In this document: positions 1 to 57,418 of the stretch, in pieces
Layout of the letters: each line of letters opens with the position of its first letter
Numbering within the stretch: the first letter of the stretch is position 1
From: Ascidiaceihabitans sp.
GTDB taxonomy: Bacteria; Pseudomonadota; Alphaproteobacteria; Rhodobacterales; Rhodobacteraceae
NCBI GenBank assembly: GCA_028825475.1
Contig: JAPKAB010000017.1
Span: 1 to 57,418 of the forward strand
Length of the DNA: 57,418 nt
Direction of reading: 5' to 3'
Notes under the pieces: model-generated
What the model was told of the DNA's origin: nothing
The model's database searches: none
What the model saw: only the letters and a program-made list of their open reading frames with translations
Position numbers and translations under genes: made by a program

Positions 1-470
1 TGAATGACCTTGCTATTTCGCTCCGAACCCTTGGGGAACGCGACAGCGATACAGTGCGGTTGGAACAAGCGGTCGCGGCCTATCAGCGCGCGTTAGAGGA
101 ATGGACACAGGATCGTGTGCCGATGAATTGGGCCATAACGCAGAACAACCTTGGCAATGCGCTCCGAACCCTTGGGGAACGCGACAGCGATACAGTACGA
201 TTGGAACAAGCGGTCGTAGCCTATCAGCGCGCGTTAGAGGAACGCACACAGGATCGTGTGCCGATGAATTGGGCCGCGACGCAGAACAACCTTGGCGTTG
301 TCGAGCTGGCGTTTTTTGACAAGAACGGCCTGTCGAAACATTTGGATAGGGCGCAGGATTATGCGGATGCGGCACATGGGGTGTTTGAGGCTGCTGGGGC
401 CAGCCATTATTTGGCCGTGGTACAAGGGCAGCGTGACGCGATCACAGCCCGTTGGGCCGCGATCGCGTGA
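1..470 (+). CDS. TPR-like repeat protein, 3' end only (partial)
   Basis: The reading frame is open from base 3 with no start in the window, so this is the C-terminal part of a larger protein; the TGA stop is at 468-470. The visible ~155 residues contain tandem units of 47 residues (141 bp), with landmarks NNLG, LRTLGERDSD, LEQAV, YQRALEE and DRVPMNWA. The Asn-Leu-Gly and Ala-Tyr-x-x-Ala-Leu pattern is that of tetratricopeptide helices, which normally act as protein-protein interaction scaffolds. The last unit runs into a divergent C-terminal cap (HLDRAQDYADAAHGVFEAAG). The DNA copies at 21-161 and 162-302 are almost identical, so the duplication is recent or homogenised. Any N-terminal domain lies outside the window and the cellular role cannot be told. 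It converges on ychF with a gap of 4 bp. Confidence 0.8.
   Translation, partial: NDLAISLRTLGERDSDTVRLEQAVAAYQRALEEWTQDRVPMNWAITQNNLGNALRTLGERDSDTVRLEQAVVAYQRALEERTQDRVPMNWAATQNNLGVVELAFFDKNGLSKHLDRAQDYADAAHGVFEAAGASHYLAVVQGQRDAITARWAAIA
21..302 (+). repeat. 141-bp tandem coding repeat (two full copies visible)
   Basis: Copy 1 (21-161) and copy 2 (162-302) begin with the same CTCCGAACCCTTGGGGAACG and differ at only about a dozen positions, several of them synonymous. The period of 141 bp equals 47 codons, so copy-number change keeps the frame. The array continues upstream, out of the window. Confidence 0.85.
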
Positions 471-474
471 TAGC

Positions 475-1572
475 TTAGTTATTAAACAAGAAGTGCAGCA
501 CATCGCCGTCTTTGACGATGTATGTTTTGCCCTCTGCCCGCATTTTACCGGCTTCTTTTGACGGTTGTTCGCCGCCCAAAGTCACGAAGTCATCATAGGC
601 GATGGTTTCGGCGCGGATGAAGCCTTTTTCAAAGTCCCCGTGGATCACGCCAGCGGCTTTTGGTGCGGTTGTCCCTGCGGGGATCGTCCATGCGCGGGCT
701 TCTTTTGGGCCTACGGTAAAGTAGGTTTCAAGATGCAGCAGTGCGTAACCTGCGCGGATTAGGCGATCTTGGCCCGACTCGTTCAGCCCCATTTCCTCAA
801 GGAACATGGTGGCTTCTTCTGGCTCTAGCTTGCTGATCTCTTCCTCGATCTGCGCAGAGATGATGACAGCGCTGTTACCTTGGGCCGCGGCCATTGTGGC
901 CACAGCAACGGAATGGTCATTGCCCTCAGACGCTTCGGCCTCACCCACGTTACAAACGTAAAGCACAGGTTTGGACGTCAGCAGTTGCAGCATTTTCCAC
1001 TGTTTTGCGTCGTCTTCGTCGATTTCCAGAACGCGGGCCGGTTGACCATCTTCCAATGCCGCAAGCGCCATTTTCATCAGGCGTTCTTGATCCACTGCGT
1101 CCTTGTCACCGCCACGCACCTTGCGGCCCATGTTTTGCAGGCGCTTCTCAAGGGATTCGATATCGGCCAGCATCAGCTCGGTTTCAATCGTTTCGGCGTC
1201 TGAAACTGGATCAACGCGCCCCTCAACGTGGGTCACATCACCGTCTTCAAAGCAGCGCAGCACGTGGGCGATCGCATCCACTTCGCGGATGGTGGCAAGG
1301 AATTGGTTTCCAAGGCCCTCGCCTTTTGACGCGCCTTTGACCAAGCCCGCAATGTCCACAAAGGTCATGCGTGTTGGAATAATCGTTTTAGAACTGGCGA
1401 TTGCAGCCAGTTTATCAAGACGCGCATCAGGGACGCCCACTTCACCCACGTTGGGTTCAATGGTGCAGAACGGGAAGTTTGCAGCCTGTGCAGCGGCGGT
1501 TTTTGTCAAAGCGTTGAAAAGCGTGGATTTGCCCACGTTTGGCAAGCCGACGATGCCCATTTTGAAACCCAT
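475..1572 (-). CDS. ychF: Redox-regulated ATPase YchF (Obg-type P-loop NTPase)
   Basis: A universally conserved TRAFAC-class NTPase of the Obg family that binds ribosomes and prefers ATP to GTP; in E. coli it is linked to stress and oxidative responses. The N terminus carries the P-loop GLPNVGKST and the middle has the DIAGLVKGAS switch II region, followed by a coiled-coil insertion and a C-terminal TGS-type domain. The protein is 365 aa, matching the usual ~363. I chose the ATG at 1570-1572 because AGGAG lies 6-7 bp upstream and the family starts MGFK-like; an in-frame extension up to 1659 has no support. It stands alone and converges with the TPR gene. Confidence 0.97.
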   Translation of the reverse strand: MGFKMGIVGLPNVGKSTLFNALTKTAAAQAANFPFCTIEPNVGEVGVPDARLDKLAAIASSKTIIPTRMTFVDIAGLVKGASKGEGLGNQFLATIREVDAIAHVLRCFEDGDVTHVEGRVDPVSDAETIETELMLADIESLEKRLQNMGRKVRGGDKDAVDQERLMKMALAALEDGQPARVLEIDEDDAKQWKMLQLLTSKPVLYVCNVGEAEASEGNDHSVAVATMAAAQGNSAVIISAQIEEEISKLEPEEATMFLEEMGLNESGQDRLIRAGYALLHLETYFTVGPKEARAWTIPAGTTAPKAAGVIHGDFEKGFIRAETIAYDDFVTLGGEQPSKEAGKMRAEGKTYIVKDGDVLHFLFNN

Positions 1573-1765
1573 GATGTTCTCCTGCGCGTTGCATATACTG
1601 GTTTTCGCCGCTTCTAGTGCCCCTATCAACGCGGTGCAAGCTTCGTGGTGCAAAAGCATGTTGATATATATAGTCGTCGCCCTGTGCAGTTGGCCGCGCT
1701 ATTGCGATTGATTTCTTGTCCCAGAATTGGCATTGCAGACTGACCAATCTGCAAAAGGCCATAAC

Positions 1766-2557
1766 ATGACACGTATCGACGCAAAATTCGCTGAACTGAA
1801 AGCCGCCAACAAGAAGGCGTTTGTGTCTTATGTGATGGCTGGGGATCCGGACTTTGACACATCTCTTGAGATCGTGAAGGGTTTGCCCGCTGCTGGTGTT
1901 GATATTATCGAACTTGGTTTGCCGTTCACCGATCCAATGGCCGATGGCCCTACCATTCAGTTGGCCGGTCAGCGTGCGCTAGAGGTCGGCATGACCCTGA
2001 CGCGCACCCTTGAGTTGGCTGCTAAGTTTCGCGAAACCGATGACACGACGCCAATCGTTTTGATGGGGTATTACAACCCGATCTATAGCCGCGGCGTCGA
2101 CAAATTCCTGGTCGATGCGAAAGAAGCTGGGATTGACGGGTTGATCGTTGTGGATTTGCCACCCGAAGAAGACACCGAATTGTGCATCCCTGCCCAAGCG
2201 GCTGGATTGAACTTTATCCGCCTTGCGACACCAACAACTGATGCCAAACGCCTACCTCGCGTTTTGCAGAATACCTCTGGTTTTGTGTATTACGTTTCGA
2301 TCAACGGCATCACGGGCGCGGCGGAAGCTGAAGCGACCAATGTTGGTCCAGAGGTTGCGCGCATCCAAGAAGCGTCTGGCCTGCCAGTAATTGTTGGCTT
2401 TGGTGTGAACACCCCAGAAAAAGCCGAGGCAATTGCCGCAGTTGCCGATGGTACGGTTGTGGGCAGTGCTATTGTGAGCAAGATCGGTGCGGGCGAAAGC
2501 GTTGCTGATGTTCTTGCCTTTGTGAAAACACTGTCAGACGGTGCACACCGCGCCTAA
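1766..2557 (+). CDS. trpA: Tryptophan synthase alpha subunit
   Basis: Cleaves indole-3-glycerol phosphate to indole and glyceraldehyde 3-phosphate, and passes indole to TrpB in the alpha2-beta2 complex. The protein is 263 aa, the normal family size. The two catalytic acids are at the expected places, Glu49 (ELGLPF) and Asp60 ([10 protein letters not shown]). The start is the ATG at 1766, preceded by AAAAGG; the frame is open further upstream but the homologous N terminus begins here. trpA is separated from trpFB (8.9-10.8 kb, opposite strand), so its expression is not coupled to theirs. It shares a ~190-bp divergent intergenic region with ychF. Confidence 0.97.
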
Positions 2558-2651
2558 GCCGACAGCGGCCAATCTCCCAAAGCTGTAAATCAAAGTTGCG
2601 AGCCCGCTCAGCAGTTGCTACCAAAAGGTAATGCAACACTGAGGGTGGAAC

Positions 2652-3818
2652 ATGCCGGTCATTACCAACATCAAAGATCTCCAACGTCTCCACGAACGCC
2701 GTGTCCCACGGATGTTTTATGATTATGCTGAATCGGGCAGTTGGACTGAGCAGACCTTTCGGGAAAACACCACCGATTTTGATAAAATCCGCCTGCGCCA
2801 GCGCGTCGCCGTTGATATGACAGGACGCAGCACTGCGACCCAGATGATCGGTCAAGACGTAGCCATGCCTGTCGCTTTGGCTCCTGTTGGACTAACAGGC
2901 ATGCAACATGCGGACGGCGAAATCAAAGCAGCCCGCGCGGCCGAGGCCTTTGGCGTTCCGTATACCTTGAGCACGATGTCGATCAATTCGATCGAGGATG
3001 TCGCGGCGGCCACAACAAAACCGTTTTGGTTTCAGCTTTATACAATGCGCGATAGTGACTACATCAGCCGCCTGATCCAACGCGCAAAGGATGCGAATGT
3101 ATCCGCCCTAGTCATAACGCTTGATCTTCAAATCCTTGGACAACGCCATAAGGATCTGAAGAACGGTTTAAGCGCCCCGCCCAAGTTAACCCTAAAGACC
3201 ATGGCGAACCTTGCCACCAAATGGTCATGGGGCATTGGAATGTTAGGCGCAAAGCGTCGCGGGTTTGGCAATATCGTGGGGCACGTTAAGGGCATCAGCG
3301 ACACCTCAAGCCTTGGATCATGGACGGCAGAGCAGTTTGACCCAAGCCTGGATTGGGACAAAATTGCTAAACTCAAAGAACAATGGGGCGGCAAAGTTAT
3401 CCTAAAAGGTATCTTGGATGCAGAAGACGCAAAGATGGCCCTAAAGGTTGGGGCCGATGCTATTATTGTGTCCAACCATGGCGGGCGTCAACTTGACGGT
3501 GCGTTGTCTTCTATCCGCGTACTACCATCGATTTTGGAAGCTGTGGGCGATCAGATTGACGTTCACTTGGACAGCGGCATTCGTTCGGGTCAGGATGTGT
3601 TAAAGGCGATGGCGATGGGGGCCAAGGGCACCTACATCGGGCGCGCATATATCTATGGCCTTGGGGCTATGGGCGAAGCGGGTGTGACTTCTGCATTGAA
3701 CATCATTCACCGCGAACTGGATACAACGATGGCTTTGTGTGGTGAGACAAACGTTGAAGATTTGGGGCGTCACAACCTACTTGTGCCAAAAGACTTTGAA
3801 GGTCGCTGGCAAGAGTAA
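2652..3818 (+). CDS. lldD: FMN-dependent alpha-hydroxy-acid dehydrogenase, L-lactate dehydrogenase type
   Basis: A TIM-barrel flavoprotein of the glycolate oxidase / flavocytochrome b2 / LldD family that oxidises L-lactate or a related 2-hydroxy acid to the 2-oxo acid. Seen: the FMN-binding segment (APVGLTGMQH, WFQLY), the lysine of VILKGIL, and the signature SNHGGRQLDG, which holds the catalytic His276 and substrate-binding Arg279. The phosphate-binding part (DSGIRSGQDVLKAMAMGA) is intact. Length 388 aa is typical of bacterial LldD (~380-400). GAGGGTGG precedes the ATG. The best fit is L-lactate dehydrogenase, but substrate (lactate, glycolate, mandelate) cannot be fixed from sequence. No lactate permease or regulator is adjacent. 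Confidence 0.85.
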   Translation: MPVITNIKDLQRLHERRVPRMFYDYAESGSWTEQTFRENTTDFDKIRLRQRVAVDMTGRSTATQMIGQDVAMPVALAPVGLTGMQHADGEIKAARAAEAFGVPYTLSTMSINSIEDVAAATTKPFWFQLYTMRDSDYISRLIQRAKDANVSALVITLDLQILGQRHKDLKNGLSAPPKLTLKTMANLATKWSWGIGMLGAKRRGFGNIVGHVKGISDTSSLGSWTAEQFDPSLDWDKIAKLKEQWGGKVILKGILDAEDAKMALKVGADAIIVSNHGGRQLDGALSSIRVLPSILEAVGDQIDVHLDSGIRSGQDVLKAMAMGAKGTYIGRAYIYGLGAMGEAGVTSALNIIHRELDTTMALCGETNVEDLGRHNLLVPKDFEGRWQE

Positions 3819-3861
3819 CTTGGGGCTGGAAACGTCCGAAAGGTATATATAAAAAAATGTC

Positions 3862-4482
3862 ATGTTAGTATTTTCCGAACAGAACCTTGTCTTCTTGGCC
3901 GTACCAAAAACGGGCACAACAGCTATTGAAATGGCTTTGCGTCCGAAAGCAGACATTGTCTTTGCGAAACATCGCAAACACACAACCGGTATGCGTTATC
4001 GAACGAAAATTAAGCCGTTTTTAACCAATGCCTATGGCATGACTCCAAGTTCGTTTGCCGTTATGCGTCATCCGATCGACCAGATCGCCAGTTGGTATCG
4101 TTATCGTCAAAATGTCAGTGAAGCCAATTCAGAGCGAAGCACAGAAGGCCGAAGTTTCGACGAATTTGTTCTGGCGGTCATTGAGGAAGAACCTCCGGTA
4201 TTTGCCGCGATTGGCAGCCAACATAATTTCCTGTCGACGAGGCGAGGTCGCGTCGCTGTAACCCATCTTTTTGCTTACGAGAAAATGCAACTCCTGCAGG
4301 ATTTTATCGCTGAGCAATTTGGCGAAAAATTGACCTTTAAACAAAAGAATGTTTCGGCTTATGCCGATACGACCTTGTCACCAGACGTTGAGGCGATGCT
4401 GAGGGTAGCGCGCGAAAAAGAATTCACTTTGTATGATCGGTTGATGGCCGAAGGCGGATATCTGAAGAACCGCCGCGCCTGA
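3862..4482 (+). CDS. Sulfotransferase-family protein
   Basis: A 206-aa protein with the two marks of PAPS-dependent sulfotransferases: a P-loop-like 5'-phosphosulfate motif near the N terminus (VPKTGTTA, about residues 14-21) and a 3'-phosphate motif (VMRHPIDQIASWY, about residues 68-80). Members move sulfate from PAPS to hydroxyl or amino groups of carbohydrates or small molecules; short bacterial versions are often annotated as sulfotransferase family without a known substrate. There is no signal peptide or membrane segment, so it is probably cytoplasmic. No clear ribosome-binding site precedes the ATG. It lies 43 bp after the lldD-like gene and converges with the MFS gene with a 12-bp gap. 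The substrate is unknown. Confidence 0.72.
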   Translation: MLVFSEQNLVFLAVPKTGTTAIEMALRPKADIVFAKHRKHTTGMRYRTKIKPFLTNAYGMTPSSFAVMRHPIDQIASWYRYRQNVSEANSERSTEGRSFDEFVLAVIEEEPPVFAAIGSQHNFLSTRRGRVAVTHLFAYEKMQLLQDFIAEQFGEKLTFKQKNVSAYADTTLSPDVEAMLRVAREKEFTLYDRLMAEGGYLKNRRA

Positions 4483-4494
4483 CGCCGTGGTCAA

Positions 4495-5649
4495 TTAAGC
4501 GGGATTGCGCAGCTTCACTGACAACATTGGGATCAAGATCGCAGCAACAACAACAAGAAGCACTGCAATTGTGAAAAACGATGTTGCCAAGCTAAACCAT
4601 TCGGACACAAATCCCATTAGCGACGGCCCCATAAAAAACGCACAATAACCGATTACGGTTGCTCGGCTAATCGCAATTGTGCGTAATTTTCCAGGGGCAG
4701 CGCGTCCAATCAGGGCCAATGCCGTTGGGGCAACAATCGAAATCCCCAAACCCCCAAAGGCAAAACCGACGTAGGCAATCAAAACCGTGCTCGCGCCCGC
4801 CGCAATGGCGATACCCATGGCTGAGAGCAAACAAGCCAGTGCAATCAAAACAAGATCAGAAAAATATCGGGTCAGAACGTGACCGCTGAGGCGACCAATA
4901 CCCATCGTTAATCCAAGGAACGCAGGACCAAGCGCGCCCTCACCTGCCCCTCCACCAAGCGTGCGTTCGATGTGGAGAGCCGACCAACCTTCGGTCGAGG
5001 ACTCTGCCAAGAAGGCGATAAACACGATCGCACCTATGACCCAGATTAAGCCTACCGGCAGGTTCGCCGAACTTGCCGCCTCGGCGTCAGCATCTTGATC
5101 GATGTCGGGCCCATACATCACGAAACACAACGCAACGATCACCACAGCCAAGACAGAAAACACCTGTATCGGCCTCCAGCTTGCTTCGCGTGCCAGCCCC
5201 GTCAAAAGCGCCCCGCCCGCATAACAAAACGAATAGGCCGCATGATTAAGGTTCATCAAAGATCGTTTATGTTGTGCTTCAATACCGGCAATGCGTGCGT
5301 TGACCAGTACATCCACAATGCCTGACCCAGCAGAAGCAATTGCCAGCGCCAACATCAAACTAATAGCGTTCGGCGCAACCCCAACCCACATAAAACCGGC
5401 AGCTATCCCAATGGCAGCAAAGACCAAAGCAAATGGACCTGCAAGGCGTTGGGCCAATGGCGCAAGGAACATCGCCCCGACCGCACCCAATGACGACACC
5501 AAAACGACCAAGCCGTAGGTGGCATCTGATACGTCCAAAGATGCTTTAATAACAGGCATTTGCGCAAAATATGTTGCCCATGCCATACCAATGACCGTGA
5601 AACCTGCCAAGGCTTTGCGTGATAGATAAAGATCGTTCAATATTCCCAT
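4495..5649 (-). CDS. MFS transporter, 12-TM
   Basis: A hydrophobic 384-residue protein with about twelve predicted membrane helices in two halves of six, as in the major facilitator superfamily. It looks like the YbjJ-type bacterial subgroup (an early TYFAQMPVIKASL segment, small-residue helices rich in Ala and Gly, a hydrophilic loop ending DIDQDADAEAAS in the middle). It should move small solutes across the inner membrane, but the substrate is unknown. The start is uncertain: ATG at 5649 was chosen because the hydrophobic pattern begins there; a GTG at 5682 would add 11 residues, and neither has a strong ribosome-binding site. Confidence 0.78.
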   Translation of the reverse strand: MGILNDLYLSRKALAGFTVIGMAWATYFAQMPVIKASLDVSDATYGLVVLVSSLGAVGAMFLAPLAQRLAGPFALVFAAIGIAAGFMWVGVAPNAISLMLALAIASAGSGIVDVLVNARIAGIEAQHKRSLMNLNHAAYSFCYAGGALLTGLAREASWRPIQVFSVLAVVIVALCFVMYGPDIDQDADAEAASSANLPVGLIWVIGAIVFIAFLAESSTEGWSALHIERTLGGGAGEGALGPAFLGLTMGIGRLSGHVLTRYFSDLVLIALACLLSAMGIAIAAGASTVLIAYVGFAFGGLGISIVAPTALALIGRAAPGKLRTIAISRATVIGYCAFFMGPSLMGFVSEWFSLATSFFTIAVLLVVVAAILIPMLSVKLRNPA

Positions 5650-5750
5650 GAGCGAGTGGTGCCAGAGAGCATGAGCCACCACAAGTGACAGGGCCGTTAA
5701 AAAGCGCTTTTCTCAGGTGCGAATCCGGTCTATACGCGCCTCTTCACGCG

Positions 5751-5773
5751 GGACGACAGCCTTGGAGGCGTCC
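5751..5773 (+). promoter_or_regulatory. Hairpin in the rplY 5' leader
   Basis: GGACG (5751-5755) can pair with CGTCC (5769-5773), and CCT with AGG inside it, about 27 bases before the rplY start. It could be a ribosomal-protein leader structure, but it is short and I cannot show conservation. Confidence 0.3.
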
Positions 5774-5799
5774 TGCCCTTAAAACATTGGAGAATTATT

Positions 5800-6438
5800 A
5801 TGGCTGGAGAGATCCCTGATCTTGAAGTTCTAGCACGTACGGGGACAGGCAAGGGCGCCGCTCGTCAGGCACGCCGCGATGGCATGGTACCGGGCATTGT
5901 GTTTGGTGGCGACGTTGATCCACTACCGATCAACATCCCGTTCAACAAATTGCTGAAGATGGTAAAAGCTGGCCGCTTTAAGTCCACGCTTTTCAACCTA
6001 AAGGTTGAAGGTCACGACGACGTTCGCGTTATCTGCCGCGACGTTCAGCGCCATGTTGTTAAAGACTTGCCAACGCACGTCGACTTCATGCGCCTAAAGC
6101 GCACTACAACAATCAACCTGTTCATCCCAGTTGAGTTCATCAACGAAGAAGAATGCCCAGGCATCAAGCGCGGTGGTCTATTGTCCGTTGTGCGCCCAGA
6201 AATTGAACTAAACGTTCTTGCTGGCGATATCCCTGATGCATTGACTGTTGATTTGACTGGTTTGGAAGTTGGCGACACCATCACCATCTCATCCATCAAA
6301 TTGCCAGAAGGCGCAAAAGCCACGATTGATCGTGACTTTGTTGTTGGCAACATCTCTGCACCATCGAGCCTTCGCTCTGCTGGTGACGACGATGACGCAG
6401 AGGGCGAAGCGGAAGCTGAAGCACCTGCAGAAAGCTAA
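5800..6438 (+). CDS. rplY: 50S ribosomal protein L25/general stress protein Ctc
   Basis: The long (Ctc/TL5) form of bL25, which binds 5S rRNA. The N-terminal domain (residues 1-~95) carries the L25 core, for example [16 protein letters not shown] and PGIVFGG; the C-terminal beta domain (about 96-190) is the TL5 extension, and residues ~193-212 form an acidic Asp/Glu/Ala tail. Length 212 aa agrees with alphaproteobacterial homologues. TTGGAGAATTATT precedes the ATG, giving a good GGAG site. A strong terminator follows the stop, so this is probably a single-gene transcript that is nevertheless beside pth, the usual arrangement. Confidence 0.97.
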
Positions 6439-6466
6439 ACCCAGCTCGCAAGAGTTTGAGGTAATG

Positions 6467-6496
6467 AAACGGGGCTCCTTTTGGGGCCCCGTTTTT
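6467..6496 (+). terminator. Rho-independent terminator after rplY
   Basis: AAACGGGGC (6467-6475) pairs with GCCCCGTTT (6486-6494), and the strand ends in a run of five T. It separates rplY from pth. Confidence 0.9.
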
Positions 6497-6588
6497 CGTT
6501 TCATCAAAAGATGTATCCACCGTGGTGGAGGTCTGGTTGCAGCATGTGCTAGTCTGCATCAAAGACAGGTATGAATTGAGGAAACGCC

Positions 6589-7287
6589 ATGAAGTTGATT
6601 GTTGGTTTGGGAAATCCCGGCGCGAAATACGCCCGTAACCGCCACAATATTGGGTTTATGGCACTAGATATGATCGCCTCAGATCACGGATTTGGCCCAT
6701 GGAAGCAAAAGTTCCAAGGTTTGGTAACAGAAGGCAGGTTCGGGTCTGATCGCGCGGTTTTGCTAAAGCCCGAAACCTTCATGAACAATTCAGGTCAATC
6801 TGTTGCGGCCGCGATGAAGTTTCACAAAATTGACGCTGAAGATGTTGTCGTTTTTCATGACGAACTGGATCTTGCTCCGGGAAAAATTCGTTTCAAAATG
6901 TCTGGTGGCCATGCAGGGCACAATGGTCTGCGGTCTATCCATGCCCATATTGGCGCAGATTACGGCCGGATTCGCATGGGTGTTGGTCATCCTGGCCATA
7001 AGGATCGTGTTGCCGGTTTTGTACTAAGTGATTTTGCCAAAGCAGAACAAGATTGGTTGGATGACGTGCTGCGCGGTTGCGCCGATGGTGCCCCATCTTT
7101 GGCTGCGGGTGATCCACCCAAGTTCATGAATGCGGTTGCCCTTCGCGTTGCGCCGCCTCGTCCAAGTACAGGCAAACGTCCGCCAGAAAAGGTTGTGACA
7201 GAGCGACCAAAAAAGAAACCTGTCGAACCTGTGCCAGACGCCGACAGCAGATCCGCGATGCAAAAGCTGATGGATCGCTTTAAATGA
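6589..7287 (+). CDS. pth: Peptidyl-tRNA hydrolase
   Basis: Releases tRNA from peptidyl-tRNAs that drop off stalled ribosomes, recycling tRNA in the cytoplasm. Seen: the GLGNPG motif at residues 6-11 with Asn9, catalytic His19 in NRHNIGF, the acidic FHDELDL segment, and GHAGHNGLRSI. At 232 aa it is longer than E. coli Pth (194) because of a basic, proline-rich tail from about residue 185 (KRPPEKVVTERPKKKP), common in alphaproteobacteria. GAGGAAACGCC before the ATG supports the start. The stop overlaps the start of the DUF2332 gene (ATGA), indicating translational coupling. Confidence 0.97.
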   Translation: MKLIVGLGNPGAKYARNRHNIGFMALDMIASDHGFGPWKQKFQGLVTEGRFGSDRAVLLKPETFMNNSGQSVAAAMKFHKIDAEDVVVFHDELDLAPGKIRFKMSGGHAGHNGLRSIHAHIGADYGRIRMGVGHPGHKDRVAGFVLSDFAKAEQDWLDDVLRGCADGAPSLAAGDPPKFMNAVALRVAPPRPSTGKRPPEKVVTERPKKKPVEPVPDADSRSAMQKLMDRFK

Positions 7288-8324
7288 CTTTACGCGCAGC
7301 CTTTGAAGATCAAGCTGTTTCATGTGAACGGCTAGACTCCCCATTCATGGGTCACTTGCTGCGCATACTTTCCAAAAACTGGCAATCAGACACGAAACTG
7401 GGCAAGGCGATGGCTGCCTATACAGGCGACATCGGTCCCGTTGGCCATTCGTTACCATTGCGTATTGCCGGTGGGCTTCATGCTTTGGTTCTCACAGGTC
7501 GATCGGATGCGTTGATTGCGGCATATCCACCAAACGCGTTTGACCACAGTGCCCTATCAATTGCGGTTTCACATGCCCTTGTCGCACATGAAGACTTCAT
7601 GCTTGAGTGGACCCAAAGCCCCCCACAAACCAATGAGGTTCGTCGCTCTGCCGCGTTAATCGCTGGAGCACAGGTTGCGCTCGAACATTTCCAGCGCCCA
7701 ATTGTATTGTCAGAACTCGGGGCAAGTGCGGGCCTGAACCTGATGTGGGATCATTATGCCTTGGACATTGCGGGACAGATCACTGGCCCACAGACGCCTG
7801 CGTTAACGTTAAGCCCAGAATGGACAGGGCCCCGCCCCCCGTCCAATTCAATCAATATTGCTGAGCGGGCGGGTGTGGACCTTAATCCAATGAACCCGTG
7901 CCTTGCGCCTGACCTATTACGCCTCACCGCATATTTGTGGGCGGATCAACCCCACCGATTGACCCTGACCAAAGCTGCGGCGGCTATCACCAATGTCGAG
8001 GTTGAAAAGGGTGATGCAATTGATTGGTTGGAAACGCGGTTGGCAAATCCACGTAAAGGGCATTTGCATCTGATCCAGAATACCGTTGCATGGCAGTATT
8101 TCCCGGACTCATCCCAAGCACGTGGCCTTGAGCTGATTGAACAAGCAGGGGCGCGTGCGACGGTTGAAACACCTTTAGCGTGGTTATCGATGGAGAACGA
8201 TGGAGACGCCACAGGTGGCGTTGGAGCCGCTCTGACGTTGTGTTTGTGGCCCGGCAACATGACGCTACACTTGGGTCGTGTTGATTTTCACGGGCGTTGG
8301 GTCGATTGGCGTCACTCCAGCTGA
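7284..8324 (+). CDS. DUF2332 family protein
   Basis: A 346-aa cytoplasmic protein of the DUF2332 family, recognised from the long aligned pattern that includes LRIAGGLHALVL near residue 60, VVLSELGASAGLNL-like sequence near residue 145 (here IVLSELGASAGLN) and a C-terminal beta-rich part. The ELGASAGLNL motif resembles the nucleotide-binding loop of Rossmann-fold methyltransferases, but no activity is established and I do not assign one. It overlaps pth by 4 bases, so it is cotranscribed and coupled. There is no signal peptide or membrane segment. Confidence 0.8.
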   Translation: MTLRAAFEDQAVSCERLDSPFMGHLLRILSKNWQSDTKLGKAMAAYTGDIGPVGHSLPLRIAGGLHALVLTGRSDALIAAYPPNAFDHSALSIAVSHALVAHEDFMLEWTQSPPQTNEVRRSAALIAGAQVALEHFQRPIVLSELGASAGLNLMWDHYALDIAGQITGPQTPALTLSPEWTGPRPPSNSINIAERAGVDLNPMNPCLAPDLLRLTAYLWADQPHRLTLTKAAAAITNVEVEKGDAIDWLETRLANPRKGHLHLIQNTVAWQYFPDSSQARGLELIEQAGARATVETPLAWLSMENDGDATGGVGAALTLCLWPGNMTLHLGRVDFHGRWVDWRHSS

Positions 8325-8418
8325 CCCTGCGTCTGTGACAATTTTTAAATATTGGTGAAGCCATCCCCGCGAACTAGGTTATGCTCAAGCAACACACATC
8401 GATGGTAAAGGATTGAGC

Positions 8419-8796
8419 ATGGAACCTGATGAAAGCGTAAATGTCCTTGGCACTCAACTTGGCCTATGCGGGGTTGATCCAGTCACTGGGTTTTTCCGTG
8501 ATGGGCACTGCAACACATGTGTTCAGGACCAAGGCAGCCACACTGTCTGCGCTGTAATGACTGCCGAATTTCTGGCTTATTCAAAATATGTCGGCAATGA
8601 TCTAAGCACACCGCGCCCAGAGTTCGGGTTTCAAGGGCTCAAAGCGGGCGACGCGTGGTGCTTATGCGCCAGCCGTTTCCTGCAAGCCCATGATGAGGGA
8701 TGCGCCCCAAGGGTCAATTTGTCCGCGACCCACAAACGCGCATTGCAGACGGTGCCCTTGCGAATATTGACGCAATACAGCGATCAAACCGCTTAA
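8419..8796 (+). CDS. DUF2237 family protein
   Basis: A 125-aa protein of the DUF2237 family, marked by VLGTQLGLCGVDPVTGFFRDGHC at the start, the HTVCAVMTAEFL segment, and GLKAGDAWCLCASRF. It has several conserved cysteines and one histidine that could bind a metal or form disulfides; the function of the family is unknown. The start is the ATG at 8419 with AAAGGA six bases before it; an in-frame TTG two codons upstream is not needed. It stands alone and converges with trpB over a shared terminator. Confidence 0.82.
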   Translation: MEPDESVNVLGTQLGLCGVDPVTGFFRDGHCNTCVQDQGSHTVCAVMTAEFLAYSKYVGNDLSTPRPEFGFQGLKAGDAWCLCASRFLQAHDEGCAPRVNLSATHKRALQTVPLRILTQYSDQTA

Positions 8797-8808
8797 GGCA
8801 GAAACGAA

Positions 8809-8836
8809 AAAAGGCACCTCACTTGAGGTGCCTTTT
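8809..8836. terminator. Bidirectional terminator between the DUF2237 gene and trpB
   Basis: AAAAGGCACCTC (8809-8820) and GAGGTGCCTTTT (8825-8836) form a 12-bp perfect stem with a 4-base loop. Each strand ends in a run of T, so it can end transcription from both sides. Confidence 0.92.
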
Positions 8837-8857
8837 CTAATTCGACGCGATGTTGAT

Positions 8858-10087
8858 TTAGACGAATTCGCCCATATCAAAATCTAGTGCGCGTGCGACG
8901 GTAAAGATGTCTTTGTCACCACGACCACACATGTTCATGCACAGGATGTGATCCGCAGGCAATGTTGGTGCCAGCTTCATCACGTGCGCAAGCGCGTGGG
9001 ATGGTTCAAGCGCAGGGATGATGCCCTCAAGCGTGCAGCAAAGTTGGAATGCCTCTAGCGCTTCGACGTCTGTGATCGATACATATTTCGCGCGGCCGAT
9101 TTCGTGCAACCATGCGTGCTCTGGTCCGATACCTGGGTAGTCCAGACCAGCAGAGATAGAGAAGCCTTCGAGGATTTGACCATCATCGTCTTGCAAAAGG
9201 TAAGTACGGTTGCCGTGAAGCACGCCTGGGCGCCCCCCCGTCAATGAAGCGCAGTGCTCCATCTTGGCATTCACGCCTTTACCGCCAGCTTCGACACCGA
9301 TGATGTTCACTTCTTTGTCGTCGAGGAACGGGAAGAACAGACCCATCGCATTTGAACCACCACCAATTGCGGCAATCAAAGTATCAGGTAGACGACCTTC
9401 GGCTTCCATCATCTGTTCGCGGACTTCTTTGCCAATGATGGATTGGAAGTCACGGACCATTGCAGGATAAGGGTGTGGACCAGCCACAGTACCGATGCAG
9501 TAAAATGTATCGTCAACGTTAGTCACCCAGTCACGCAACGCATCGTTCATGGCGTCTTTCAACGTGCCACGACCTGAAGTCACAGGGATAACTTCGGCAC
9601 CCAACAGGCGCATGCGGAAAACGTTTGGCGCCTGACGTTCAACATCATGCGCGCCCATATAGACGACGCACTGTAGGCCAAACTTTGCACAGACTGTCGC
9701 CGTTGCAACGCCGTGCTGACCTGCACCCGTTTCAGCGATAATGCGCTTTTTGCCCATGCGGCGTGCCAGAATGATCTGGCCCAGCACGTTGTTAATCTTG
9801 TGCGCGCCAGTGTGGTTCAGCTCGTCGCGCTTCATGTAGACTTTGGCACCGCCAAGATGTTCAGTCAGGCGTTCAGCATGATAAAGTGGGCTTGGACGAC
9901 CAACATAGTGCTTCCACAGAAAATCCATCTCTGACCAAAAACTGTCGTCCGTTTTCGCCTTTTCGTATTCTTCCTCAAGGCTAAGGATCAATGGCATCAA
10001 GGTCTCAGAGACGAAACGTCCGCCGAAATCACCAAACCGTCCCTGCTCATCAGGTCCAGTCATAAAAGAATTGAAAAGGTCGTTCAT
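8858..10087 (-). CDS. trpB: Tryptophan synthase beta subunit
   Basis: The PLP enzyme that joins indole to serine to make tryptophan, partner of TrpA. It is 409 aa; the PLP lysine is Lys97 in [12 protein letters not shown], and the phosphate loop (GGGSNAMG) and the activating DVERQAPN region are present. Start: the ATG at 10087 with GGAG upstream fits the normal N terminus; a 21-residue in-frame extension has no support. It is the last gene of the ihfB-lapA-trpF-trpB run and ends at the bidirectional terminator. Confidence 0.97.
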
Positions 10088-10179
10088 CTGAGTGCTCCAC
10101 TTCGCTTCATTCGGATGTAGCTTATGGATTGGGACGCGTAAAGCGGACACCGCACCGCACCCCCAATCCCGTGTTGAAA

Positions 10180-10845
10180 TTATAAGGTTGGGATCTTGGA
10201 AACCCCTTGGGACGCATCGACAAAGGCGCGGATCATCGCGGTGTCTTTGACACCAGGCGCGCTTTCAACGCCGGAGCTGACATCCAATTGACGGGTCCCC
10301 GTCATCTGAACAGCTTCGGCTGCGTTCAAAGGTGTCAAACCACCGGCCAACATCCATGGCACAATCCAGCGACGCCCCGCGATCAAACGCCAGTCAAATG
10401 TTAGGCCATTACCGCCAGGCAAGTCCGCATTTTCTGGTGGTTTTGCATCAACAAGGATTTGATCGGCAACCTGCATGTAGGTATCAAGTGCCGGCAAATC
10501 ACTGGCATCGGCGACGCCCACTGCTTTCATAACCGGCAGACCGTAGCGTGCCTTGACTTCCAAAACCCGCTCTGGCGTTTCAGAGCCGTGCAGTTGCAGC
10601 ATATCTAGCGGCACTTGTGCCGTAAGCGCATCTAAGAACGCATTGTCAGCATTCACCGTCAATGCAACCTTGCCCAGACCAACGGGGGCCTCAATGGCCA
10701 TTGCTGCGGCCTGTTCAAAGGACACGTTGCGTGGTGATTTAGGGAAAAAGACAAAGCCACAATAGGTCGCACCAGCCTGTGCAACCGCGTGCACCTCGCT
10801 TGGCTGCGTCAAACCGCAGATTTTTACCGCTACAGATTTAGACAT
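10180..10845 (-). CDS. trpF: Phosphoribosylanthranilate isomerase
   Basis: Catalyses the Amadori rearrangement of phosphoribosylanthranilate to CdRP in tryptophan synthesis. It is a 221-aa TIM barrel with the general-base cysteine in VKICGLTQ (residue 10) and an acidic residue in LVDAKPPE, followed by the phosphate-binding strand ([11 protein letters not shown]) and DVSSGVES near the end. All the usual motifs are intact. It lies directly after lapA (5-bp gap) and 92 bp before trpB. The order ihfB-lapA-trpF-trpB is typical of Rhodobacterales. Confidence 0.97.
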
Positions 10846-10850
10846 TCAGA

Positions 10851-11201
10851 TCAACTGGCTTTGTCTAGCAAGGCTAGAACATCGTCTTGGCTATCAGCGC
10901 TTTGACCTTTCATACGTGCGATTTCGCGCTCAAGGCGACGCACGTTGCGGCTTGATTTAGATGCTTCAGCGCGCATTGCATGCTCACGGAACCACTCCCA
11001 AACAAATCCGACCAACAGACCAATAATGATACCGCCAAAGACCACGACAAAAAGCGGCATGTTGATAGATGGGTTAACCGCAAACAAGCCAGCAACCTCG
11101 TCAGGTAAAACCTTGAGGGTGACAACAGTTCGGTTGGCCAAAGCAACAGCGATCAACGCAACCGCAAAGGTTGCGATGCAGGCATAACGAATGTAGCGCA
11201 T
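10851..11201 (-). CDS. lapA: LapA-domain membrane protein (DUF1049)
   Basis: A small inner-membrane protein with two hydrophobic helices, at about residues 5-22 and 48-70, separated by a short periplasmic loop, and a charged cytoplasmic tail with coiled-coil character (NVRRLEREIARMKG). In E. coli LapA works with LapB in regulating lipopolysaccharide assembly. Here it has no lapB beside it; it follows ihfB by 2 bp and precedes trpF by 5 bp, so it is part of the same transcript. The gene symbol rests on the domain and its position after ihfB. Confidence 0.85.
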   Translation of the reverse strand: MRYIRYACIATFAVALIAVALANRTVVTLKVLPDEVAGLFAVNPSINMPLFVVVFGGIIIGLLVGFVWEWFREHAMRAEASKSSRNVRRLEREIARMKGQSADSQDDVLALLDKAS

Positions 11202-11203
11202 TT

Positions 11204-11488
11204 TCAGACGTTCCCGTTCAGACGATCACGAAGTAACTTACCTGTCTTGAAAAACGGCACATGCTTTTCGTCAACGCTAACTGTTTCGCCAGTGCGAGGG
11301 TTACGGCCCACACGCGCGTCACGCTGTTTTACAGAGAACGCGCCAAAGCCGCGAAGCTCAACACGATCACCGCGTGACATAGCCGATGTCACTTCGTCAA
11401 AGATCGTATTCACGATACGTTCAACATCACGTTGATAAAGATGTGGGTTTTCGTCTGCAATTTTCTGTATCAGTTCAGATCGGATCAT
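11204..11488 (-). CDS. ihfB: Integration host factor beta subunit
   Basis: A DNA-bending HU/IHF-family protein of 94 aa, partner of IhfA, acting in recombination, replication and transcription. Seen: the N-terminal helices ([17 protein letters not shown]), [12 protein letters not shown], and the arm tip GRNPRTGE with the intercalating proline. The FDEV and VERIV residues support IhfB rather than HU. GGGGGATATC before the ATG contains a usable binding site. Normally it follows rpsA directly; here an RTX gene sits between them. Confidence 0.95.
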
Positions 11489-11641
11489 CAGATATCCCCC
11501 GGGTATTTACGGTTGGTTTGTTTTTTGATTATAGGCACGTTTGACGAAAGCTGAATAGTCTTCCCAGAGCAAACTTTGATTTTACTACGTATTTCTGGAT
11601 ATTTAAGGTCCAATTAATCTAACGATAGTGTCCCACTGGCA

Positions 11642-11659
11642 AAGTTTCGCCTGAAACTT
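11642..11659. promoter_or_regulatory. Inverted repeat between ihfB and the RTX gene
   Basis: AAGTTTC and GAAACTT, separated by GCCT, form a 7-bp stem in the 264-bp gap. It may be a weak terminator of the RTX gene or an operator upstream of ihfB; there is no strong T run. Confidence 0.35.
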
Positions 11660-11752
11660 CACCAACTGAACCAGCGATTCGGCAATCAACAATCTAGGTT
11701 GGCAGCGGTTGCACGCCCCACTGCTGATTCAAGTTGAACGACCCCCTTGGGA

Positions 11753-13474
11753 TCACCCCTCAACAAACGTCGCGGTAATTGCTGGAATATCAGCGACGAC
11801 CAATCCTTGTAGAACTGCCACCTCTTCACCCCCGACAGAAGCAACTACGCCACCTTGCGCACTGTCAAAAGTGTAGACGATGCTGCTGGTAGATGACGCC
11901 ATACCAACGATTTTCAAAGCATCCTCTGCCACATTAAAGTCAACGATCTGAGCGGCGACTTGCTCGCGGGCAAAGTCTCTGGCTACAGCAAATTCATCAC
12001 TCCCGTCACCACCGGTCATGATATCGCCATCGTCACCAATGAGTGTGTCGTTGCCAGCCCCACCACTCAAAGTGTCTGTCGAGCCGTACTCAGCTACAGA
12101 AACACTTTGGCCAACCTCAATGTGACCGTCTTTGGCATTCAGCACATCGTCACCTTGGTCACCAAACAAAACGTTATTGCCGAAGTTATCATCAATCAGA
12201 TCGTCTCCCGCACCACCATGAACCTCATCATCGCCGAACATTTCGGATGGATCGCCGGTTTCTGACGCACCAGAGGAATCATTACCAGCACCAAGGAAAA
12301 TCCTATCGTCGCCCGCGCCGCCCATGACCGTATCATTTCCGTCGTTTCCATACAGCACGTCATCACCGTCATTACCCTTGATCAGATCAGCGCCATCGAG
12401 TGCCACGACAGTATCATTGCCGCCAGCCGCATCGATGGTGTTGGCCAGATCGTTGGCTTGAAACTCAACGCCCGCGTCAGTTCCTACATAGCTCAATTGA
12501 GAATCTTCGAGGTCGACGATGTCGCCATCCGTTTCGGTATAATCGCCAGTCGAGTCTGGCACATCATAAAAGAATGAAGAGGTGATATTTGGAATATCTG
12601 CTGCTGTGAGACCTTGCATCAATGCGATTTCTTCACCGGCGATAGATGCAACAACGCCAGTTCTGGCTTCATCGAACTCAAATATAATATCTTCAGCAGT
12701 CTGTGCATTACTGTACAGGGTCAGGACATCGTCTTCGACGTCAAAATCCGTAATCTGTGCAACGGCTTGAGCTCGAGTAATGTCCGTTACAACAGCGAAT
12801 TCGTCGTTACCTGTGCCGCCCGTCATCACATCGCCATCGTCACCAAATAATAGGTCGTTCCCGTCACCGCCCTCTAACGTATCCGTCGTTCCGTAATCGG
12901 CTTCGTTTACGTTTGCGTCAGCTGCCGAATGACCATCTAGTGCGTAAACACTATCATTGCCAAAATCCCCCAGTAAGCGATTTGAACCGAAGCGATCAGC
13001 GATAACATCGTCACCTCCACCGCCTCGAATAAAGTCGTCACCTGCCATATCTGACGGGCCATTTCCTGTTATCCAACCAGTTCCATCATCCCCGTTGCCC
13101 AGGAAAATGCTATCATCCCCTATTCCACCAAAGACGGAATCCTCCCCGTTGTTGCCGTACAGGACGTCATCGCCCGCGCCACCCTCGACCCAGTCATCGC
13201 CGCCCAAAGCGACAACCGTGTCATTGCCACCTTCAGCATAGATAACATTGTCTGCATCATTTGCTTGGATCTCGACACCAGATTCTGTGCCAGTGTATCG
13301 GGTATGAAAATCTTCGAACTGAATGAGATCGCCTTCATCTTCACTGTATTCCTCAATATCTCTGTTCGGCTCATCATCTCCACTGTCCATGAAAAACGCA
13401 GCGCCCAAAAGCATCGGCAATATCAAAAGTCCAAGCATAAAAAATCCACCTATAAATTGTGAAAATTCTCGCAT
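11753..13474 (-). CDS. RTX-type calcium-binding protein with duplicated module and N-terminal membrane segment
   Basis: A 573-aa acidic protein. Residues ~8-29 form a hydrophobic segment (GGFFMLGLLILPMLLGAAFF), after which come two homologous modules of about 260 residues (about 49-310 and 319-573). Each has a QAND/AGGNDTVVAL start, several GGxGxDxxx nonapeptides of the hemolysin type that bind calcium, and a closing part of the form GGxGxDEFAV followed by DFxVxxDxL, resembling RTX C-terminal segments. Such proteins are usually surface or secreted and exported by type I systems; none is encoded in this window, and the membrane segment argues for anchoring or a different export route. It lies inside the conserved rpsA-ihfB interval. 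Codon use looks similar to neighbours; function is unknown. Confidence 0.82.
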   Translation of the reverse strand: MREFSQFIGGFFMLGLLILPMLLGAAFFMDSGDDEPNRDIEEYSEDEGDLIQFEDFHTRYTGTESGVEIQANDADNVIYAEGGNDTVVALGGDDWVEGGAGDDVLYGNNGEDSVFGGIGDDSIFLGNGDDGTGWITGNGPSDMAGDDFIRGGGGDDVIADRFGSNRLLGDFGNDSVYALDGHSAADANVNEADYGTTDTLEGGDGNDLLFGDDGDVMTGGTGNDEFAVVTDITRAQAVAQITDFDVEDDVLTLYSNAQTAEDIIFEFDEARTGVVASIAGEEIALMQGLTAADIPNITSSFFYDVPDSTGDYTETDGDIVDLEDSQLSYVGTDAGVEFQANDLANTIDAAGGNDTVVALDGADLIKGNDGDDVLYGNDGNDTVMGGAGDDRIFLGAGNDSSGASETGDPSEMFGDDEVHGGAGDDLIDDNFGNNVLFGDQGDDVLNAKDGHIEVGQSVSVAEYGSTDTLSGGAGNDTLIGDDGDIMTGGDGSDEFAVARDFAREQVAAQIVDFNVAEDALKIVGMASSTSSIVYTFDSAQGGVVASVGGEEVAVLQGLVVADIPAITATFVEG

Positions 13475-13616
13475 AGCTATAAGTCAACAACAACCAATAA
13501 GTGTGACTGTTCAGAACAAAACACCTAACGCCAATAAATCCGGATATCGTTTTTATTTAGGAAACAATCACCGAAGGTTGAATGCGGCAGTGGGATCACC
13601 GTCCATAGCTTAGAAC

Positions 13617-13648
13617 AAAAAAGGGCCCCGCAGTTGCCTGCAGGGCCC
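13617..13648 (-). terminator. Terminator after rpsA
   Basis: Read on the minus strand, GGGCCCTGCAGG pairs with CTGCGGGGCCC and is followed by a run of T. It separates rpsA from the RTX gene. Confidence 0.85.
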
Positions 13649-13673
13649 AATCTTAAACGTTAAGCGGTTAAGC

Positions 13674-15350
13674 TTATTCGTCGCCGGTGTTCAAAGCTGC
13701 ACCAAGGATATCGCCCAAGGATGCGCCTGAGTCAGATGAACCATACTGTTCAACGGCTTCTTTTTCTTCAGCAATTTCACGTGCTTTGATGGAGACACCC
13801 AAGCGGCGTGTTTTTGCGTCGACGTTAGTGATACGTACGTCCACTTTGTCACCAACTGCGAAACGCTCTGGGCGCTGCTCTGCACGGTCACGGGACAGGT
13901 CGGAACGACGGATGAAGGATTTCATGCCTTCATATTCGCACTCAACACCACCTTCTTCGATGGCTGTCACTGTCACAGTTACGATGGAACCGCGCTTAAC
14001 GCCGCCCACTGCTTCTGCGAACTTGTCGCCGCCCATGCCTTTGATAGACAAGGAGATGCGTTCTTTTTCAACGTCAACTTCGGATACAACAGCCTGAACC
14101 ACGTCGTTCTTGTGGTAGCTTTGGATCGCGTCTTCGCCACGTTCGTCCCATGATAGGTCGGACAAGTGAACCATGCCGTCGATGTCGCCTTCAAGGCCAA
14201 CAAACAAACCGAATTCGGTGATGTTTTTGACTTCGCCTTCGACTTCAGTGCCTTCAGGGTGCGTTTCTGCAAACACCTCCCATGGGTTGCGCTGTGTCTG
14301 TTTCAGACCCAAAGATACGCGACGCTTGGTGCCGTCGATTTCCAGAACCATAACTTCGACTTCTTGAGACGTAGATACGATTTTGCCTGGGTGTACGTTC
14401 TTCTTAGTCCAAGACATTTCAGAAACGTGCACAAGACCTTCAACGCCTGCTTCTAGCTCAACGAATGCGCCATAATCAGTGATGTTGGTTACGCGACCAG
14501 TATGTGTAGACTCAAGTGGGTATTTCGCAGCAACCAGATCCCATGGATCCTCTTGCAATTGCTTCATGCCCAAGGAGATACGGTGTGTCTCTTTGTTGAT
14601 CTTGATAACCTGAACTTTGATCGTTTCACCGATTGTCAGGATTTCAGATGGGTGGTTCACACGACGCCATGCCATGTCAGTGACGTGCAACAAGCCGTCA
14701 ACGCCGCCCAAATCAACGAACGCACCGTATTCAGTGATGTTCTTAACAACACCGTCAACGTTTTGGCCTTCAGTAAGGTTGCCAATAACTTCAGCGCGTT
14801 GTTCTGCACGTGATTCCTCAAGGATAGCACGACGAGAAACAACGATGTTGCCACGACGACGGTCCATTTTAAGGATTTGGAATGGTTGCTTAAGACCCAT
14901 CAATGGGCCTGCGTCACGCACTGGGCGAACGTCAACTTGAGAGCCTGGAAGGAACGCAACTGCGCCGCCAAGATCAACTGTAAAGCCACCTTTAACGCGG
15001 CCGAAGATCGCGCCTTCAACGCGTGCTTCACCAGCGTAGGCAGTCTCAAGACGATCCCATGCTTCCTCACGACGAGCCATCTCACGTGAGATTACTGCTT
15101 CGCCTTTAGAGTTTTCGACCTGACGGAGGAATACTTCAACAACATCGCCAGCAGCGATTTTTGGAGCTTCACCGGGATCTGCGAATTCTTTAATGTCGAC
15201 GCGGCCTTCCATCTTATAGCCTACGTCGATAATGGCTTGGCCCGCTTCAATCGCGATAACCTTACCTTTAACAACGGATCCCTCTTCAGGGGTGTCCATT
15301 TCGAAGCTTTCATTCAAAAGTGCTTCAAACTCGTCCATCGTGTTAGCCAT
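13674..15350 (-). CDS. rpsA: 30S ribosomal protein S1
   Basis: Brings mRNA to the 30S subunit, especially messages with structured or weak leaders. At 558 aa it has the full six-domain layout: two N-terminal domains that bind the ribosome (about 19-185, for example GSVVKGKVIAIEAG), and four OB-fold S1 repeats that bind RNA, each with the FVDLGGVDGLLHVTD or AFVELEAGVEGLVHVSE type motif. The C-terminal tail is Ser/Gly rich. In the Rhodobacterales order it follows cmk and precedes ihfB; here both junctions carry extra genes. The upstream 329-bp region is described separately. Confidence 0.98.
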   Translation of the reverse strand: MANTMDEFEALLNESFEMDTPEEGSVVKGKVIAIEAGQAIIDVGYKMEGRVDIKEFADPGEAPKIAAGDVVEVFLRQVENSKGEAVISREMARREEAWDRLETAYAGEARVEGAIFGRVKGGFTVDLGGAVAFLPGSQVDVRPVRDAGPLMGLKQPFQILKMDRRRGNIVVSRRAILEESRAEQRAEVIGNLTEGQNVDGVVKNITEYGAFVDLGGVDGLLHVTDMAWRRVNHPSEILTIGETIKVQVIKINKETHRISLGMKQLQEDPWDLVAAKYPLESTHTGRVTNITDYGAFVELEAGVEGLVHVSEMSWTKKNVHPGKIVSTSQEVEVMVLEIDGTKRRVSLGLKQTQRNPWEVFAETHPEGTEVEGEVKNITEFGLFVGLEGDIDGMVHLSDLSWDERGEDAIQSYHKNDVVQAVVSEVDVEKERISLSIKGMGGDKFAEAVGGVKRGSIVTVTVTAIEEGGVECEYEGMKSFIRRSDLSRDRAEQRPERFAVGDKVDVRITNVDAKTRRLGVSIKAREIAEEKEAVEQYGSSDSGASLGDILGAALNTGDE

Positions 15351-15452
15351 GTGGCGTATATTTCCTAATCTACATATTTGATTCTGGCCGTGCGGTTGTC
15401 TCCGCCGGTCTTTGGGGTTTCATTGGTCGAACGGTTCGGCGTCGGGAAATAC

Positions 15453-15480
15453 AAAAAAGGGTCGGCAAAAACCGAACCCC
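15453..15480 (-). terminator. Terminator-like hairpin upstream of rpsA
   Basis: On the minus strand GGGTTCGG, a T-rich loop and CCGACCC form a stem with one bulge, followed by six T. It lies about 200 bp after the CBS gene and 100 bp before rpsA. It could end CBS transcription or act as an attenuator in the rpsA leader. Confidence 0.55.
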
Positions 15481-15547
15481 GTAAATATCTTGCCCAACGG
15501 TTAACCCGCCTTTTCGACAAGTGCGTGATTATGCGAGATTCTGTAAA

Positions 15548-15596
15548 ATTGCAAGGGCTGTTGACGATCCGCGCATGATCCGCCACCCCTTGCAAT
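15548..15596 (-). promoter_or_regulatory. Perfect 10-bp inverted repeat, 29-base spacer
   Basis: ATTGCAAGGG (15548-15557) and CCCTTGCAAT (15587-15596) are exact complements. On the minus strand the second arm is followed by TTTTAC, so a terminator of the CBS gene with a large loop is possible; a regulatory RNA element is another option. Confidence 0.45.
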
Positions 15597-15679
15597 ACTA
15601 ACGCTGAGAGACGAATTGGCTGACCTTCTTCCCCCAATTGGAAACGCTAGTTCAGACATATGCCATCCACAGGTCGTCC

Positions 15680-16222
15680 TTAGCCGACAGAGCGTAAAAC
15701 AATCACCATCAACAGTGTGTAAAGCGCGATACCGCCGCCAATCAGTACGATTGGCCAGTTCTTGAACACAGTCGCAGACGCGATCGCTTTCATTTGATAG
15801 ATTAGGTCCGGCCATGTGTAGGAAACGAAATCACCTTGGGTGAATACCGCTTTGATACGCCCTTCGTCATCAACCACTGGCAAGCGGCGGAAACGTTCGT
15901 TGGACATGATGCGCAGCCAATCGACCATGTCATCGGTCTCGCGCGCGATCCGCGGATCAGGCGTCATTATGTCAGACAAGAGCGTGGTTTTGGAATCCAA
16001 CCCTTTGGCCACAAGTTTGTTCATCACGTCACGCTCTGTCACAACACCCAAAATCCTGCGTTCATCATCAATCACAACGACAGATCCAAAATTCTTATTG
16101 GACATATCCAAAACCGCATCAAACACTGTCGTTTCCGCAGTAGCGGTCAATGGCTTTTGCTTGGACGCATATTCCGGGCGGTCCATAAGGCGGTTGCCGG
16201 CACGAGTTGCTGTTTTTGGCAT
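15680..16222 (-). CDS. CBS-domain protein with C-terminal membrane helix
   Basis: A 180-aa protein with a tandem pair of CBS domains (about residues 23-77 and 83-140; FGSVVVIDDERRILGVVTERDV and FRRLPVVDDEGRIKAVFTQGDF), the module that senses adenosyl nucleotides such as AMP or ATP. A hydrophobic C-terminal helix (about 155-177, WPIVLIGGGIALYTLLMVIVL) should place it at the inner membrane with the CBS pair in the cytoplasm. No catalytic or channel domain is present, so it probably regulates or recruits a partner. It lies between cmk and rpsA and may be transcribed separately from them. Function unknown. Confidence 0.75.
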   Translation of the reverse strand: MPKTATRAGNRLMDRPEYASKQKPLTATAETTVFDAVLDMSNKNFGSVVVIDDERRILGVVTERDVMNKLVAKGLDSKTTLLSDIMTPDPRIARETDDMVDWLRIMSNERFRRLPVVDDEGRIKAVFTQGDFVSYTWPDLIYQMKAIASATVFKNWPIVLIGGGIALYTLLMVIVLRSVG

Positions 16223-16392
16223 AACTTGAAGCTCCTTAATTCATAGCTTGAACCTATGACTTAGAGCCGGATCAGAATATTTCCAGCCCTGCTTGTCGTG
16301 TTTTTCATGTGGTTAAAGTCACCTTATCGACCTCGCTCGTATAGCCAAGACAGCCGCATGAGACGGGTTGGGGGACATCGCCCAGCATAGCA

Positions 16393-16423
16393 GAAAGTTG
16401 GGAACTTTCACCCATCTTGGTGA
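16393..16423. promoter_or_regulatory. Two tandem small inverted repeats upstream of the exported-protein pair
   Basis: GAAAGTT-GGG-AACTTTC (16393-16409) is followed by TCACC/GGTGA (16408-16423), about 65-95 bp before the 16487 gene. They may be an operator or leader hairpin of the exported protein genes; this is inference. Confidence 0.35.
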
Positions 16424-16486
16424 TAGTTTGTATCCTTTTCCTCCGATAGATTTGAGACACATTACGAAATTCGAAGGATCAAAAAA

Positions 16487-16795
16487 ATGCCAGATTTTTC
16501 TCCCAAATCAACAGCGATGTTTGCGATCGCAACCATGGTCGCCGCAACCATGAGTACCCCAGTCTTTGCAGAGAAAATGAAGAATGAATGGACGGTTTCG
16601 TCCATCAAAGCGCCCGACGCCGAAGCCCCTGCTGGGGAAAAAGAACAGCTTGGCAGCAGAAATGGTGCTGGAAAAGTCAACGCTCAAGACGCCTGCAACC
16701 CCAAATATATCGATATCAGCTCCAGTGACCTCACATGCGTCAACAAGAAACAAGGTCAGATATACGTGAAGATTGAAGCCATCCACGGCGAATAA
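16487..16795 (+). CDS. Small exported protein with two cysteines
   Basis: A 102-aa protein I do not recognise. Residues 1-28 form a Sec-type signal peptide (hydrophobic AMFAIATMVAATM, cleavage likely after VFA). The mature part is hydrophilic, with a lysine/glutamate-rich middle and two cysteines (Cys70 and Cys84) in positions that could form a disulfide, ending in QIYVKIEAIHGE. GAAGGATC before the ATG is a good binding site. The next gene starts 46 bp later on the same strand, so the two are likely cotranscribed and exported together. The GAGKVNAQD stretch is reminiscent of the glycine-rich loop of Hcp-like proteins but too short to count as homology. Confidence 0.65.
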   Translation: MPDFSPKSTAMFAIATMVAATMSTPVFAEKMKNEWTVSSIKAPDAEAPAGEKEQLGSRNGAGKVNAQDACNPKYIDISSSDLTCVNKKQGQIYVKIEAIHGE

Positions 16796-16841
16796 GCAGC
16801 ACCCCTACGCCCGCTCACTTTAACTCCAAAAGGATAACACC

Positions 16842-17300
16842 ATGACTATTTCACGACGCACATTGCTTTCATCAGGCCTCACTATGTTTGCGGCATCCAA
16901 TGTCCCGTTCCAAGCCATCGCTGATGTGCGGAAAGCGGGCGGCGACGCGCCAATCGAATACTTTAAATTGGAAATGACCATTGACGGAGATGACGCCCCA
17001 AAACCAATAACTATCAAGGGTAACAAAGAGGAAATCGACGTTTTAGCTTGGTCATGGGGTATGAACAATTACCGAAAATTCTCCGAAATCATCATTTCAT
17101 CCCTTCGCAAGGGTACTGGTGGCAGTGGTGGCGAAGATCGCCTCACAGAAAATCTTTCCTTAAATTTTGTCGAAGCCTTAGATAATGCCTTTCGGAAAGC
17201 CAACAAAGGCAAAGGCTTACAAGAAGGCGAAAACATCGTAAGAGCTCAGCTAAAGAATCCAAAGTGGAGCATCACGATCAAAATCGTGATCAAGTTCTAA
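16842..17300 (+). CDS. Tat-type exported protein resembling Hcp (type VI secretion tube protein family)
   Basis: A 152-aa protein. The N terminus MTISRRTLLSSG carries a twin-arginine signal, with a hydrophobic region and a likely cleavage site after AIA (about residue 27). The mature part has the Hcp-like run ITIKGNKEEIDVLAWSWGM, a Gly-rich loop (RKGTGGSGGED), and beta-rich segments at the end (WSITIKIVIKF). In Hcp families the IKGExxDxxHxDEIxVLSWSWG stretch is the hallmark. True Hcp is cytoplasmic and not sent through Tat; no other type VI gene is nearby. AAAGGATAACACC precedes the ATG. Homology is based on motif recall and needs a profile search. Confidence 0.55.
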   Translation: MTISRRTLLSSGLTMFAASNVPFQAIADVRKAGGDAPIEYFKLEMTIDGDDAPKPITIKGNKEEIDVLAWSWGMNNYRKFSEIIISSLRKGTGGSGGEDRLTENLSLNFVEALDNAFRKANKGKGLQEGENIVRAQLKNPKWSITIKIVIKF

Positions 17301-17312
17301 GACTTACCTATA

Positions 17313-17352
17313 CACTGTCCTGCGAGTCTCATAAAAAATCCGCAGGGCAGTG
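17313..17352. promoter_or_regulatory. 12-bp stem between converging genes
   Basis: CACTGTCCTGCG (17313-17324) and CGCAGGGCAGTG (17341-17352) pair along 12 bp with one G-U. It lies between the Hcp-like gene and cmk, so a shared terminator is likely, but it has no clear T run. Confidence 0.5.
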
Positions 17353-17359
17353 CCAGCAA

Positions 17360-17971
17360 CTACACCCTTTGTGTGATTGCAGCGATAGCTTGTGCCACGG
17401 CATCGGAAATACTTAGCGCTGATGTGTCCAGAACATGCGCATCTTCAGCAGGCTTTAGTGGTGCCTCGACACGCTCCATGTCACGTGCATCGCGGGCACG
17501 CACATCTTCGATCACGTCGTTCAGAGTGACTGTATCCCCCCGTCCAACCAATTCATCATAGCGACGTTTACCGCGCACTTCGGCGCTGGCTGTTACGAAC
17601 AATTTAACTTCGGCTTGTGGGCAAATAACCGTACCAATATCACGCCCATCCAGAACCGCGCCCCCTGCCCGGCGCGCAAACGCGCGCTGGAAATCAAGGA
17701 GGGCTGCGCGGACTTCTGCGATAACCGCAACTTTGCTGGCAGCTTGGGCAACTTCGGCTGTGCGCAAGCCGTCGACTTCTAAGTCTTCGGCGCGCAATCC
17801 AACAGCGGCTTCAATCGCATCGCTGCCAGTCATGACCTTTGCTCCAACAGCGCGGTACAGCAGCCCGGTATCAAGATGAGCAAATCCGAAATGCGCGGCA
17901 ACTGCCTTGGAAATCGTGCCTTTTCCTGCTGCGGCGGGTCCATCGATCGCAATTGTAAATGGTTCGGTCAT
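17360..17971 (-). CDS. cmk: Cytidylate kinase
   Basis: Phosphorylates CMP and dCMP with ATP in the cytoplasm. It is a P-loop kinase with GPAAAGKGT near residue 10 and the [12 protein letters not shown] region that binds the base, with the Arg-rich lid ([14 protein letters not shown]). Length from the chosen start is 203 aa. I use the ATG at 17971, which begins [14 protein letters not shown] and overlaps the stop of the preceding gene (ATGA); longer frames upstream run over that gene. The aroA-membrane protein-cmk order suggests one transcript. Confidence 0.95.
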
Positions 17972-18456
17972 GCCTGTGTTCGTCCTTGTCGCCATAGCCA
18001 TAACACCACTGCCAAAGACAGCACTGTGAACAGCCATTTTAGTTGTGTCATATCACTCGCACGAGAAACCGTTTCAGCGTCGAGCGTGGTTGCTTGCAAA
18101 ATTTGTCCGACCAAAGCGTTCTCACGCAAGTCAGCAATCACATAGATCAGAGGGAAAACGACCGCTGTGCGCCAAAATGTACTACCCAGCGTCCAAATGA
18201 TCGCAGCAAAGGTTGCGGCCAGCAGCGGAGGGACGATGGTGTCCAATGCGCGGAAAGGGCCGATGTAAAACTGACGGTTTTCCGAAGACAACAACGCAAG
18301 ATATCTGTTTACAGCCTCAACGTCATAGCCGTTAAGGCGACCATCGAGCAGGCCAAAGCCAACACTTAGGTAAATTTCTGACAAAACGACCAGAGATCCA
18401 AATCCAATCGCCGAAGCAATTGCCAAAATCGCAATCGTTTTTGTCGTAATCGCCAT
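17968..18456 (-). CDS. Small integral membrane protein between aroA and cmk
   Basis: A 162-aa protein with about four predicted membrane helices (roughly residues 5-27, 75-95, 98-115 and 138-155), a soluble stretch around residues 35-70 and a short basic C-terminal end. I do not recognise a family with a known function. It overlaps aroA by one base (TAATG) and cmk by four (ATGA), so it is translated with both; its place in the aroA-cmk operon seems conserved in Rhodobacterales. Function unknown. Confidence 0.75.
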
Positions 18457-19805
18457 TACCCGTCGCGTCTTACGTCAGAACCCAGACCGCCCATCAATCC
18501 CTCAAAAATCGGGAATGACGTTGCAATCGGTCCTCCGTCGTCAAGTGATACAGGGTTTGATGCTGCCATGCCCATGATCATGAAGGACATCGCAATACGG
18601 TGATCAAGGTGGCTGACACATGTGGCACCACCCTTGACGTTGCCATGTCCCAAACCATGAACGGACCACCAATCTGGCCCCTCGTCGACGTCAACACCGT
18701 TGGCGCGCAAGCCCGTTGCCATTGCATCAATACGGTCGCTTTCTTTTACGCGCAGCTCTTTGACACCCGGCATATGTGTTTTGCCTGTAGCAAAGGACGC
18801 AACTACGGAAAGCACAGGGTATTCGTCGATCATGCTAGCAGCGCGTTCCGCTGGAACCTCAATACCGTGCAGATCAGGTGAGAAACGTGCGCGCAGGTCA
18901 GCAACAGGTTCGCCACCTTCTTCGCGTTCATTTTCATAGGTAAGGTCTGCACCCATTTCGCGTAATGTTGTGAACAACCCAGCGCGTGTTGGATTCAAGC
19001 CGATGCCTGGCACCAAAACATCCGAACCCGGAACAATGATCGCGGCACATACTGGAAAAGCAGCGCTGGATGGGTCGCGTGGAACTGCAATGGTTTGTGG
19101 CTTCAATTCTGGCTGGCCGGTCAGCGTGATAACACGGCCTTCATCCGTAACTTCAGTCGTGATTTCAGCGCCAAAGCCAGCAAGCATACGTTCTGTGTGA
19201 TCGCGCGTCGCTTCTTTCTCGATGACAACCGTTTTTCCAGGCGCATTCAGTCCTGCAAACAGAACCGCTGATTTCACTTGCGCGGACGGCACAGGCACCA
19301 CGTAGCGCACAGGAACAGGATCTGCGGCACCAACAAGTGTCATTGGCAAACGGCCACCTTTGCGGCCAACGCTTTGGCAACCAAATTCAGCCAAGGGATC
19401 AGTAACACGTGCCATTGGACGGCCATTCAGGCTGGCATCACCCGTAAAGGTCGCTGTGATTGGTGATGTCGCCATAACGCCCATGATCAGGCGCACGCCT
19501 GTTCCAGAGTTACCGCAGTCGATGATATTTTCAGGTTCTGCAAAACCCCCAACGCCAACGCCGTGCACGGACCAATTTCCCTCACCCAGATCAGTGACCT
19601 CAGCCCCAAAAGCACGCATGGCTTTCGCGGTATCAAGGACGTCTTGGCCCTCTAACAATCCGCTGATTTTTGTTTCACCGACACTGAGCGCACCTAAAAT
19701 CAAAGACCGGTGAGAAATTGATTTATCACCGGGCACTTCAGCGTGCCCATTAAGTGGCCCACAAGCGTAGGATGTCATCGGAATTGGGGTGCCGTGGCTG
19801 GACAT
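18456..19805 (-). CDS. aroA: 3-phosphoshikimate 1-carboxyvinyltransferase (EPSP synthase)
   Basis: Transfers enolpyruvate from PEP to shikimate 3-phosphate in the chorismate pathway. At 449 aa it has the typical N-terminal GDKSISHR segment, the [11 protein letters not shown] motif, [15 protein letters not shown] residues and the two-domain repeat pattern. Whether it is a class I or class II enzyme cannot be settled from these motifs. The start at 19805 is ATG with only a weak purine site upstream; MTSYACGPL nine residues later is the alternative. Confidence 0.97.
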
Positions 19806-19885
19806 ATGCAGTCTTTCAAATCGTCTAAAGTTAGCGCCAGACCTATCGTCTGCGCAGACTTTGGTCCAGTCGAAAGGCGAAATGC

Positions 19886-20587
19886 CTATTTACGGATAAA
19901 GGTCATGTAATGCGGTGTGCGATCTTCGCGTAGCGCTTTTTGTTCGTAACGCGTGCTGATCCAATCATCCCACGGTACGCGCCAATCTTCTGGCCCCTCA
20001 GCCGTCCATTCAAACGGCTGCTTTGGGACTTCCTGCATGGTTTGACGCACATAGTCAGGAATGTCAGTCGCAACGCGAAAAATTGAACCCGGTTTCAAAA
20101 CGCGTGCAAGGGGCGCAAGATGTTCTTCGGTTACAAAACGACGACGATGGTGGCGCGATTTCGGCCACGGGTCAGGGTAAAGAAGAAACGCGCGATCAAT
20201 GGAGGCATCAGGCAGCACATCAAACATATCGCGCACGTCACCCGGATACACCGCAAGGTTTTTGACACCCGCTTTTCTGATCTTGCCCAGAAGCATCGCA
20301 ACGCCATTGATGTAGGGTTCGCATCCGATGATGCCAACATCAGGGTTTTGGCCACATTGGTGCACCATATGCTCGCCGCCGCCAAAACCAATTTCAAGCC
20401 ACGTGGACTTACCACCAAACAAGGTGTTCAGATCCAGATTATTACGATCAGGATTCACATCCCAGTCGACTGACCCAGGGGACAATGCATCAAGATCTTC
20501 GGCCAAATAGCCCTCTTGCGATTGCTTGAGGTGCTTGCCTTTGAGGCGGCCGTAAAAATTGCGGTGTGGGCGTACAGGTTGTGTCAT
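19886..20587 (-). CDS. trmB: tRNA (guanine-N7-)-methyltransferase
   Basis: Adds a methyl group to N7 of G46 in the variable loop of tRNA, using S-adenosylmethionine. The 233-aa protein has the SAM-binding [11 protein letters not shown] motif (around residue 60), the [17 protein letters not shown] signature (around residues 134-150) and a C-terminal [17 protein letters not shown] segment that binds tRNA. All are intact. It lies downstream of metK on the same strand across a hairpin; both enzymes belong to SAM metabolism. Confidence 0.97.
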
Positions 20588-20681
20588 GGGCGCGGTTTAT
20601 CCAGCGCAGCGCATCAAAGCAAGCGCATGCTAAGGCAAGGACCGATTAATACCATTGGTTAGCACGCTGTAAAAACGGCAA

Positions 20682-20710
20682 CGGGCAGCGTCAAGAATGA
20701 TCGCTGCCCG
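20682..20710 (-). terminator. Hairpin between metK and trmB
   Basis: CGGGCAGCG (20682-20690) and CGCTGCCCG (20702-20710) form a 9-bp GC-rich stem. Read on the minus strand it follows the metK stop; a short T run comes a few bases later, so termination may be partial, leaving some readthrough into trmB. Confidence 0.65.
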
Positions 20711-20733
20711 TCTAAAAAATTATTTTGCTAAAG

Positions 20734-21915
20734 TTAAACGGCTTTTTTCAAAGCTTCTATCAAATCCGTTTTTTCCCAGCTGAAACCACCATCAGCTTCA
20801 GGCGCACGTCCAAAGTGGCCATAGGCCGCTGTCCGCTCATAGATTGGTTTATTCAGACCAAGGTGCGAACGTATGCCGCGTGGTGTCAGGTCCATGACGC
20901 TATCGATTGCTTTTTCGATCATGGCATCGTCAACTTGACCCGTGCCGAATGTATCGCAATAGATCGACAACGGCTTGGCTACGCCAATTGCGTAGCTCAA
21001 TTGAACGGTACATTTATCAGCCATGCCAGATGCGACAATGTTTTTTGCCAAATAGCGCGAAGCATATGCGGCGGAACGGTCAACCTTGGTTGGATCTTTA
21101 CCAGAGAATGCGCCACCGCCGTGCGGTGCAGCACCGCCGTATGTATCAACGATAATCTTACGGCCTGTTAGGCCTGCATCGCCATCTGGCCCACCAATTA
21201 CGAACTTACCAGTTGGGTTAACATGCCATGCGGTATCAGGGGTAATCCAGCCTTCAGGAAGAACCTCAAGAATATATGGTTCAACGATCGCACGGATGTC
21301 AGAGGATTCAAGATTTGGATCAAGGTGCTGTGTAGACAATACAATTGAAGAGACACCAACTGGTTTGCCGTCACGGTAGATCACCGACAACTGACTTTTC
21401 GCGTCTGGGCCCAAAGCTGGCTCAGTACCATTCTTGCGCACCTCAGCCAAACGGCGAAGGATCGCATGGGAATACTGGATCGGGGCCGGCATCAGCTCTT
21501 CGGTTTCAGTTGTCGCGTAACCAAACATAATGCCTTGGTCGCCTGCGCCTTCATCTTTGTCTGCCGCCGCATCAACACCTTGAGCGATGTGAGCTGACTG
21601 TTCGTGCAATAGGTTCGTAACTTCAATCGTGTTCCAGTGGAACTTATCTTGCTCATAACCGATGTCTTTGACACAGTCGCGTGCGATTTGATCAATACGC
21701 CCCATGTAGTCTTTAAGTTTCGATTGATCCGACAATCCGACTTCACCACCGATGACAACGCGATTGGTTGTCGCAAAGGTTTCCGCCGCAACACGCGCTT
21801 CTGGTTCTTCACTCAAGAACGCATCCAACACCGCATCTGAAATGCGATCACACAACTTATCAGGGTGGCCCTCTGAAACGGATTCAGAAGTAAAAGTATA
21901 ATTTTTACGGGACAT
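20734..21915 (-). CDS. metK: S-adenosylmethionine synthetase
   Basis: Makes S-adenosylmethionine from methionine and ATP. It has the GHPDKLCD motif at the start, the [15 protein letters not shown] phosphate-binding loop, and the DKxGxSxxYxxR-type C-terminal residues. The correct start is the ATG at 21915 ([12 protein letters not shown]): GGAG lies 7 bp upstream, and the frame continuing to 22005 runs through a riboswitch. Length is then 393 aa. Expression is likely controlled at translation by the SAM/SAH riboswitch just upstream, which covers the GGAG site. Confidence 0.97.
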
Positions 21916-21919
21916 ATAG

Positions 21920-21964
21920 TGCTCCAATGTTTTCATGTGTGCCACGTCAGGAAGCCGTTGTGGG
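21920..21964 (-). promoter_or_regulatory. SAM/SAH riboswitch in the metK 5' leader
   Basis: On the minus strand CCCAC (21960-21964) begins a stem whose other arm is GTGGC (21941-21945). Its loop carries AACGGCTTCCTGA, and GCTTCC can pair with the TGGAGC at 21921-21926, which contains the metK ribosome-binding site. This is the known SAM/SAH class: the ACAACGGCTTCCTG core and TTGGAGCA end match what I recall of the Rhodobacterales metK consensus. When SAM (or SAH) is bound the pseudoknot would hide GGAG and stop translation. The loop between stem and binding site is longer (ACACATGAAAACAT) than in the shortest members. Confidence 0.9.
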
Positions 21965-22005
21965 ACATCGATGCTCCGCCTATCGTTCTGTCGTTGGGGG
22001 GTCAA

Positions 22006-23490
22006 TCATTTGCGGCTGCGGCCAAACGTCATTTTTTGCAAAAGAGTTATGAAAACCACAGATAGCAATAAGATCACGATCGGAAGATCCCCAAGCGCGC
22101 TATAGACTGTCGGTGGCAACGGTTTGGGCAGCAGTCCATCCACAAATCCCGCTTCGTTCAGTGCAAGGCTGTTTAACACGCGCCCATACGGGTCGATCAT
22201 AGCACTAATCCCAGTATTCGCGGCTCGCGCCATTGGCAAACCTTGCTCAATCGCACGCATTTTAGCCTGTGCTAAATGCTGCTTTGGCCCTGCAAATGTA
22301 CCGAACCATGCGTCGTTTGTGAGTTGAATAAGAAAGTCCGGTCTATCTTTCGCAGCCCCAACATCATGCGCGAAAACGGCTTCATAACAAATCAAAGGAA
22401 GCCCCTTCCCCAGCGCGCCAAAATCAAGGGTTTGTGCTCCCTCCCCCTCACCAAAACCATCCCCGAACATATCCGCAAAGACGTGCAACCCCAGCGCAGA
22501 CAAGACTGGCCGTAAAGGCATGTATTCTCCAAATGGGACCAGGTGGTGTTTGTCATAGGTGGCTGTGATTTGACCGACAGGATCGAGAACCACCATGCTG
22601 TTATATAATGTAGGCCCATCAGCACGCAGAATGCCTAAAGCAACTTGCGCACCACGGCCAGCTTCACCAGCAGCCTGCAAAATTCCAGGTGCATTGTGTG
22701 CAAGATACGGCAACGCTGTTTCAGGCCACAGGACCAAGTCAGGTACATCGCCCGCTTGCGTGGATTGCAAGAGACGGTCGATAAAAATGCCAAATTTCGC
22801 TGGATTCCACTTATCGCGTTGTGGTGCGTTCGGTTGAACTAGGCGCACAATGTGCTCTGTTAGTAATGCGGGACCTGTCAAAGGAGGGCTAAGTGTGAAT
22901 ACCAACCCAACAAGACAGGAACCTATGAACACAACATTGGAGATCTTCTTTGATTGAAAGATTGCAAATGCTCCAGCACACATTGCGAACATGACTCCAT
23001 GCGGACCAACTAGTGCCAGTGACTGCCCCGCAAGTACGTCCACCAGAGCCTGTGGCGGTGAACCCCACGGGAAACCTGTAAAGACATATGCCCGTAAAAG
23101 TTCGACCAAGGGCCACGTCACAACCAATATCCAAACGGGTCCCAAATAGCGAGCCAGTCCGAAGGCCAGTCCCCAGAATAGTGCCATGCCACCCGCCATC
23201 AGAACCAAAGCGAATGGTGCCATCCATGCGGTTTGCTGCGCATCCACTTGAAACGGGGCTGTTATCCACTGCAGCGTGATCAGGAAATAGCCAAAGCCAA
23301 TCATCCAGCCAATGTGTGCGGCATGGCGCATGCTGGACGAGGTTAACAAGCCCATGAAACCCAGCGCCATCATAACAATTATTAGCGGTGCTATGGCAAA
23401 TGGTTGTTGCGCCAAGGCACCGATCCCGCCGACAAAAATCGCACAAAGGCTTTGCGCCCAAAGCGGCAACGCTTTGACGCGATCAATCAT
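22006..23490 (-). CDS. lnt: Apolipoprotein N-acyltransferase
   Basis: Adds the third acyl chain to the N-terminal cysteine of lipoproteins in the inner membrane. Residues 1-~205 hold about six membrane helices, followed by a periplasmic nitrilase-type domain with the catalytic Glu257 (WPETALP), Lys314 (YDKHHLVPFGEY) and Cys368 (ICYEAVF), and a final membrane helix. Length 494 aa is normal. It lies directly after corC with a 4-base overlap and before metK. A lipoprotein with a lipobox is encoded at 26185-26496. Confidence 0.97.
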   Translation of the reverse strand: MIDRVKALPLWAQSLCAIFVGGIGALAQQPFAIAPLIIVMMALGFMGLLTSSSMRHAAHIGWMIGFGYFLITLQWITAPFQVDAQQTAWMAPFALVLMAGGMALFWGLAFGLARYLGPVWILVVTWPLVELLRAYVFTGFPWGSPPQALVDVLAGQSLALVGPHGVMFAMCAGAFAIFQSKKISNVVFIGSCLVGLVFTLSPPLTGPALLTEHIVRLVQPNAPQRDKWNPAKFGIFIDRLLQSTQAGDVPDLVLWPETALPYLAHNAPGILQAAGEAGRGAQVALGILRADGPTLYNSMVVLDPVGQITATYDKHHLVPFGEYMPLRPVLSALGLHVFADMFGDGFGEGEGAQTLDFGALGKGLPLICYEAVFAHDVGAAKDRPDFLIQLTNDAWFGTFAGPKQHLAQAKMRAIEQGLPMARAANTGISAMIDPYGRVLNSLALNEAGFVDGLLPKPLPPTVYSALGDLPIVILLLSVVFITLLQKMTFGRSRK

Positions 23491-24425
23491 CCCGCGTGAT
23501 CAGGCAGGCAAACACGAAGGCGTTTAATCCGGCGTGGATCTGCATCAACAACCTCAAATTCAGTGCCATCAGGATGCATCACGACTTCGCCGCGCGCAGG
23601 AACGCGTCCTGCTAACATAAACACAAGCCCACCAAGCGTTTCAATGTCTTCACCGTCAACGTCTTCGTGCTCAGTCAACGACAGGTTCACTTCGGACTCA
23701 AAATCCTCAAGCGGTGTTTTAGCTAGAGCAAGATAAACGCCTGCCTTTTCGAGGCTCCAATGTTGATCTCCATCGACATCGTGTTCATCTTCGATCTCAC
23801 CAATAACTTGCTCGATCAAATCCTCAATCGTGGCAAGTCCATCTACGCCACCATATTCATCAATGACCAAGGCCATGTGACGCCGTTCAGCCTGCATTTT
23901 CGTCAGCAAAACGCCAATCGTCATCGAAGGCGGCACAAACAGCAGGGGCCGAAGCATCTTTGCAAGATCAAATGCACCACCACCACCATTGAAGCCGTGG
24001 GTCAAAGCAAGGTCTTTAAGGTGGGCGAATCCCACGGGGGTATCCAGCGTTCCATCATAAACAGGCAGTCGTGTGAGACCGCTCTCTTTGAACTTAGCAA
24101 CAAGTTCTTCCAGAGACACGGTTATAGAAACAGCGATGATATCGGCTTTGGGCAAAGCGACATCTTCGACCCGCATCCGGCGCAGGTTCAACATGCCATG
24201 GCTATACTTGAAACGTGCTGGCTGAGGTGCCATTTCGACGTCCTCACCGATGTCTTTCGGGCCGAACGAAGCAATGAAACGGGTCAAAATTCCGCCCTTG
24301 TGCTTCGGCGTTTCTACAGTTTCAGATGGTTCCAAAACCGGAACTGCACTCGATGAAGTGGTCGTTACATTGCCTGACTGCGCGCGTTGCGCTGCGCCAG
24401 ACGATCCGTCGTCAGTGTCGCCCAT
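23487..24425 (-). CDS. corC: CorC/HlyC-type CBS transporter-associated protein
   Basis: A 312-aa soluble CorC (YbeX) protein of the magnesium and cobalt efflux family. It contains a pair of CBS domains (about residues 83-210; RVEDVALPKADIIAVSI and MALVIDEYGGVDGLATIEDLI) and the CorC_HlyC C-terminal domain (about 225-305, LGGLVFMLAGRVPARGE). The membrane DUF21 domain is missing, as in E. coli CorC. Together with ybeY, phoH and lnt it forms the classic cluster. The four-base overlap with lnt shows coupling. Its direct role in transport is not established. Confidence 0.92.
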   Translation of the reverse strand: MGDTDDGSSGAAQRAQSGNVTTTSSSAVPVLEPSETVETPKHKGGILTRFIASFGPKDIGEDVEMAPQPARFKYSHGMLNLRRMRVEDVALPKADIIAVSITVSLEELVAKFKESGLTRLPVYDGTLDTPVGFAHLKDLALTHGFNGGGGAFDLAKMLRPLLFVPPSMTIGVLLTKMQAERRHMALVIDEYGGVDGLATIEDLIEQVIGEIEDEHDVDGDQHWSLEKAGVYLALAKTPLEDFESEVNLSLTEHEDVDGEDIETLGGLVFMLAGRVPARGEVVMHPDGTEFEVVDADPRRIKRLRVCLPDHAG

Positions 24426-24482
24426 TGGGTTCCGTTCTATAGGGGCAGAGATTTCTGCCGTTAACCAAGACAGATGATCTGC

Positions 24483-24989
24483 CTATCTTGTACAATATGG
24501 GTCATCTATGCCCATTTTTTCAAGTATTTCTACCTCTAACGCTTCCATCAACGTGGCATCTTGGTCACGCACGTGATCATAACCCAACAAATGAAGCGTC
24601 CCATGGATCATTAAATGCATCACATGGTCTTGCATTGCCTTGCCCGCAGCAATCGCTTCGGATGCACAGGTGTCATAGCTAATTGCTATGTCGCCCAACT
24701 CAAGGCCGCCCATTGGATCATGTGCCGGTTGGCTTGGTGAATCACCCGCGCCCTGTGCGCTAAGCTCTGCGGCTGGCCAACTCAAAACGTTCGTAGCTGT
24801 GGGTTTTTCGCGAAAATCCGCATTTAGTTCAGCTATGCGTGCGTCGCCACAGGCCAGAACCGCCACTTCCGCGTCCTCACCGTCAATTTCAAGACGCTCC
24901 ATAACGCCAGCAACTGCAGCATCGGCAATTGTCTGTAAATCAACGGCAAGCCAACGATCATCGTCAAAAACGATATCTACTTCTGCCAT
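24483..24989 (-). CDS. ybeY: Endoribonuclease YbeY (rRNA maturation)
   Basis: A single-strand-specific metal-dependent RNase needed for 16S rRNA 3' end maturation and ribosome quality control. The metal-binding HGTLHLLGYDH motif (His129, His133, His139) is intact. The protein is 168 aa, slightly longer than E. coli YbeY (155) because of an insertion near residues 76-95. It overlaps phoH by one base, so it is cotranslated; corC follows after 57 bp. Confidence 0.96.
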   Translation of the reverse strand: MAEVDIVFDDDRWLAVDLQTIADAAVAGVMERLEIDGEDAEVAVLACGDARIAELNADFREKPTATNVLSWPAAELSAQGAGDSPSQPAHDPMGGLELGDIAISYDTCASEAIAAGKAMQDHVMHLMIHGTLHLLGYDHVRDQDATLMEALEVEILEKMGIDDPYCTR

Positions 24990-26029
24990 CAGCTAGACTG
25001 CTTATGAGGTTCGTCCGCCTCATAAGCCTCGATAATAGCAGCAACCAAAGGATGACGCACAACGTCTTTAGATGTGAAGTAATTGAAGCTGACCTTCGGA
25101 ATTTTGCTAAGCAACCGTTCCGCGTCTGCTAATCCTGATGGTACACCACGCGGCAGATCTATTTGTGTGCGGTCACCCGTAATTACCATTCTTGATCCCT
25201 TGCCGAGACGGGTCAAAAACATCTTCATTTGCATCGTTGTGGCATTCTGCGCTTCATCCAAAACGACATAGGCACTGGACAGTGTGCGGCCACGCATGAA
25301 GGCTAAGGGTGCAATTTCAATGATTTTTTCTTCACGTAGTTTTGCCAGTTGTTTGCCCGGTAGAAAGTCATTCAGCGCATCATAAAGCGGCTGCATGTAG
25401 GGATCTACTTTCTCTTCCAACGCTCCAGGTAAAAAACCCAAACGCTCTCCTGCCTCAACGGCCGGGCGCGACAAGATGATCTTGTCAACCTTACCGGAAA
25501 GGAACATTGAAACACCAACAGCCACAGCAAGATAGGTTTTACCTGTACCAGCAGGGCCAATTCCGAAAGCAAGTTCGTTTTCAAACAAGGATTGCACATA
25601 GGTTTTTTGTGCATCGGTGCGTGGTTCAACCAATTTTTTACGGGTCTTGATTTCAAAGCGCGCGCCAACGGGCATTTCCAATTGATCACCTTTGACCAAA
25701 TTGCGCTTGCCCGCGTCTTCATCTGGGCCACCCATCCGCAGTTCACGATCGACATCGGCCGCCTCAACTTCACGGCCATTGACGCGGCGTTGATATAGAG
25801 CGTTCAGAATTTCAATCGCGCGGTCACGTGCAAGATCGTCGCCGATCACAACAATCGAATTTCCACGCCGCACGATCTGCACTTCGAGCGATGTTTCAAT
25901 TGTTGTTAAATTGCTGTCAAATTCCCCACAAACATCCATCAACAAACGGTTGTCAGGGAATTCAACCCGTGCTTCGGGGTTCGAAGGTTTAGACCCTGTA
26001 GAGTCTAGAGGTACGTCGCTGGGGGACAA
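24989..26029 (-). CDS. ybeZ: PhoH family ATPase (YbeZ)
   Basis: A P-loop ATPase of the PhoH-like family that works with YbeY in RNA processing. The 346-aa protein has a KH-like RNA-binding part at residues ~40-95 (RRGNSIVVIGDDLARDRAIEIL), the Walker A GPAGTGKT at 158-165, and a Walker B/Q-loop YVVLDEAQNATT. It lies upstream of ybeY with a one-base overlap. Normally miaB precedes it; here a lipoprotein and OmpA-type gene separate them. Confidence 0.94.
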   Translation of the reverse strand: MSPSDVPLDSTGSKPSNPEARVEFPDNRLLMDVCGEFDSNLTTIETSLEVQIVRRGNSIVVIGDDLARDRAIEILNALYQRRVNGREVEAADVDRELRMGGPDEDAGKRNLVKGDQLEMPVGARFEIKTRKKLVEPRTDAQKTYVQSLFENELAFGIGPAGTGKTYLAVAVGVSMFLSGKVDKIILSRPAVEAGERLGFLPGALEEKVDPYMQPLYDALNDFLPGKQLAKLREEKIIEIAPLAFMRGRTLSSAYVVLDEAQNATTMQMKMFLTRLGKGSRMVITGDRTQIDLPRGVPSGLADAERLLSKIPKVSFNYFTSKDVVRHPLVAAIIEAYEADEPHKQSS

Positions 26030-26126
26030 AAATGCGCTCCTGATTCACGGTTGATCTGTCTTTTCACAAGGGTGGCGTTTTCATCGACTGGACACAATAG
26101 GACAAAAGTGACTTTTCATCATTCGC

Positions 26127-26163
26127 AAAAAAATGGGCCGCAGCGATCATCGCTACAGCCCAA
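26127..26163 (-). terminator. Terminator after the lipoprotein gene
   Basis: On the minus strand GGGCTGtAGCGAT pairs with ATCGCTgCgGCCC and is followed by ATTTTTTT. It isolates the lipoprotein/OmpA pair from phoH. Confidence 0.88.
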
Positions 26164-26184
26164 ATTCTAAATCTGATGGATGGC

Positions 26185-26496
26185 TTAGATCGGATCGCCA
26201 AATGTTGAACCTGATTTGAACGGGCCAGTCGCAGTGTTTGGTTCCGCAATCCCTGAGCAAACAGGCTTCCCATATTTGTCGAGACGTTGGGACAAATAGC
26301 CCTCAACACCGTCATCAATGATCCAGTGGTCACATCCATTTGGATCAACCCAAACACCAGCAACCAATTGGCTAAGGTGTTTTTTGTCAAAGCCACGGTC
26401 AATTGTTTTGTCTGATTTGTTGCCGCTGCCTGCAACCTCACACGCACCCAAAGAGGCAACCAACGAACAGGCCGTAATAATTTTTACAAAGGTCAT
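26185..26496 (-). CDS. Lipoprotein with the Trp/Cys module shared with the adjacent OmpA protein
   Basis: A 103-aa predicted lipoprotein. Residues 1-18 are a lipoprotein signal ending in SLGAC, with Cys19 the acylated residue. The mature part contains WVDPNGCDHWIIDDGVEGYLS (about residues 49-69) followed by KYGKPVC, almost the same as the N-terminal module of the OmpA-family protein upstream. The conserved Cys pair (GC and VC) could form a disulfide. The C-terminal tail (TGPFKSGSTFGDP) is unlike it. GGGAACC precedes the ATG. With the upstream gene only 12 bp away it is one operon. Function is unknown; Lnt is encoded nearby. Confidence 0.75.
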   Translation of the reverse strand: MTFVKIITACSLVASLGACEVAGSGNKSDKTIDRGFDKKHLSQLVAGVWVDPNGCDHWIIDDGVEGYLSQRLDKYGKPVCSGIAEPNTATGPFKSGSTFGDPI

Positions 26497-26508
26497 TTTT
26501 TGGTTCCC

Positions 26509-27093
26509 TTAACGAATGCAGATGATTTCAACACGGCGGTTCTTTTGCATGCCGTGCGCTGTTTTATTTGAAGCAGCAGGCATACGTTCACCGTAGCCAC
26601 GAACGTCGGCGATACGTGCGCCTGAGCTTTGGGCGATCCGAGCGACAGAAGACGCACGGTTGTATGATAGCTTCATGTTGTATTCATCAGAAGCACGCGC
26701 ATCGGTGTGGCCCGTGATGATGTAGCTGGTTGCGCCAGTCTGTTGGAAGAACTGAGCCAAACGCTCGCGCCCAGCAGTAGAAATCCTTGCGCTATCGGTC
26801 GCAAAAAACTGATCAGATTCCATTACGCCACAAACATTGCCGCGACGACAGACAGGAATACCCTGGCGGTTGGTGTGCGGAGACATGTAGCCCTCGACGC
26901 CATCATCCATTACCCAGTGTTCGCATCCATCTGGATCGATCCAGATTGCGGGAGCATATTCATTGTTCTGCGCTTTTCTCAGACCGAAAAGGCCTTGCGC
27001 AGACGCGCTTGTTCCTACCAATGACAAAGCGATTGCCGCTGCAGCTGTCCCAGCCAGAACGTTACGTACGGCATTAGAAAACTTATATCCCAC
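26509..27093 (-). CDS. OmpA-family peptidoglycan-binding protein
   Basis: An outer-membrane or periplasmic protein with three parts: a Sec signal (about residues 1-33 from this start, ending SASA), the WIDPDGCEHWVMDDGVEGY module with two cysteines, and a C-terminal OmpA domain that binds peptidoglycan (GHTDARASDEYNMKLSYNRA and KNRRVEI). A GTG at 27093 is used as start because the peptide after it has a typical signal n-region; a TTG at 27126 would add 11 residues and neither has a clear ribosome-binding site. It lies upstream of the lipoprotein gene in the same direction. It probably links the envelope to the cell wall; the Trp/Cys module has no known function. Confidence 0.82.
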   Translation of the reverse strand: MGYKFSNAVRNVLAGTAAAAIALSLVGTSASAQGLFGLRKAQNNEYAPAIWIDPDGCEHWVMDDGVEGYMSPHTNRQGIPVCRRGNVCGVMESDQFFATDSARISTAGRERLAQFFQQTGATSYIITGHTDARASDEYNMKLSYNRASSVARIAQSSGARIADVRGYGERMPAASNKTAHGMQKNRRVEIICIR

Positions 27094-27201
27094 AGCCCTG
27101 TTGCTTTTTTTTGTTCCGCTGCACAAGCCTTGGACGCCGAAATAGACGCTGGCTGATGCTATTATGATGCGAGGATAGGTAATAAATCGGGCTATGTGAA
27201 G

Positions 27202-27211
27202 GTGAATTCAC
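27202..27211. promoter_or_regulatory. 10-bp palindrome upstream of the OmpA-family gene
   Basis: GTGAATTCAC is a perfect palindrome about 110 bp before the OmpA-type start. It could be a regulator site, but a 10-bp palindrome may occur by chance. Confidence 0.25.
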
Positions 27212-27242
27212 AACATATAGTAGCGCAAAGCACCCCTAGTCG

Positions 27243-27269
27243 TAAAAAAAGCACATTTTCATAGGTGCT
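27243..27269 (-). terminator. Terminator after miaB
   Basis: On the minus strand AGCAC (27265-27269) and GTGCT (27250-27254) pair around a 10-base loop and are followed by seven T. Confidence 0.75.
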
Positions 27270-27298
27270 CATGCCGATCTCTGCCCAAACCGTTACCG

Positions 27299-28627
27299 TC
27301 AGGTAAGTTCGCCTTTTAGTGAGTTCGTTCCTGCATCAACGATTCTCACCTTTGCGATATCCCCGACTTGGGCATTTGCGTTCGCGACATGGACCGCATG
27401 TAGATACTCGGATTTACCAACCATTTGCCCTTCATCGCGGCCCACTTTCTCGAACAGGACGCTGACTTCGCGTCCGATCATCCCGTCCTGAATCTCGCGC
27501 TGATGCTTCGTTATCAAGGCTTGCAGGCGTTGGAGGCGTTCATCGGCCTCGGCTGCATCCACTAATGCGCGTTCCGCTGCAGGCGTACCTGGGCGTGTGG
27601 AGTATTTAAAGGAATACGCGTAGCCATACTTCACGGCCTCGACCAAATCCAATGTTTCTTGGAAATGAACTTCAGTTTCTTCAGGGAAGCCGACGATAAA
27701 GTCACCTGACAATACAATATCTGGACGCGCTGCGCGAATGCGTTCGATCACGCGCAAATAGCTTTCTGCGGTGTGGCTGCGGTTCATGCGTTTTAGAATA
27801 TGGTCACTTCCTGATTGGACAGGAAGATGCAGATACGGCATCAGTTTTGCACAATTGCCGTGGGCCTCAATCAACTCATCGGTCATATCGTTTGGATGGC
27901 TGGTGGTGAAGCGAATACGCTCCAACCCGTCAACCTTGTCAAGCTCCCAGATGAGCTGTGCCAATGTGTAGTCTGTCCCTTTTGGACCTTCACCGTGATA
28001 TGCGTTAACATTCTGACCCAGCAAGGTAATTTCGCGCACACCACGTTCCACAAGATTGCGTGCTTCATCAAGAATACGTGTTACCGGGCGACTTACTTCA
28101 GCTCCGCGCGTGTATGGTACTACACAGAAAGCGCAAAATTTATCACAACCTTCTTGAACAGTCAGGAACGCAGTCGGGCCGCGCGGGGCTTTAGGGCGTG
28201 CTTTAAGCTTCTCAAACTTGTCTTCTTCAGGAAAATCCGTGTCCAAGGCGCGTTTACCCTGCTGGATCAAAGCCTCCATTTCTGGGAGCCGGTGATAGGA
28301 CTGCGGTCCAACAACCAAATCGACCAACGGCTGACGACGCATAATTTCGCCGCCTTCAGCCTGTGCAACACATCCAGCCACACCGATCTTAAGATCAGGC
28401 TTAGCTTCTTTGAATTTCTTCAACCGACCCAAATCAGAATAGACTTTTTCCACTGCTTTTTCGCGGATGTGGCAAGTGTTTAGCAGAATCATATCTGCGT
28501 CTTCTTGGCTTTTCGTCTCGACATACCCCTCGCCGCCCAGCGCTTCGGCCATGCGTTCGCTGTCATAGACGTTCATCTGGCAGCCGAAGGTTTTGATGAA
28601 GAGCTTCTTTGGGCTAGTCATAGTCAT
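27299..28627 (-). CDS. miaB: tRNA-2-methylthio-N6-dimethylallyladenosine synthase
   Basis: A radical SAM enzyme that adds a methylthio group to i6A37 in tRNAs that read U-starting codons. Seen from start 28627: cluster-binding cysteines of the N-terminal UPF0004 domain (Cys16, Cys52, Cys86), the radical SAM CxxxCxxC at Cys161, Cys165, Cys168 (GCDKFCAFC), and the C-terminal TRAM domain. Length is 442 aa. The frame opens 38 codons earlier but the family begins at [21 protein letters not shown] at 28621 is also possible. It is divergent from the glycosyltransferase-like gene at 28736. Confidence 0.95.
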
Positions 28628-28735
28628 GATCCGGTATGATTTTGGCGGTTGAACGTCATCTATCAGGGGCAAGTGCCGCTTGCAATGCGCGCCGATTTGA
28701 AGGAATTTAGGCACAACACTTAAAACGAGCATCCA

Positions 28736-29605
28736 ATGCAATACAAAGACCTAGATACATTCTTAGAAGAAGGGACTGCAGCCTTAGCCAAAGGGCCTGT
28801 TGCGATCATTCTTGTTGAGGATGATGTCGAGATTGCGACCACCCTACGCCATCACCAGCAGGCAGGCTTCGCAAGCATCATAGTCTTTATGCCAGACGAA
28901 TTTGCGTTGCCAAGAGACCTACAGGACTTGGTTCACCGCGTAGGGTATAACATGGCACGCGAAGGTGCCATGGAACTTGCGGTAAACAGCGTGATTGCTG
29001 CGGCCCCCGGTCTTTGGATGTACTACTGTTTTAACGCAGAATACCTGTTCCACCCATTTTGCGAAACACGTACGGTTGGTGAAATGTTATCGTTCCATAC
29101 CGAGGAACGCCGCCATTCGATGCTAACCTACGTGGTCGATTTATATTCTGATGATCTGGACGCTAACCCTGATGCGGTGTCCTTAGATCGCGCCCACCTT
29201 GATCGTTCTGGCTATTACGCACTGGCGCGCCCGGACATCAACAACCACAATCACCCTAAAGACCGTCAATTGGATTTCTTCGGTGGATTACGCTGGCGCT
29301 ATGAAGAACACGTCCCTCTGACCCGCCGTAAGATTGACCGCATCGCACTTTTTAAATCCAAAGAGGGTCTGAAACTGCGCGAAGATCACACCTTTAATGA
29401 CGAAGAGTACAACACATACGCCTGCCCGTGGCACCACAACCTGACGTCTGCCATCTGTTCGTTCAGAACGGCCAAGGCGTTGAAACAAAACCCGGGCAGC
29501 ACATTCGATATCCAAACCTTCAAATGGCACAACTCTGCAGCCTTTGAATGGCATTCACGTCAGTTGCTTGATCTCGGGCTGATGGAACCGGGACAGTGGT
29601 TCTAA
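28736..29605 (+). CDS. Conserved glycosyltransferase-like protein
   Basis: A 289-aa cytoplasmic protein. The N-terminal part ([32 protein letters not shown]) resembles the nucleotide-sugar binding start of GT-A fold transferases, and the sequence has many conserved Asp, His and Trp residues (for example [41 protein letters not shown]). I recall similar proteins in Rhodobacterales annotated as glycosyltransferase family 2, but the fold is a guess. It has no signal or membrane helices. It shares a 108-bp divergent promoter region with miaB and converges with the PhyH gene. Confidence 0.55.
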
Positions 29606-29630
29606 TATAAATCTAAATTCGCGGACCTAA

Positions 29631-30428
29631 TTAGCGTTCAAATAATGTCGGGAACCAATCAGAGCGGAGCTTTTGACCGGGCGTCATATCATGTCCAGGG
29701 AACGGTGGTGATGTTGGCCCTGGGCGTTCCACATAGCGTGTGTCATCCCCAAGCAAGCGCAGCGAAAATGCCCGCCGCCTTGTTGTGGCCTCGTTCCCAC
29801 GCGCCCCATGAAGAATATTATAGTTAAACGCCACAGCGTCGCCTGGTTCCAGCTCCCACTCAACGACTTTCATCCCTTCGGCATCAGGGTCAGGCACGGT
29901 CATATATGTCTCGTCGTCTGGGTAGAAATTTGTTTCGCTAAGCCAACGTGTCGGCAAAACTGGTTTTTCCCACAAATGTGACCCGGCAACGCAACGCAAG
30001 CTGGCATTTGTTACCGCATCCAGAGGCGACCAAAAGCTAACTGTTTGCTGACCTTCAACGAAATAATACGGACCATCGGTGTGCCATGGTGTCGGCTTTG
30101 AGGTTCCAGGCTCTTTAACCAAAACGTGATCATGGAACAATTGTACCGAATTGGACCGCATGAGATCCGCGCCAACTTCGGCAGCTGCAGAGTTGCGAAT
30201 AACATTTTCAAATTCAGGAATGCGACTCCAGTTGCAATAATCATCAAAGAAGCGACCCGCCTCACCTTTATGCAAATTCTCTGCGGCATATGGCCCGGGT
30301 TCAGACATGTTGCGGGCGACGCCCTCCCGCAACGTATCCACTTCATCAGCAAACAATCCTTTGATCATAACAACCCCGTCCTTCTGGAAGGTGTCGATGT
30401 GATCTTGTGTAATAAGTGGATGGGTCAT
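29631..30428 (-). CDS. Phytanoyl-CoA dioxygenase (PhyH) family protein
   Basis: A Fe(II)/2-oxoglutarate-dependent oxygenase of 265 aa. The two-His-one-carboxylate iron site is visible as HTD (WHTDGPYYF, about residues 118-126) and the distal His in LHGARGNEATT (about residue 206), followed by RRRAFSLRL, whose Arg binds 2-oxoglutarate. Substrates in this family vary (CoA esters, ectoine, small metabolites), so the reaction is not assigned. Its start has GGAGCAC upstream. It lies downstream of irr on the same strand with a gap of 89 bp; an iron-dependent enzyme next to an iron regulator is suggestive but not proof of control. Confidence 0.85.
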   Translation of the reverse strand: MTHPLITQDHIDTFQKDGVVMIKGLFADEVDTLREGVARNMSEPGPYAAENLHKGEAGRFFDDYCNWSRIPEFENVIRNSAAAEVGADLMRSNSVQLFHDHVLVKEPGTSKPTPWHTDGPYYFVEGQQTVSFWSPLDAVTNASLRCVAGSHLWEKPVLPTRWLSETNFYPDDETYMTVPDPDAEGMKVVEWELEPGDAVAFNYNILHGARGNEATTRRRAFSLRLLGDDTRYVERPGPTSPPFPGHDMTPGQKLRSDWFPTLFER

Positions 30429-30517
30429 GTATGTGCTCCTGAACTCTTAGGAGCACGCTAGTTTGCAATCGTGTATTAAGGCAAGCCCGCCACGTGAAAT
30501 GCTAACTCAAACTTAGA

Positions 30518-30937
30518 TTAATTTTTGGCTTTGCGGCGCAAACGGATGACAACATCGACGGACGCGATTTCCGCACCTTCAGGTGCATCAGGCAACTGCG
30601 CGATTACCAACTGTTCTGATGGTGCATCAGTCAATCTGGCTTCGTCTTCCCAGTAAAAGTGCGGGTGATCATGTGTATTGGTGTCAAAGTAGCTTTTTGA
30701 ACCATCAACAGTGACCTCTTGCATAAGCCCCGCATCACAAAACGCACTGAGAGTATTATAGACAGTCGCAAGCGACACAGCGTTGCCTTTGGCATGGGCT
30801 GCGTCAAACAAACTTTCGGCAGTGACGTGACGGTGCTGACCATCTCCAACCAATAAAGCCGCCAAAGTCACGCGTTGACGCGTTGGGCGAAGCCCAGCAG
30901 TTGCCAACCAATTCGTGCCTATCTGTTCTTGCGACAT
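30518..30937 (-). CDS. irr: Iron response regulator of the Fur family (Irr-like)
   Basis: A 139-aa Fur-superfamily regulator, with a winged-helix DNA-binding part (residues ~8-75, LRPTRQRVTLAALLV and SLATVYNTLSAF) and a metal or heme-sensing part containing THDHPHFYWED (His89, His91, His93) and HRH at residues 35-37. In alphaproteobacteria Irr represses or activates iron and heme genes under iron limitation. The sequence fits Irr better than Fur: the HDHPHF run is the Irr-type heme/metal site and the cysteine motifs of typical Fur are absent. The start at 30937 has AAAGGCGC before it. It is divergent from fabA. Confidence 0.88.
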   Translation of the reverse strand: MSQEQIGTNWLATAGLRPTRQRVTLAALLVGDGQHRHVTAESLFDAAHAKGNAVSLATVYNTLSAFCDAGLMQEVTVDGSKSYFDTNTHDHPHFYWEDEARLTDAPSEQLVIAQLPDAPEGAEIASVDVVIRLRRKAKN

Positions 30938-31195
30938 TATAATTGCGCCTTTGCAAACCATTCTCAGATCATATCTAGTCTGACCGACACATGTTTTCAA
31001 TTGCTTTCCATGATTTGGGCATAAACTGCACAATGCTCCGCTTAGTTGCACAAGCTGCCAATTTGCCCGGATAGCGCATCGCAAAGAACACATCACAGTT
31101 TTAACCGTTCGCCATGCGTGCCCCTACCCTTGCAGGACCACAAATTGCGATGGTAGAGGGGGATAACACTAAATACGATATGGAGAGCCGCCAAC

Positions 31196-31705
31196 ATGTC
31201 CCTTTACCCGACAAGCTTTGACAAGGACGACCTATTAAAATGTTCGCGCGGCGAACTGTTCGGAGAGGGCAATGCGCAGTTACCAGCCCCCCCCATGCTG
31301 ATGATGGACCGTATCACAGACATCTCAGGTGATGGCGGCGAGCATGGCAAGGGCCACGTCGTTGCAGAATTCGACATTACGCCTGACCTTTGGTTCTTTG
31401 ACTGCCACTTTCCTGGCAACCCAATTATGCCAGGTTGCTTGGGTCTCGATGGCTTGTGGCAGCTTACCGGCTTTAACCTTGGCTGGCGCGGCTGGCAGGG
31501 CCGTGGCTATGCATTGGGTGTAGGCGAAGTTAAATTAACCGGCATGGTGCGCCCTGACCGCAAAAAACTAACTTATAAAATTGACTTTACCAAAGCGATC
31601 CAAACCCGCCGCCTCACAATGGGTGTGGCCAACGGAATTGTAGAAGCAGACGGCGAAGTCATTTACATGGTCAAAGACATGAAAGTTGCATTGTCAGAAA
31701 CCTAA
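31196..31705 (+). CDS. fabA: 3-hydroxydecanoyl-ACP dehydratase/isomerase
   Basis: Dehydrates 3-hydroxyacyl-ACP and isomerises the 10-carbon trans-2 to the cis-3 double bond, the entry to anaerobic-type unsaturated fatty acid synthesis. The 169-aa hotdog-fold protein has the catalytic His71 ([10 protein letters not shown]) and Asp85 (LGLDGLW). TGGAGAGCCGCC provides the binding site. It is followed by fabB and fabI, forming a complete unsaturated-chain module, and divergent from irr across 258 bp. Confidence 0.97.
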
Positions 31706-31778
31706 TCCTACTTCGGCTTAAGTTATAAAAACATGATCGGGTCGGTTCCAAGGCCCAACACAGAACAAGGAGAGCGCC

Positions 31779-33008
31779 ATGCGCCGCGTTGTCGTCACAG
31801 GTTTGGGGATTGTCTCAAGCATCGGTAATAATATTGAAGAAGTGCTTGCAAGCTTGCAGGCTGGAACTTCTGGCATCGTAGCAAGCCCAGAAATGACCGA
31901 GCACGGCTTTCGCAGCCAAATTGCTGGCACGCTCAAACTGGATGTCGCCGAACACGTCGACAAACGCACCCTTCGTTTCATGGGCCAAGCAGCGGCTTAT
32001 GCCCACATCGCTATGGGCCAAGCCATTGCTGACGCGGGCCTGACTGAAGCTGATGTCGTGAATGAACGCACGGGCCTTGTTGCAGGTTCTGGCGGTCCTT
32101 CCACTTCTGCAATGCTGACAGCGCACCAAACGGTTGCAAAGACAGGTGCTACAAAACGCATCGGTCCATTCGCAGTTCCAAAATGCATGTCATCCACCGT
32201 CAGCGCGAACCTCTCAACCGCTTATAAGATTAAAGGGATCAACTATTCGATCACCTCAGCTTGTTCCACATCACTCCACTGCATCGGCAACGCAGCAGAA
32301 CAAATCATGATGGGCAAGCAAGACGTTATGTTCGCAGGCGGCGGCGAAGAGTTGGATTGGACATTGTCCTGCCTGTTTGACGCGATGGGTGCGATGAGCA
32401 GCAAACACAACGACACTCCAGAACAAGCGAGCCGTGCGTTTGATGCGGACCGCGATGGTTTCGTAATTTCAGGCGGTGGCGGTATTGTTGTTCTTGAAGA
32501 CCTAGATCACGCATTGGCACGTGGCGCGAAAATTTATGCCGAAGTCACAGGTTACGCTGCAACATCAGACGGCCACGACATGGTTGCACCATCCGGTGAG
32601 GGCGGAGAGCGCGCTATGCGCCTTGCACTGTCCACACTGCCAGAAGGCCGTAAAGTCGGCTACATCAACGCACACGGCACATCTACGCCAGTTGGCGATG
32701 TCGGTGAAATCGAAGCGGTTCGCCGCGTGTTTGGCAAAGGCACGACACCACCTGTCAGCTCAACCAAATCCATGACAGGTCACGCCCAAGGGGCTGCTGG
32801 CGCACTCGAAGCAATCTTTAGCATCTTGATGTTGGACAATGATTTCATCGCCCGCTCGATCAACGTCAAAAACCTTGATCCAGCCATCGACGCCTCAGAA
32901 ATCGCACTTGAAACGGTTCAAAACGCTGGTCTTGATAGCGTGATGACCAACTCATTTGGGTTTGGCGGCACTAATGGATCAATGATCCTTTCCAAATATC
33001 ACGGGTAA
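31779..33008 (+). CDS. fabB: 3-oxoacyl-ACP synthase I
   Basis: Condensing enzyme that elongates the unsaturated intermediate from FabA. The 409-aa thiolase-fold protein has the Cys-His-His triad: Cys162 (SACSTS), His299 (NAHGTSTP) and His335 (MTGHAQGA), plus the NSFGFGGTNGS end motif. AAGGAGAGCGCC precedes the ATG. It lies 73 bp after fabA and 10 bp before fabI. Confidence 0.97.
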   Translation: MRRVVVTGLGIVSSIGNNIEEVLASLQAGTSGIVASPEMTEHGFRSQIAGTLKLDVAEHVDKRTLRFMGQAAAYAHIAMGQAIADAGLTEADVVNERTGLVAGSGGPSTSAMLTAHQTVAKTGATKRIGPFAVPKCMSSTVSANLSTAYKIKGINYSITSACSTSLHCIGNAAEQIMMGKQDVMFAGGGEELDWTLSCLFDAMGAMSSKHNDTPEQASRAFDADRDGFVISGGGGIVVLEDLDHALARGAKIYAEVTGYAATSDGHDMVAPSGEGGERAMRLALSTLPEGRKVGYINAHGTSTPVGDVGEIEAVRRVFGKGTTPPVSSTKSMTGHAQGAAGALEAIFSILMLDNDFIARSINVKNLDPAIDASEIALETVQNAGLDSVMTNSFGFGGTNGSMILSKYHG

Positions 33009-33018
33009 GAATTTTATT

Positions 33019-33810
33019 ATGACCAATATGTTAGCAGGAAAACGCGGCCTTATTATGGGTGTCGCCAATGAACGTTCCATCGCTTGGGGTATCGCAAAAT
33101 CTATGGCCGAAGCTGGGGCCGAGCTTGCCTTTACCTATCAAGGTGAAGCATTCGGCAAACGCCTTGAGCCATTGGCAGCCTCTGTTGGTTCCGACTTCAT
33201 GGTCGACGTTGATGTAACGGATGATGCAAGCCTAGACGCAGCGTTCGATGCTTTGGGTTCACGTTGGCCGACAATCGACTTTGTTGTCCACGCCATCGCG
33301 TTTTCTGACAAATCAGAGCTAACAGGTCGTTTCCTGAACACGTCACGTGCTAACTTTAAGCATTCAATGGATATCTCAGCATATTCCTTCATCGAAGTTG
33401 CGCGTCGCGCGCACCCATTGATGGTTGAGAATGGCGGGACGTTGATGACATTGACGTATCAAGGTTCAAATCGCGTTGTACCAAATTACAACGTCATGGG
33501 CGTTGCTAAAGCCGCTCTTGAATCAGCGACACGTTACCTTGCCAACGACCTTGGACCAGATGGCATTCGCGTCAACGCAATTTCACCTGGCCCAATGAAG
33601 ACACTGGCAGGTGCCGCGATCGGCGGGGCACGCAAGACCTATAAACACACCGATCAAAATGCGCCAATGCGCTCAAACGCAACACTTGAAGCGGTAGGTG
33701 GCACGGCAGTTTATCTTGCATCTGACGTTGGGGCCTACACCACAGGTGAAATCATTCGTGTCGATGGCGGCTACCACGTTTTGGGTATGCCACAACCAGA
33801 TCACCTTTAA
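33019..33810 (+). CDS. fabI: Enoyl-ACP reductase (NADH)
   Basis: Reduces the trans-2-enoyl-ACP at the end of each fatty acid elongation cycle. The 263-aa SDR-fold protein has the triad Tyr147, Tyr157 and Lys164 (NYNVMGVAKAAL) and the MGVANERSIAWGIA nucleotide loop. It is the usual target of triclosan-type inhibitors in this family. It ends the fab transcript before a strong hairpin. Confidence 0.97.
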   Translation: MTNMLAGKRGLIMGVANERSIAWGIAKSMAEAGAELAFTYQGEAFGKRLEPLAASVGSDFMVDVDVTDDASLDAAFDALGSRWPTIDFVVHAIAFSDKSELTGRFLNTSRANFKHSMDISAYSFIEVARRAHPLMVENGGTLMTLTYQGSNRVVPNYNVMGVAKAALESATRYLANDLGPDGIRVNAISPGPMKTLAGAAIGGARKTYKHTDQNAPMRSNATLEAVGGTAVYLASDVGAYTTGEIIRVDGGYHVLGMPQPDHL

Positions 33811-33820
33811 GCACTTATAG

Positions 33821-33867
33821 AATTCGGGCGGAACACGCAGTTAACCCTGCATAAAGTCGCCCGAATT
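33821..33867 (+). terminator. Large hairpin after fabI
   Basis: AATTCGGGCG (33821-33830) pairs with CGCCCGAATT (33858-33867), and GCAG/CTGC inside it pair in a second helix. It likely ends the fabA-fabB-fabI transcript. Confidence 0.7.
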
Positions 33868-33908
33868 TCGCCCTAAAATGGTCCACAGCCTCAACTAGCT
33901 ATTTGACC

Positions 33909-34268
33909 ATGAGAAAACAGACCCCACATTTCGAAAGAATATTAGCCCGCCGTGAGGCGCGTGCGATGCGATCCAAGAAACTGGGCCGCCTCATTTTTTA
34001 CGTGGTAGCTGTTGGCGCAAGCGCAACTTTGCGCCTGAACCCGCAATTGGTTAGCGAGATCGCAAATTATTTTGCTGAGCCTTCACTGGCTACACAGGTT
34101 GCCACTGTCAAAAATGCGCCTATCGCTGTAATTCGCAACACTATGCCTAAAGATCGGATTAAAATTAGACGTGGCATTACCCGGCAGGCCCAACTTAATA
34201 CTGCTGACAGTCAAACGATGTCTGAAGAAATTGAGAAAATGCTTCGCGAGATCGAAGCTGGGCAATAG
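33909..34268 (+). CDS. Small single-pass membrane protein, unknown
   Basis: A 119-aa protein that I do not recognise. It has a strongly basic N-terminal region (residues 1-27, many Arg and Lys), then one moderately hydrophobic helix (about 29-45, LIFYVVAVGASATLRL), and a periplasmic-type tail rich in charged residues ending SEEIEKMLREIEAGQ, which may form a coiled coil. The ATG at 33909 has no strong binding site; a TTG six bases earlier is an alternative. It lies after the fab terminator and converges with the PPIase gene. Codon use is ordinary. Confidence 0.55.
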   Translation: MRKQTPHFERILARREARAMRSKKLGRLIFYVVAVGASATLRLNPQLVSEIANYFAEPSLATQVATVKNAPIAVIRNTMPKDRIKIRRGITRQAQLNTADSQTMSEEIEKMLREIEAGQ

Positions 34269-34286
34269 ACGCCCAGCTTCGAAAAA

Positions 34287-34715
34287 TCAGTTGATTGATA
34301 CAACTTCGAAATCAAATGTCAGAGCTTTACCTGCAAGTGCGTGGTTTGCATCAAGCGTTACCGTCGCTTCGTCCATCGCAATCACGGTAACAGGCAGTGG
34401 CTGACCGCTTGGCGTTTGCATGTGAAGCGTGAGGCCGATTTCCAATGGAATATCCTCTGGGATACCTTCGCGTGGCACCGCTTGCTTCATCTCTTCAACA
34501 GCTTCGCCGTATGCCAATTCACAAGGAATATGTACGATCTTCTTTTCGCCAACTTCCATACCGGGCATCGCTTCATCAAGACCAACAATGATGTGACCAG
34601 AACCCACTTCAAATTCCAGCGGTTCACGGCCTTCTGAGCTATCAAAAACGCTGCCGTCTTCAAGGGTTCCTGTATAGTGAATGCTCACGTTGTCGCCTGT
34701 TTTGATCTTGGTCAC
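34287..34715 (-). CDS. FKBP-type peptidyl-prolyl isomerase, SlyD-like
   Basis: A 142-aa protein with an FKBP domain (HYTGTLEDGSVFDSSEG, about residues 15-31) and the inserted flap of SlyD-type chaperones, which both isomerise proline bonds and bind unfolded segments. It lacks the His-rich metal-binding tail of E. coli SlyD. The start is the GTG at 34715 because AAAGGA is 6 bp upstream; upstream in-frame codons do not match the family. Cytoplasmic. Confidence 0.85.
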   Translation of the reverse strand: MTKIKTGDNVSIHYTGTLEDGSVFDSSEGREPLEFEVGSGHIIVGLDEAMPGMEVGEKKIVHIPCELAYGEAVEEMKQAVPREGIPEDIPLEIGLTLHMQTPSGQPLPVTVIAMDEATVTLDANHALAGKALTFDFEVVSIN

Positions 34716-34846
34716 GTTGATGTCCTTTGTGCCGTATTTTAAATTTCGCGCACACTGCCCCGAACAGATCATCGGGTAAACCCATCTTTTGGCCTTTTCG
34801 ATCGCCATATCGCGTGCCACTGTATTGAAAAAGCAGGAGACGACAC

Positions 34847-35533
34847 ATGCCTATTACCACGTGTATTTTCGACGCCTACGGCACTTTGTTTGATGTGGCT
34901 GCTGCTGCACGCCAAGCAGCAAGCGAACCACAGTTTTCCAAGATTAAGGACACGTGGCCACAACTGGCAGAACACTGGCGTCTCAAACAGCTGCAATACA
35001 CTTGGCTGCGCGCCATCACACAGGCCCACACCGACTTTTGGGAAGTGACCCAAGACGGCCTAGATTGGGCATTGGAGAAATGCGGCGTTGATGGTGATGC
35101 AGAGCTACGCGAACGTCTGCTTGCGTTATATTGGGAACTACAGGCCTATCCAGAGGTTCCCGAGATGCTGCAAACCTTAAAGGCAGCAGGCTTGAACACG
35201 GCCATTTTGTCCAACGGGTCCCCCGATATGTTGGATGGTGCAGTCCAATCTGCTGGGATTGAAACCTTGTTGGATGACAACCTGTCTGTGCAAAGTGTTG
35301 GCATCTTTAAACCGGATTCACGTGTGTATGACCTTGTGGGGCAACGGTTCGGTTGCGCCAAAGATGAGGTGTTGTTCGTATCCTCAAATGGATGGGACGC
35401 CGCGGGTGCTACTGGATATGGGTTCACAACCGCATGGGTAAACCGTTCTGGCGAACCTATGGACCGTATGCCATGGAAGCCAAAACACGTCTTGCGCGAC
35501 CTGACCGACATCCCCAAAATTGTCGGGCTTTGA
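34847..35533 (+). CDS. HAD-family hydrolase, (S)-2-haloacid dehalogenase type
   Basis: A 228-aa HAD-superfamily enzyme of the class I, type II haloacid dehalogenase group. Seen: nucleophile Asp9 in IFDAYGTLFD, the Ser/Thr motif AILSNGSPDML, and the motif III lysine and acidic residues (FKPDSRVY and SSNGWDAAGA). The SSNGWDAAGA sequence is characteristic of L-2-haloacid dehalogenases. GCAGGAGACG precedes the ATG. It heads a tightly packed plus-strand block; substrate not proven. Confidence 0.88.
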   Translation: MPITTCIFDAYGTLFDVAAAARQAASEPQFSKIKDTWPQLAEHWRLKQLQYTWLRAITQAHTDFWEVTQDGLDWALEKCGVDGDAELRERLLALYWELQAYPEVPEMLQTLKAAGLNTAILSNGSPDMLDGAVQSAGIETLLDDNLSVQSVGIFKPDSRVYDLVGQRFGCAKDEVLFVSSNGWDAAGATGYGFTTAWVNRSGEPMDRMPWKPKHVLRDLTDIPKIVGL

Positions 35534-35578
35534 TCCAAGCCCCCAACCCTATCCACTCGCACTTCAGAAGGACCTGAC

Positions 35579-36553
35579 ATGAACATCGATATGATCCGTG
35601 CTGCGGCACAACGTATTCAGGGTCACGCACGTTATACGCCCTTGCTGAATTCGCCGTTTTTGGATGAGATTGCTGGCCGCCGTGTTTGGGTTAAACCTGA
35701 ATGTTTGCAACACACTGGCAGTTTTAAATTTCGAGGTGGCTGGTCTGCCCTATCGGCGCTCGACGAACAAACTCGCGCAAAGGGTGTGATTGCATTCTCA
35801 AGTGGCAATCACGCACAAGGGGTTGCCTTGGCCGCGCGTTCACACGGCGTGCCATCCGTGATCATCATGCCATCTGACGCCCCTGCCCTAAAGATCGCGA
35901 ACACAAAAGCATTGGGTGCCGAAGTTGTTCTATATGACCGCGACGGCGAAAGCCGTGACGCCATTGGTGCGGCTATGTCCAAAGAACGCGGACTAACCTT
36001 GATCAAACCCTATGATGAGCCCGAAGTGATTGCAGGCCAAGGCACCGTTGGCTTAGAGATCGCAACCCAAGCGGCCGAACACGGCATCACCAAAGCTGAA
36101 GTGATAGTGTGTTGTGGCGGCGGTGGTCTAACCAGCGGCATCGCCCTTGCCTTGGAAGCGGATGCGCCTGACATGTTGGTGCGTCCTGTTGAGCCTGAGG
36201 GCTTTGATGATGTCGCCCGCTCGCTCAAAGACGGTGTAATTCGCAGCAATGCAGCGACCTCCGGTAACATCTGTGATGCGGTCATAACACTACAACCCGG
36301 CGACATCACCTTTCCTATCATGAAACGGCTATGTGGTTCTGGCTTAACCGTTTCTGAAGACGAAGCATTGCAAGCCATGGCGCAGGCCTTTAGCCGCCTG
36401 AAACTTGTTGCAGAACCCGGAGGCGCAATCGCGCTTGCCTCTGCACTATACCGATCTGACCAAATCACAGGCGATGATGTTATCGTCGTTATTTCCGGCG
36501 GCAACGTCGACGCAGCCCTTTTCCAAACAGCCCTTTCGCGCTTCGGAGTTTGA
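35579..36553 (+). CDS. PLP-dependent threonine/serine dehydratase
   Basis: A fold-type II PLP enzyme of 324 aa that deaminates threonine or serine (or racemises serine). The PLP lysine is Lys50 in SFKFRGG, and CCGGGGLTSGIAL is the phosphate-binding loop. It is short and lacks the C-terminal regulatory ACT-type domain of biosynthetic IlvA, so it fits the catabolic or eukaryotic-type serine racemase subgroup. AGAAGGACCTGAC precedes the ATG. It lies 45 bp after the haloacid dehalogenase. Confidence 0.88.
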   Translation: MNIDMIRAAAQRIQGHARYTPLLNSPFLDEIAGRRVWVKPECLQHTGSFKFRGGWSALSALDEQTRAKGVIAFSSGNHAQGVALAARSHGVPSVIIMPSDAPALKIANTKALGAEVVLYDRDGESRDAIGAAMSKERGLTLIKPYDEPEVIAGQGTVGLEIATQAAEHGITKAEVIVCCGGGGLTSGIALALEADAPDMLVRPVEPEGFDDVARSLKDGVIRSNAATSGNICDAVITLQPGDITFPIMKRLCGSGLTVSEDEALQAMAQAFSRLKLVAEPGGAIALASALYRSDQITGDDVIVVISGGNVDAALFQTALSRFGV

Positions 36554-36554
36554 T

Positions 36555-37751
36555 ATGACCAATTTTACAATCGCCAGTTTCAACGTCAAAAATTTAATTG
36601 GTGAGGACAAAGAGTACTACAAGTTCCAGAAATACACGCCAGAAGAATACGCATGGAAAGCAGATTGGCTGTCTGAACAGTTGCAAACGATGAACGCCGA
36701 TATCGTTGGTTTTCAGGAGATATTTGAGGAAAGCGCACTGCGTGATGTGATCGCAGAGGCAGACGCCGAAGGGATCGAAGACAACGCTGCCCATATTCCG
36801 GACAAAACCAAACGCTACCGCAAACGCGCAATTTTCCGCAAACTGGCTTACACTCCCTATACGAATGCAGCCCTCGCATTTGCACCAAACCTGAATGATG
36901 GTGGTTCCGGTGAACGCCGCCCCGGTCTTGCGATCCTGTCGCGCTTTGGCTTTGTTGGTGAACCTGAGGTAATCCAAGACTTGGACGAAGACCAAATCAA
37001 ATGGACCGGTAAAAGTCAGGAAGGCAGCTATGTCCTCAAACGCCTTTCCCGCCCGATCCTTAAGGTCCGTGTTCCCGTTGGCGATGCAGTCGTCACAATA
37101 TTTAACTGCCATCTGAAATCAAAGCTGGGTGAATATGACGTGCCAGAAGGTGCAGAGGTTCCAGCCGAAGCAGTCCTGACTGAATACGATCCAGTTGGCC
37201 GCGCGATGGGTGCAATGCGTGCCTCAATGCGCCGCATGGCCGAAGCCTGCATGCTGCGCCGTTTGATTGTTGAAGAACTGCATGCTGGTAATCCTGTAAT
37301 GGTTATGGGTGATTTCAATGACGGCGAACACGCAGTCAGTAGCGAAATCATCAGTGGTGAAGCCCCGTTCAAAAACTATTCTTGGATGCTGCGCCATGAT
37401 GCCAAGGCCTCTAATGATCGCTATTCAAAAGAGCAAAACATCCAGATCACCGAAGATATCGAACGCGTGCGCCTGCACTCAGCTGAAAAACAGTTCGTGC
37501 GCAAATCAGCCCGCGATATGGTGTTCACTGCGGCCTTTGGTGGCAACTTTGAAAGCATCGATCAGATCTATATGTCCCACCACTTTATGGCGGACACACC
37601 TAACAGCATCGGTGAGATGGAATATTTCAGCGTCCTGAACGATCACCTGACAGACGGCAGCCATCCTGAAGCCCCGTATAACAAACTGGCGTCAGATCAC
37701 GGCCAGATCATTGCGCATATGCGCCTAAACGATCGCAACAAACGAGGCTAA
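36555..37751 (+). CDS. Endonuclease/exonuclease/phosphatase (EEP) family protein
   Basis: A 398-aa hydrolase of the EEP superfamily (DNase I, exonuclease III, inositol phosphatase fold). Seen: FNVKNLIG near the start, DIVGFQEIFE with the metal-binding Glu (about residue 50), MGDFNDGEH, and a late DHGQI with the catalytic His. Substrate in this family ranges from nucleic acid to phospholipids. No signal peptide. The start at 36555 follows the dehydratase stop by one base, so it is cotranslated with it. Confidence 0.82.
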   Translation: MTNFTIASFNVKNLIGEDKEYYKFQKYTPEEYAWKADWLSEQLQTMNADIVGFQEIFEESALRDVIAEADAEGIEDNAAHIPDKTKRYRKRAIFRKLAYTPYTNAALAFAPNLNDGGSGERRPGLAILSRFGFVGEPEVIQDLDEDQIKWTGKSQEGSYVLKRLSRPILKVRVPVGDAVVTIFNCHLKSKLGEYDVPEGAEVPAEAVLTEYDPVGRAMGAMRASMRRMAEACMLRRLIVEELHAGNPVMVMGDFNDGEHAVSSEIISGEAPFKNYSWMLRHDAKASNDRYSKEQNIQITEDIERVRLHSAEKQFVRKSARDMVFTAAFGGNFESIDQIYMSHHFMADTPNSIGEMEYFSVLNDHLTDGSHPEAPYNKLASDHGQIIAHMRLNDRNKRG

Positions 37752-37754
37752 TTC

Positions 37755-38543
37755 ATGAAGTATGCGCATCTTGAAAACACAAAACTGCACTACAGGATTG
37801 ATGGGCCAGAGGACGGCGCACCTGTTGTCTTCGCCAACTCCCTTGGCACTGATTTGCGCCTATGGGATCCAATCCTGCCATTGCTCCCAAAAGGCCTGCG
37901 CATTTTGAGGTTCGATAAGCGTGGCCATGGCCTAAGCGCATGCCCACCTGCCCCATATTCCATGGGATCGCTGATCACCGATACCGAGCAATTGATGGAT
38001 CATACGGGTTTCAAAGACGCCCTATTTGTGGGTCTGTCCATTGGTGGCATGATCGCTCAAGGGCTGGCCGTGAAGCGATTGGATTTGATCCGTGCAATGG
38101 TTTTATCCAATACAGCAGCAAAAATTGGGAATGCTCCGATGTGGTCGGACCGCATTAATATTGTCCAAACGCAAGGCATCGACGCACTGGCCGACGGCGT
38201 CATGCAGCGCTGGTTTGGTAAAGCATTCTGTGCGGGCCCCGACCTTGAACTATGGCGCAACATGTTGGTTCAGCAAAGCGTCCAAGGTTACACTGGCTGT
38301 TGCGCGGCTATCTCAGGTACTGATTTTTACACGCCAACCTCAGGCCTGCGTCTGCCGACATTGGGCATTGCTGGGCCAGAAGATGGTTCAACCCCACCCG
38401 ATTTGGTGCGCGAAACCATTGATCTTATCCCCGGAAGCACGTTCCATCTGATGCGTAAAGCTGGCCACCTGCCTTGCGTCGAGCAACCGATCGAGTATGC
38501 ACAGGTTTTGACAGACTTCATGCGCAGTACAGGACATATCTAA
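37755..38543 (+). CDS. pcaD: 3-oxoadipate enol-lactonase
   Basis: An alpha/beta hydrolase of 262 aa that opens 3-oxoadipate enol-lactone in the protocatechuate branch of the beta-ketoadipate pathway. The nucleophile Ser95 in GLSIGGM, His238 in AGHLPC and the RFDKRGHG motif are present. Assignment to pcaD rests on sequence pattern plus its position 3 bp before pcaB; the rest of the pathway (pcaG, pcaH, pcaC) is not in the window. Confidence 0.88.
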   Translation: MKYAHLENTKLHYRIDGPEDGAPVVFANSLGTDLRLWDPILPLLPKGLRILRFDKRGHGLSACPPAPYSMGSLITDTEQLMDHTGFKDALFVGLSIGGMIAQGLAVKRLDLIRAMVLSNTAAKIGNAPMWSDRINIVQTQGIDALADGVMQRWFGKAFCAGPDLELWRNMLVQQSVQGYTGCCAAISGTDFYTPTSGLRLPTLGIAGPEDGSTPPDLVRETIDLIPGSTFHLMRKAGHLPCVEQPIEYAQVLTDFMRSTGHI

Positions 38544-38546
38544 CCC

Positions 38547-39869
38547 ATGGCAGCTTCCGTTTTTGACAGCCCACTTTACGCCAAATTGTTTCCATCAGGG
38601 GACACTGGCCGCCTATTTACGGACAGTGCAGCCATTCGGGCTATGCTTTTGGTTGAGGGCGCATTGGCAAAAGTCCAAGGTAAATTGGGTGTAATCCCTA
38701 ATGAGAGCGGTGCCGCAATCCATCGCGCAAGCCTTGAGATTACCGTCGATCCAGGTGCCATCGCGGCATCAACAGGACAAAACGGGGTGTGTGTTCCTGG
38801 GTTGGTCGCTGCATTTCGCAAAGAAATGGAAGCGCCAGAGCACAGCGCCTTCGCCCACTGGGGTGCCACAAGCCAAGACATCATCGATACCGCGTTGATG
38901 TTGCGTATGCGCCAAGCGCTGACGCTGGCAGAAACCGATATCAAAACCATCCTAACTTCGCTTGCAAATCAAGCGGCGAAATATGCAGATCAGCCAATGC
39001 CTGCGCGCACCTATAGCCAGCATGCGACGCCCACCAGTTGGGGCGCTGTGATTGCAACATGGGGCATGCCTTTGCTCGATGCACTAAAGGACTTAGACGA
39101 ATTGCGCGCCTCATCGCTTTGGGTTTCCCTGAGTGGCGCGGCGGGCACCTCATCGGCACTTGGCCCCAAAGCTGATCAAACACGCACGGATTTGGCTGCA
39201 GCCCTTGGCCTGAACGATCCCAAACGCAGTTGGCATACAGACCGCACCCCCGTGTTAAGGATCGCGGATTGGAGCGCACGGGTCACAACAATCTTAGGCG
39301 CGATGGGCCAAAGCCTGATTGGGCTTAGCACAGGTGGGATCGACGAGGTCACACTTGGAGCATCCGGTGCATCATCAACAATGCCACAAAAACAAAACCC
39401 AGTCGCGCCATCAGCCATTGTCGCGCTGTCAAATCAGGTTTCGGGCCTGCGCAGCAGCTTGCATGCAGCTGCAGTCCACCAACACCAACGCGATGGTGTC
39501 GCATGGTTCACTGAATGGATGACACTGCCCCAAATCATGTTGTCCGGTGCATCTGCATTGGCCCATGCGAAAAGACTAAGCGCCAACATGACGCCCCAAA
39601 CCGACAATATGAATGATGCCTTGGGTGGTCTTGGGTTAATTCACGCCGAGGCACTGAGCTTTGCACTTGCTGAAACTATGCCGCGCCCCGATGCCCAAAC
39701 TGAAACTAAAAAGCTATGCGCGCAAGCGATCGAAGCGGGCCAAGAACTGGCAACAGTTGCACAGGCCGCACATACGTCGATTTCCCCTGCGACATTCCAA
39801 GCCACAGAACAAATGGGATGTGCGCCCAATCAAGCGCGCGCATTCGCTGCAGCTGTTAAGGCCCTCTAG
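38547..39869 (+). CDS. pcaB: 3-carboxy-cis,cis-muconate cycloisomerase
   Basis: A fumarase/aspartase-superfamily enzyme of 440 aa that lactonises carboxymuconate in protocatechuate breakdown. The family signature GASGASSTMPQKQNP (about residues 270-284) and the HWGATSQDI motif are visible. It follows pcaD closely (3 bp), supporting the pathway role. Confidence 0.92.
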   Translation: MAASVFDSPLYAKLFPSGDTGRLFTDSAAIRAMLLVEGALAKVQGKLGVIPNESGAAIHRASLEITVDPGAIAASTGQNGVCVPGLVAAFRKEMEAPEHSAFAHWGATSQDIIDTALMLRMRQALTLAETDIKTILTSLANQAAKYADQPMPARTYSQHATPTSWGAVIATWGMPLLDALKDLDELRASSLWVSLSGAAGTSSALGPKADQTRTDLAAALGLNDPKRSWHTDRTPVLRIADWSARVTTILGAMGQSLIGLSTGGIDEVTLGASGASSTMPQKQNPVAPSAIVALSNQVSGLRSSLHAAAVHQHQRDGVAWFTEWMTLPQIMLSGASALAHAKRLSANMTPQTDNMNDALGGLGLIHAEALSFALAETMPRPDAQTETKKLCAQAIEAGQELATVAQAAHTSISPATFQATEQMGCAPNQARAFAAAVKAL

Positions 39870-39871
39870 AA

Positions 39872-41080
39872 ATGCGCCTACCCGTACTGTTCATCATGTT
39901 CACCGTCATGATCGATGCGATGGGCATTGGTCTGATTATGCCCGTAATGCCCGATTTGATGGTCGAAGTGGGTGGTGGCACTTTGGGGGCAGCTGCCTTG
40001 TGGGGTGGGTTGTTATCCACGTCATTTGCCGCGATGCAGTTCCTGTTTGGACCTGTTGTGGGCGGACTATCTGATAGGTTCGGGCGACGTCCGATCTTGT
40101 TGGTTTCCTTGGTGGCAATGGCCGCTGACTATCTGCTGATGGCCGTCGCAGGCACCATTTGGTTGCTTCTGATTGGCCGCATCATTGGCGGAATTACGGC
40201 CGCGACACACTCAACCGCGAATGCATACATCGCAGATATCTCCAAACCAGAAGATAAGTCCGCCAATTTCGGATTGATCGGTGCGGCCTTCGGGCTCGGG
40301 TTTGTCCTTGGACCATTGATTGGTGGCTTGTTGGCCGAATACGGCACCCGCGCCCCGTTCTATGCCGCCGCAGTTCTGTCGGGACTAAATGCACTGTTCG
40401 GATGGGTCGTGTTGAAAGAAACAGTAACTGACGCGATCCGGCGTCCATTTTCACTGAAACGCGCAAATCCGTTTGGCGCGTTTAAAGCCCTGAGCAAGCT
40501 GCCAATGATCGGTACGCTACTTGGCGTTTATTTTGTCTATTCCATCGCACACACAGTATACCCCGCCATCTGGAGCTATTTTGGCAAGGAACGCTTTGAT
40601 TGGGATCCGGCAACCATCGGATTATCCTTGGGGCTGTTTGGGATCATGATGGCAGTTGTCCAAGGGTTTCTGATCCGCCCAGCGATCAAATATTTGGGGG
40701 AACGGGGAACAATCATTTACGGATTGTTCTTTGATATCATAGCGTTTGGCTTTCTAAGCCTTGTGACTTCTGGAACCGTTGCATTGTTTTTCATCCCTGT
40801 TGCTGCACTTGCAGGGATCGTCTCGCCAGCGCTTCAAGGATTGATGTCACAGGCCGTCGGAGATGATCAACAAGGGGAGTTGCAAGGCGCATTGACGTCA
40901 TTGTCCGCACTGGCCATGATCATTTCACCAATGTTGATGACCAGCATCTTTGCCGCATTCACCGCAGAGACAGCACCCTTCTACATGCCAGGTGCACCAT
41001 TCTTACTGGCACTTATCCTAACGTTGATCGCAATAGCGCTGTTCATGCGTCATCGCTCTTCAGGTGACGCTACGGAATAA
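39872..41080 (+). CDS. TetA-like MFS transporter
   Basis: A 402-aa MFS protein with about twelve membrane helices and a motif A of GGLSDRFGRRP (about residues 65-75). The N-terminal IDAMGIGLIMPVMPDL and GRIIGGITAATHSTANAYIADI patterns match the TCR/Tet subfamily of drug/H+ antiporters. This subgroup also includes many non-resistance exporters, and its gene starts 2 bp after pcaB; an aromatic or related substrate is thus as likely as tetracycline. The last gene of the tight block. Confidence 0.85.
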   Translation: MRLPVLFIMFTVMIDAMGIGLIMPVMPDLMVEVGGGTLGAAALWGGLLSTSFAAMQFLFGPVVGGLSDRFGRRPILLVSLVAMAADYLLMAVAGTIWLLLIGRIIGGITAATHSTANAYIADISKPEDKSANFGLIGAAFGLGFVLGPLIGGLLAEYGTRAPFYAAAVLSGLNALFGWVVLKETVTDAIRRPFSLKRANPFGAFKALSKLPMIGTLLGVYFVYSIAHTVYPAIWSYFGKERFDWDPATIGLSLGLFGIMMAVVQGFLIRPAIKYLGERGTIIYGLFFDIIAFGFLSLVTSGTVALFFIPVAALAGIVSPALQGLMSQAVGDDQQGELQGALTSLSALAMIISPMLMTSIFAAFTAETAPFYMPGAPFLLALILTLIAIALFMRHRSSGDATE

Positions 41081-41168
41081 GCAGTCCGGCCCCCAAGGTT
41101 ACCTTTTTTCTTGAGCTATGCGCCGACACAGGCCAGCATGATGAAAAGCCTGAGCTAATGGAGCCGTC

Positions 41169-42260
41169 ATGCAAACAATCAAAGCCGCCGTCTGCCACGC
41201 ATTTGGAGAACCCTTGCGTGTTGAGGATATACAACTGCGATCTCCTGAAATGGGCGAAGTCGAAGTAACATTGGACGCTGTTGCGATCTGCCATTCCGAC
41301 ATCTCATTCGCTGGTGGCGCATGGGGTGGATCATTGCCAGCAGTCTACGGCCACGAAGCCGCAGGTCGCATTAGTGCTGTCGGTAATGGTGTGAACGGAT
41401 TGGCGGTTGGGGACAGTGTTGTTGTGACATTGATCAGATCCTGCGGCACATGCCCAAGCTGTGCTGGCGGCAAGCCAACGGTCTGCGAAACCTCTTATGA
41501 TGGTGACCACGGGCCGATCAAAACAGCTGACGGTGGGAAATTACACCAGGCGATGGCAACCGGTGGATTTGCCGAAAAAGTCGTTGTTGACCAACGCCAA
41601 CTGGTCAAAATTTCACATGACATTCCAAAAGATGCTGCCAGCCTAATTGCATGTGGCGTGATCACAGGTGTTGGGGCGGTTATTAACGCTGCTAATCTGC
41701 GTGCCGGACAAGACGTTGTCGTCATTGGTGCTGGGGGCGTTGGCCTGAACGCCATTCAAGGTGCCCGCATTGCTGGTGCGCGACGCATCGTTGCCGTTGA
41801 TATGAGTGAAGAAAAACTGGCCATCGCCAAAGAATTTGGCGCAACTCATGGCGTTTTGGCAACTGCCGAAAAACCTTGGCGCGCAAGCTATAAGGCATTG
41901 GGCGGGCGCGGTGCGGAAGCGGTTATCGTCACCGTGGGCGCGATCCCAGCCTATGAGGATGCACCTAAATATCTTGGCCGCGGTGGCAAAGTCATCATGG
42001 TTGGCATGCCCCATTCAGGCGCAATGGCTGAATTTGAGCCCGTCATGTTGGCGGCTGTTGGTCAGGGCATGATTGGGTCAAAGATGGGTGACGTTGTTAT
42101 TCAACGCGATATTCCATGGATGGTCGATTTGTACACCCAAGGACGTTTGAAGTTGGATGAGTTGATTTCTGGCCGTTGGTCATTGGACCAAATCAACGAG
42201 GCGATTGCGGATACAAAAACGGGTTCTGCGCGGCGCAACGTGATTATGTTTGATAGGTAG
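41169..42260 (+). CDS. Zinc-dependent alcohol dehydrogenase family
   Basis: A 363-aa medium-chain dehydrogenase/reductase. The catalytic zinc residues (CHSDIS, GHEAAGRI) and a structural zinc lobe (CGTCPSCAGGKPTVC) are intact, with the NAD-binding VVVIGAGGVGLNAIQGA Rossmann loop. It resembles the class III-type/ADH group but lacks signs of a formaldehyde-specific enzyme. Substrate unknown. It lies 88 bp after the MFS gene and may be part of the same transcript. Confidence 0.88.
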   Translation: MQTIKAAVCHAFGEPLRVEDIQLRSPEMGEVEVTLDAVAICHSDISFAGGAWGGSLPAVYGHEAAGRISAVGNGVNGLAVGDSVVVTLIRSCGTCPSCAGGKPTVCETSYDGDHGPIKTADGGKLHQAMATGGFAEKVVVDQRQLVKISHDIPKDAASLIACGVITGVGAVINAANLRAGQDVVVIGAGGVGLNAIQGARIAGARRIVAVDMSEEKLAIAKEFGATHGVLATAEKPWRASYKALGGRGAEAVIVTVGAIPAYEDAPKYLGRGGKVIMVGMPHSGAMAEFEPVMLAAVGQGMIGSKMGDVVIQRDIPWMVDLYTQGRLKLDELISGRWSLDQINEAIADTKTGSARRNVIMFDR

Positions 42261-42262
42261 AA

Positions 42263-42324
42263 TGGGGCGCTGCCCCCGCTCGCCTTTGGCGATCTCCCCC
42301 GGAGTTTATTTGGTAAGATGAAGT
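42263..42324. repeat. GC-rich intergenic palindromic element (REP-like)
   Basis: The sequence contains GGGGC-GCT-GCCCC (42264-42276), CGCC-TTT-GGCG (42281-42291), CCCCCGGAG and then TTTATTTGGTAAGATGAAG. This resembles short palindromic elements I recall from other Rhodobacterales intergenic regions, with CCCCGGAGTATTT and AAGATGAAG ends. It is present once in this window. Confidence 0.45.
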
Positions 42325-42334
42325 TGGGCCCGTT

Positions 42335-43564
42335 ATGAAGCTGCAAGATTTAGAAGTCATTGTTACAGCGCCTCCCCCACCTGGATGGGGCGGTCGATAT
42401 TGGATCTTGGTTAAGGTCACAACGGACACAGGCATTGTTGGTTGGGGGGAATGCTATGCCTCCTCCATTGGACCGATTGCGATGAAAGCTGTGATCGAGG
42501 ACGTTTTTGCCCGCCATATGCAGGGCGAGAACCCTGAGAACATCGAATTAATGTATCGCCGTGTTTATTCTTCTGGATTTACGCAGCGTCCTGACCTGAC
42601 TGTTATTGGCGCATTTTCGGGACTTGAAATCGCATGTTGGGATGTTTTGGGCAAAGACCGTGATCGGCCTGTTCACGCCCTAATTGGCGGGCGCATGAAT
42701 GATCGCATCCGTGCCTATACCTACCTGTACCCATTGCCTCACCACGACATAAATGCCTTTTGGACATCGCCAGAGATGGCTGCCGAGTCTGCACTTGATT
42801 GCGTGGCGCGTGGATACACTGCGGTTAAGTTTGACCCTGCTGGCCCATACACCCTGCGTGGTGGGCACATGCCTGCCATGAGTGACATCACCCAATCTGT
42901 CGCCTTTTGCAAAGCCATCCGCGACGCCGTTGGTAATAAGGCGGACCTGCTATTTGGAACCCATGGTCAGTTCACCACTGCGGGTGCCATTCGGTTGGCC
43001 CAAGCCATCGAACCCTATAGCCCACTTTGGTATGAAGAACCTGTGCCGCCAGACGCGGTGGAACAAATGGCCCAAGTGGCACGCAGCACCCGCATTCCTG
43101 TGGCAACAGGTGAACGATTGACCACAAAGGCCGAATTCGCCCCAATTTTGCGCAGTGGGGCAGCCGCGATCTTGCAGCCTGCATTGGGCCGTGCAGGCGG
43201 TATCTGGGAGATGAAAAAGGTTGCCGCGATGGCTGAGGTTTACAACGCGCAGATGGCACCGCACTTGTATGCTGGCCCCATTGAGTGGGCCGCCAACATC
43301 CAATACGCAGCATCGATCCCCAACATCCTGATGTGTGAGTGCATTGAAACCCCATTCCACGACCAATTGATCAAAGGCAGCATTCGGGTTGAGGACGGTT
43401 TTATCACCCCTCCATCAACCCCTGGCCTTGGCATTGATGTCGACGAGGCACTGGCGCGCGCCCACCCATACACTGACGATGGTCTGCATTTGGAAATGCA
43501 AGAAGCGCCCTGTGACTATGTGAATGGCAATTCCTTTGCAGGTGGGGCCCCTATCAAGACTTAG
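42335..43564 (+). CDS. Enolase-superfamily (mandelate racemase/muconate lactonising) enzyme
   Basis: A 409-aa MR/MLE-type protein with the capping domain (residues 1-~120) and TIM barrel. In sugar-acid dehydratases of this fold the three metal ligands are Asp, Glu, Glu, 26 residues apart. Here Glu234 (EEP) and Glu260 (GER) are present with that spacing, but the first position (208) is glycine in FGTHGQ; His210 next to it is kept and APHLYAGP holds another conserved His. It may use a changed metal site or act as a different type of dehydratase. The substrate is unknown; it lies between an alcohol dehydrogenase and valS. Confidence 0.78.
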   Translation: MKLQDLEVIVTAPPPPGWGGRYWILVKVTTDTGIVGWGECYASSIGPIAMKAVIEDVFARHMQGENPENIELMYRRVYSSGFTQRPDLTVIGAFSGLEIACWDVLGKDRDRPVHALIGGRMNDRIRAYTYLYPLPHHDINAFWTSPEMAAESALDCVARGYTAVKFDPAGPYTLRGGHMPAMSDITQSVAFCKAIRDAVGNKADLLFGTHGQFTTAGAIRLAQAIEPYSPLWYEEPVPPDAVEQMAQVARSTRIPVATGERLTTKAEFAPILRSGAAAILQPALGRAGGIWEMKKVAAMAEVYNAQMAPHLYAGPIEWAANIQYAASIPNILMCECIETPFHDQLIKGSIRVEDGFITPPSTPGLGIDVDEALARAHPYTDDGLHLEMQEAPCDYVNGNSFAGGAPIKT

Positions 43565-43640
43565 TGCCTTTCCCTTGCGCCTGCGTTTCGCTATCTGATG
43601 TTTTAACTTAAAACACCCACGACCAAAGGATACCGTAGCC

Positions 43641-46600
43641 ATGGCGCTGGAAAAGAAATTCGACGCGACAACCGCAGAACCCCGTCTTTATCAAGCATGG
43701 GAAGCGGCCGGTTGTTTTGTGGCAGGCGCAAATGCCAAGCCAGAGGCCAGCAGCTATTGCATCATGATCCCACCGCCAAACGTCACGGGCGTTTTGCACA
43801 TGGGTCACGCGTTCAACAACACACTTCAAGACATCATGATGCGCTGGAAGCGTATGCAGGGTTTTGACACGCTATGGCAGCCGGGCACCGACCACGCGGG
43901 CATCGCCACGCAAATGGTTGTGGAGCGCAAACTGGCTGAAACACAGCAGCCTTCGCGCGCTGAAATGGGGCGCGATGCGTTCCTTGAAAAGGTTTGGGAG
44001 TGGAAAGAAGAATCCGGCGGGCAGATCATCAACCAGTTGAAACGCCTTGGTGCGTCTTGTGATTGGGATCGTGAAGCCTTTACCATGTCCGGCAATTTCC
44101 CTGACGCCGTGATCAAAGTCTTTGTTGAGATGTACAACAAGGGCCTGATTTATCGCGGCAAACGTCTGGTCAATTGGGATCCGCATTTCGAGACAGCGAT
44201 TTCCGATCTTGAAGTCGAAAATGTTGAGACGCCGGGCCACATGTGGCACTTTAAATATCCGCTCGCAGGTGGCGCGACCTATACCTACATCGAAAAAGAT
44301 GAGGACGGGAACGTCACACTTTCCGAGGAACGTGATTACATCTCAATCGCCACCACGCGTCCTGAAACCATGCTGGGTGATGGCGCGGTTGCTGTGCATC
44401 CATCGGACGAGCGTTACGCGTCTATCGTTGGTAAGCTGTGCGAAATTCCTGTTGGTCCGAAAGAATTTCGCCGCCTGATCCCGATCATCACGGATGAATA
44501 TCCTGACAAGGATTTCGGATCTGGTGCGGTGAAGATCACGGGTGCCCACGATTTTAACGACTACCAAGTTGCCAAACGTGGCGGCATCCCGATGTTCAAC
44601 CTGATGGACACAAAAGCCGCAATGCGCGCGGACGGTAAGCCATACGCCGAAGAGGCCGCGATTGCCCAAGCGATTGCGAATGGCACCCAAGAATTCGATG
44701 AGGCGATGATCGCCGCGATGAACCTTGTGCCCGAAGAATACCGTGGCATGGACCGGTTCGAGGCCCGTAAGAAGGTTGTGAACGATATCACGGCTGAGGG
44801 TTTGGCCGTTATGACTACGGTTGTTGATTTCAATGAGGGTGACGATGGCGAGAACATCCAACGCATTATCCCCTATGTTGAGAACAAGCCGATCATGCAG
44901 CCGTTTGGTGACCGTTCAAAAGTTGTGATCGAACCGTTGCTGACGGATCAATGGTTTGTGGACACGGACAAGATCGTTGGCCCCGCGCTGGACGCTGTGC
45001 GCAACGGTGATGTGAAAATCATGCCAGAGAGCGGCGAGAAAGTGTATTACAACTGGCTGGATAATATCGAGCCTTGGTGTATCTCGCGCCAGCTTTGGTG
45101 GGGGCACCAGATTCCGGTTTGGTATGGGCCAGAGAAAATTTCAGGTGACGAAAACCTTGACTATAAAGGTGTTCCACTTCGTGCTTTTTGCGCACCAACT
45201 GCCGAAGGCGCTTTGTCGCTGGCGCGAGAATACTATGGAAGTGAGACCGACAAAGGTGGAGCGAGATTGATCGAACTCCACGATGACACATCAAAGTTGT
45301 ATGGTATCCAAAACTCATCGGCCGACGGTTCCCAGATCATTAGGATAGGGCGCGACCCCGACGTCCTCGACACATGGTTCTCCTCCGGCCTCTGGCCCAT
45401 CGGCACCCTCGGCTGGCCCGAAGAAACCGACGCGCTCAAACGCTATTTCCCAACCTCTGACCTGATCACAGGCCAAGACATCCTGTTCTTCTGGGTCGCG
45501 CGGATGATGATGATGCAGCTGGCTGTTGTCGATGAAATCCCGTTCAAAACCGTGTATTTGCACGGGCTTGTGCGCGACGCCAACGGCAAGAAGATGAGCA
45601 AATCAACGGGCAACGTCATCGACCCGCTCGACATCATCGACGAATACGGCGCCGACGCGCTGCGCTTTACCAATGCGGCGATGGCCTCTCTTGGCGGTGC
45701 GCTAAAGCTCGATACCAAACGAATTGAGGGCTACCGCAACTTCGTGACCAAGCTGTGGAATGCCGGCACCTACGGCGATTTCAAAGGCACGTTCGATGTG
45801 CCCCACGCAGACGGTGTGCCGGAAACCAATCTACCGTTGAACAACTGGATCAAAGGCGAGATTGCCAAGACACGCGAAGCCGTGGACGCGGCGCTGGACA
45901 CCTACCGTTTCAACGATGCGGCCAGCACGCTTTACAGCTTTGTCTGGAACACCTTCTGCTCGCAATACCTTGAGTTCACCAAACCCGTTTTGGACGGTGA
46001 TGACGCAGCAGCGGCGACTGAAACCAAGGCGACATATGCGTGGGCGTTCGATCAATGCTTGATCCTGTTGCACCCCATCATGCCGTTCGTGACCGAAGAG
46101 TTGTGGGGCGCTAAAGAGCGTCCAAAGATGTTGGTTCACACGGATTGGCCAACTTACACAGCGGCCGATCTTGTTGACGCGCAAGCGGACGCTGATTTGT
46201 CATGGACTGTTGCAATGATCGAGGCGATCCGTTCGGCCCGTGCCCAAATGAACGTACCGGGTGGTGATTTCGTGCCGTTGGTCGTTGTGGGCATGGACGC
46301 GGCGGCAACATCTGCGTGGGATCAGAACGAGGCGTTGATTAAACGCTTTGCCCGTATCGAGAGCCTAACAGCCGTTGATACAATGCCAAAAGGCACCGCA
46401 GCTTTGGCGGTTAGCGGCGGCGCATTCGGTATTCCGCTAGATGGCATCATCGATGTTGCGGCTGAAAAGGCCCGTCTTGAAAAGACGCTTGGTAAATTAG
46501 CCAAGGAATTGGGTGGCCTGCGTGGCCGTCTGAACAACCCTAAATTCGCGGACAGTGCACCGGCTGAGGTCATCGAAGAGACCAAAGCCAACCTAGCACT

Positions 46601-46661
46601 GCGCGAGGATGAAGAATCCAAGTTGAAAGACGCGTTGTCTCGCATCTCTGAACTTGGCTAA
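43641..46661 (+). CDS. valS: Valyl-tRNA synthetase
   Basis: Charges tRNA-Val and edits threonine. The 1006-aa class I synthetase has HMGH at residues 53-56 (the HIGH motif), the large editing domain with [16 protein letters not shown], the KMSKS motif at residues 651-655, and a C-terminal coiled coil that binds tRNA (about residues 930-1005, [13 protein letters not shown]). The stretch around residues 510-570, just before [16 protein letters not shown], is a variable insertion. Two base-composition styles are visible near 45340, more GC-rich after it. All key motifs are intact. Confidence 0.98.
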
Positions 46662-46670
46662 TTGATTAGA

Positions 46671-46699
46671 CCGTTGCGCCCCATTCGCGGGCGCAACGG
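46671..46699. terminator. Terminator hairpin between valS and the crotonase gene
   Basis: CCGTTGCGCCC (46671-46681) and GGGCGCAACGG (46689-46699) form an 11-bp perfect stem with a 7-base loop. It sits between two converging genes and probably ends both. Confidence 0.8.
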
Positions 46700-47488
46700 T
46701 TACTTAAAGACAGCTGGACGTTTTTGTAACGTCGCTGCAACCACTTCCATTTGTTCAGGTGTTCCCACCAACGCTGCTTGTTCTTGGCTTTCTGCCAACA
46801 GGATTTCTGTGTCTGATGCGGTCTCACTTAAGGTCATCAACCGCTTTGCCGCACGAATGGCTGATGGGCTCCGCCCTGCAATCTCTGTCGCCAAAGCAAA
46901 CGCCGCAGCCAATGGATCATCCGCCAATTCAGTGACCAATCCCCAAGCCAACGCTTGATCTGCCAAAACAGGCGTTGCGGTGTAGGTTAGTTTGCGCATC
47001 ACATCAGGTGCCACCAATTTCGGCAGTAGCACCATACCACCCATGTCAGGCACGATGCCCCACTTCAGCTCCATCACCGCAATTTTGGTGTCTGGTCCAG
47101 CAATGCGAATATCAGCCCCCAGCGCCAATTGGCACCCTGCCCCAAACACAGGACCGTGCAGCGCCGCGATCACTGGGATAGGAAGGCGCGACCATATCAT
47201 AGCGACCTCTTGCCACTGATTTGTGGTTCCATTTCCGTGGGTGCGTGGCATCAACTGCCCTGCCGGATCGACACCGATCATCTGTCCAAGGCTGCCAATA
47301 TCGATGCCCGCGCAAAACGCACGTCCCTCGCCAGACAGCACAACAACACGTGCATCAGATGCCGCAATCTCATCACCTGCCGCAATGATCGCAGTAATCA
47401 TTTCCTGATCCACAGCATTCATTTTGTCGCTGCGGGTCAGGCGCACATGCGCGATGTGATTTTCATAGGTGACGGATATGCGGCTCAT
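46700..47488 (-). CDS. Enoyl-CoA hydratase/isomerase (crotonase) family protein
   Basis: A crotonase-fold CoA enzyme of 262 aa. The oxyanion-hole glycines (CAGIDIGSL and GPVFGAGCQLALGADIRIA) and the region LKWGIVPDMGG are visible. The typical second catalytic Glu (ExxxGxxPD, here ELKWGIVPDMGG) is present, so a hydratase or isomerase is likely. Start ATG 47488 has GGAGAGAC upstream; the frame is open to 47536 but that part lacks support. Substrate unknown. It converges with valS. Confidence 0.85.
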   Translation of the reverse strand: MSRISVTYENHIAHVRLTRSDKMNAVDQEMITAIIAAGDEIAASDARVVVLSGEGRAFCAGIDIGSLGQMIGVDPAGQLMPRTHGNGTTNQWQEVAMIWSRLPIPVIAALHGPVFGAGCQLALGADIRIAGPDTKIAVMELKWGIVPDMGGMVLLPKLVAPDVMRKLTYTATPVLADQALAWGLVTELADDPLAAAFALATEIAGRSPSAIRAAKRLMTLSETASDTEILLAESQEQAALVGTPEQMEVVAATLQKRPAVFK

Positions 47489-47550
47489 GATGTCTCTCCA
47501 AATGCTTGGGAACACAACAGACGATTGGCGCACCAAATACCAGCAGGACG

Positions 47551-47727
47551 TTAGGGAACGAAGCGTTCAACCGCACGCATCATGCCAAGGCCTTTGTCAT
47601 AAACCAGTTTGGTGATCCAACGTCCCTGCGCAGCTTTTGCCACAATACCAACACCAGCAGGCACAAAGCGCATCGCGCCTGTCGCCATTGTTGCTGCCAT
47701 AAAACCACGGCGTGTCATCTTAGCCAT
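47551..47727 (-). CDS. 58-residue Tat-motif microprotein
   Basis: A small gene with ATG at 47727 and stop at 47551-47553, preceded by GGAGG with ideal spacing (TGGAGGTTTCGAA). The product starts MAKMTRRGFMAAT, a twin-arginine-like signal with an Ala/Met-rich hydrophobic stretch, then VGIVAKAAQGRWITKL and ends GMMRAVERFVP. I recall no named family. It lies upstream of the crotonase gene on the same strand (62 bp before its start) and divergent from the HisC-type gene. The strong ribosome-binding site and the motif support a real gene; the role is unknown. Confidence 0.68.
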   Translation of the reverse strand: MAKMTRRGFMAATMATGAMRFVPAGVGIVAKAAQGRWITKLVYDKGLGMMRAVERFVP

Positions 47728-47823
47728 TTCGAAACCTCCAGTTGCGAACGATTCTCAAGTAAGCACGTGTTGCACCGTTTTCAAGGGTTGCCCGCCCACA
47801 GCGCCATAGGCTACGCATTTGAA

Positions 47824-48924
47824 ATGACAGATTTTCGCTTTACCGCTCTCGCCCAATCATTGCCATCAACCGTGCCATTTGTGGGCCCAGAAACCCAAGA
47901 ACGGGCACAAGGGCGTGCCTTTGGTGCGCGCCTTGGTGCGAATGAAAATGTGTTCGGCCCATCCCCAAAGGCAGTTCAGGCCATGGCCGAAACCGCCCAA
48001 TGGATGTACGGCGATCCAGAAAGCTATGACTTGCGTCATGCTCTTGCCAAACACCACGATTGTTCGGCTGATCATATCGTTGTTGGCGAAGGAATTGATG
48101 GCTTATTGGGCTACTTGGTCCGCCTGTTTGTTGCAGATGGCGATGCGGTCGTCACTTCAGACGGTGCCTATCCAACGTTCAATTATCACGTGGCGGGCTT
48201 TGGCGGTACTTTGCACAAAGTTCCCTACATCGATGACCATGAAGATCCCACCACACTGTTTAGCAAAGCAGCCGAAACCGGTGCTAAATTGGCTTACCTT
48301 GCCAACCCCGACAATCCAATGGGGACATGGCACGAGGGGGAAACGTTAACTGCAGCCCTGGATGCTTTGCCTGCCGACTGCCTGTTGGTTCTGGACGAGG
48401 CATATGTTGAGACAGCCCCCGAAGGCACCGCAGCACAAGTAAATCCAGATGACCCGCGCGTGATCCGCATGCGCACATTTTCAAAGGCTTATGGGATGGC
48501 GGGGGCGCGCGTCGGTTATGCAATCGGGCACCCAGAGCTCATTGCCGCATTTAACAAGGTCCGCAATCATTTCGGCATGAACCGCGCCGCCCAAGCAGGT
48601 GCGCTAGCAGCATTACAAGATCAAGCATATCTATCTGAAACCGTTGCACGCATCAGCGACGCACGTGATCAGATCACGAAAATTGCGCGCGCGAATGGAC
48701 TTACTGCGATCCCGTCAGCAACAAACTTTGTGACAATAGACTGCGGCCAAGACGCTGCATTTGCACAAAGGGTTCTGGCTGCATTGATCAAAGAAGGGTT
48801 GTTCGTTCGCATGCCCTTTGTCGCGCCACAAAACCGGTGCATCCGCATAAGCTGCGGAACATCAGACGACTTGGCCCTGTTAGGTGCTGCACTTCCCAAA
48901 GCGCTAAAAGACGCAGCAAAATAA
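47824..48924 (+). CDS. hisC: Histidinol-phosphate aminotransferase-type PLP enzyme
   Basis: A fold-type I aminotransferase of 366 aa. The PLP lysine is Lys221 in TFSKAYGMAGARVGY, with the LDEAYVE acid and GANENVFGPSP start typical of HisC. HisC enzymes also accept phenylalanine and tyrosine intermediates; other paralogues share this sequence type, and no other his gene is nearby. The ATG at 47824 begins MTDFRFTAL; upstream in-frame sequence lacks family support. It converges with the class V aminotransferase (3-bp gap). Confidence 0.82.
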   Translation: MTDFRFTALAQSLPSTVPFVGPETQERAQGRAFGARLGANENVFGPSPKAVQAMAETAQWMYGDPESYDLRHALAKHHDCSADHIVVGEGIDGLLGYLVRLFVADGDAVVTSDGAYPTFNYHVAGFGGTLHKVPYIDDHEDPTTLFSKAAETGAKLAYLANPDNPMGTWHEGETLTAALDALPADCLLVLDEAYVETAPEGTAAQVNPDDPRVIRMRTFSKAYGMAGARVGYAIGHPELIAAFNKVRNHFGMNRAAQAGALAALQDQAYLSETVARISDARDQITKIARANGLTAIPSATNFVTIDCGQDAAFAQRVLAALIKEGLFVRMPFVAPQNRCIRISCGTSDDLALLGAALPKALKDAAK

Positions 48925-48927
48925 GGT

Positions 48928-50136
48928 CTATCCTTTGGCGATCACGGCTGCTGCAGCTTCAAGCGCACCAGTACCGTGTTCGATATTCAGCGCAGTCAAA
49001 CCTGTCTCCACTCCGCCCAAAAGGCCCATAATCATCTGACCATTTACATGGCCCATGTGACCAAAGCGGAAAAAACCATCAGAGCTGCGTTCGCCTTCTT
49101 CCCCCATGCCAAGGCCAATTCCCAAGGTTAGACCGATGTTGGCCTCAACCCATTCGCGCAACCTTGTTCCATCCAGGGAAGCGAGACTTAGAGATGTCAC
49201 TGCATTGCTGCGATCCTTAACTTCAGCCACGTTCATTTGAAGCGCACCCACCTGCCCCCAAGCATCACAAGCCGCCCAAATCGCACGCGCCAAAACCGCA
49301 TGACGCGCCCAGACTTTTTCCATGCTCTCGTCGTGGATAATATCCAATGCGGCCCGCAACCCAAACAAATGGTGCGTAGGCGCGGTCCCATTGAAATACT
49401 GCCACAATTGTTCAGGAGCACCGCGCGGAACCCAGTCCCAATAGCGGCTGACACGTGGCATCGCATCGCGCACAGCCTCTGCCTTTTCGTTGAAGAATAC
49501 GAATGAAACGCCCGCTGGGACCATCAAACCTTTTTGACAGGCCGCGACCATAACATCGACGCCCCATTCATCCATTTCAAATTGATCACAGCCTAATGAG
49601 GCGATGCAATCAGCCATCAACAACGCGGGATGCCCTGCATCATCAATCGCGCGGCGCAGCGCAGCAAAATCATTGCGGATTGAACTGGATGTATCCACAT
49701 GAACGGCTAAAACGGCTTTAATCTGATGGTCTGTGTCTTCTTTTAGCGCCTGTGTGATCCGCGCCAAATCCATCGGACTTTGCTTGCCGAAATCAAGCAC
49801 ATCAACCTCAACACCCAAACCACGCGCCATATCCGCCCAGCCATGCCCAAATAGGCCTGTAATCGGAGCCAAAACACGATCACCTTCAGACAATACATTG
49901 GAAAGGGAGGCCTCCCACGCCGCATGGCCATTGCCAATATAAATCGCGCATTTGCCGTTTGTGCGTGCAACCCGCTTCAAATCAGGGATCAGGGTCGCTG
50001 TCATTTCCAACAACTCGCCATCATAAATATTGGGGGATGGGCGATGCATCGCTTGCAAAACAGCGTCCGGTATAACCGATGGACCAGGAATTGCGAGGTA
50101 TCCGCGCCCGTTTGCGGCAATGGGATGCTGTGTCAT
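48928..50136 (-). CDS. Class V aminotransferase (alanine/serine-glyoxylate type)
   Basis: A 402-aa fold-type I PLP enzyme of the serine or alanine-glyoxylate aminotransferase group. The PLP lysine is Lys202 in ACQKGLMVPAG, with the IPGPSVIPDAVLQAM start, the GHGWADMARGLG stretch and the ADCIASLGCDQFEMD acid. The methylotrophic serine-cycle SgaA is one possible role, but the sequence does not settle the amino donor. AAGGGTCCCTTCATG fits the start. It is divergent from the ABC exporter. Confidence 0.85.
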   Translation of the reverse strand: MTQHPIAANGRGYLAIPGPSVIPDAVLQAMHRPSPNIYDGELLEMTATLIPDLKRVARTNGKCAIYIGNGHAAWEASLSNVLSEGDRVLAPITGLFGHGWADMARGLGVEVDVLDFGKQSPMDLARITQALKEDTDHQIKAVLAVHVDTSSSIRNDFAALRRAIDDAGHPALLMADCIASLGCDQFEMDEWGVDVMVAACQKGLMVPAGVSFVFFNEKAEAVRDAMPRVSRYWDWVPRGAPEQLWQYFNGTAPTHHLFGLRAALDIIHDESMEKVWARHAVLARAIWAACDAWGQVGALQMNVAEVKDRSNAVTSLSLASLDGTRLREWVEANIGLTLGIGLGMGEEGERSSDGFFRFGHMGHVNGQMIMGLLGGVETGLTALNIEHGTGALEAAAAVIAKG

Positions 50137-50277
50137 GAAGGGACCCTTTTTGCTTGCGTCTTAAGGGCAACCTAAGCGGCTTTACGGTGGCGTCAATTGC
50201 GCATTCGCTTGCTGCAGCACTTGCTTCGCTCTAAACACCCATTTAACCGATTGATAAAAACGATACAGGCGCACCCC

Positions 50278-52161
50278 GTGACCGCATCAAATACTCCCAT
50301 CCAAGATCAGACAGAAAACCAACCATCCGGGCAATTGATTGCGTGGCTGTGGCGCGGATACCTGAAAAAACACATTCCAATGATGGGCTTGGCCGTCTTC
50401 TTCATGTTCCTTGAGGGATCAACGCTCGGCGCGCTTAGTTACATGATGCAACCGATGTTTGACGATGCATTTGTGGCAGGCAACAGCACCACGCTGTACT
50501 GGGTTGGCGCGATGTTGATAACGATCTTTGTCGTCCGTGCAATTTCCTCTATCTCTCAAAAATTGCTTTTGACCACAATCGCACAGCGCACTGCAGCTGC
50601 GTTGCGCATTGATTTGTTAGCGCAAATGATGAAGCAAGATGGAGCATTCCATCAATCACATCCACCCGGCTTCTTGATCCAACGAGTTCAGGCAGATGTT
50701 AACGCCGTTGGTGACGTCTGGCGCGCAATCATCACGGGTGCAGGGCGCGACTTGATCGGCTTGTTTATTTTGCTTGGAATCGCGATCAGCGTTGATCCAG
50801 TATGGGCACTGTTGGCCTGTGTGGGCATCCCTGCCCTCGTTCTTCCCGCTGCCATGGCACAACGCTATGTGCGCCGCCAAGCCGGCATTGCCCGCGATTT
50901 GGGCGCACACCTCAGCACACGCTTGGACGAAGTGTTCCACGGCATCGTTCAAATCAAATTGAACGCCTTAGAACAGTACCAATCCCGCCAATACAAGACG
51001 CTGACAAAGCAGTTTGTGCGCACTGAAATTAAATCAGCCTTTGGTGCCTCAGCGATTCCTGCGATGGTCGATATCATGTCAGGCATCGGGTTCATGTCCG
51101 TGATCCTTTACGGCGGCTCAGAAATCATCGCCGGTGAAAAATCGATCGGCCAGTTCATGACCTTTTTCACCGCCATGGGCTTTGCCTTTGAACCCCTGCG
51201 CCGTTTGGGCGGAGTGAGTGGACTGTGGCAAGTCGCAGCTGCTGCAATTGAACGGGTTAAAGAATTGTTGGAGGCACCAATCACGCTGACAACAACGGAG
51301 AACCCAGTCGCAATTCCAGACGGCACACCAAAAGTTACATTGAAAAATGTTACTTTGGCTTACGGCCACAATACAGTGCTACATGACCTATCGTTGGTCG
51401 CAGAGCCTGGCAAAACGACAGCTCTTGTCGGCGCTTCAGGTGCTGGCAAATCTACGATCTTTAATCTGCTGACCCGTCTTGTGGACCCACAGACGGGGGC
51501 CATCGAGATCAGCGGCGTCCCCACGCCTGATATAGCTCTGAACGATTTGCGCGGTCTTTTCTCTGTCGTGACACAGGAAGCGTTGCTGTTTGACGAAACC
51601 CTGCGCGAAAACATCCTGCTGGGTCGTACGGACGTAACCGACGAACAACTTAAAGGCGTTCTAGATGCAGCGCACGTATCTGACTTCCTTGAAAACCTTC
51701 CCGAAGGCTTGGAGACCAAAGTTGGGCCGCGTGGTTCCGCCCTTTCAGGTGGCCAGCGCCAGCGCGTAGTCATCGCACGTGCCCTACTGCGAGACACGCC
51801 AATCCTATTGCTGGACGAGGCAACATCAGCACTGGATGCCCAATCTGAAAACGTGGTCCAAGAGGCATTGGACAAACTGTCTGCTGGTCGTACCACGATC
51901 GTGATTGCGCACCGTCTGTCGACCATTCGTGGTGCCGACAAAATCGTCGTCATGGATCGCGGTCGCGTCATGGATCAGGGCACGCATGATGAATTGCTGA
52001 AACGCGGCGGCATCTATGCCGACTTGTATCGCCTGCAATTCCGTGACGGAAAACAGGTCAGCGATGTGCCCAAGCAGTCAAAGTTTGGTCGTTCAACTGA
52101 TGCTGTTCCTGTTGCCCGCCAAGGCATCTTGGAGCGGATGAAATTTAAGTTCTTCGGCTAA
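50278..52161 (+). CDS. ABC exporter, fused permease and ATPase (MsbA-like)
   Basis: A half-transporter with six membrane helices (about residues 30-310 of the chosen product) and an ATPase domain with Walker A GASGAGKS, signature LSGGQRQR, and Walker B ILLLDEATSALD. MsbA-type proteins flip lipid A or other amphipathic substrates from the inner leaflet. Start is uncertain: GTG at 50278 (627 aa) was selected because AGGCG lies about 8 bp before it; a TTG at 50197 would add 27 residues. The stop codon overlaps that of the converging glycosyltransferase gene. Confidence 0.86.
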   Translation: MTASNTPIQDQTENQPSGQLIAWLWRGYLKKHIPMMGLAVFFMFLEGSTLGALSYMMQPMFDDAFVAGNSTTLYWVGAMLITIFVVRAISSISQKLLLTTIAQRTAAALRIDLLAQMMKQDGAFHQSHPPGFLIQRVQADVNAVGDVWRAIITGAGRDLIGLFILLGIAISVDPVWALLACVGIPALVLPAAMAQRYVRRQAGIARDLGAHLSTRLDEVFHGIVQIKLNALEQYQSRQYKTLTKQFVRTEIKSAFGASAIPAMVDIMSGIGFMSVILYGGSEIIAGEKSIGQFMTFFTAMGFAFEPLRRLGGVSGLWQVAAAAIERVKELLEAPITLTTTENPVAIPDGTPKVTLKNVTLAYGHNTVLHDLSLVAEPGKTTALVGASGAGKSTIFNLLTRLVDPQTGAIEISGVPTPDIALNDLRGLFSVVTQEALLFDETLRENILLGRTDVTDEQLKGVLDAAHVSDFLENLPEGLETKVGPRGSALSGGQRQRVVIARALLRDTPILLLDEATSALDAQSENVVQEALDKLSAGRTTIVIAHRLSTIRGADKIVVMDRGRVMDQGTHDELLKRGGIYADLYRLQFRDGKQVSDVPKQSKFGRSTDAVPVARQGILERMKFKFFG

Positions 52162-52832
52162 CGACGATAGCGCTCAGCTAAGGCTTCAGGATCAGCACCT
52201 GCAAAATACTGCAGCAATGTGATTAGGTTACGGCCACCGCGTTTAAGCCAACCTTGTTTCTGGTACTTTACCGCGCTTGTTATTGCGGTGGCATCGATAC
52301 GGCGCAACCTACCTTTCAGGGCTCGCGCCAACGCGACATCCTCCATCAGGGGGATGTCACGGTAACCGCCAACAACATCATATAGTGTGCACGATACAAG
52401 CAACCCTTGATCACCGTATGGAAGCCCCAAGCGGCTGCGCAAATTAGCCCAGAACGCAACAAGCTTCCCTTTAACGCCACCACCATCAAACTGTAGGCTG
52501 AACCAACCAGCATCGCCTGTTTGTAGGTGCTGGGCCGCGGCATTACCCCAACCTTCACTCAAAACAGTGTCCGCATGTAATACCAGCAACCATTCGCCTT
52601 TGGCCGCGTCGCATCCCCGCTGTAGTTGCCCACCACGCGAAGGTGCTCCGCTCACCACTTCGGCTCCCCAATCTTTGGCAATCTCAAGGGTCTGATCCGT
52701 TGATCCCGCGTCAGACACAATCACCTCACGGATCAATCCAGTGTCCAAGGCCTCCATCAAACAAGACAGGGTATGATGCAGCCCAATGCCCGCATTCAGT
52801 GTTGGCACTATAACAGAAATCGGTGCACGCAT
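52158..52832 (-). CDS. Family 2 glycosyltransferase, TIGR04283-like
   Basis: A 224-aa GT-A glycosyltransferase. ISVIVPTLNAG at the start, the VSDAGSTDQT motif and the LHADTVLSEGW metal-binding segment are present, as is the PYGDQGLLVS sequence with the catalytic region. I recall this as the TIGR04283 family, often near selenium or arsenosugar genes; none are nearby here. It is divergent from ygfZ across 67 bp and its stop overlaps that of the ABC exporter. Confidence 0.82.
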   Translation of the reverse strand: MRAPISVIVPTLNAGIGLHHTLSCLMEALDTGLIREVIVSDAGSTDQTLEIAKDWGAEVVSGAPSRGGQLQRGCDAAKGEWLLVLHADTVLSEGWGNAAAQHLQTGDAGWFSLQFDGGGVKGKLVAFWANLRSRLGLPYGDQGLLVSCTLYDVVGGYRDIPLMEDVALARALKGRLRRIDATAITSAVKYQKQGWLKRGGRNLITLLQYFAGADPEALAERYRR

Positions 52833-52899
52833 GTCTCAGCCCTTTTGAAGTCACAACAAGGTGCTATATGACACTAAGAACCTCAAGAGGAAGCAACGA

Positions 52900-53655
52900 A
52901 TGACCCCCACTGCACCTACACGCCGCATTTTACGCCTAAGCGGAAAAGACACGCGCGATTTCTTGCAAGGGTTGGTCACAAATGATGTTGGCAAAGTGGA
53001 CAATGGTTTGGTCTATGCCGCCATTCTAACGCCTCAGGGCAAATATCTGGCCGACTTCTTTCTGCTGGCTGATGGCGACGATATCCTGATGGACACCGAC
53101 GCGACCCAAACAGATGCATTGGTGCAGCGATTGACGATGTACAAACTACGCGCCGATGTTCAAATTTCCCAAACAGACCTGCACGTGCACCGTGGTCTAT
53201 CTGACCTTCCTAAGGACGGCTACATCGACCCACGCACGTCTGATCTGGGATGGCGCGCCTATCGAAGTGATGAGGCAGCCGACACAGATTTCGACTGGAG
53301 CGCCCTTCAGGTCCAACATACCGTTCCGGCCAGTGGGATGGACCTCACACCTGATACATTCATCCTTGAAGCAGGTTTTGAGCGTCTCAACGGCGTTGAT
53401 TTTCGCAAAGGCTGTTATGTAGGCCAAGAAGTGACCGCGCGGATGAAACACAAAACTGAACTGCGCAAAGGTTTGGCGCAGGTCAAAATAACGGGCGCTG
53501 CTGAAAATGGCACGCCCATTAGCGCGAATGACAAGGCTGCAGGCACATTACTAAGCCGCGCAGGCGATGTCGCCATTGCCTACCTGCGCTTTGATCGCGC
53601 AACAGGGCCAATGCAGGCTGGTGACGCTACAGTCACGTGGGACGGTCAAAAGTAG
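52900..53655 (+). CDS. ygfZ: Folate-binding protein YgfZ
   Basis: A tetrahydrofolate-dependent protein that helps maintain iron-sulfur enzymes, including radical SAM proteins such as MiaB. The hallmark KGCYVGQE motif is intact at residues 170-177 with the essential Cys172. Length is 251 aa. The ATG at 52900 has AGAGGAAG before it; 13 in-frame upstream codons have no family support. It converges with efp across a shared terminator. Confidence 0.92.
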   Translation: MTPTAPTRRILRLSGKDTRDFLQGLVTNDVGKVDNGLVYAAILTPQGKYLADFFLLADGDDILMDTDATQTDALVQRLTMYKLRADVQISQTDLHVHRGLSDLPKDGYIDPRTSDLGWRAYRSDEAADTDFDWSALQVQHTVPASGMDLTPDTFILEAGFERLNGVDFRKGCYVGQEVTARMKHKTELRKGLAQVKITGAAENGTPISANDKAAGTLLSRAGDVAIAYLRFDRATGPMQAGDATVTWDGQK

Positions 53656-53678
53656 ACCATCTTCCCTCCCCCAAACGA

Positions 53679-53709
53679 AAAAGACCCTCCTGAAAAAGAA
53701 GGGTCTTTT
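53679..53709. terminator. Bidirectional terminator between ygfZ and efp
   Basis: AAAGACCCT (53680-53688) and AGGGTCTTT (53700-53708) form a 9-bp stem, with A/T-rich sides that give T runs on both strands. Confidence 0.85.
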
Positions 53710-53736
53710 GAATTTCAAGGATAACGATCAGGCCAA

Positions 53737-54300
53737 TTAGGCGCGCTCGGAATATTCCATCGTGTCTGTGTTCACGACGATGTCTTCGTCTGGGCCAACA
53801 AACGGTGGCACCATAACTTTTACGCCATTTTCAAGAATAGCTGGTTTGAACGAATTCGCGGCTGTCTGACCTTTAACAACTGGCTCCGTTTCCGCGATTT
53901 TGCAGATTACCTTTTGCGGCAAACGTGCGTTCAAAGCTTCGGTATCGTGGAACTCAACAACGATGGTCATACCATCTTGCAGGAACGGACGGGTCTCACC
54001 CAGCAATTCCGCTGGCAATTGAACCTGTTCGTAGGTTTCCATGTCCATCACAGTCAAAAGACCATCGTCCTCAAACAAGAACTGTTGGTCCTTTTGCTCA
54101 AGGCGCACCTTTTCTACTTTGTCGGCGCTGCGAAAGCGCTCGTTCAACTTCGAACCGTTGCGAAGATTGCGCAGTTCGACCTGTGCAAATGCGCCACCTT
54201 TTCCGGGTTTTACGTGGTCCACTTTGACCGCAGCCCAAAGGCTGTCGTTGTGTTCCAGTACATTTCCTGGGCGAATTTCGTTTCCGTTAATTTTAGGCAT
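53737..54300 (-). CDS. efp: Elongation factor P
   Basis: Helps ribosomes through polyproline stretches. The 187-aa protein has the three-domain pattern; the modified-loop region reads [11 protein letters not shown] and the lysine at its tip is the usual site for beta-lysylation in EpmA/EpmB species. Those genes are not in the window. The usual start (MPKINGNEI) is at 54300; a frame extending five codons upstream is less likely, and the binding site is weak. Divergent from the DUF6280-type gene across 220 bp that hold a TATGCA repeat. Confidence 0.97.
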
Positions 54301-54405
54301 ATGTGTCAAAACCACGTCAAAAGGTTGATGGAAAGTTGTTCGTTCCTATATCTAGTTGGCTGGTCCACTGCAAGACAACGATATGTCGGAGGGCTCAGCA
54401 AGAGG

Positions 54406-54435
54406 TATGCACAATTTGCATAGAAGCTATGCAAA
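54406..54435. promoter_or_regulatory. Three alternating TATGCA half-sites at 11-bp spacing
   Basis: TATGCA (54406-54411), TGCATA (54417-54422) and TATGCA (54428-54433) have centres exactly 11 bp apart. The second and third form a 9-bp-arm inverted repeat, TTTGCATAG-AAG-CTATGCAAA (54415-54435), and the first and second another. One helical turn between sites fits a cooperative DNA-binding protein. It lies 86-115 bp before the DUF6280-type start and 106-135 before efp. Confidence 0.55.
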
Positions 54436-54520
54436 ATCAGCCTATCCGAATCGAGTCAATTAGGTCATAAGAGGCCTCACGCCAAGAAGACAAGAGCAAG
54501 AATAATTGAAAGGACGACGG

Positions 54521-54841
54521 ATGAAAGACTTCGTTGACGGCACTGCCTTTAATAACGAACAAGGTAATCGTGCACGCAAACTATTCGCAGCTGTCGTACT
54601 GGCTGCACTGGACGACGCAATTGCTGACGACAAGAAGTATGGCAATGGTCCAGAACAAATCGCTCGTTGGGCACGCTCTCGCGATGGTCGCGAAGTGCTT
54701 AGCTGCGCAGGTATTGACCCTAACGAACGGGTTGTAACTGGTCTTATGGACTTTGTTGGCAAAGGTGTACGGACTTCCGTAGCCCTGTCACGCGAAGAAA
54801 GCGAACGTCGCAACGCAGCCCAACAGGCTGAAGCGGCATAA
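54521..54841 (+). CDS. DUF6280-type protein
   Basis: A 106-aa cytoplasmic protein, strongly helical and charged, with MKDFVDGTAFN at the start, RARKLFAAVVLAALDDAIADDKKYG and WARSRDGREVLSCAGIDPNERV in the middle, and an Arg/Glu-rich tail. I recall this as the DUF6280 family of Rhodobacterales, without a known function. AAAGGACGACGG precedes the ATG at 54521. A terminator follows. The upstream repeat region suggests specific control. Confidence 0.75.
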   Translation: MKDFVDGTAFNNEQGNRARKLFAAVVLAALDDAIADDKKYGNGPEQIARWARSRDGREVLSCAGIDPNERVVTGLMDFVGKGVRTSVALSREESERRNAAQQAEAA

Positions 54842-54872
54842 TAATTTGATCTAACTGCCATGATCGATTTTG

Positions 54873-54903
54873 AAAAACGCGCCCTCTGTTCGGGCGCGTT
54901 TTT
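54873..54903 (+). terminator. Terminator after the DUF6280-type gene
   Basis: AAACGCGCCC and GGGCGCGTTT form a 10-bp stem around a 6-base loop, followed by T on the plus strand; flanking A gives a possible opposite-strand use for the gene on the minus strand. Confidence 0.85.
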
Positions 54904-54933
54904 CATTTGCAGGACGTGAATTTTGTCGATTGT

Positions 54934-55509
54934 TTATTGCTGGAAGATGAACAACCACTGACGCACGATCCACAATTCTGCCAGTACCATCGGAATGCAC
55001 AAACCAATCACCCACCAAGGTGCTTTGCGCAGCCACAACACCACAAATGCAATAAGGGCCAGAACCCCCTCAATTGGGGCAACCCACCGTGCCCCATGGT
55101 CTATGTCCCAGTAACTCAAGGGGCTTTCGAACACCCACCACGAAGCCGGCCAAAAATGGGCACGTCCATCATCGTGATGCAGTGGAAAATCCAACGCCAA
55201 ATGCAGAAGCGCGGCACCCGCAAGTGCAATAGCCCATTGGCTGCGCCTCCAAATAGCCAGCGCAAAAATTCCTAGCCAAATAAGGAACGAGTTGTCGATC
55301 GCGAAAACCATCTGCCAGGCATCTGAAAAATACAGTTCACCAAACACAGTCTCGGGCGGGATTTTCAACAGAATCAGCGACACACCCGCCATCAGATACA
55401 ACGACAAATCAGGCAAAATCGCCCCGATCACAGCAGCCCCTAGAATGCGCGAGGTCGCAGGCCGTCCAAAAACAGCTGCGCCGATCAATAAATGAGCTGG
55501 TGTATTCAT
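54934..55509 (-). CDS. Multipass membrane protein, YdjM-like metal-dependent hydrolase family
   Basis: A 191-aa protein with about five membrane helices and conserved polar residues inside or near them: NTPAHLLIG at the start, AILPDLS, HLALDFPLHHDDGRAHFWP, and SYWDIDHGARW. These His and Asp positions resemble the YdjM-type membrane-bound hydrolases. Homologues are often mislabelled as cobalamin biosynthesis protein, which the sequence does not support. No catalytic role is proven. It precedes a terminator and follows the PopZ-like gene. Confidence 0.65.
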   Translation of the reverse strand: MNTPAHLLIGAAVFGRPATSRILGAAVIGAILPDLSLYLMAGVSLILLKIPPETVFGELYFSDAWQMVFAIDNSFLIWLGIFALAIWRRSQWAIALAGAALLHLALDFPLHHDDGRAHFWPASWWVFESPLSYWDIDHGARWVAPIEGVLALIAFVVLWLRKAPWWVIGLCIPMVLAELWIVRQWLFIFQQ

Positions 55510-55577
55510 GACTTCCTCCGATAGATTGCCAAGCTTAGGCAGTCAAAATCGGCAAAGTCCATCTGATTTTCAGTAGG

Positions 55578-56432
55578 TTATTCGAGTTCTTGCGCTACGA
55601 GGGCACGGTGAATTTCACGGCGCACCAGTTTGCGCACATTGCGAGTGATACGTTCACCCAAAGCGCCTTGCAATTCCTCGCGTACGATTTCGCTAACAAG
55701 GTCACGAAGAGCTTCTTCATCCAAAAGCTCATCAGCAGACGGAGAAACACCACTGTGCTGCATCGTAGAATCAGCCTCAGGATCTTCATCAAAGCTGACT
55801 TCTTCAGCATCGTCCCACTTCATTGATGGAGCTTCGGTGCCGGAGTAGTCACTGCCACCAGTGTCATCAGGCTCCCACTGGTCGTCTGTTTTACCAATGA
55901 CAGCCTCAAGCGCTGCAATTTTGGATGTCAGAGATTCGGACTGACCAGCAAAGAATGCCACTTCGTTTTCTGACGAATCTGGCTCAGCATCTTCAGACTG
56001 CCCATCGATTTGCGGCGCAACGTCATCGACAACCGCTTCCAAAACAAAGGGCTTTGGCGCAGGTTCAGCAGTTTTTTCAGCCACATCTTCATGCAATTGT
56101 TCTTCAGAGTGATCAAAGGTCGCTTCGGTATCATCTGAAACGTGTTCTTCGGAGCCCGTATCGTCGTCGTTTTCTGATGTTGCTGCATTATTTGCATCGT
56201 GGCCTTCAGGACCAGCACCAAACTCGGACCATGCTTGAATAGCAGGTTCTGCAACAACTTCGCCGTCGCCTTGATCATCTGCAACACGCAAAGCAGGTGT
56301 TAAGACCAATCGATCTGAGAATTGCGCTACGGCTGCAGCCGCTTTCATTGACGGACGATTGTCATCTGAAACCAATCGACGGATAGACGACAACACATCT
56401 TCGACTTCTACATTCGTTACTGGGTCTGACAT
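55578..56432 (-). CDS. PopZ-like polar organising protein candidate
   Basis: A 284-aa acidic protein with three parts. The N-terminal helix has VEDVLSSIRRLVSDD (about residues 10-24), very like the start of PopZ (DUF2497) proteins, which reads EDILxSIRRII. The middle (about 60-225) is highly acidic and low in complexity, expected to be disordered as in PopZ. The C-terminal (about 232-284) is made of helices: LRDLVSEIVREELQ and VRKLVRREIHRAL, similar to the oligomerisation end of PopZ. In Caulobacter PopZ forms polar assemblies that anchor ParB. Here it lies after pcm, a place where pcm-tolC-popZ-valS order is common; tolC is absent. Confidence 0.6.
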   Translation of the reverse strand: MSDPVTNVEVEDVLSSIRRLVSDDNRPSMKAAAAVAQFSDRLVLTPALRVADDQGDGEVVAEPAIQAWSEFGAGPEGHDANNAATSENDDDTGSEEHVSDDTEATFDHSEEQLHEDVAEKTAEPAPKPFVLEAVVDDVAPQIDGQSEDAEPDSSENEVAFFAGQSESLTSKIAALEAVIGKTDDQWEPDDTGGSDYSGTEAPSMKWDDAEEVSFDEDPEADSTMQHSGVSPSADELLDEEALRDLVSEIVREELQGALGERITRNVRKLVRREIHRALVAQELE

Positions 56433-56535
56433 TTTTTATACCACTCTTGCCTGAGCCAACATTACAGCGGGTCAGAGATTCGGACAACAGCCCACTCAAA
56501 CAGTAACGTGATTAAACTCCGTCCTAAACGAGAGC

Positions 56536-57189
56536 TTATAATTTAAAGCTGTTCGCCCGCACAAAGCCATCCAAGACAGGCGCGCCTGCATTGAAGGACA
56601 TGCGCCAGTTCATCTTACCATCGATCTTGTGACCAACACGAACTTCACCAAGGGCACCCGTCATAAAGATACCCGCGATGCGGCCACCCTCTTTCAACTG
56701 GTCCAACAAAGCTGCAGGAATTTCTTCAACTCCGCCCTGGATCAACACAACATCGTACGGACCATGCTGTGCAGCGCCTGCCGACAGCGAGCCTGTGTGA
56801 AGAATCACATTGTCCATGCCGGCCGCGCTTAACGCTTCTTGGGCCTCTGCCACCATCACTTCGTCTTCTTCTATAGCGACAACCGCTTCCGCCATATGTG
56901 CCACAACAGCCGATGAATACCCGAATCCAGCACCGATATCCAAAACCAACTCGTTGTTTTGGATGTTCAAAGCGTCCAGCATCTTAGCCAAGGTACGCGG
57001 CTCCAAAACCACACGGGCACCGCCCAAAGGCAGGTTTTCACCCATATAAGCGGCTTCTCTTTGTGCTGTGGGGACAAAGTCCTCACGCGCAACCGATAAC
57101 ATCGCATCGATGATTGGGAATTTAGTCACATCTGAAGGGCGAACCTGTGTGTCGACCATCATTGTGCGGCGCATCGCAAAGTCTGTCAT
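56536..57189 (-). CDS. pcm: Protein-L-isoaspartate O-methyltransferase family
   Basis: A SAM-dependent methyltransferase of 217 aa that repairs isoaspartyl residues. The motif I VLDIGAGFGYSSA and the following EEDEVMVAEA acid are present, but the substrate region is somewhat diverged (GENLPLGG in place of the common pattern), as is normal for the alphaproteobacterial subgroup. The start ATG at 57189 begins MTDFAMRRTMMVDTQVRP; upstream codons of the same frame lack support, and the binding site is weak. It lies 103 bp before the PopZ-like gene and near tRNA-Cys. Confidence 0.88.
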   Translation of the reverse strand: MTDFAMRRTMMVDTQVRPSDVTKFPIIDAMLSVAREDFVPTAQREAAYMGENLPLGGARVVLEPRTLAKMLDALNIQNNELVLDIGAGFGYSSAVVAHMAEAVVAIEEDEVMVAEAQEALSAAGMDNVILHTGSLSAGAAQHGPYDVVLIQGGVEEIPAALLDQLKEGGRIAGIFMTGALGEVRVGHKIDGKMNWRMSFNAGAPVLDGFVRANSFKL

Positions 57190-57334
57190 CTGCTGAACTC
57201 GTTCGTCAATTTCTATTTGAGTCCTGATGTGCCACATCTGATCCCGCGCGGCAATGTCAGCTTGATGCAAATTGAGCATAGGAGGCCTTGCAGGCGCAAA
57301 TCAATTGGGCTAATCCCTTTCATACTACCCTGGC

Positions 57335-57408
57335 GGCGAGTTGGTAGAGTGGTTATGCAGCGGATTGCAAATCCGCGTACACGAGTTCGATTCTCGTACT
57401 CGCCTCCA
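57335..57408 (+). tRNA. tRNA-Cys (GCA)
   Basis: A 7-bp acceptor stem (GGCGAGT with ACTCGCC), D arm, anticodon stem GCGGA/TCCGC with loop TTGCAAA (anticodon GCA at 57367-57369), T arm CACGAGTTCGATTCTCGT-type and an encoded CCA end at 57406-57408. All four helices are intact. Confidence 0.97.
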
Positions 57409-57418
57409 TACATCTTGT

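Follow-up and report, generated by a model that had tools for sequence, protein, structure and literature searches.

The window, by which we mean the whole stretch of 57,418 nucleotides analysed here, carries the genes ybeY, a CorC-like gene, lnt, metK and trmB in this order on one strand (19886-24989, minus). The matches of the CorC-like gene and of trmB fall short of the curated NCBIfam cut-offs. The MetK product scores 493.7 bits against TIGR01034 (cut-off 309.4), and metK is thus the gene behind the element, as the preliminary description had it. The closest records (98-99% identity in MetK) bear the label Rhodobacteraceae or Ascidiaceihabitans, and the host is a Rhodobacteraceae bacterium close to Ascidiaceihabitans.

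The element studied here lies on the minus strand between lnt, whose stop codon ends at 22006, and the metK ATG at 21915. Its parts are listed in Table 1. The layout first described, a stem, a loop and a GGAGC strand upstream of metK, is present.

Table 1. Features of the metK leader, with positions in the window and the basis of each assignment.
Feature	Position	Strand	Basis
SAM/SAH riboswitch aptamer (RF01727), whole model	21920..21969	-	Covariance-model score 51.1 bits (gathering score 40)
P1 stem, 5' arm UGUCCCAC	21960..21967	-	Sequence; P1 pairing in relatives
P1 extension, loop and putative ligand pocket AACGGCUUCCUGAC	21946..21959	-	Sequence mapped on the published structure, PMC7367207 (parts of the paper)
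P1 stem, 3' arm GUGGCACA	21938..21945	-	Sequence; P1 pairing in relatives
Linker from P1 to the pseudoknot, ending in A43-U44-U45; holds the in-frame ATG 21936-21934	21926..21937	-	Sequence; relatives
GGAGC, Shine-Dalgarno sequence and predicted second pseudoknot strand	21921..21925	-	Sequence; relatives; PMC7367207 (parts of the paper)
metK, S-adenosylmethionine synthetase, start ATG 21915	20734..21915	-	TIGR01034, 493.7 bits; start from relatives

Family match and base-level mapping

A covariance-model search of the 57 kb window against 4227 Rfam families matched RF01727 (SAM-SAH) at 21969-21920 on the minus strand, with 51.1 bits and E = 3e-8. The gathering score of the family is 40 bits, and the search confirms the membership in the SAM/SAH class that had been proposed for this leader. 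The full model is covered (positions 1-49 of 49), with one inserted base compared with the 49-position model. With permissive settings no second Rfam family appeared in 21800-22100 at E up to 1. The window's own genome gave seven RF01727 matches at E up to 10, six of them at 11.5-13.5 bits and only the one in the metK leader over the cut-off. None of 14 control genomes has a match over the cut-off, and sub-cut-off matches occur in all 14 at E up to 10 and in one of the 14 at E up to 1. The match in the metK leader is above chance level. The leader element is almost certainly an ordinary SAM/SAH riboswitch in the expected place, judged from its sequence, and binding of the ligand by this copy, taken over from the family, is very likely.

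The conserved loop core CGGCUUCCUG is found at 21957-21948 on the minus strand, with its pseudoknot partner GGAGC at 21925-21921. Single bases are numbered as in the crystal paper (PMC7367207, the parts of it used here); the transfer onto the window is our own mapping. Counted outward, the P1 pairs are C12-G27 (21960, 21945), A-U, C-G, C-G, C.C (21964, 21941), U-A, G-C and U-A, i.e. below the loop P1 has four pairs, a C.C mismatch and three pairs. In the P1 extension, A13 and A14 (21959, 21958) stand opposite C26 and A25 (21946, 21947), and C15 (21957) pairs with G24 (21948). The predicted pseudoknot joins G17, C18, U19, C21 and C22 (21955, 21954, 21953, 21951, 21950) with C50, G49, A48, G47 and G46 (21921-21925), leaving U20 (21952) of the GCUUCC strand (21955-21950) unpaired. 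U23, which according to the crystal paper pairs with the adenine of the ligand, maps to 21949, and A43-U44-U45 to 21928-21926. All the pseudoknot and ligand bases taken from that paper (G16-C22, U23, G24, U44, G46-C50) are present in the window.

Variation of the leader among relatives

In a sample of the order (390 genomes), RF01727 is matched at E up to 1 in 362 genomes and over the cut-off in 353. Within the genus the cut-off is exceeded in 10 of 12 genomes, the window's own genome counted, and the two assemblies with no match are 76% and 88% complete. Among 80 loci chosen by MetK similarity, 79 extend upstream of metK (L060, left out, is cut at a contig end), and all 79 hold CGGCTTCCTG, then GGAGC, then the ATG.

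For the comparison of leaders, 138 entries (137 loci and the window, whose leader is the same as L001) were reduced to 122 distinct leaders. The entries were chosen for CGGCTTCCTG followed by GGAGC, so the conservation of both strings in this set is a selection artefact and 79/79 is the unselected figure. Ten loci were dropped because the core or GGAGC is absent (L002-L007, L060, L127, L146, L147). Over-represented in the set are the 80 closest MetK relatives, the 30 top-scoring matches from the order sample, the 19 genomes that were rescored, and the genus. The pseudoknot strands are invariant across the set, and covariation is therefore unable to test the pseudoknot.

P1 pairs 1-4 are standard in all 122 leaders. 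Over the 57 distinct P1 arm pairs, standard pairs fill 372 of 399 cells, compared with a mean of 303 and a maximum of 319 in 1000 shuffles of whole 3' arms, in a test that takes the leaders as independent and leaves kinship uncorrected. These counts argue that P1 pairing is kept in the relatives. The C.C at pair 5 of the window belongs to a position that is non-standard in 15 of the 122 leaders, including L121, L122, L124 and L126. These leaders are identical to L040, L038, L041 and L039, respectively, whose MetK is 98-99% identical to that of the window. We read the mismatch as lineage-level drift in the stem, with no new architecture, and as the sole, mild peculiarity of the window copy.

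The preliminary description had proposed that the spacer between the stem and the GGAGC strand is longer than usual, so that the linker with ACACATGAAAACAT might make a distinct subtype, and the one base inserted relative to the Rfam model fits this idea. The window linker, counted from C26 to GGAGC, has 20 bases. Among the 122 leaders the lengths are 17 (2 leaders), 18 (14), 19 (49), 20 (37), 21 (16), 22 (2) and 25 (2), i.e. only a length of 19 is more frequent than 20, 116 leaders have 18-21 bases and 57 have at least 20. The proposal is refuted by this comparison: as to length the census rules it out, 20 bases being within the normal range, and a long-spacer subtype is extremely unlikely.

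The comparison also provides a small census of the natural variation of the element. The linker spans 17-25 bases in all 122 leaders, C occurs in 20 of them at position 45, beside the ligand site (metK leaders such as L071, L085, L093 and L107), and A in six at position 26, the sister L121 among them.

Second elements were looked for in 19 rescored genomes, a subset of those with at least two matches listed. Only G132 has two elements over the cut-off, each before a metK (L132, G132:C1:323872, and L145, 586270); the two genes are 84% and 83% identical to that of the window and each element scores 60.6 bits. G273 and G276 have one further match each, of 23 bits, below the cut-off. In a sister-species assembly, L127 (G390:C125, 1045-1224) is a decayed metK-like fragment, with 43 residues matched and one internal stop, and the SAM/SAH element that precedes it is decayed as well (23.1 bits); an intact metK is also in the assembly. 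L127 is either a relic of a duplication or a contaminant contig (the assembly is 85% complete with 2% contamination).

We examined 25 genomes with no match or only a sub-cut-off match, leaving out eight further matchless genomes. Sixteen of the 25 belong to genus g7 (L157-L172) and encode a MetK that is clearly distinct (55-57% identity); a strong RF01727 match does occur in others of the genus, G006, G092 and G321 among them. In this genus, replacement of the MetK gene may be linked with loss of the riboswitch. The remaining nine (L148-L156) are from other genera, with MetK 65-78% identical and a SAM/SAH match that is absent or weak (G227, G344). By eye, no loop core was seen in the five of these loci whose printed stretch includes the metK start (L149, L153-L156).

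Start codon of metK

The longest open metK frame begins at TTG 22005 and has an in-frame ATG at 21936. A start at either codon would put the element inside the coding sequence. No stop interrupts this frame in the window or, over the 36 bases examined, in L038, L040 and L041, three of the four relatives closest to it, and seven of the 79 relatives have some in-frame ATG before any stop in that 36-base stretch. However, 44 of the 79 have an in-frame stop at most 36 bases upstream of the metK ATG, and at the place of 21936 an in-frame ATG is missing from all four nearest relatives. The codon there is ATA in L038 and L040 and AGA in L041, and in L039 an ATG stands one base out of frame, the metK frame itself showing a stop at that place. 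In L042 a stop codon immediately precedes the metK ATG. The comparison with the relatives led us to reject a start at 21936, and an upstream start of either kind is scarcely credible.

On the minus strand GGAGC is followed by five bases and then by the metK ATG (21915-21913). Because of the in-frame stops of the relatives, the upstream ATG that they do not keep and this spacing, the predicted start at ATG 21915 holds. The preliminary description had taken the riboswitch to establish this start; the start itself is borne out by the relatives, but a riboswitch alone is not proof of it. An annotation of this region should include the element and set the metK start at 21915, not at TTG 22005 or ATG 21936.

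Predicted regulation and comparison with known systems

The published model of the family is translational: the ligand stabilises a pseudoknot that masks the Shine-Dalgarno sequence (PMC7367207 and the single-molecule study PMC10516623, in the parts cited here). For another member of the class, the parts of PMC2864571 used here give a KD of about 8.6 uM for SAM and 4.3 uM for SAH. From this family we carry over to the window copy the binding of the ligand, the folding of the pseudoknot and the control of translation. The ligand-free RNA would be mainly the P1 stem-loop, with GGAGC exposed, and ribosomes would initiate at ATG 21915. When SAM or SAH is plentiful, the ligand would stabilise the pairing of GCUUCC with GGAGC, the Shine-Dalgarno sequence would be masked and less SAM synthetase would be made, i.e. 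a negative feedback on translation. A scan of 20550-22250 found no terminator-like site on the minus strand, and we found nothing in the window copy that favours a non-translational mode. The same scan gave three promoter-like sites, with 1.9 expected, and none upstream of metK on the minus strand; it is limited in the promoter types covered, and metK may thus still have its own promoter.

A plain fold of the leader, a method blind to pseudoknots, is no more stable than those of shuffled sequences (z = 0.13). In this fold, bases immediately upstream of P1 pair with the last part of the linker and with the first two G of the Shine-Dalgarno sequence, a competing hairpin that could weaken the ON state. 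This hairpin is shared with the nearest relative, L121, and is absent from the plain folds of L122, L124 and L126. In 39 of the 122 leaders, the window included, the Shine-Dalgarno sequence is paired upstream at least as strongly. We rejected the hairpin as a special feature, its strength being not unusual in the set and three of the nearest relatives lacking it; it is probably background, with a faint possibility of a role as modulator.

The C.C at pair 5 and the competing hairpin in the plain folds of the window and L121 could also suggest a degenerate copy, in which switching is abolished and metK is expressed with no ligand control. However, the loop, the pocket and the Shine-Dalgarno strand are intact, the 51.1 bits are well above the cut-off, and, with pair 5 non-standard in 15 of the 122 leaders, the mismatch is evidently tolerated. 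Such a loss of function is very unlikely. A milder effect is also unlikely, in which the interrupted P1, perhaps with a contribution of the hairpin that the window shares with L121, shifts the switch point and gives this species and its nearest sisters a less sensitive switch specific to their lineage.

The reading as an ordinary SAM/SAH riboswitch agrees with what is known of the class. A SAM/SAH element before metK has already been reported in Rhodobacterales (PMC2864571), and it precedes metK in 13 of 15 Rhodobacterales genomes (PMC4239095), as given in the parts of these papers cited here. The element is a normal example of this known class, and the novelty claimed for it is absent. Riboswitch classes for SAM or SAH other than this one have related ligands and some precede metK (PMC4239095, same parts); none of them matches 21800-22100 in Rfam at E up to 1. 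With RF01727, as described in the published parts used here, the window copy shares the whole-model match, metK downstream, a Rhodobacterales host, the loop and the pseudoknot strand with the Shine-Dalgarno sequence, and it departs by the C.C at P1 pair 5. The crystallised RNA (PMC7367207, within the parts mapped) has A43-U44-U45 before GGAGC, as in the window, and agrees with it at all mapped bases except position 25, which is G there and A here. This is a common change: of the 122 distinct leaders, 66 have A at this position and 56 have G.
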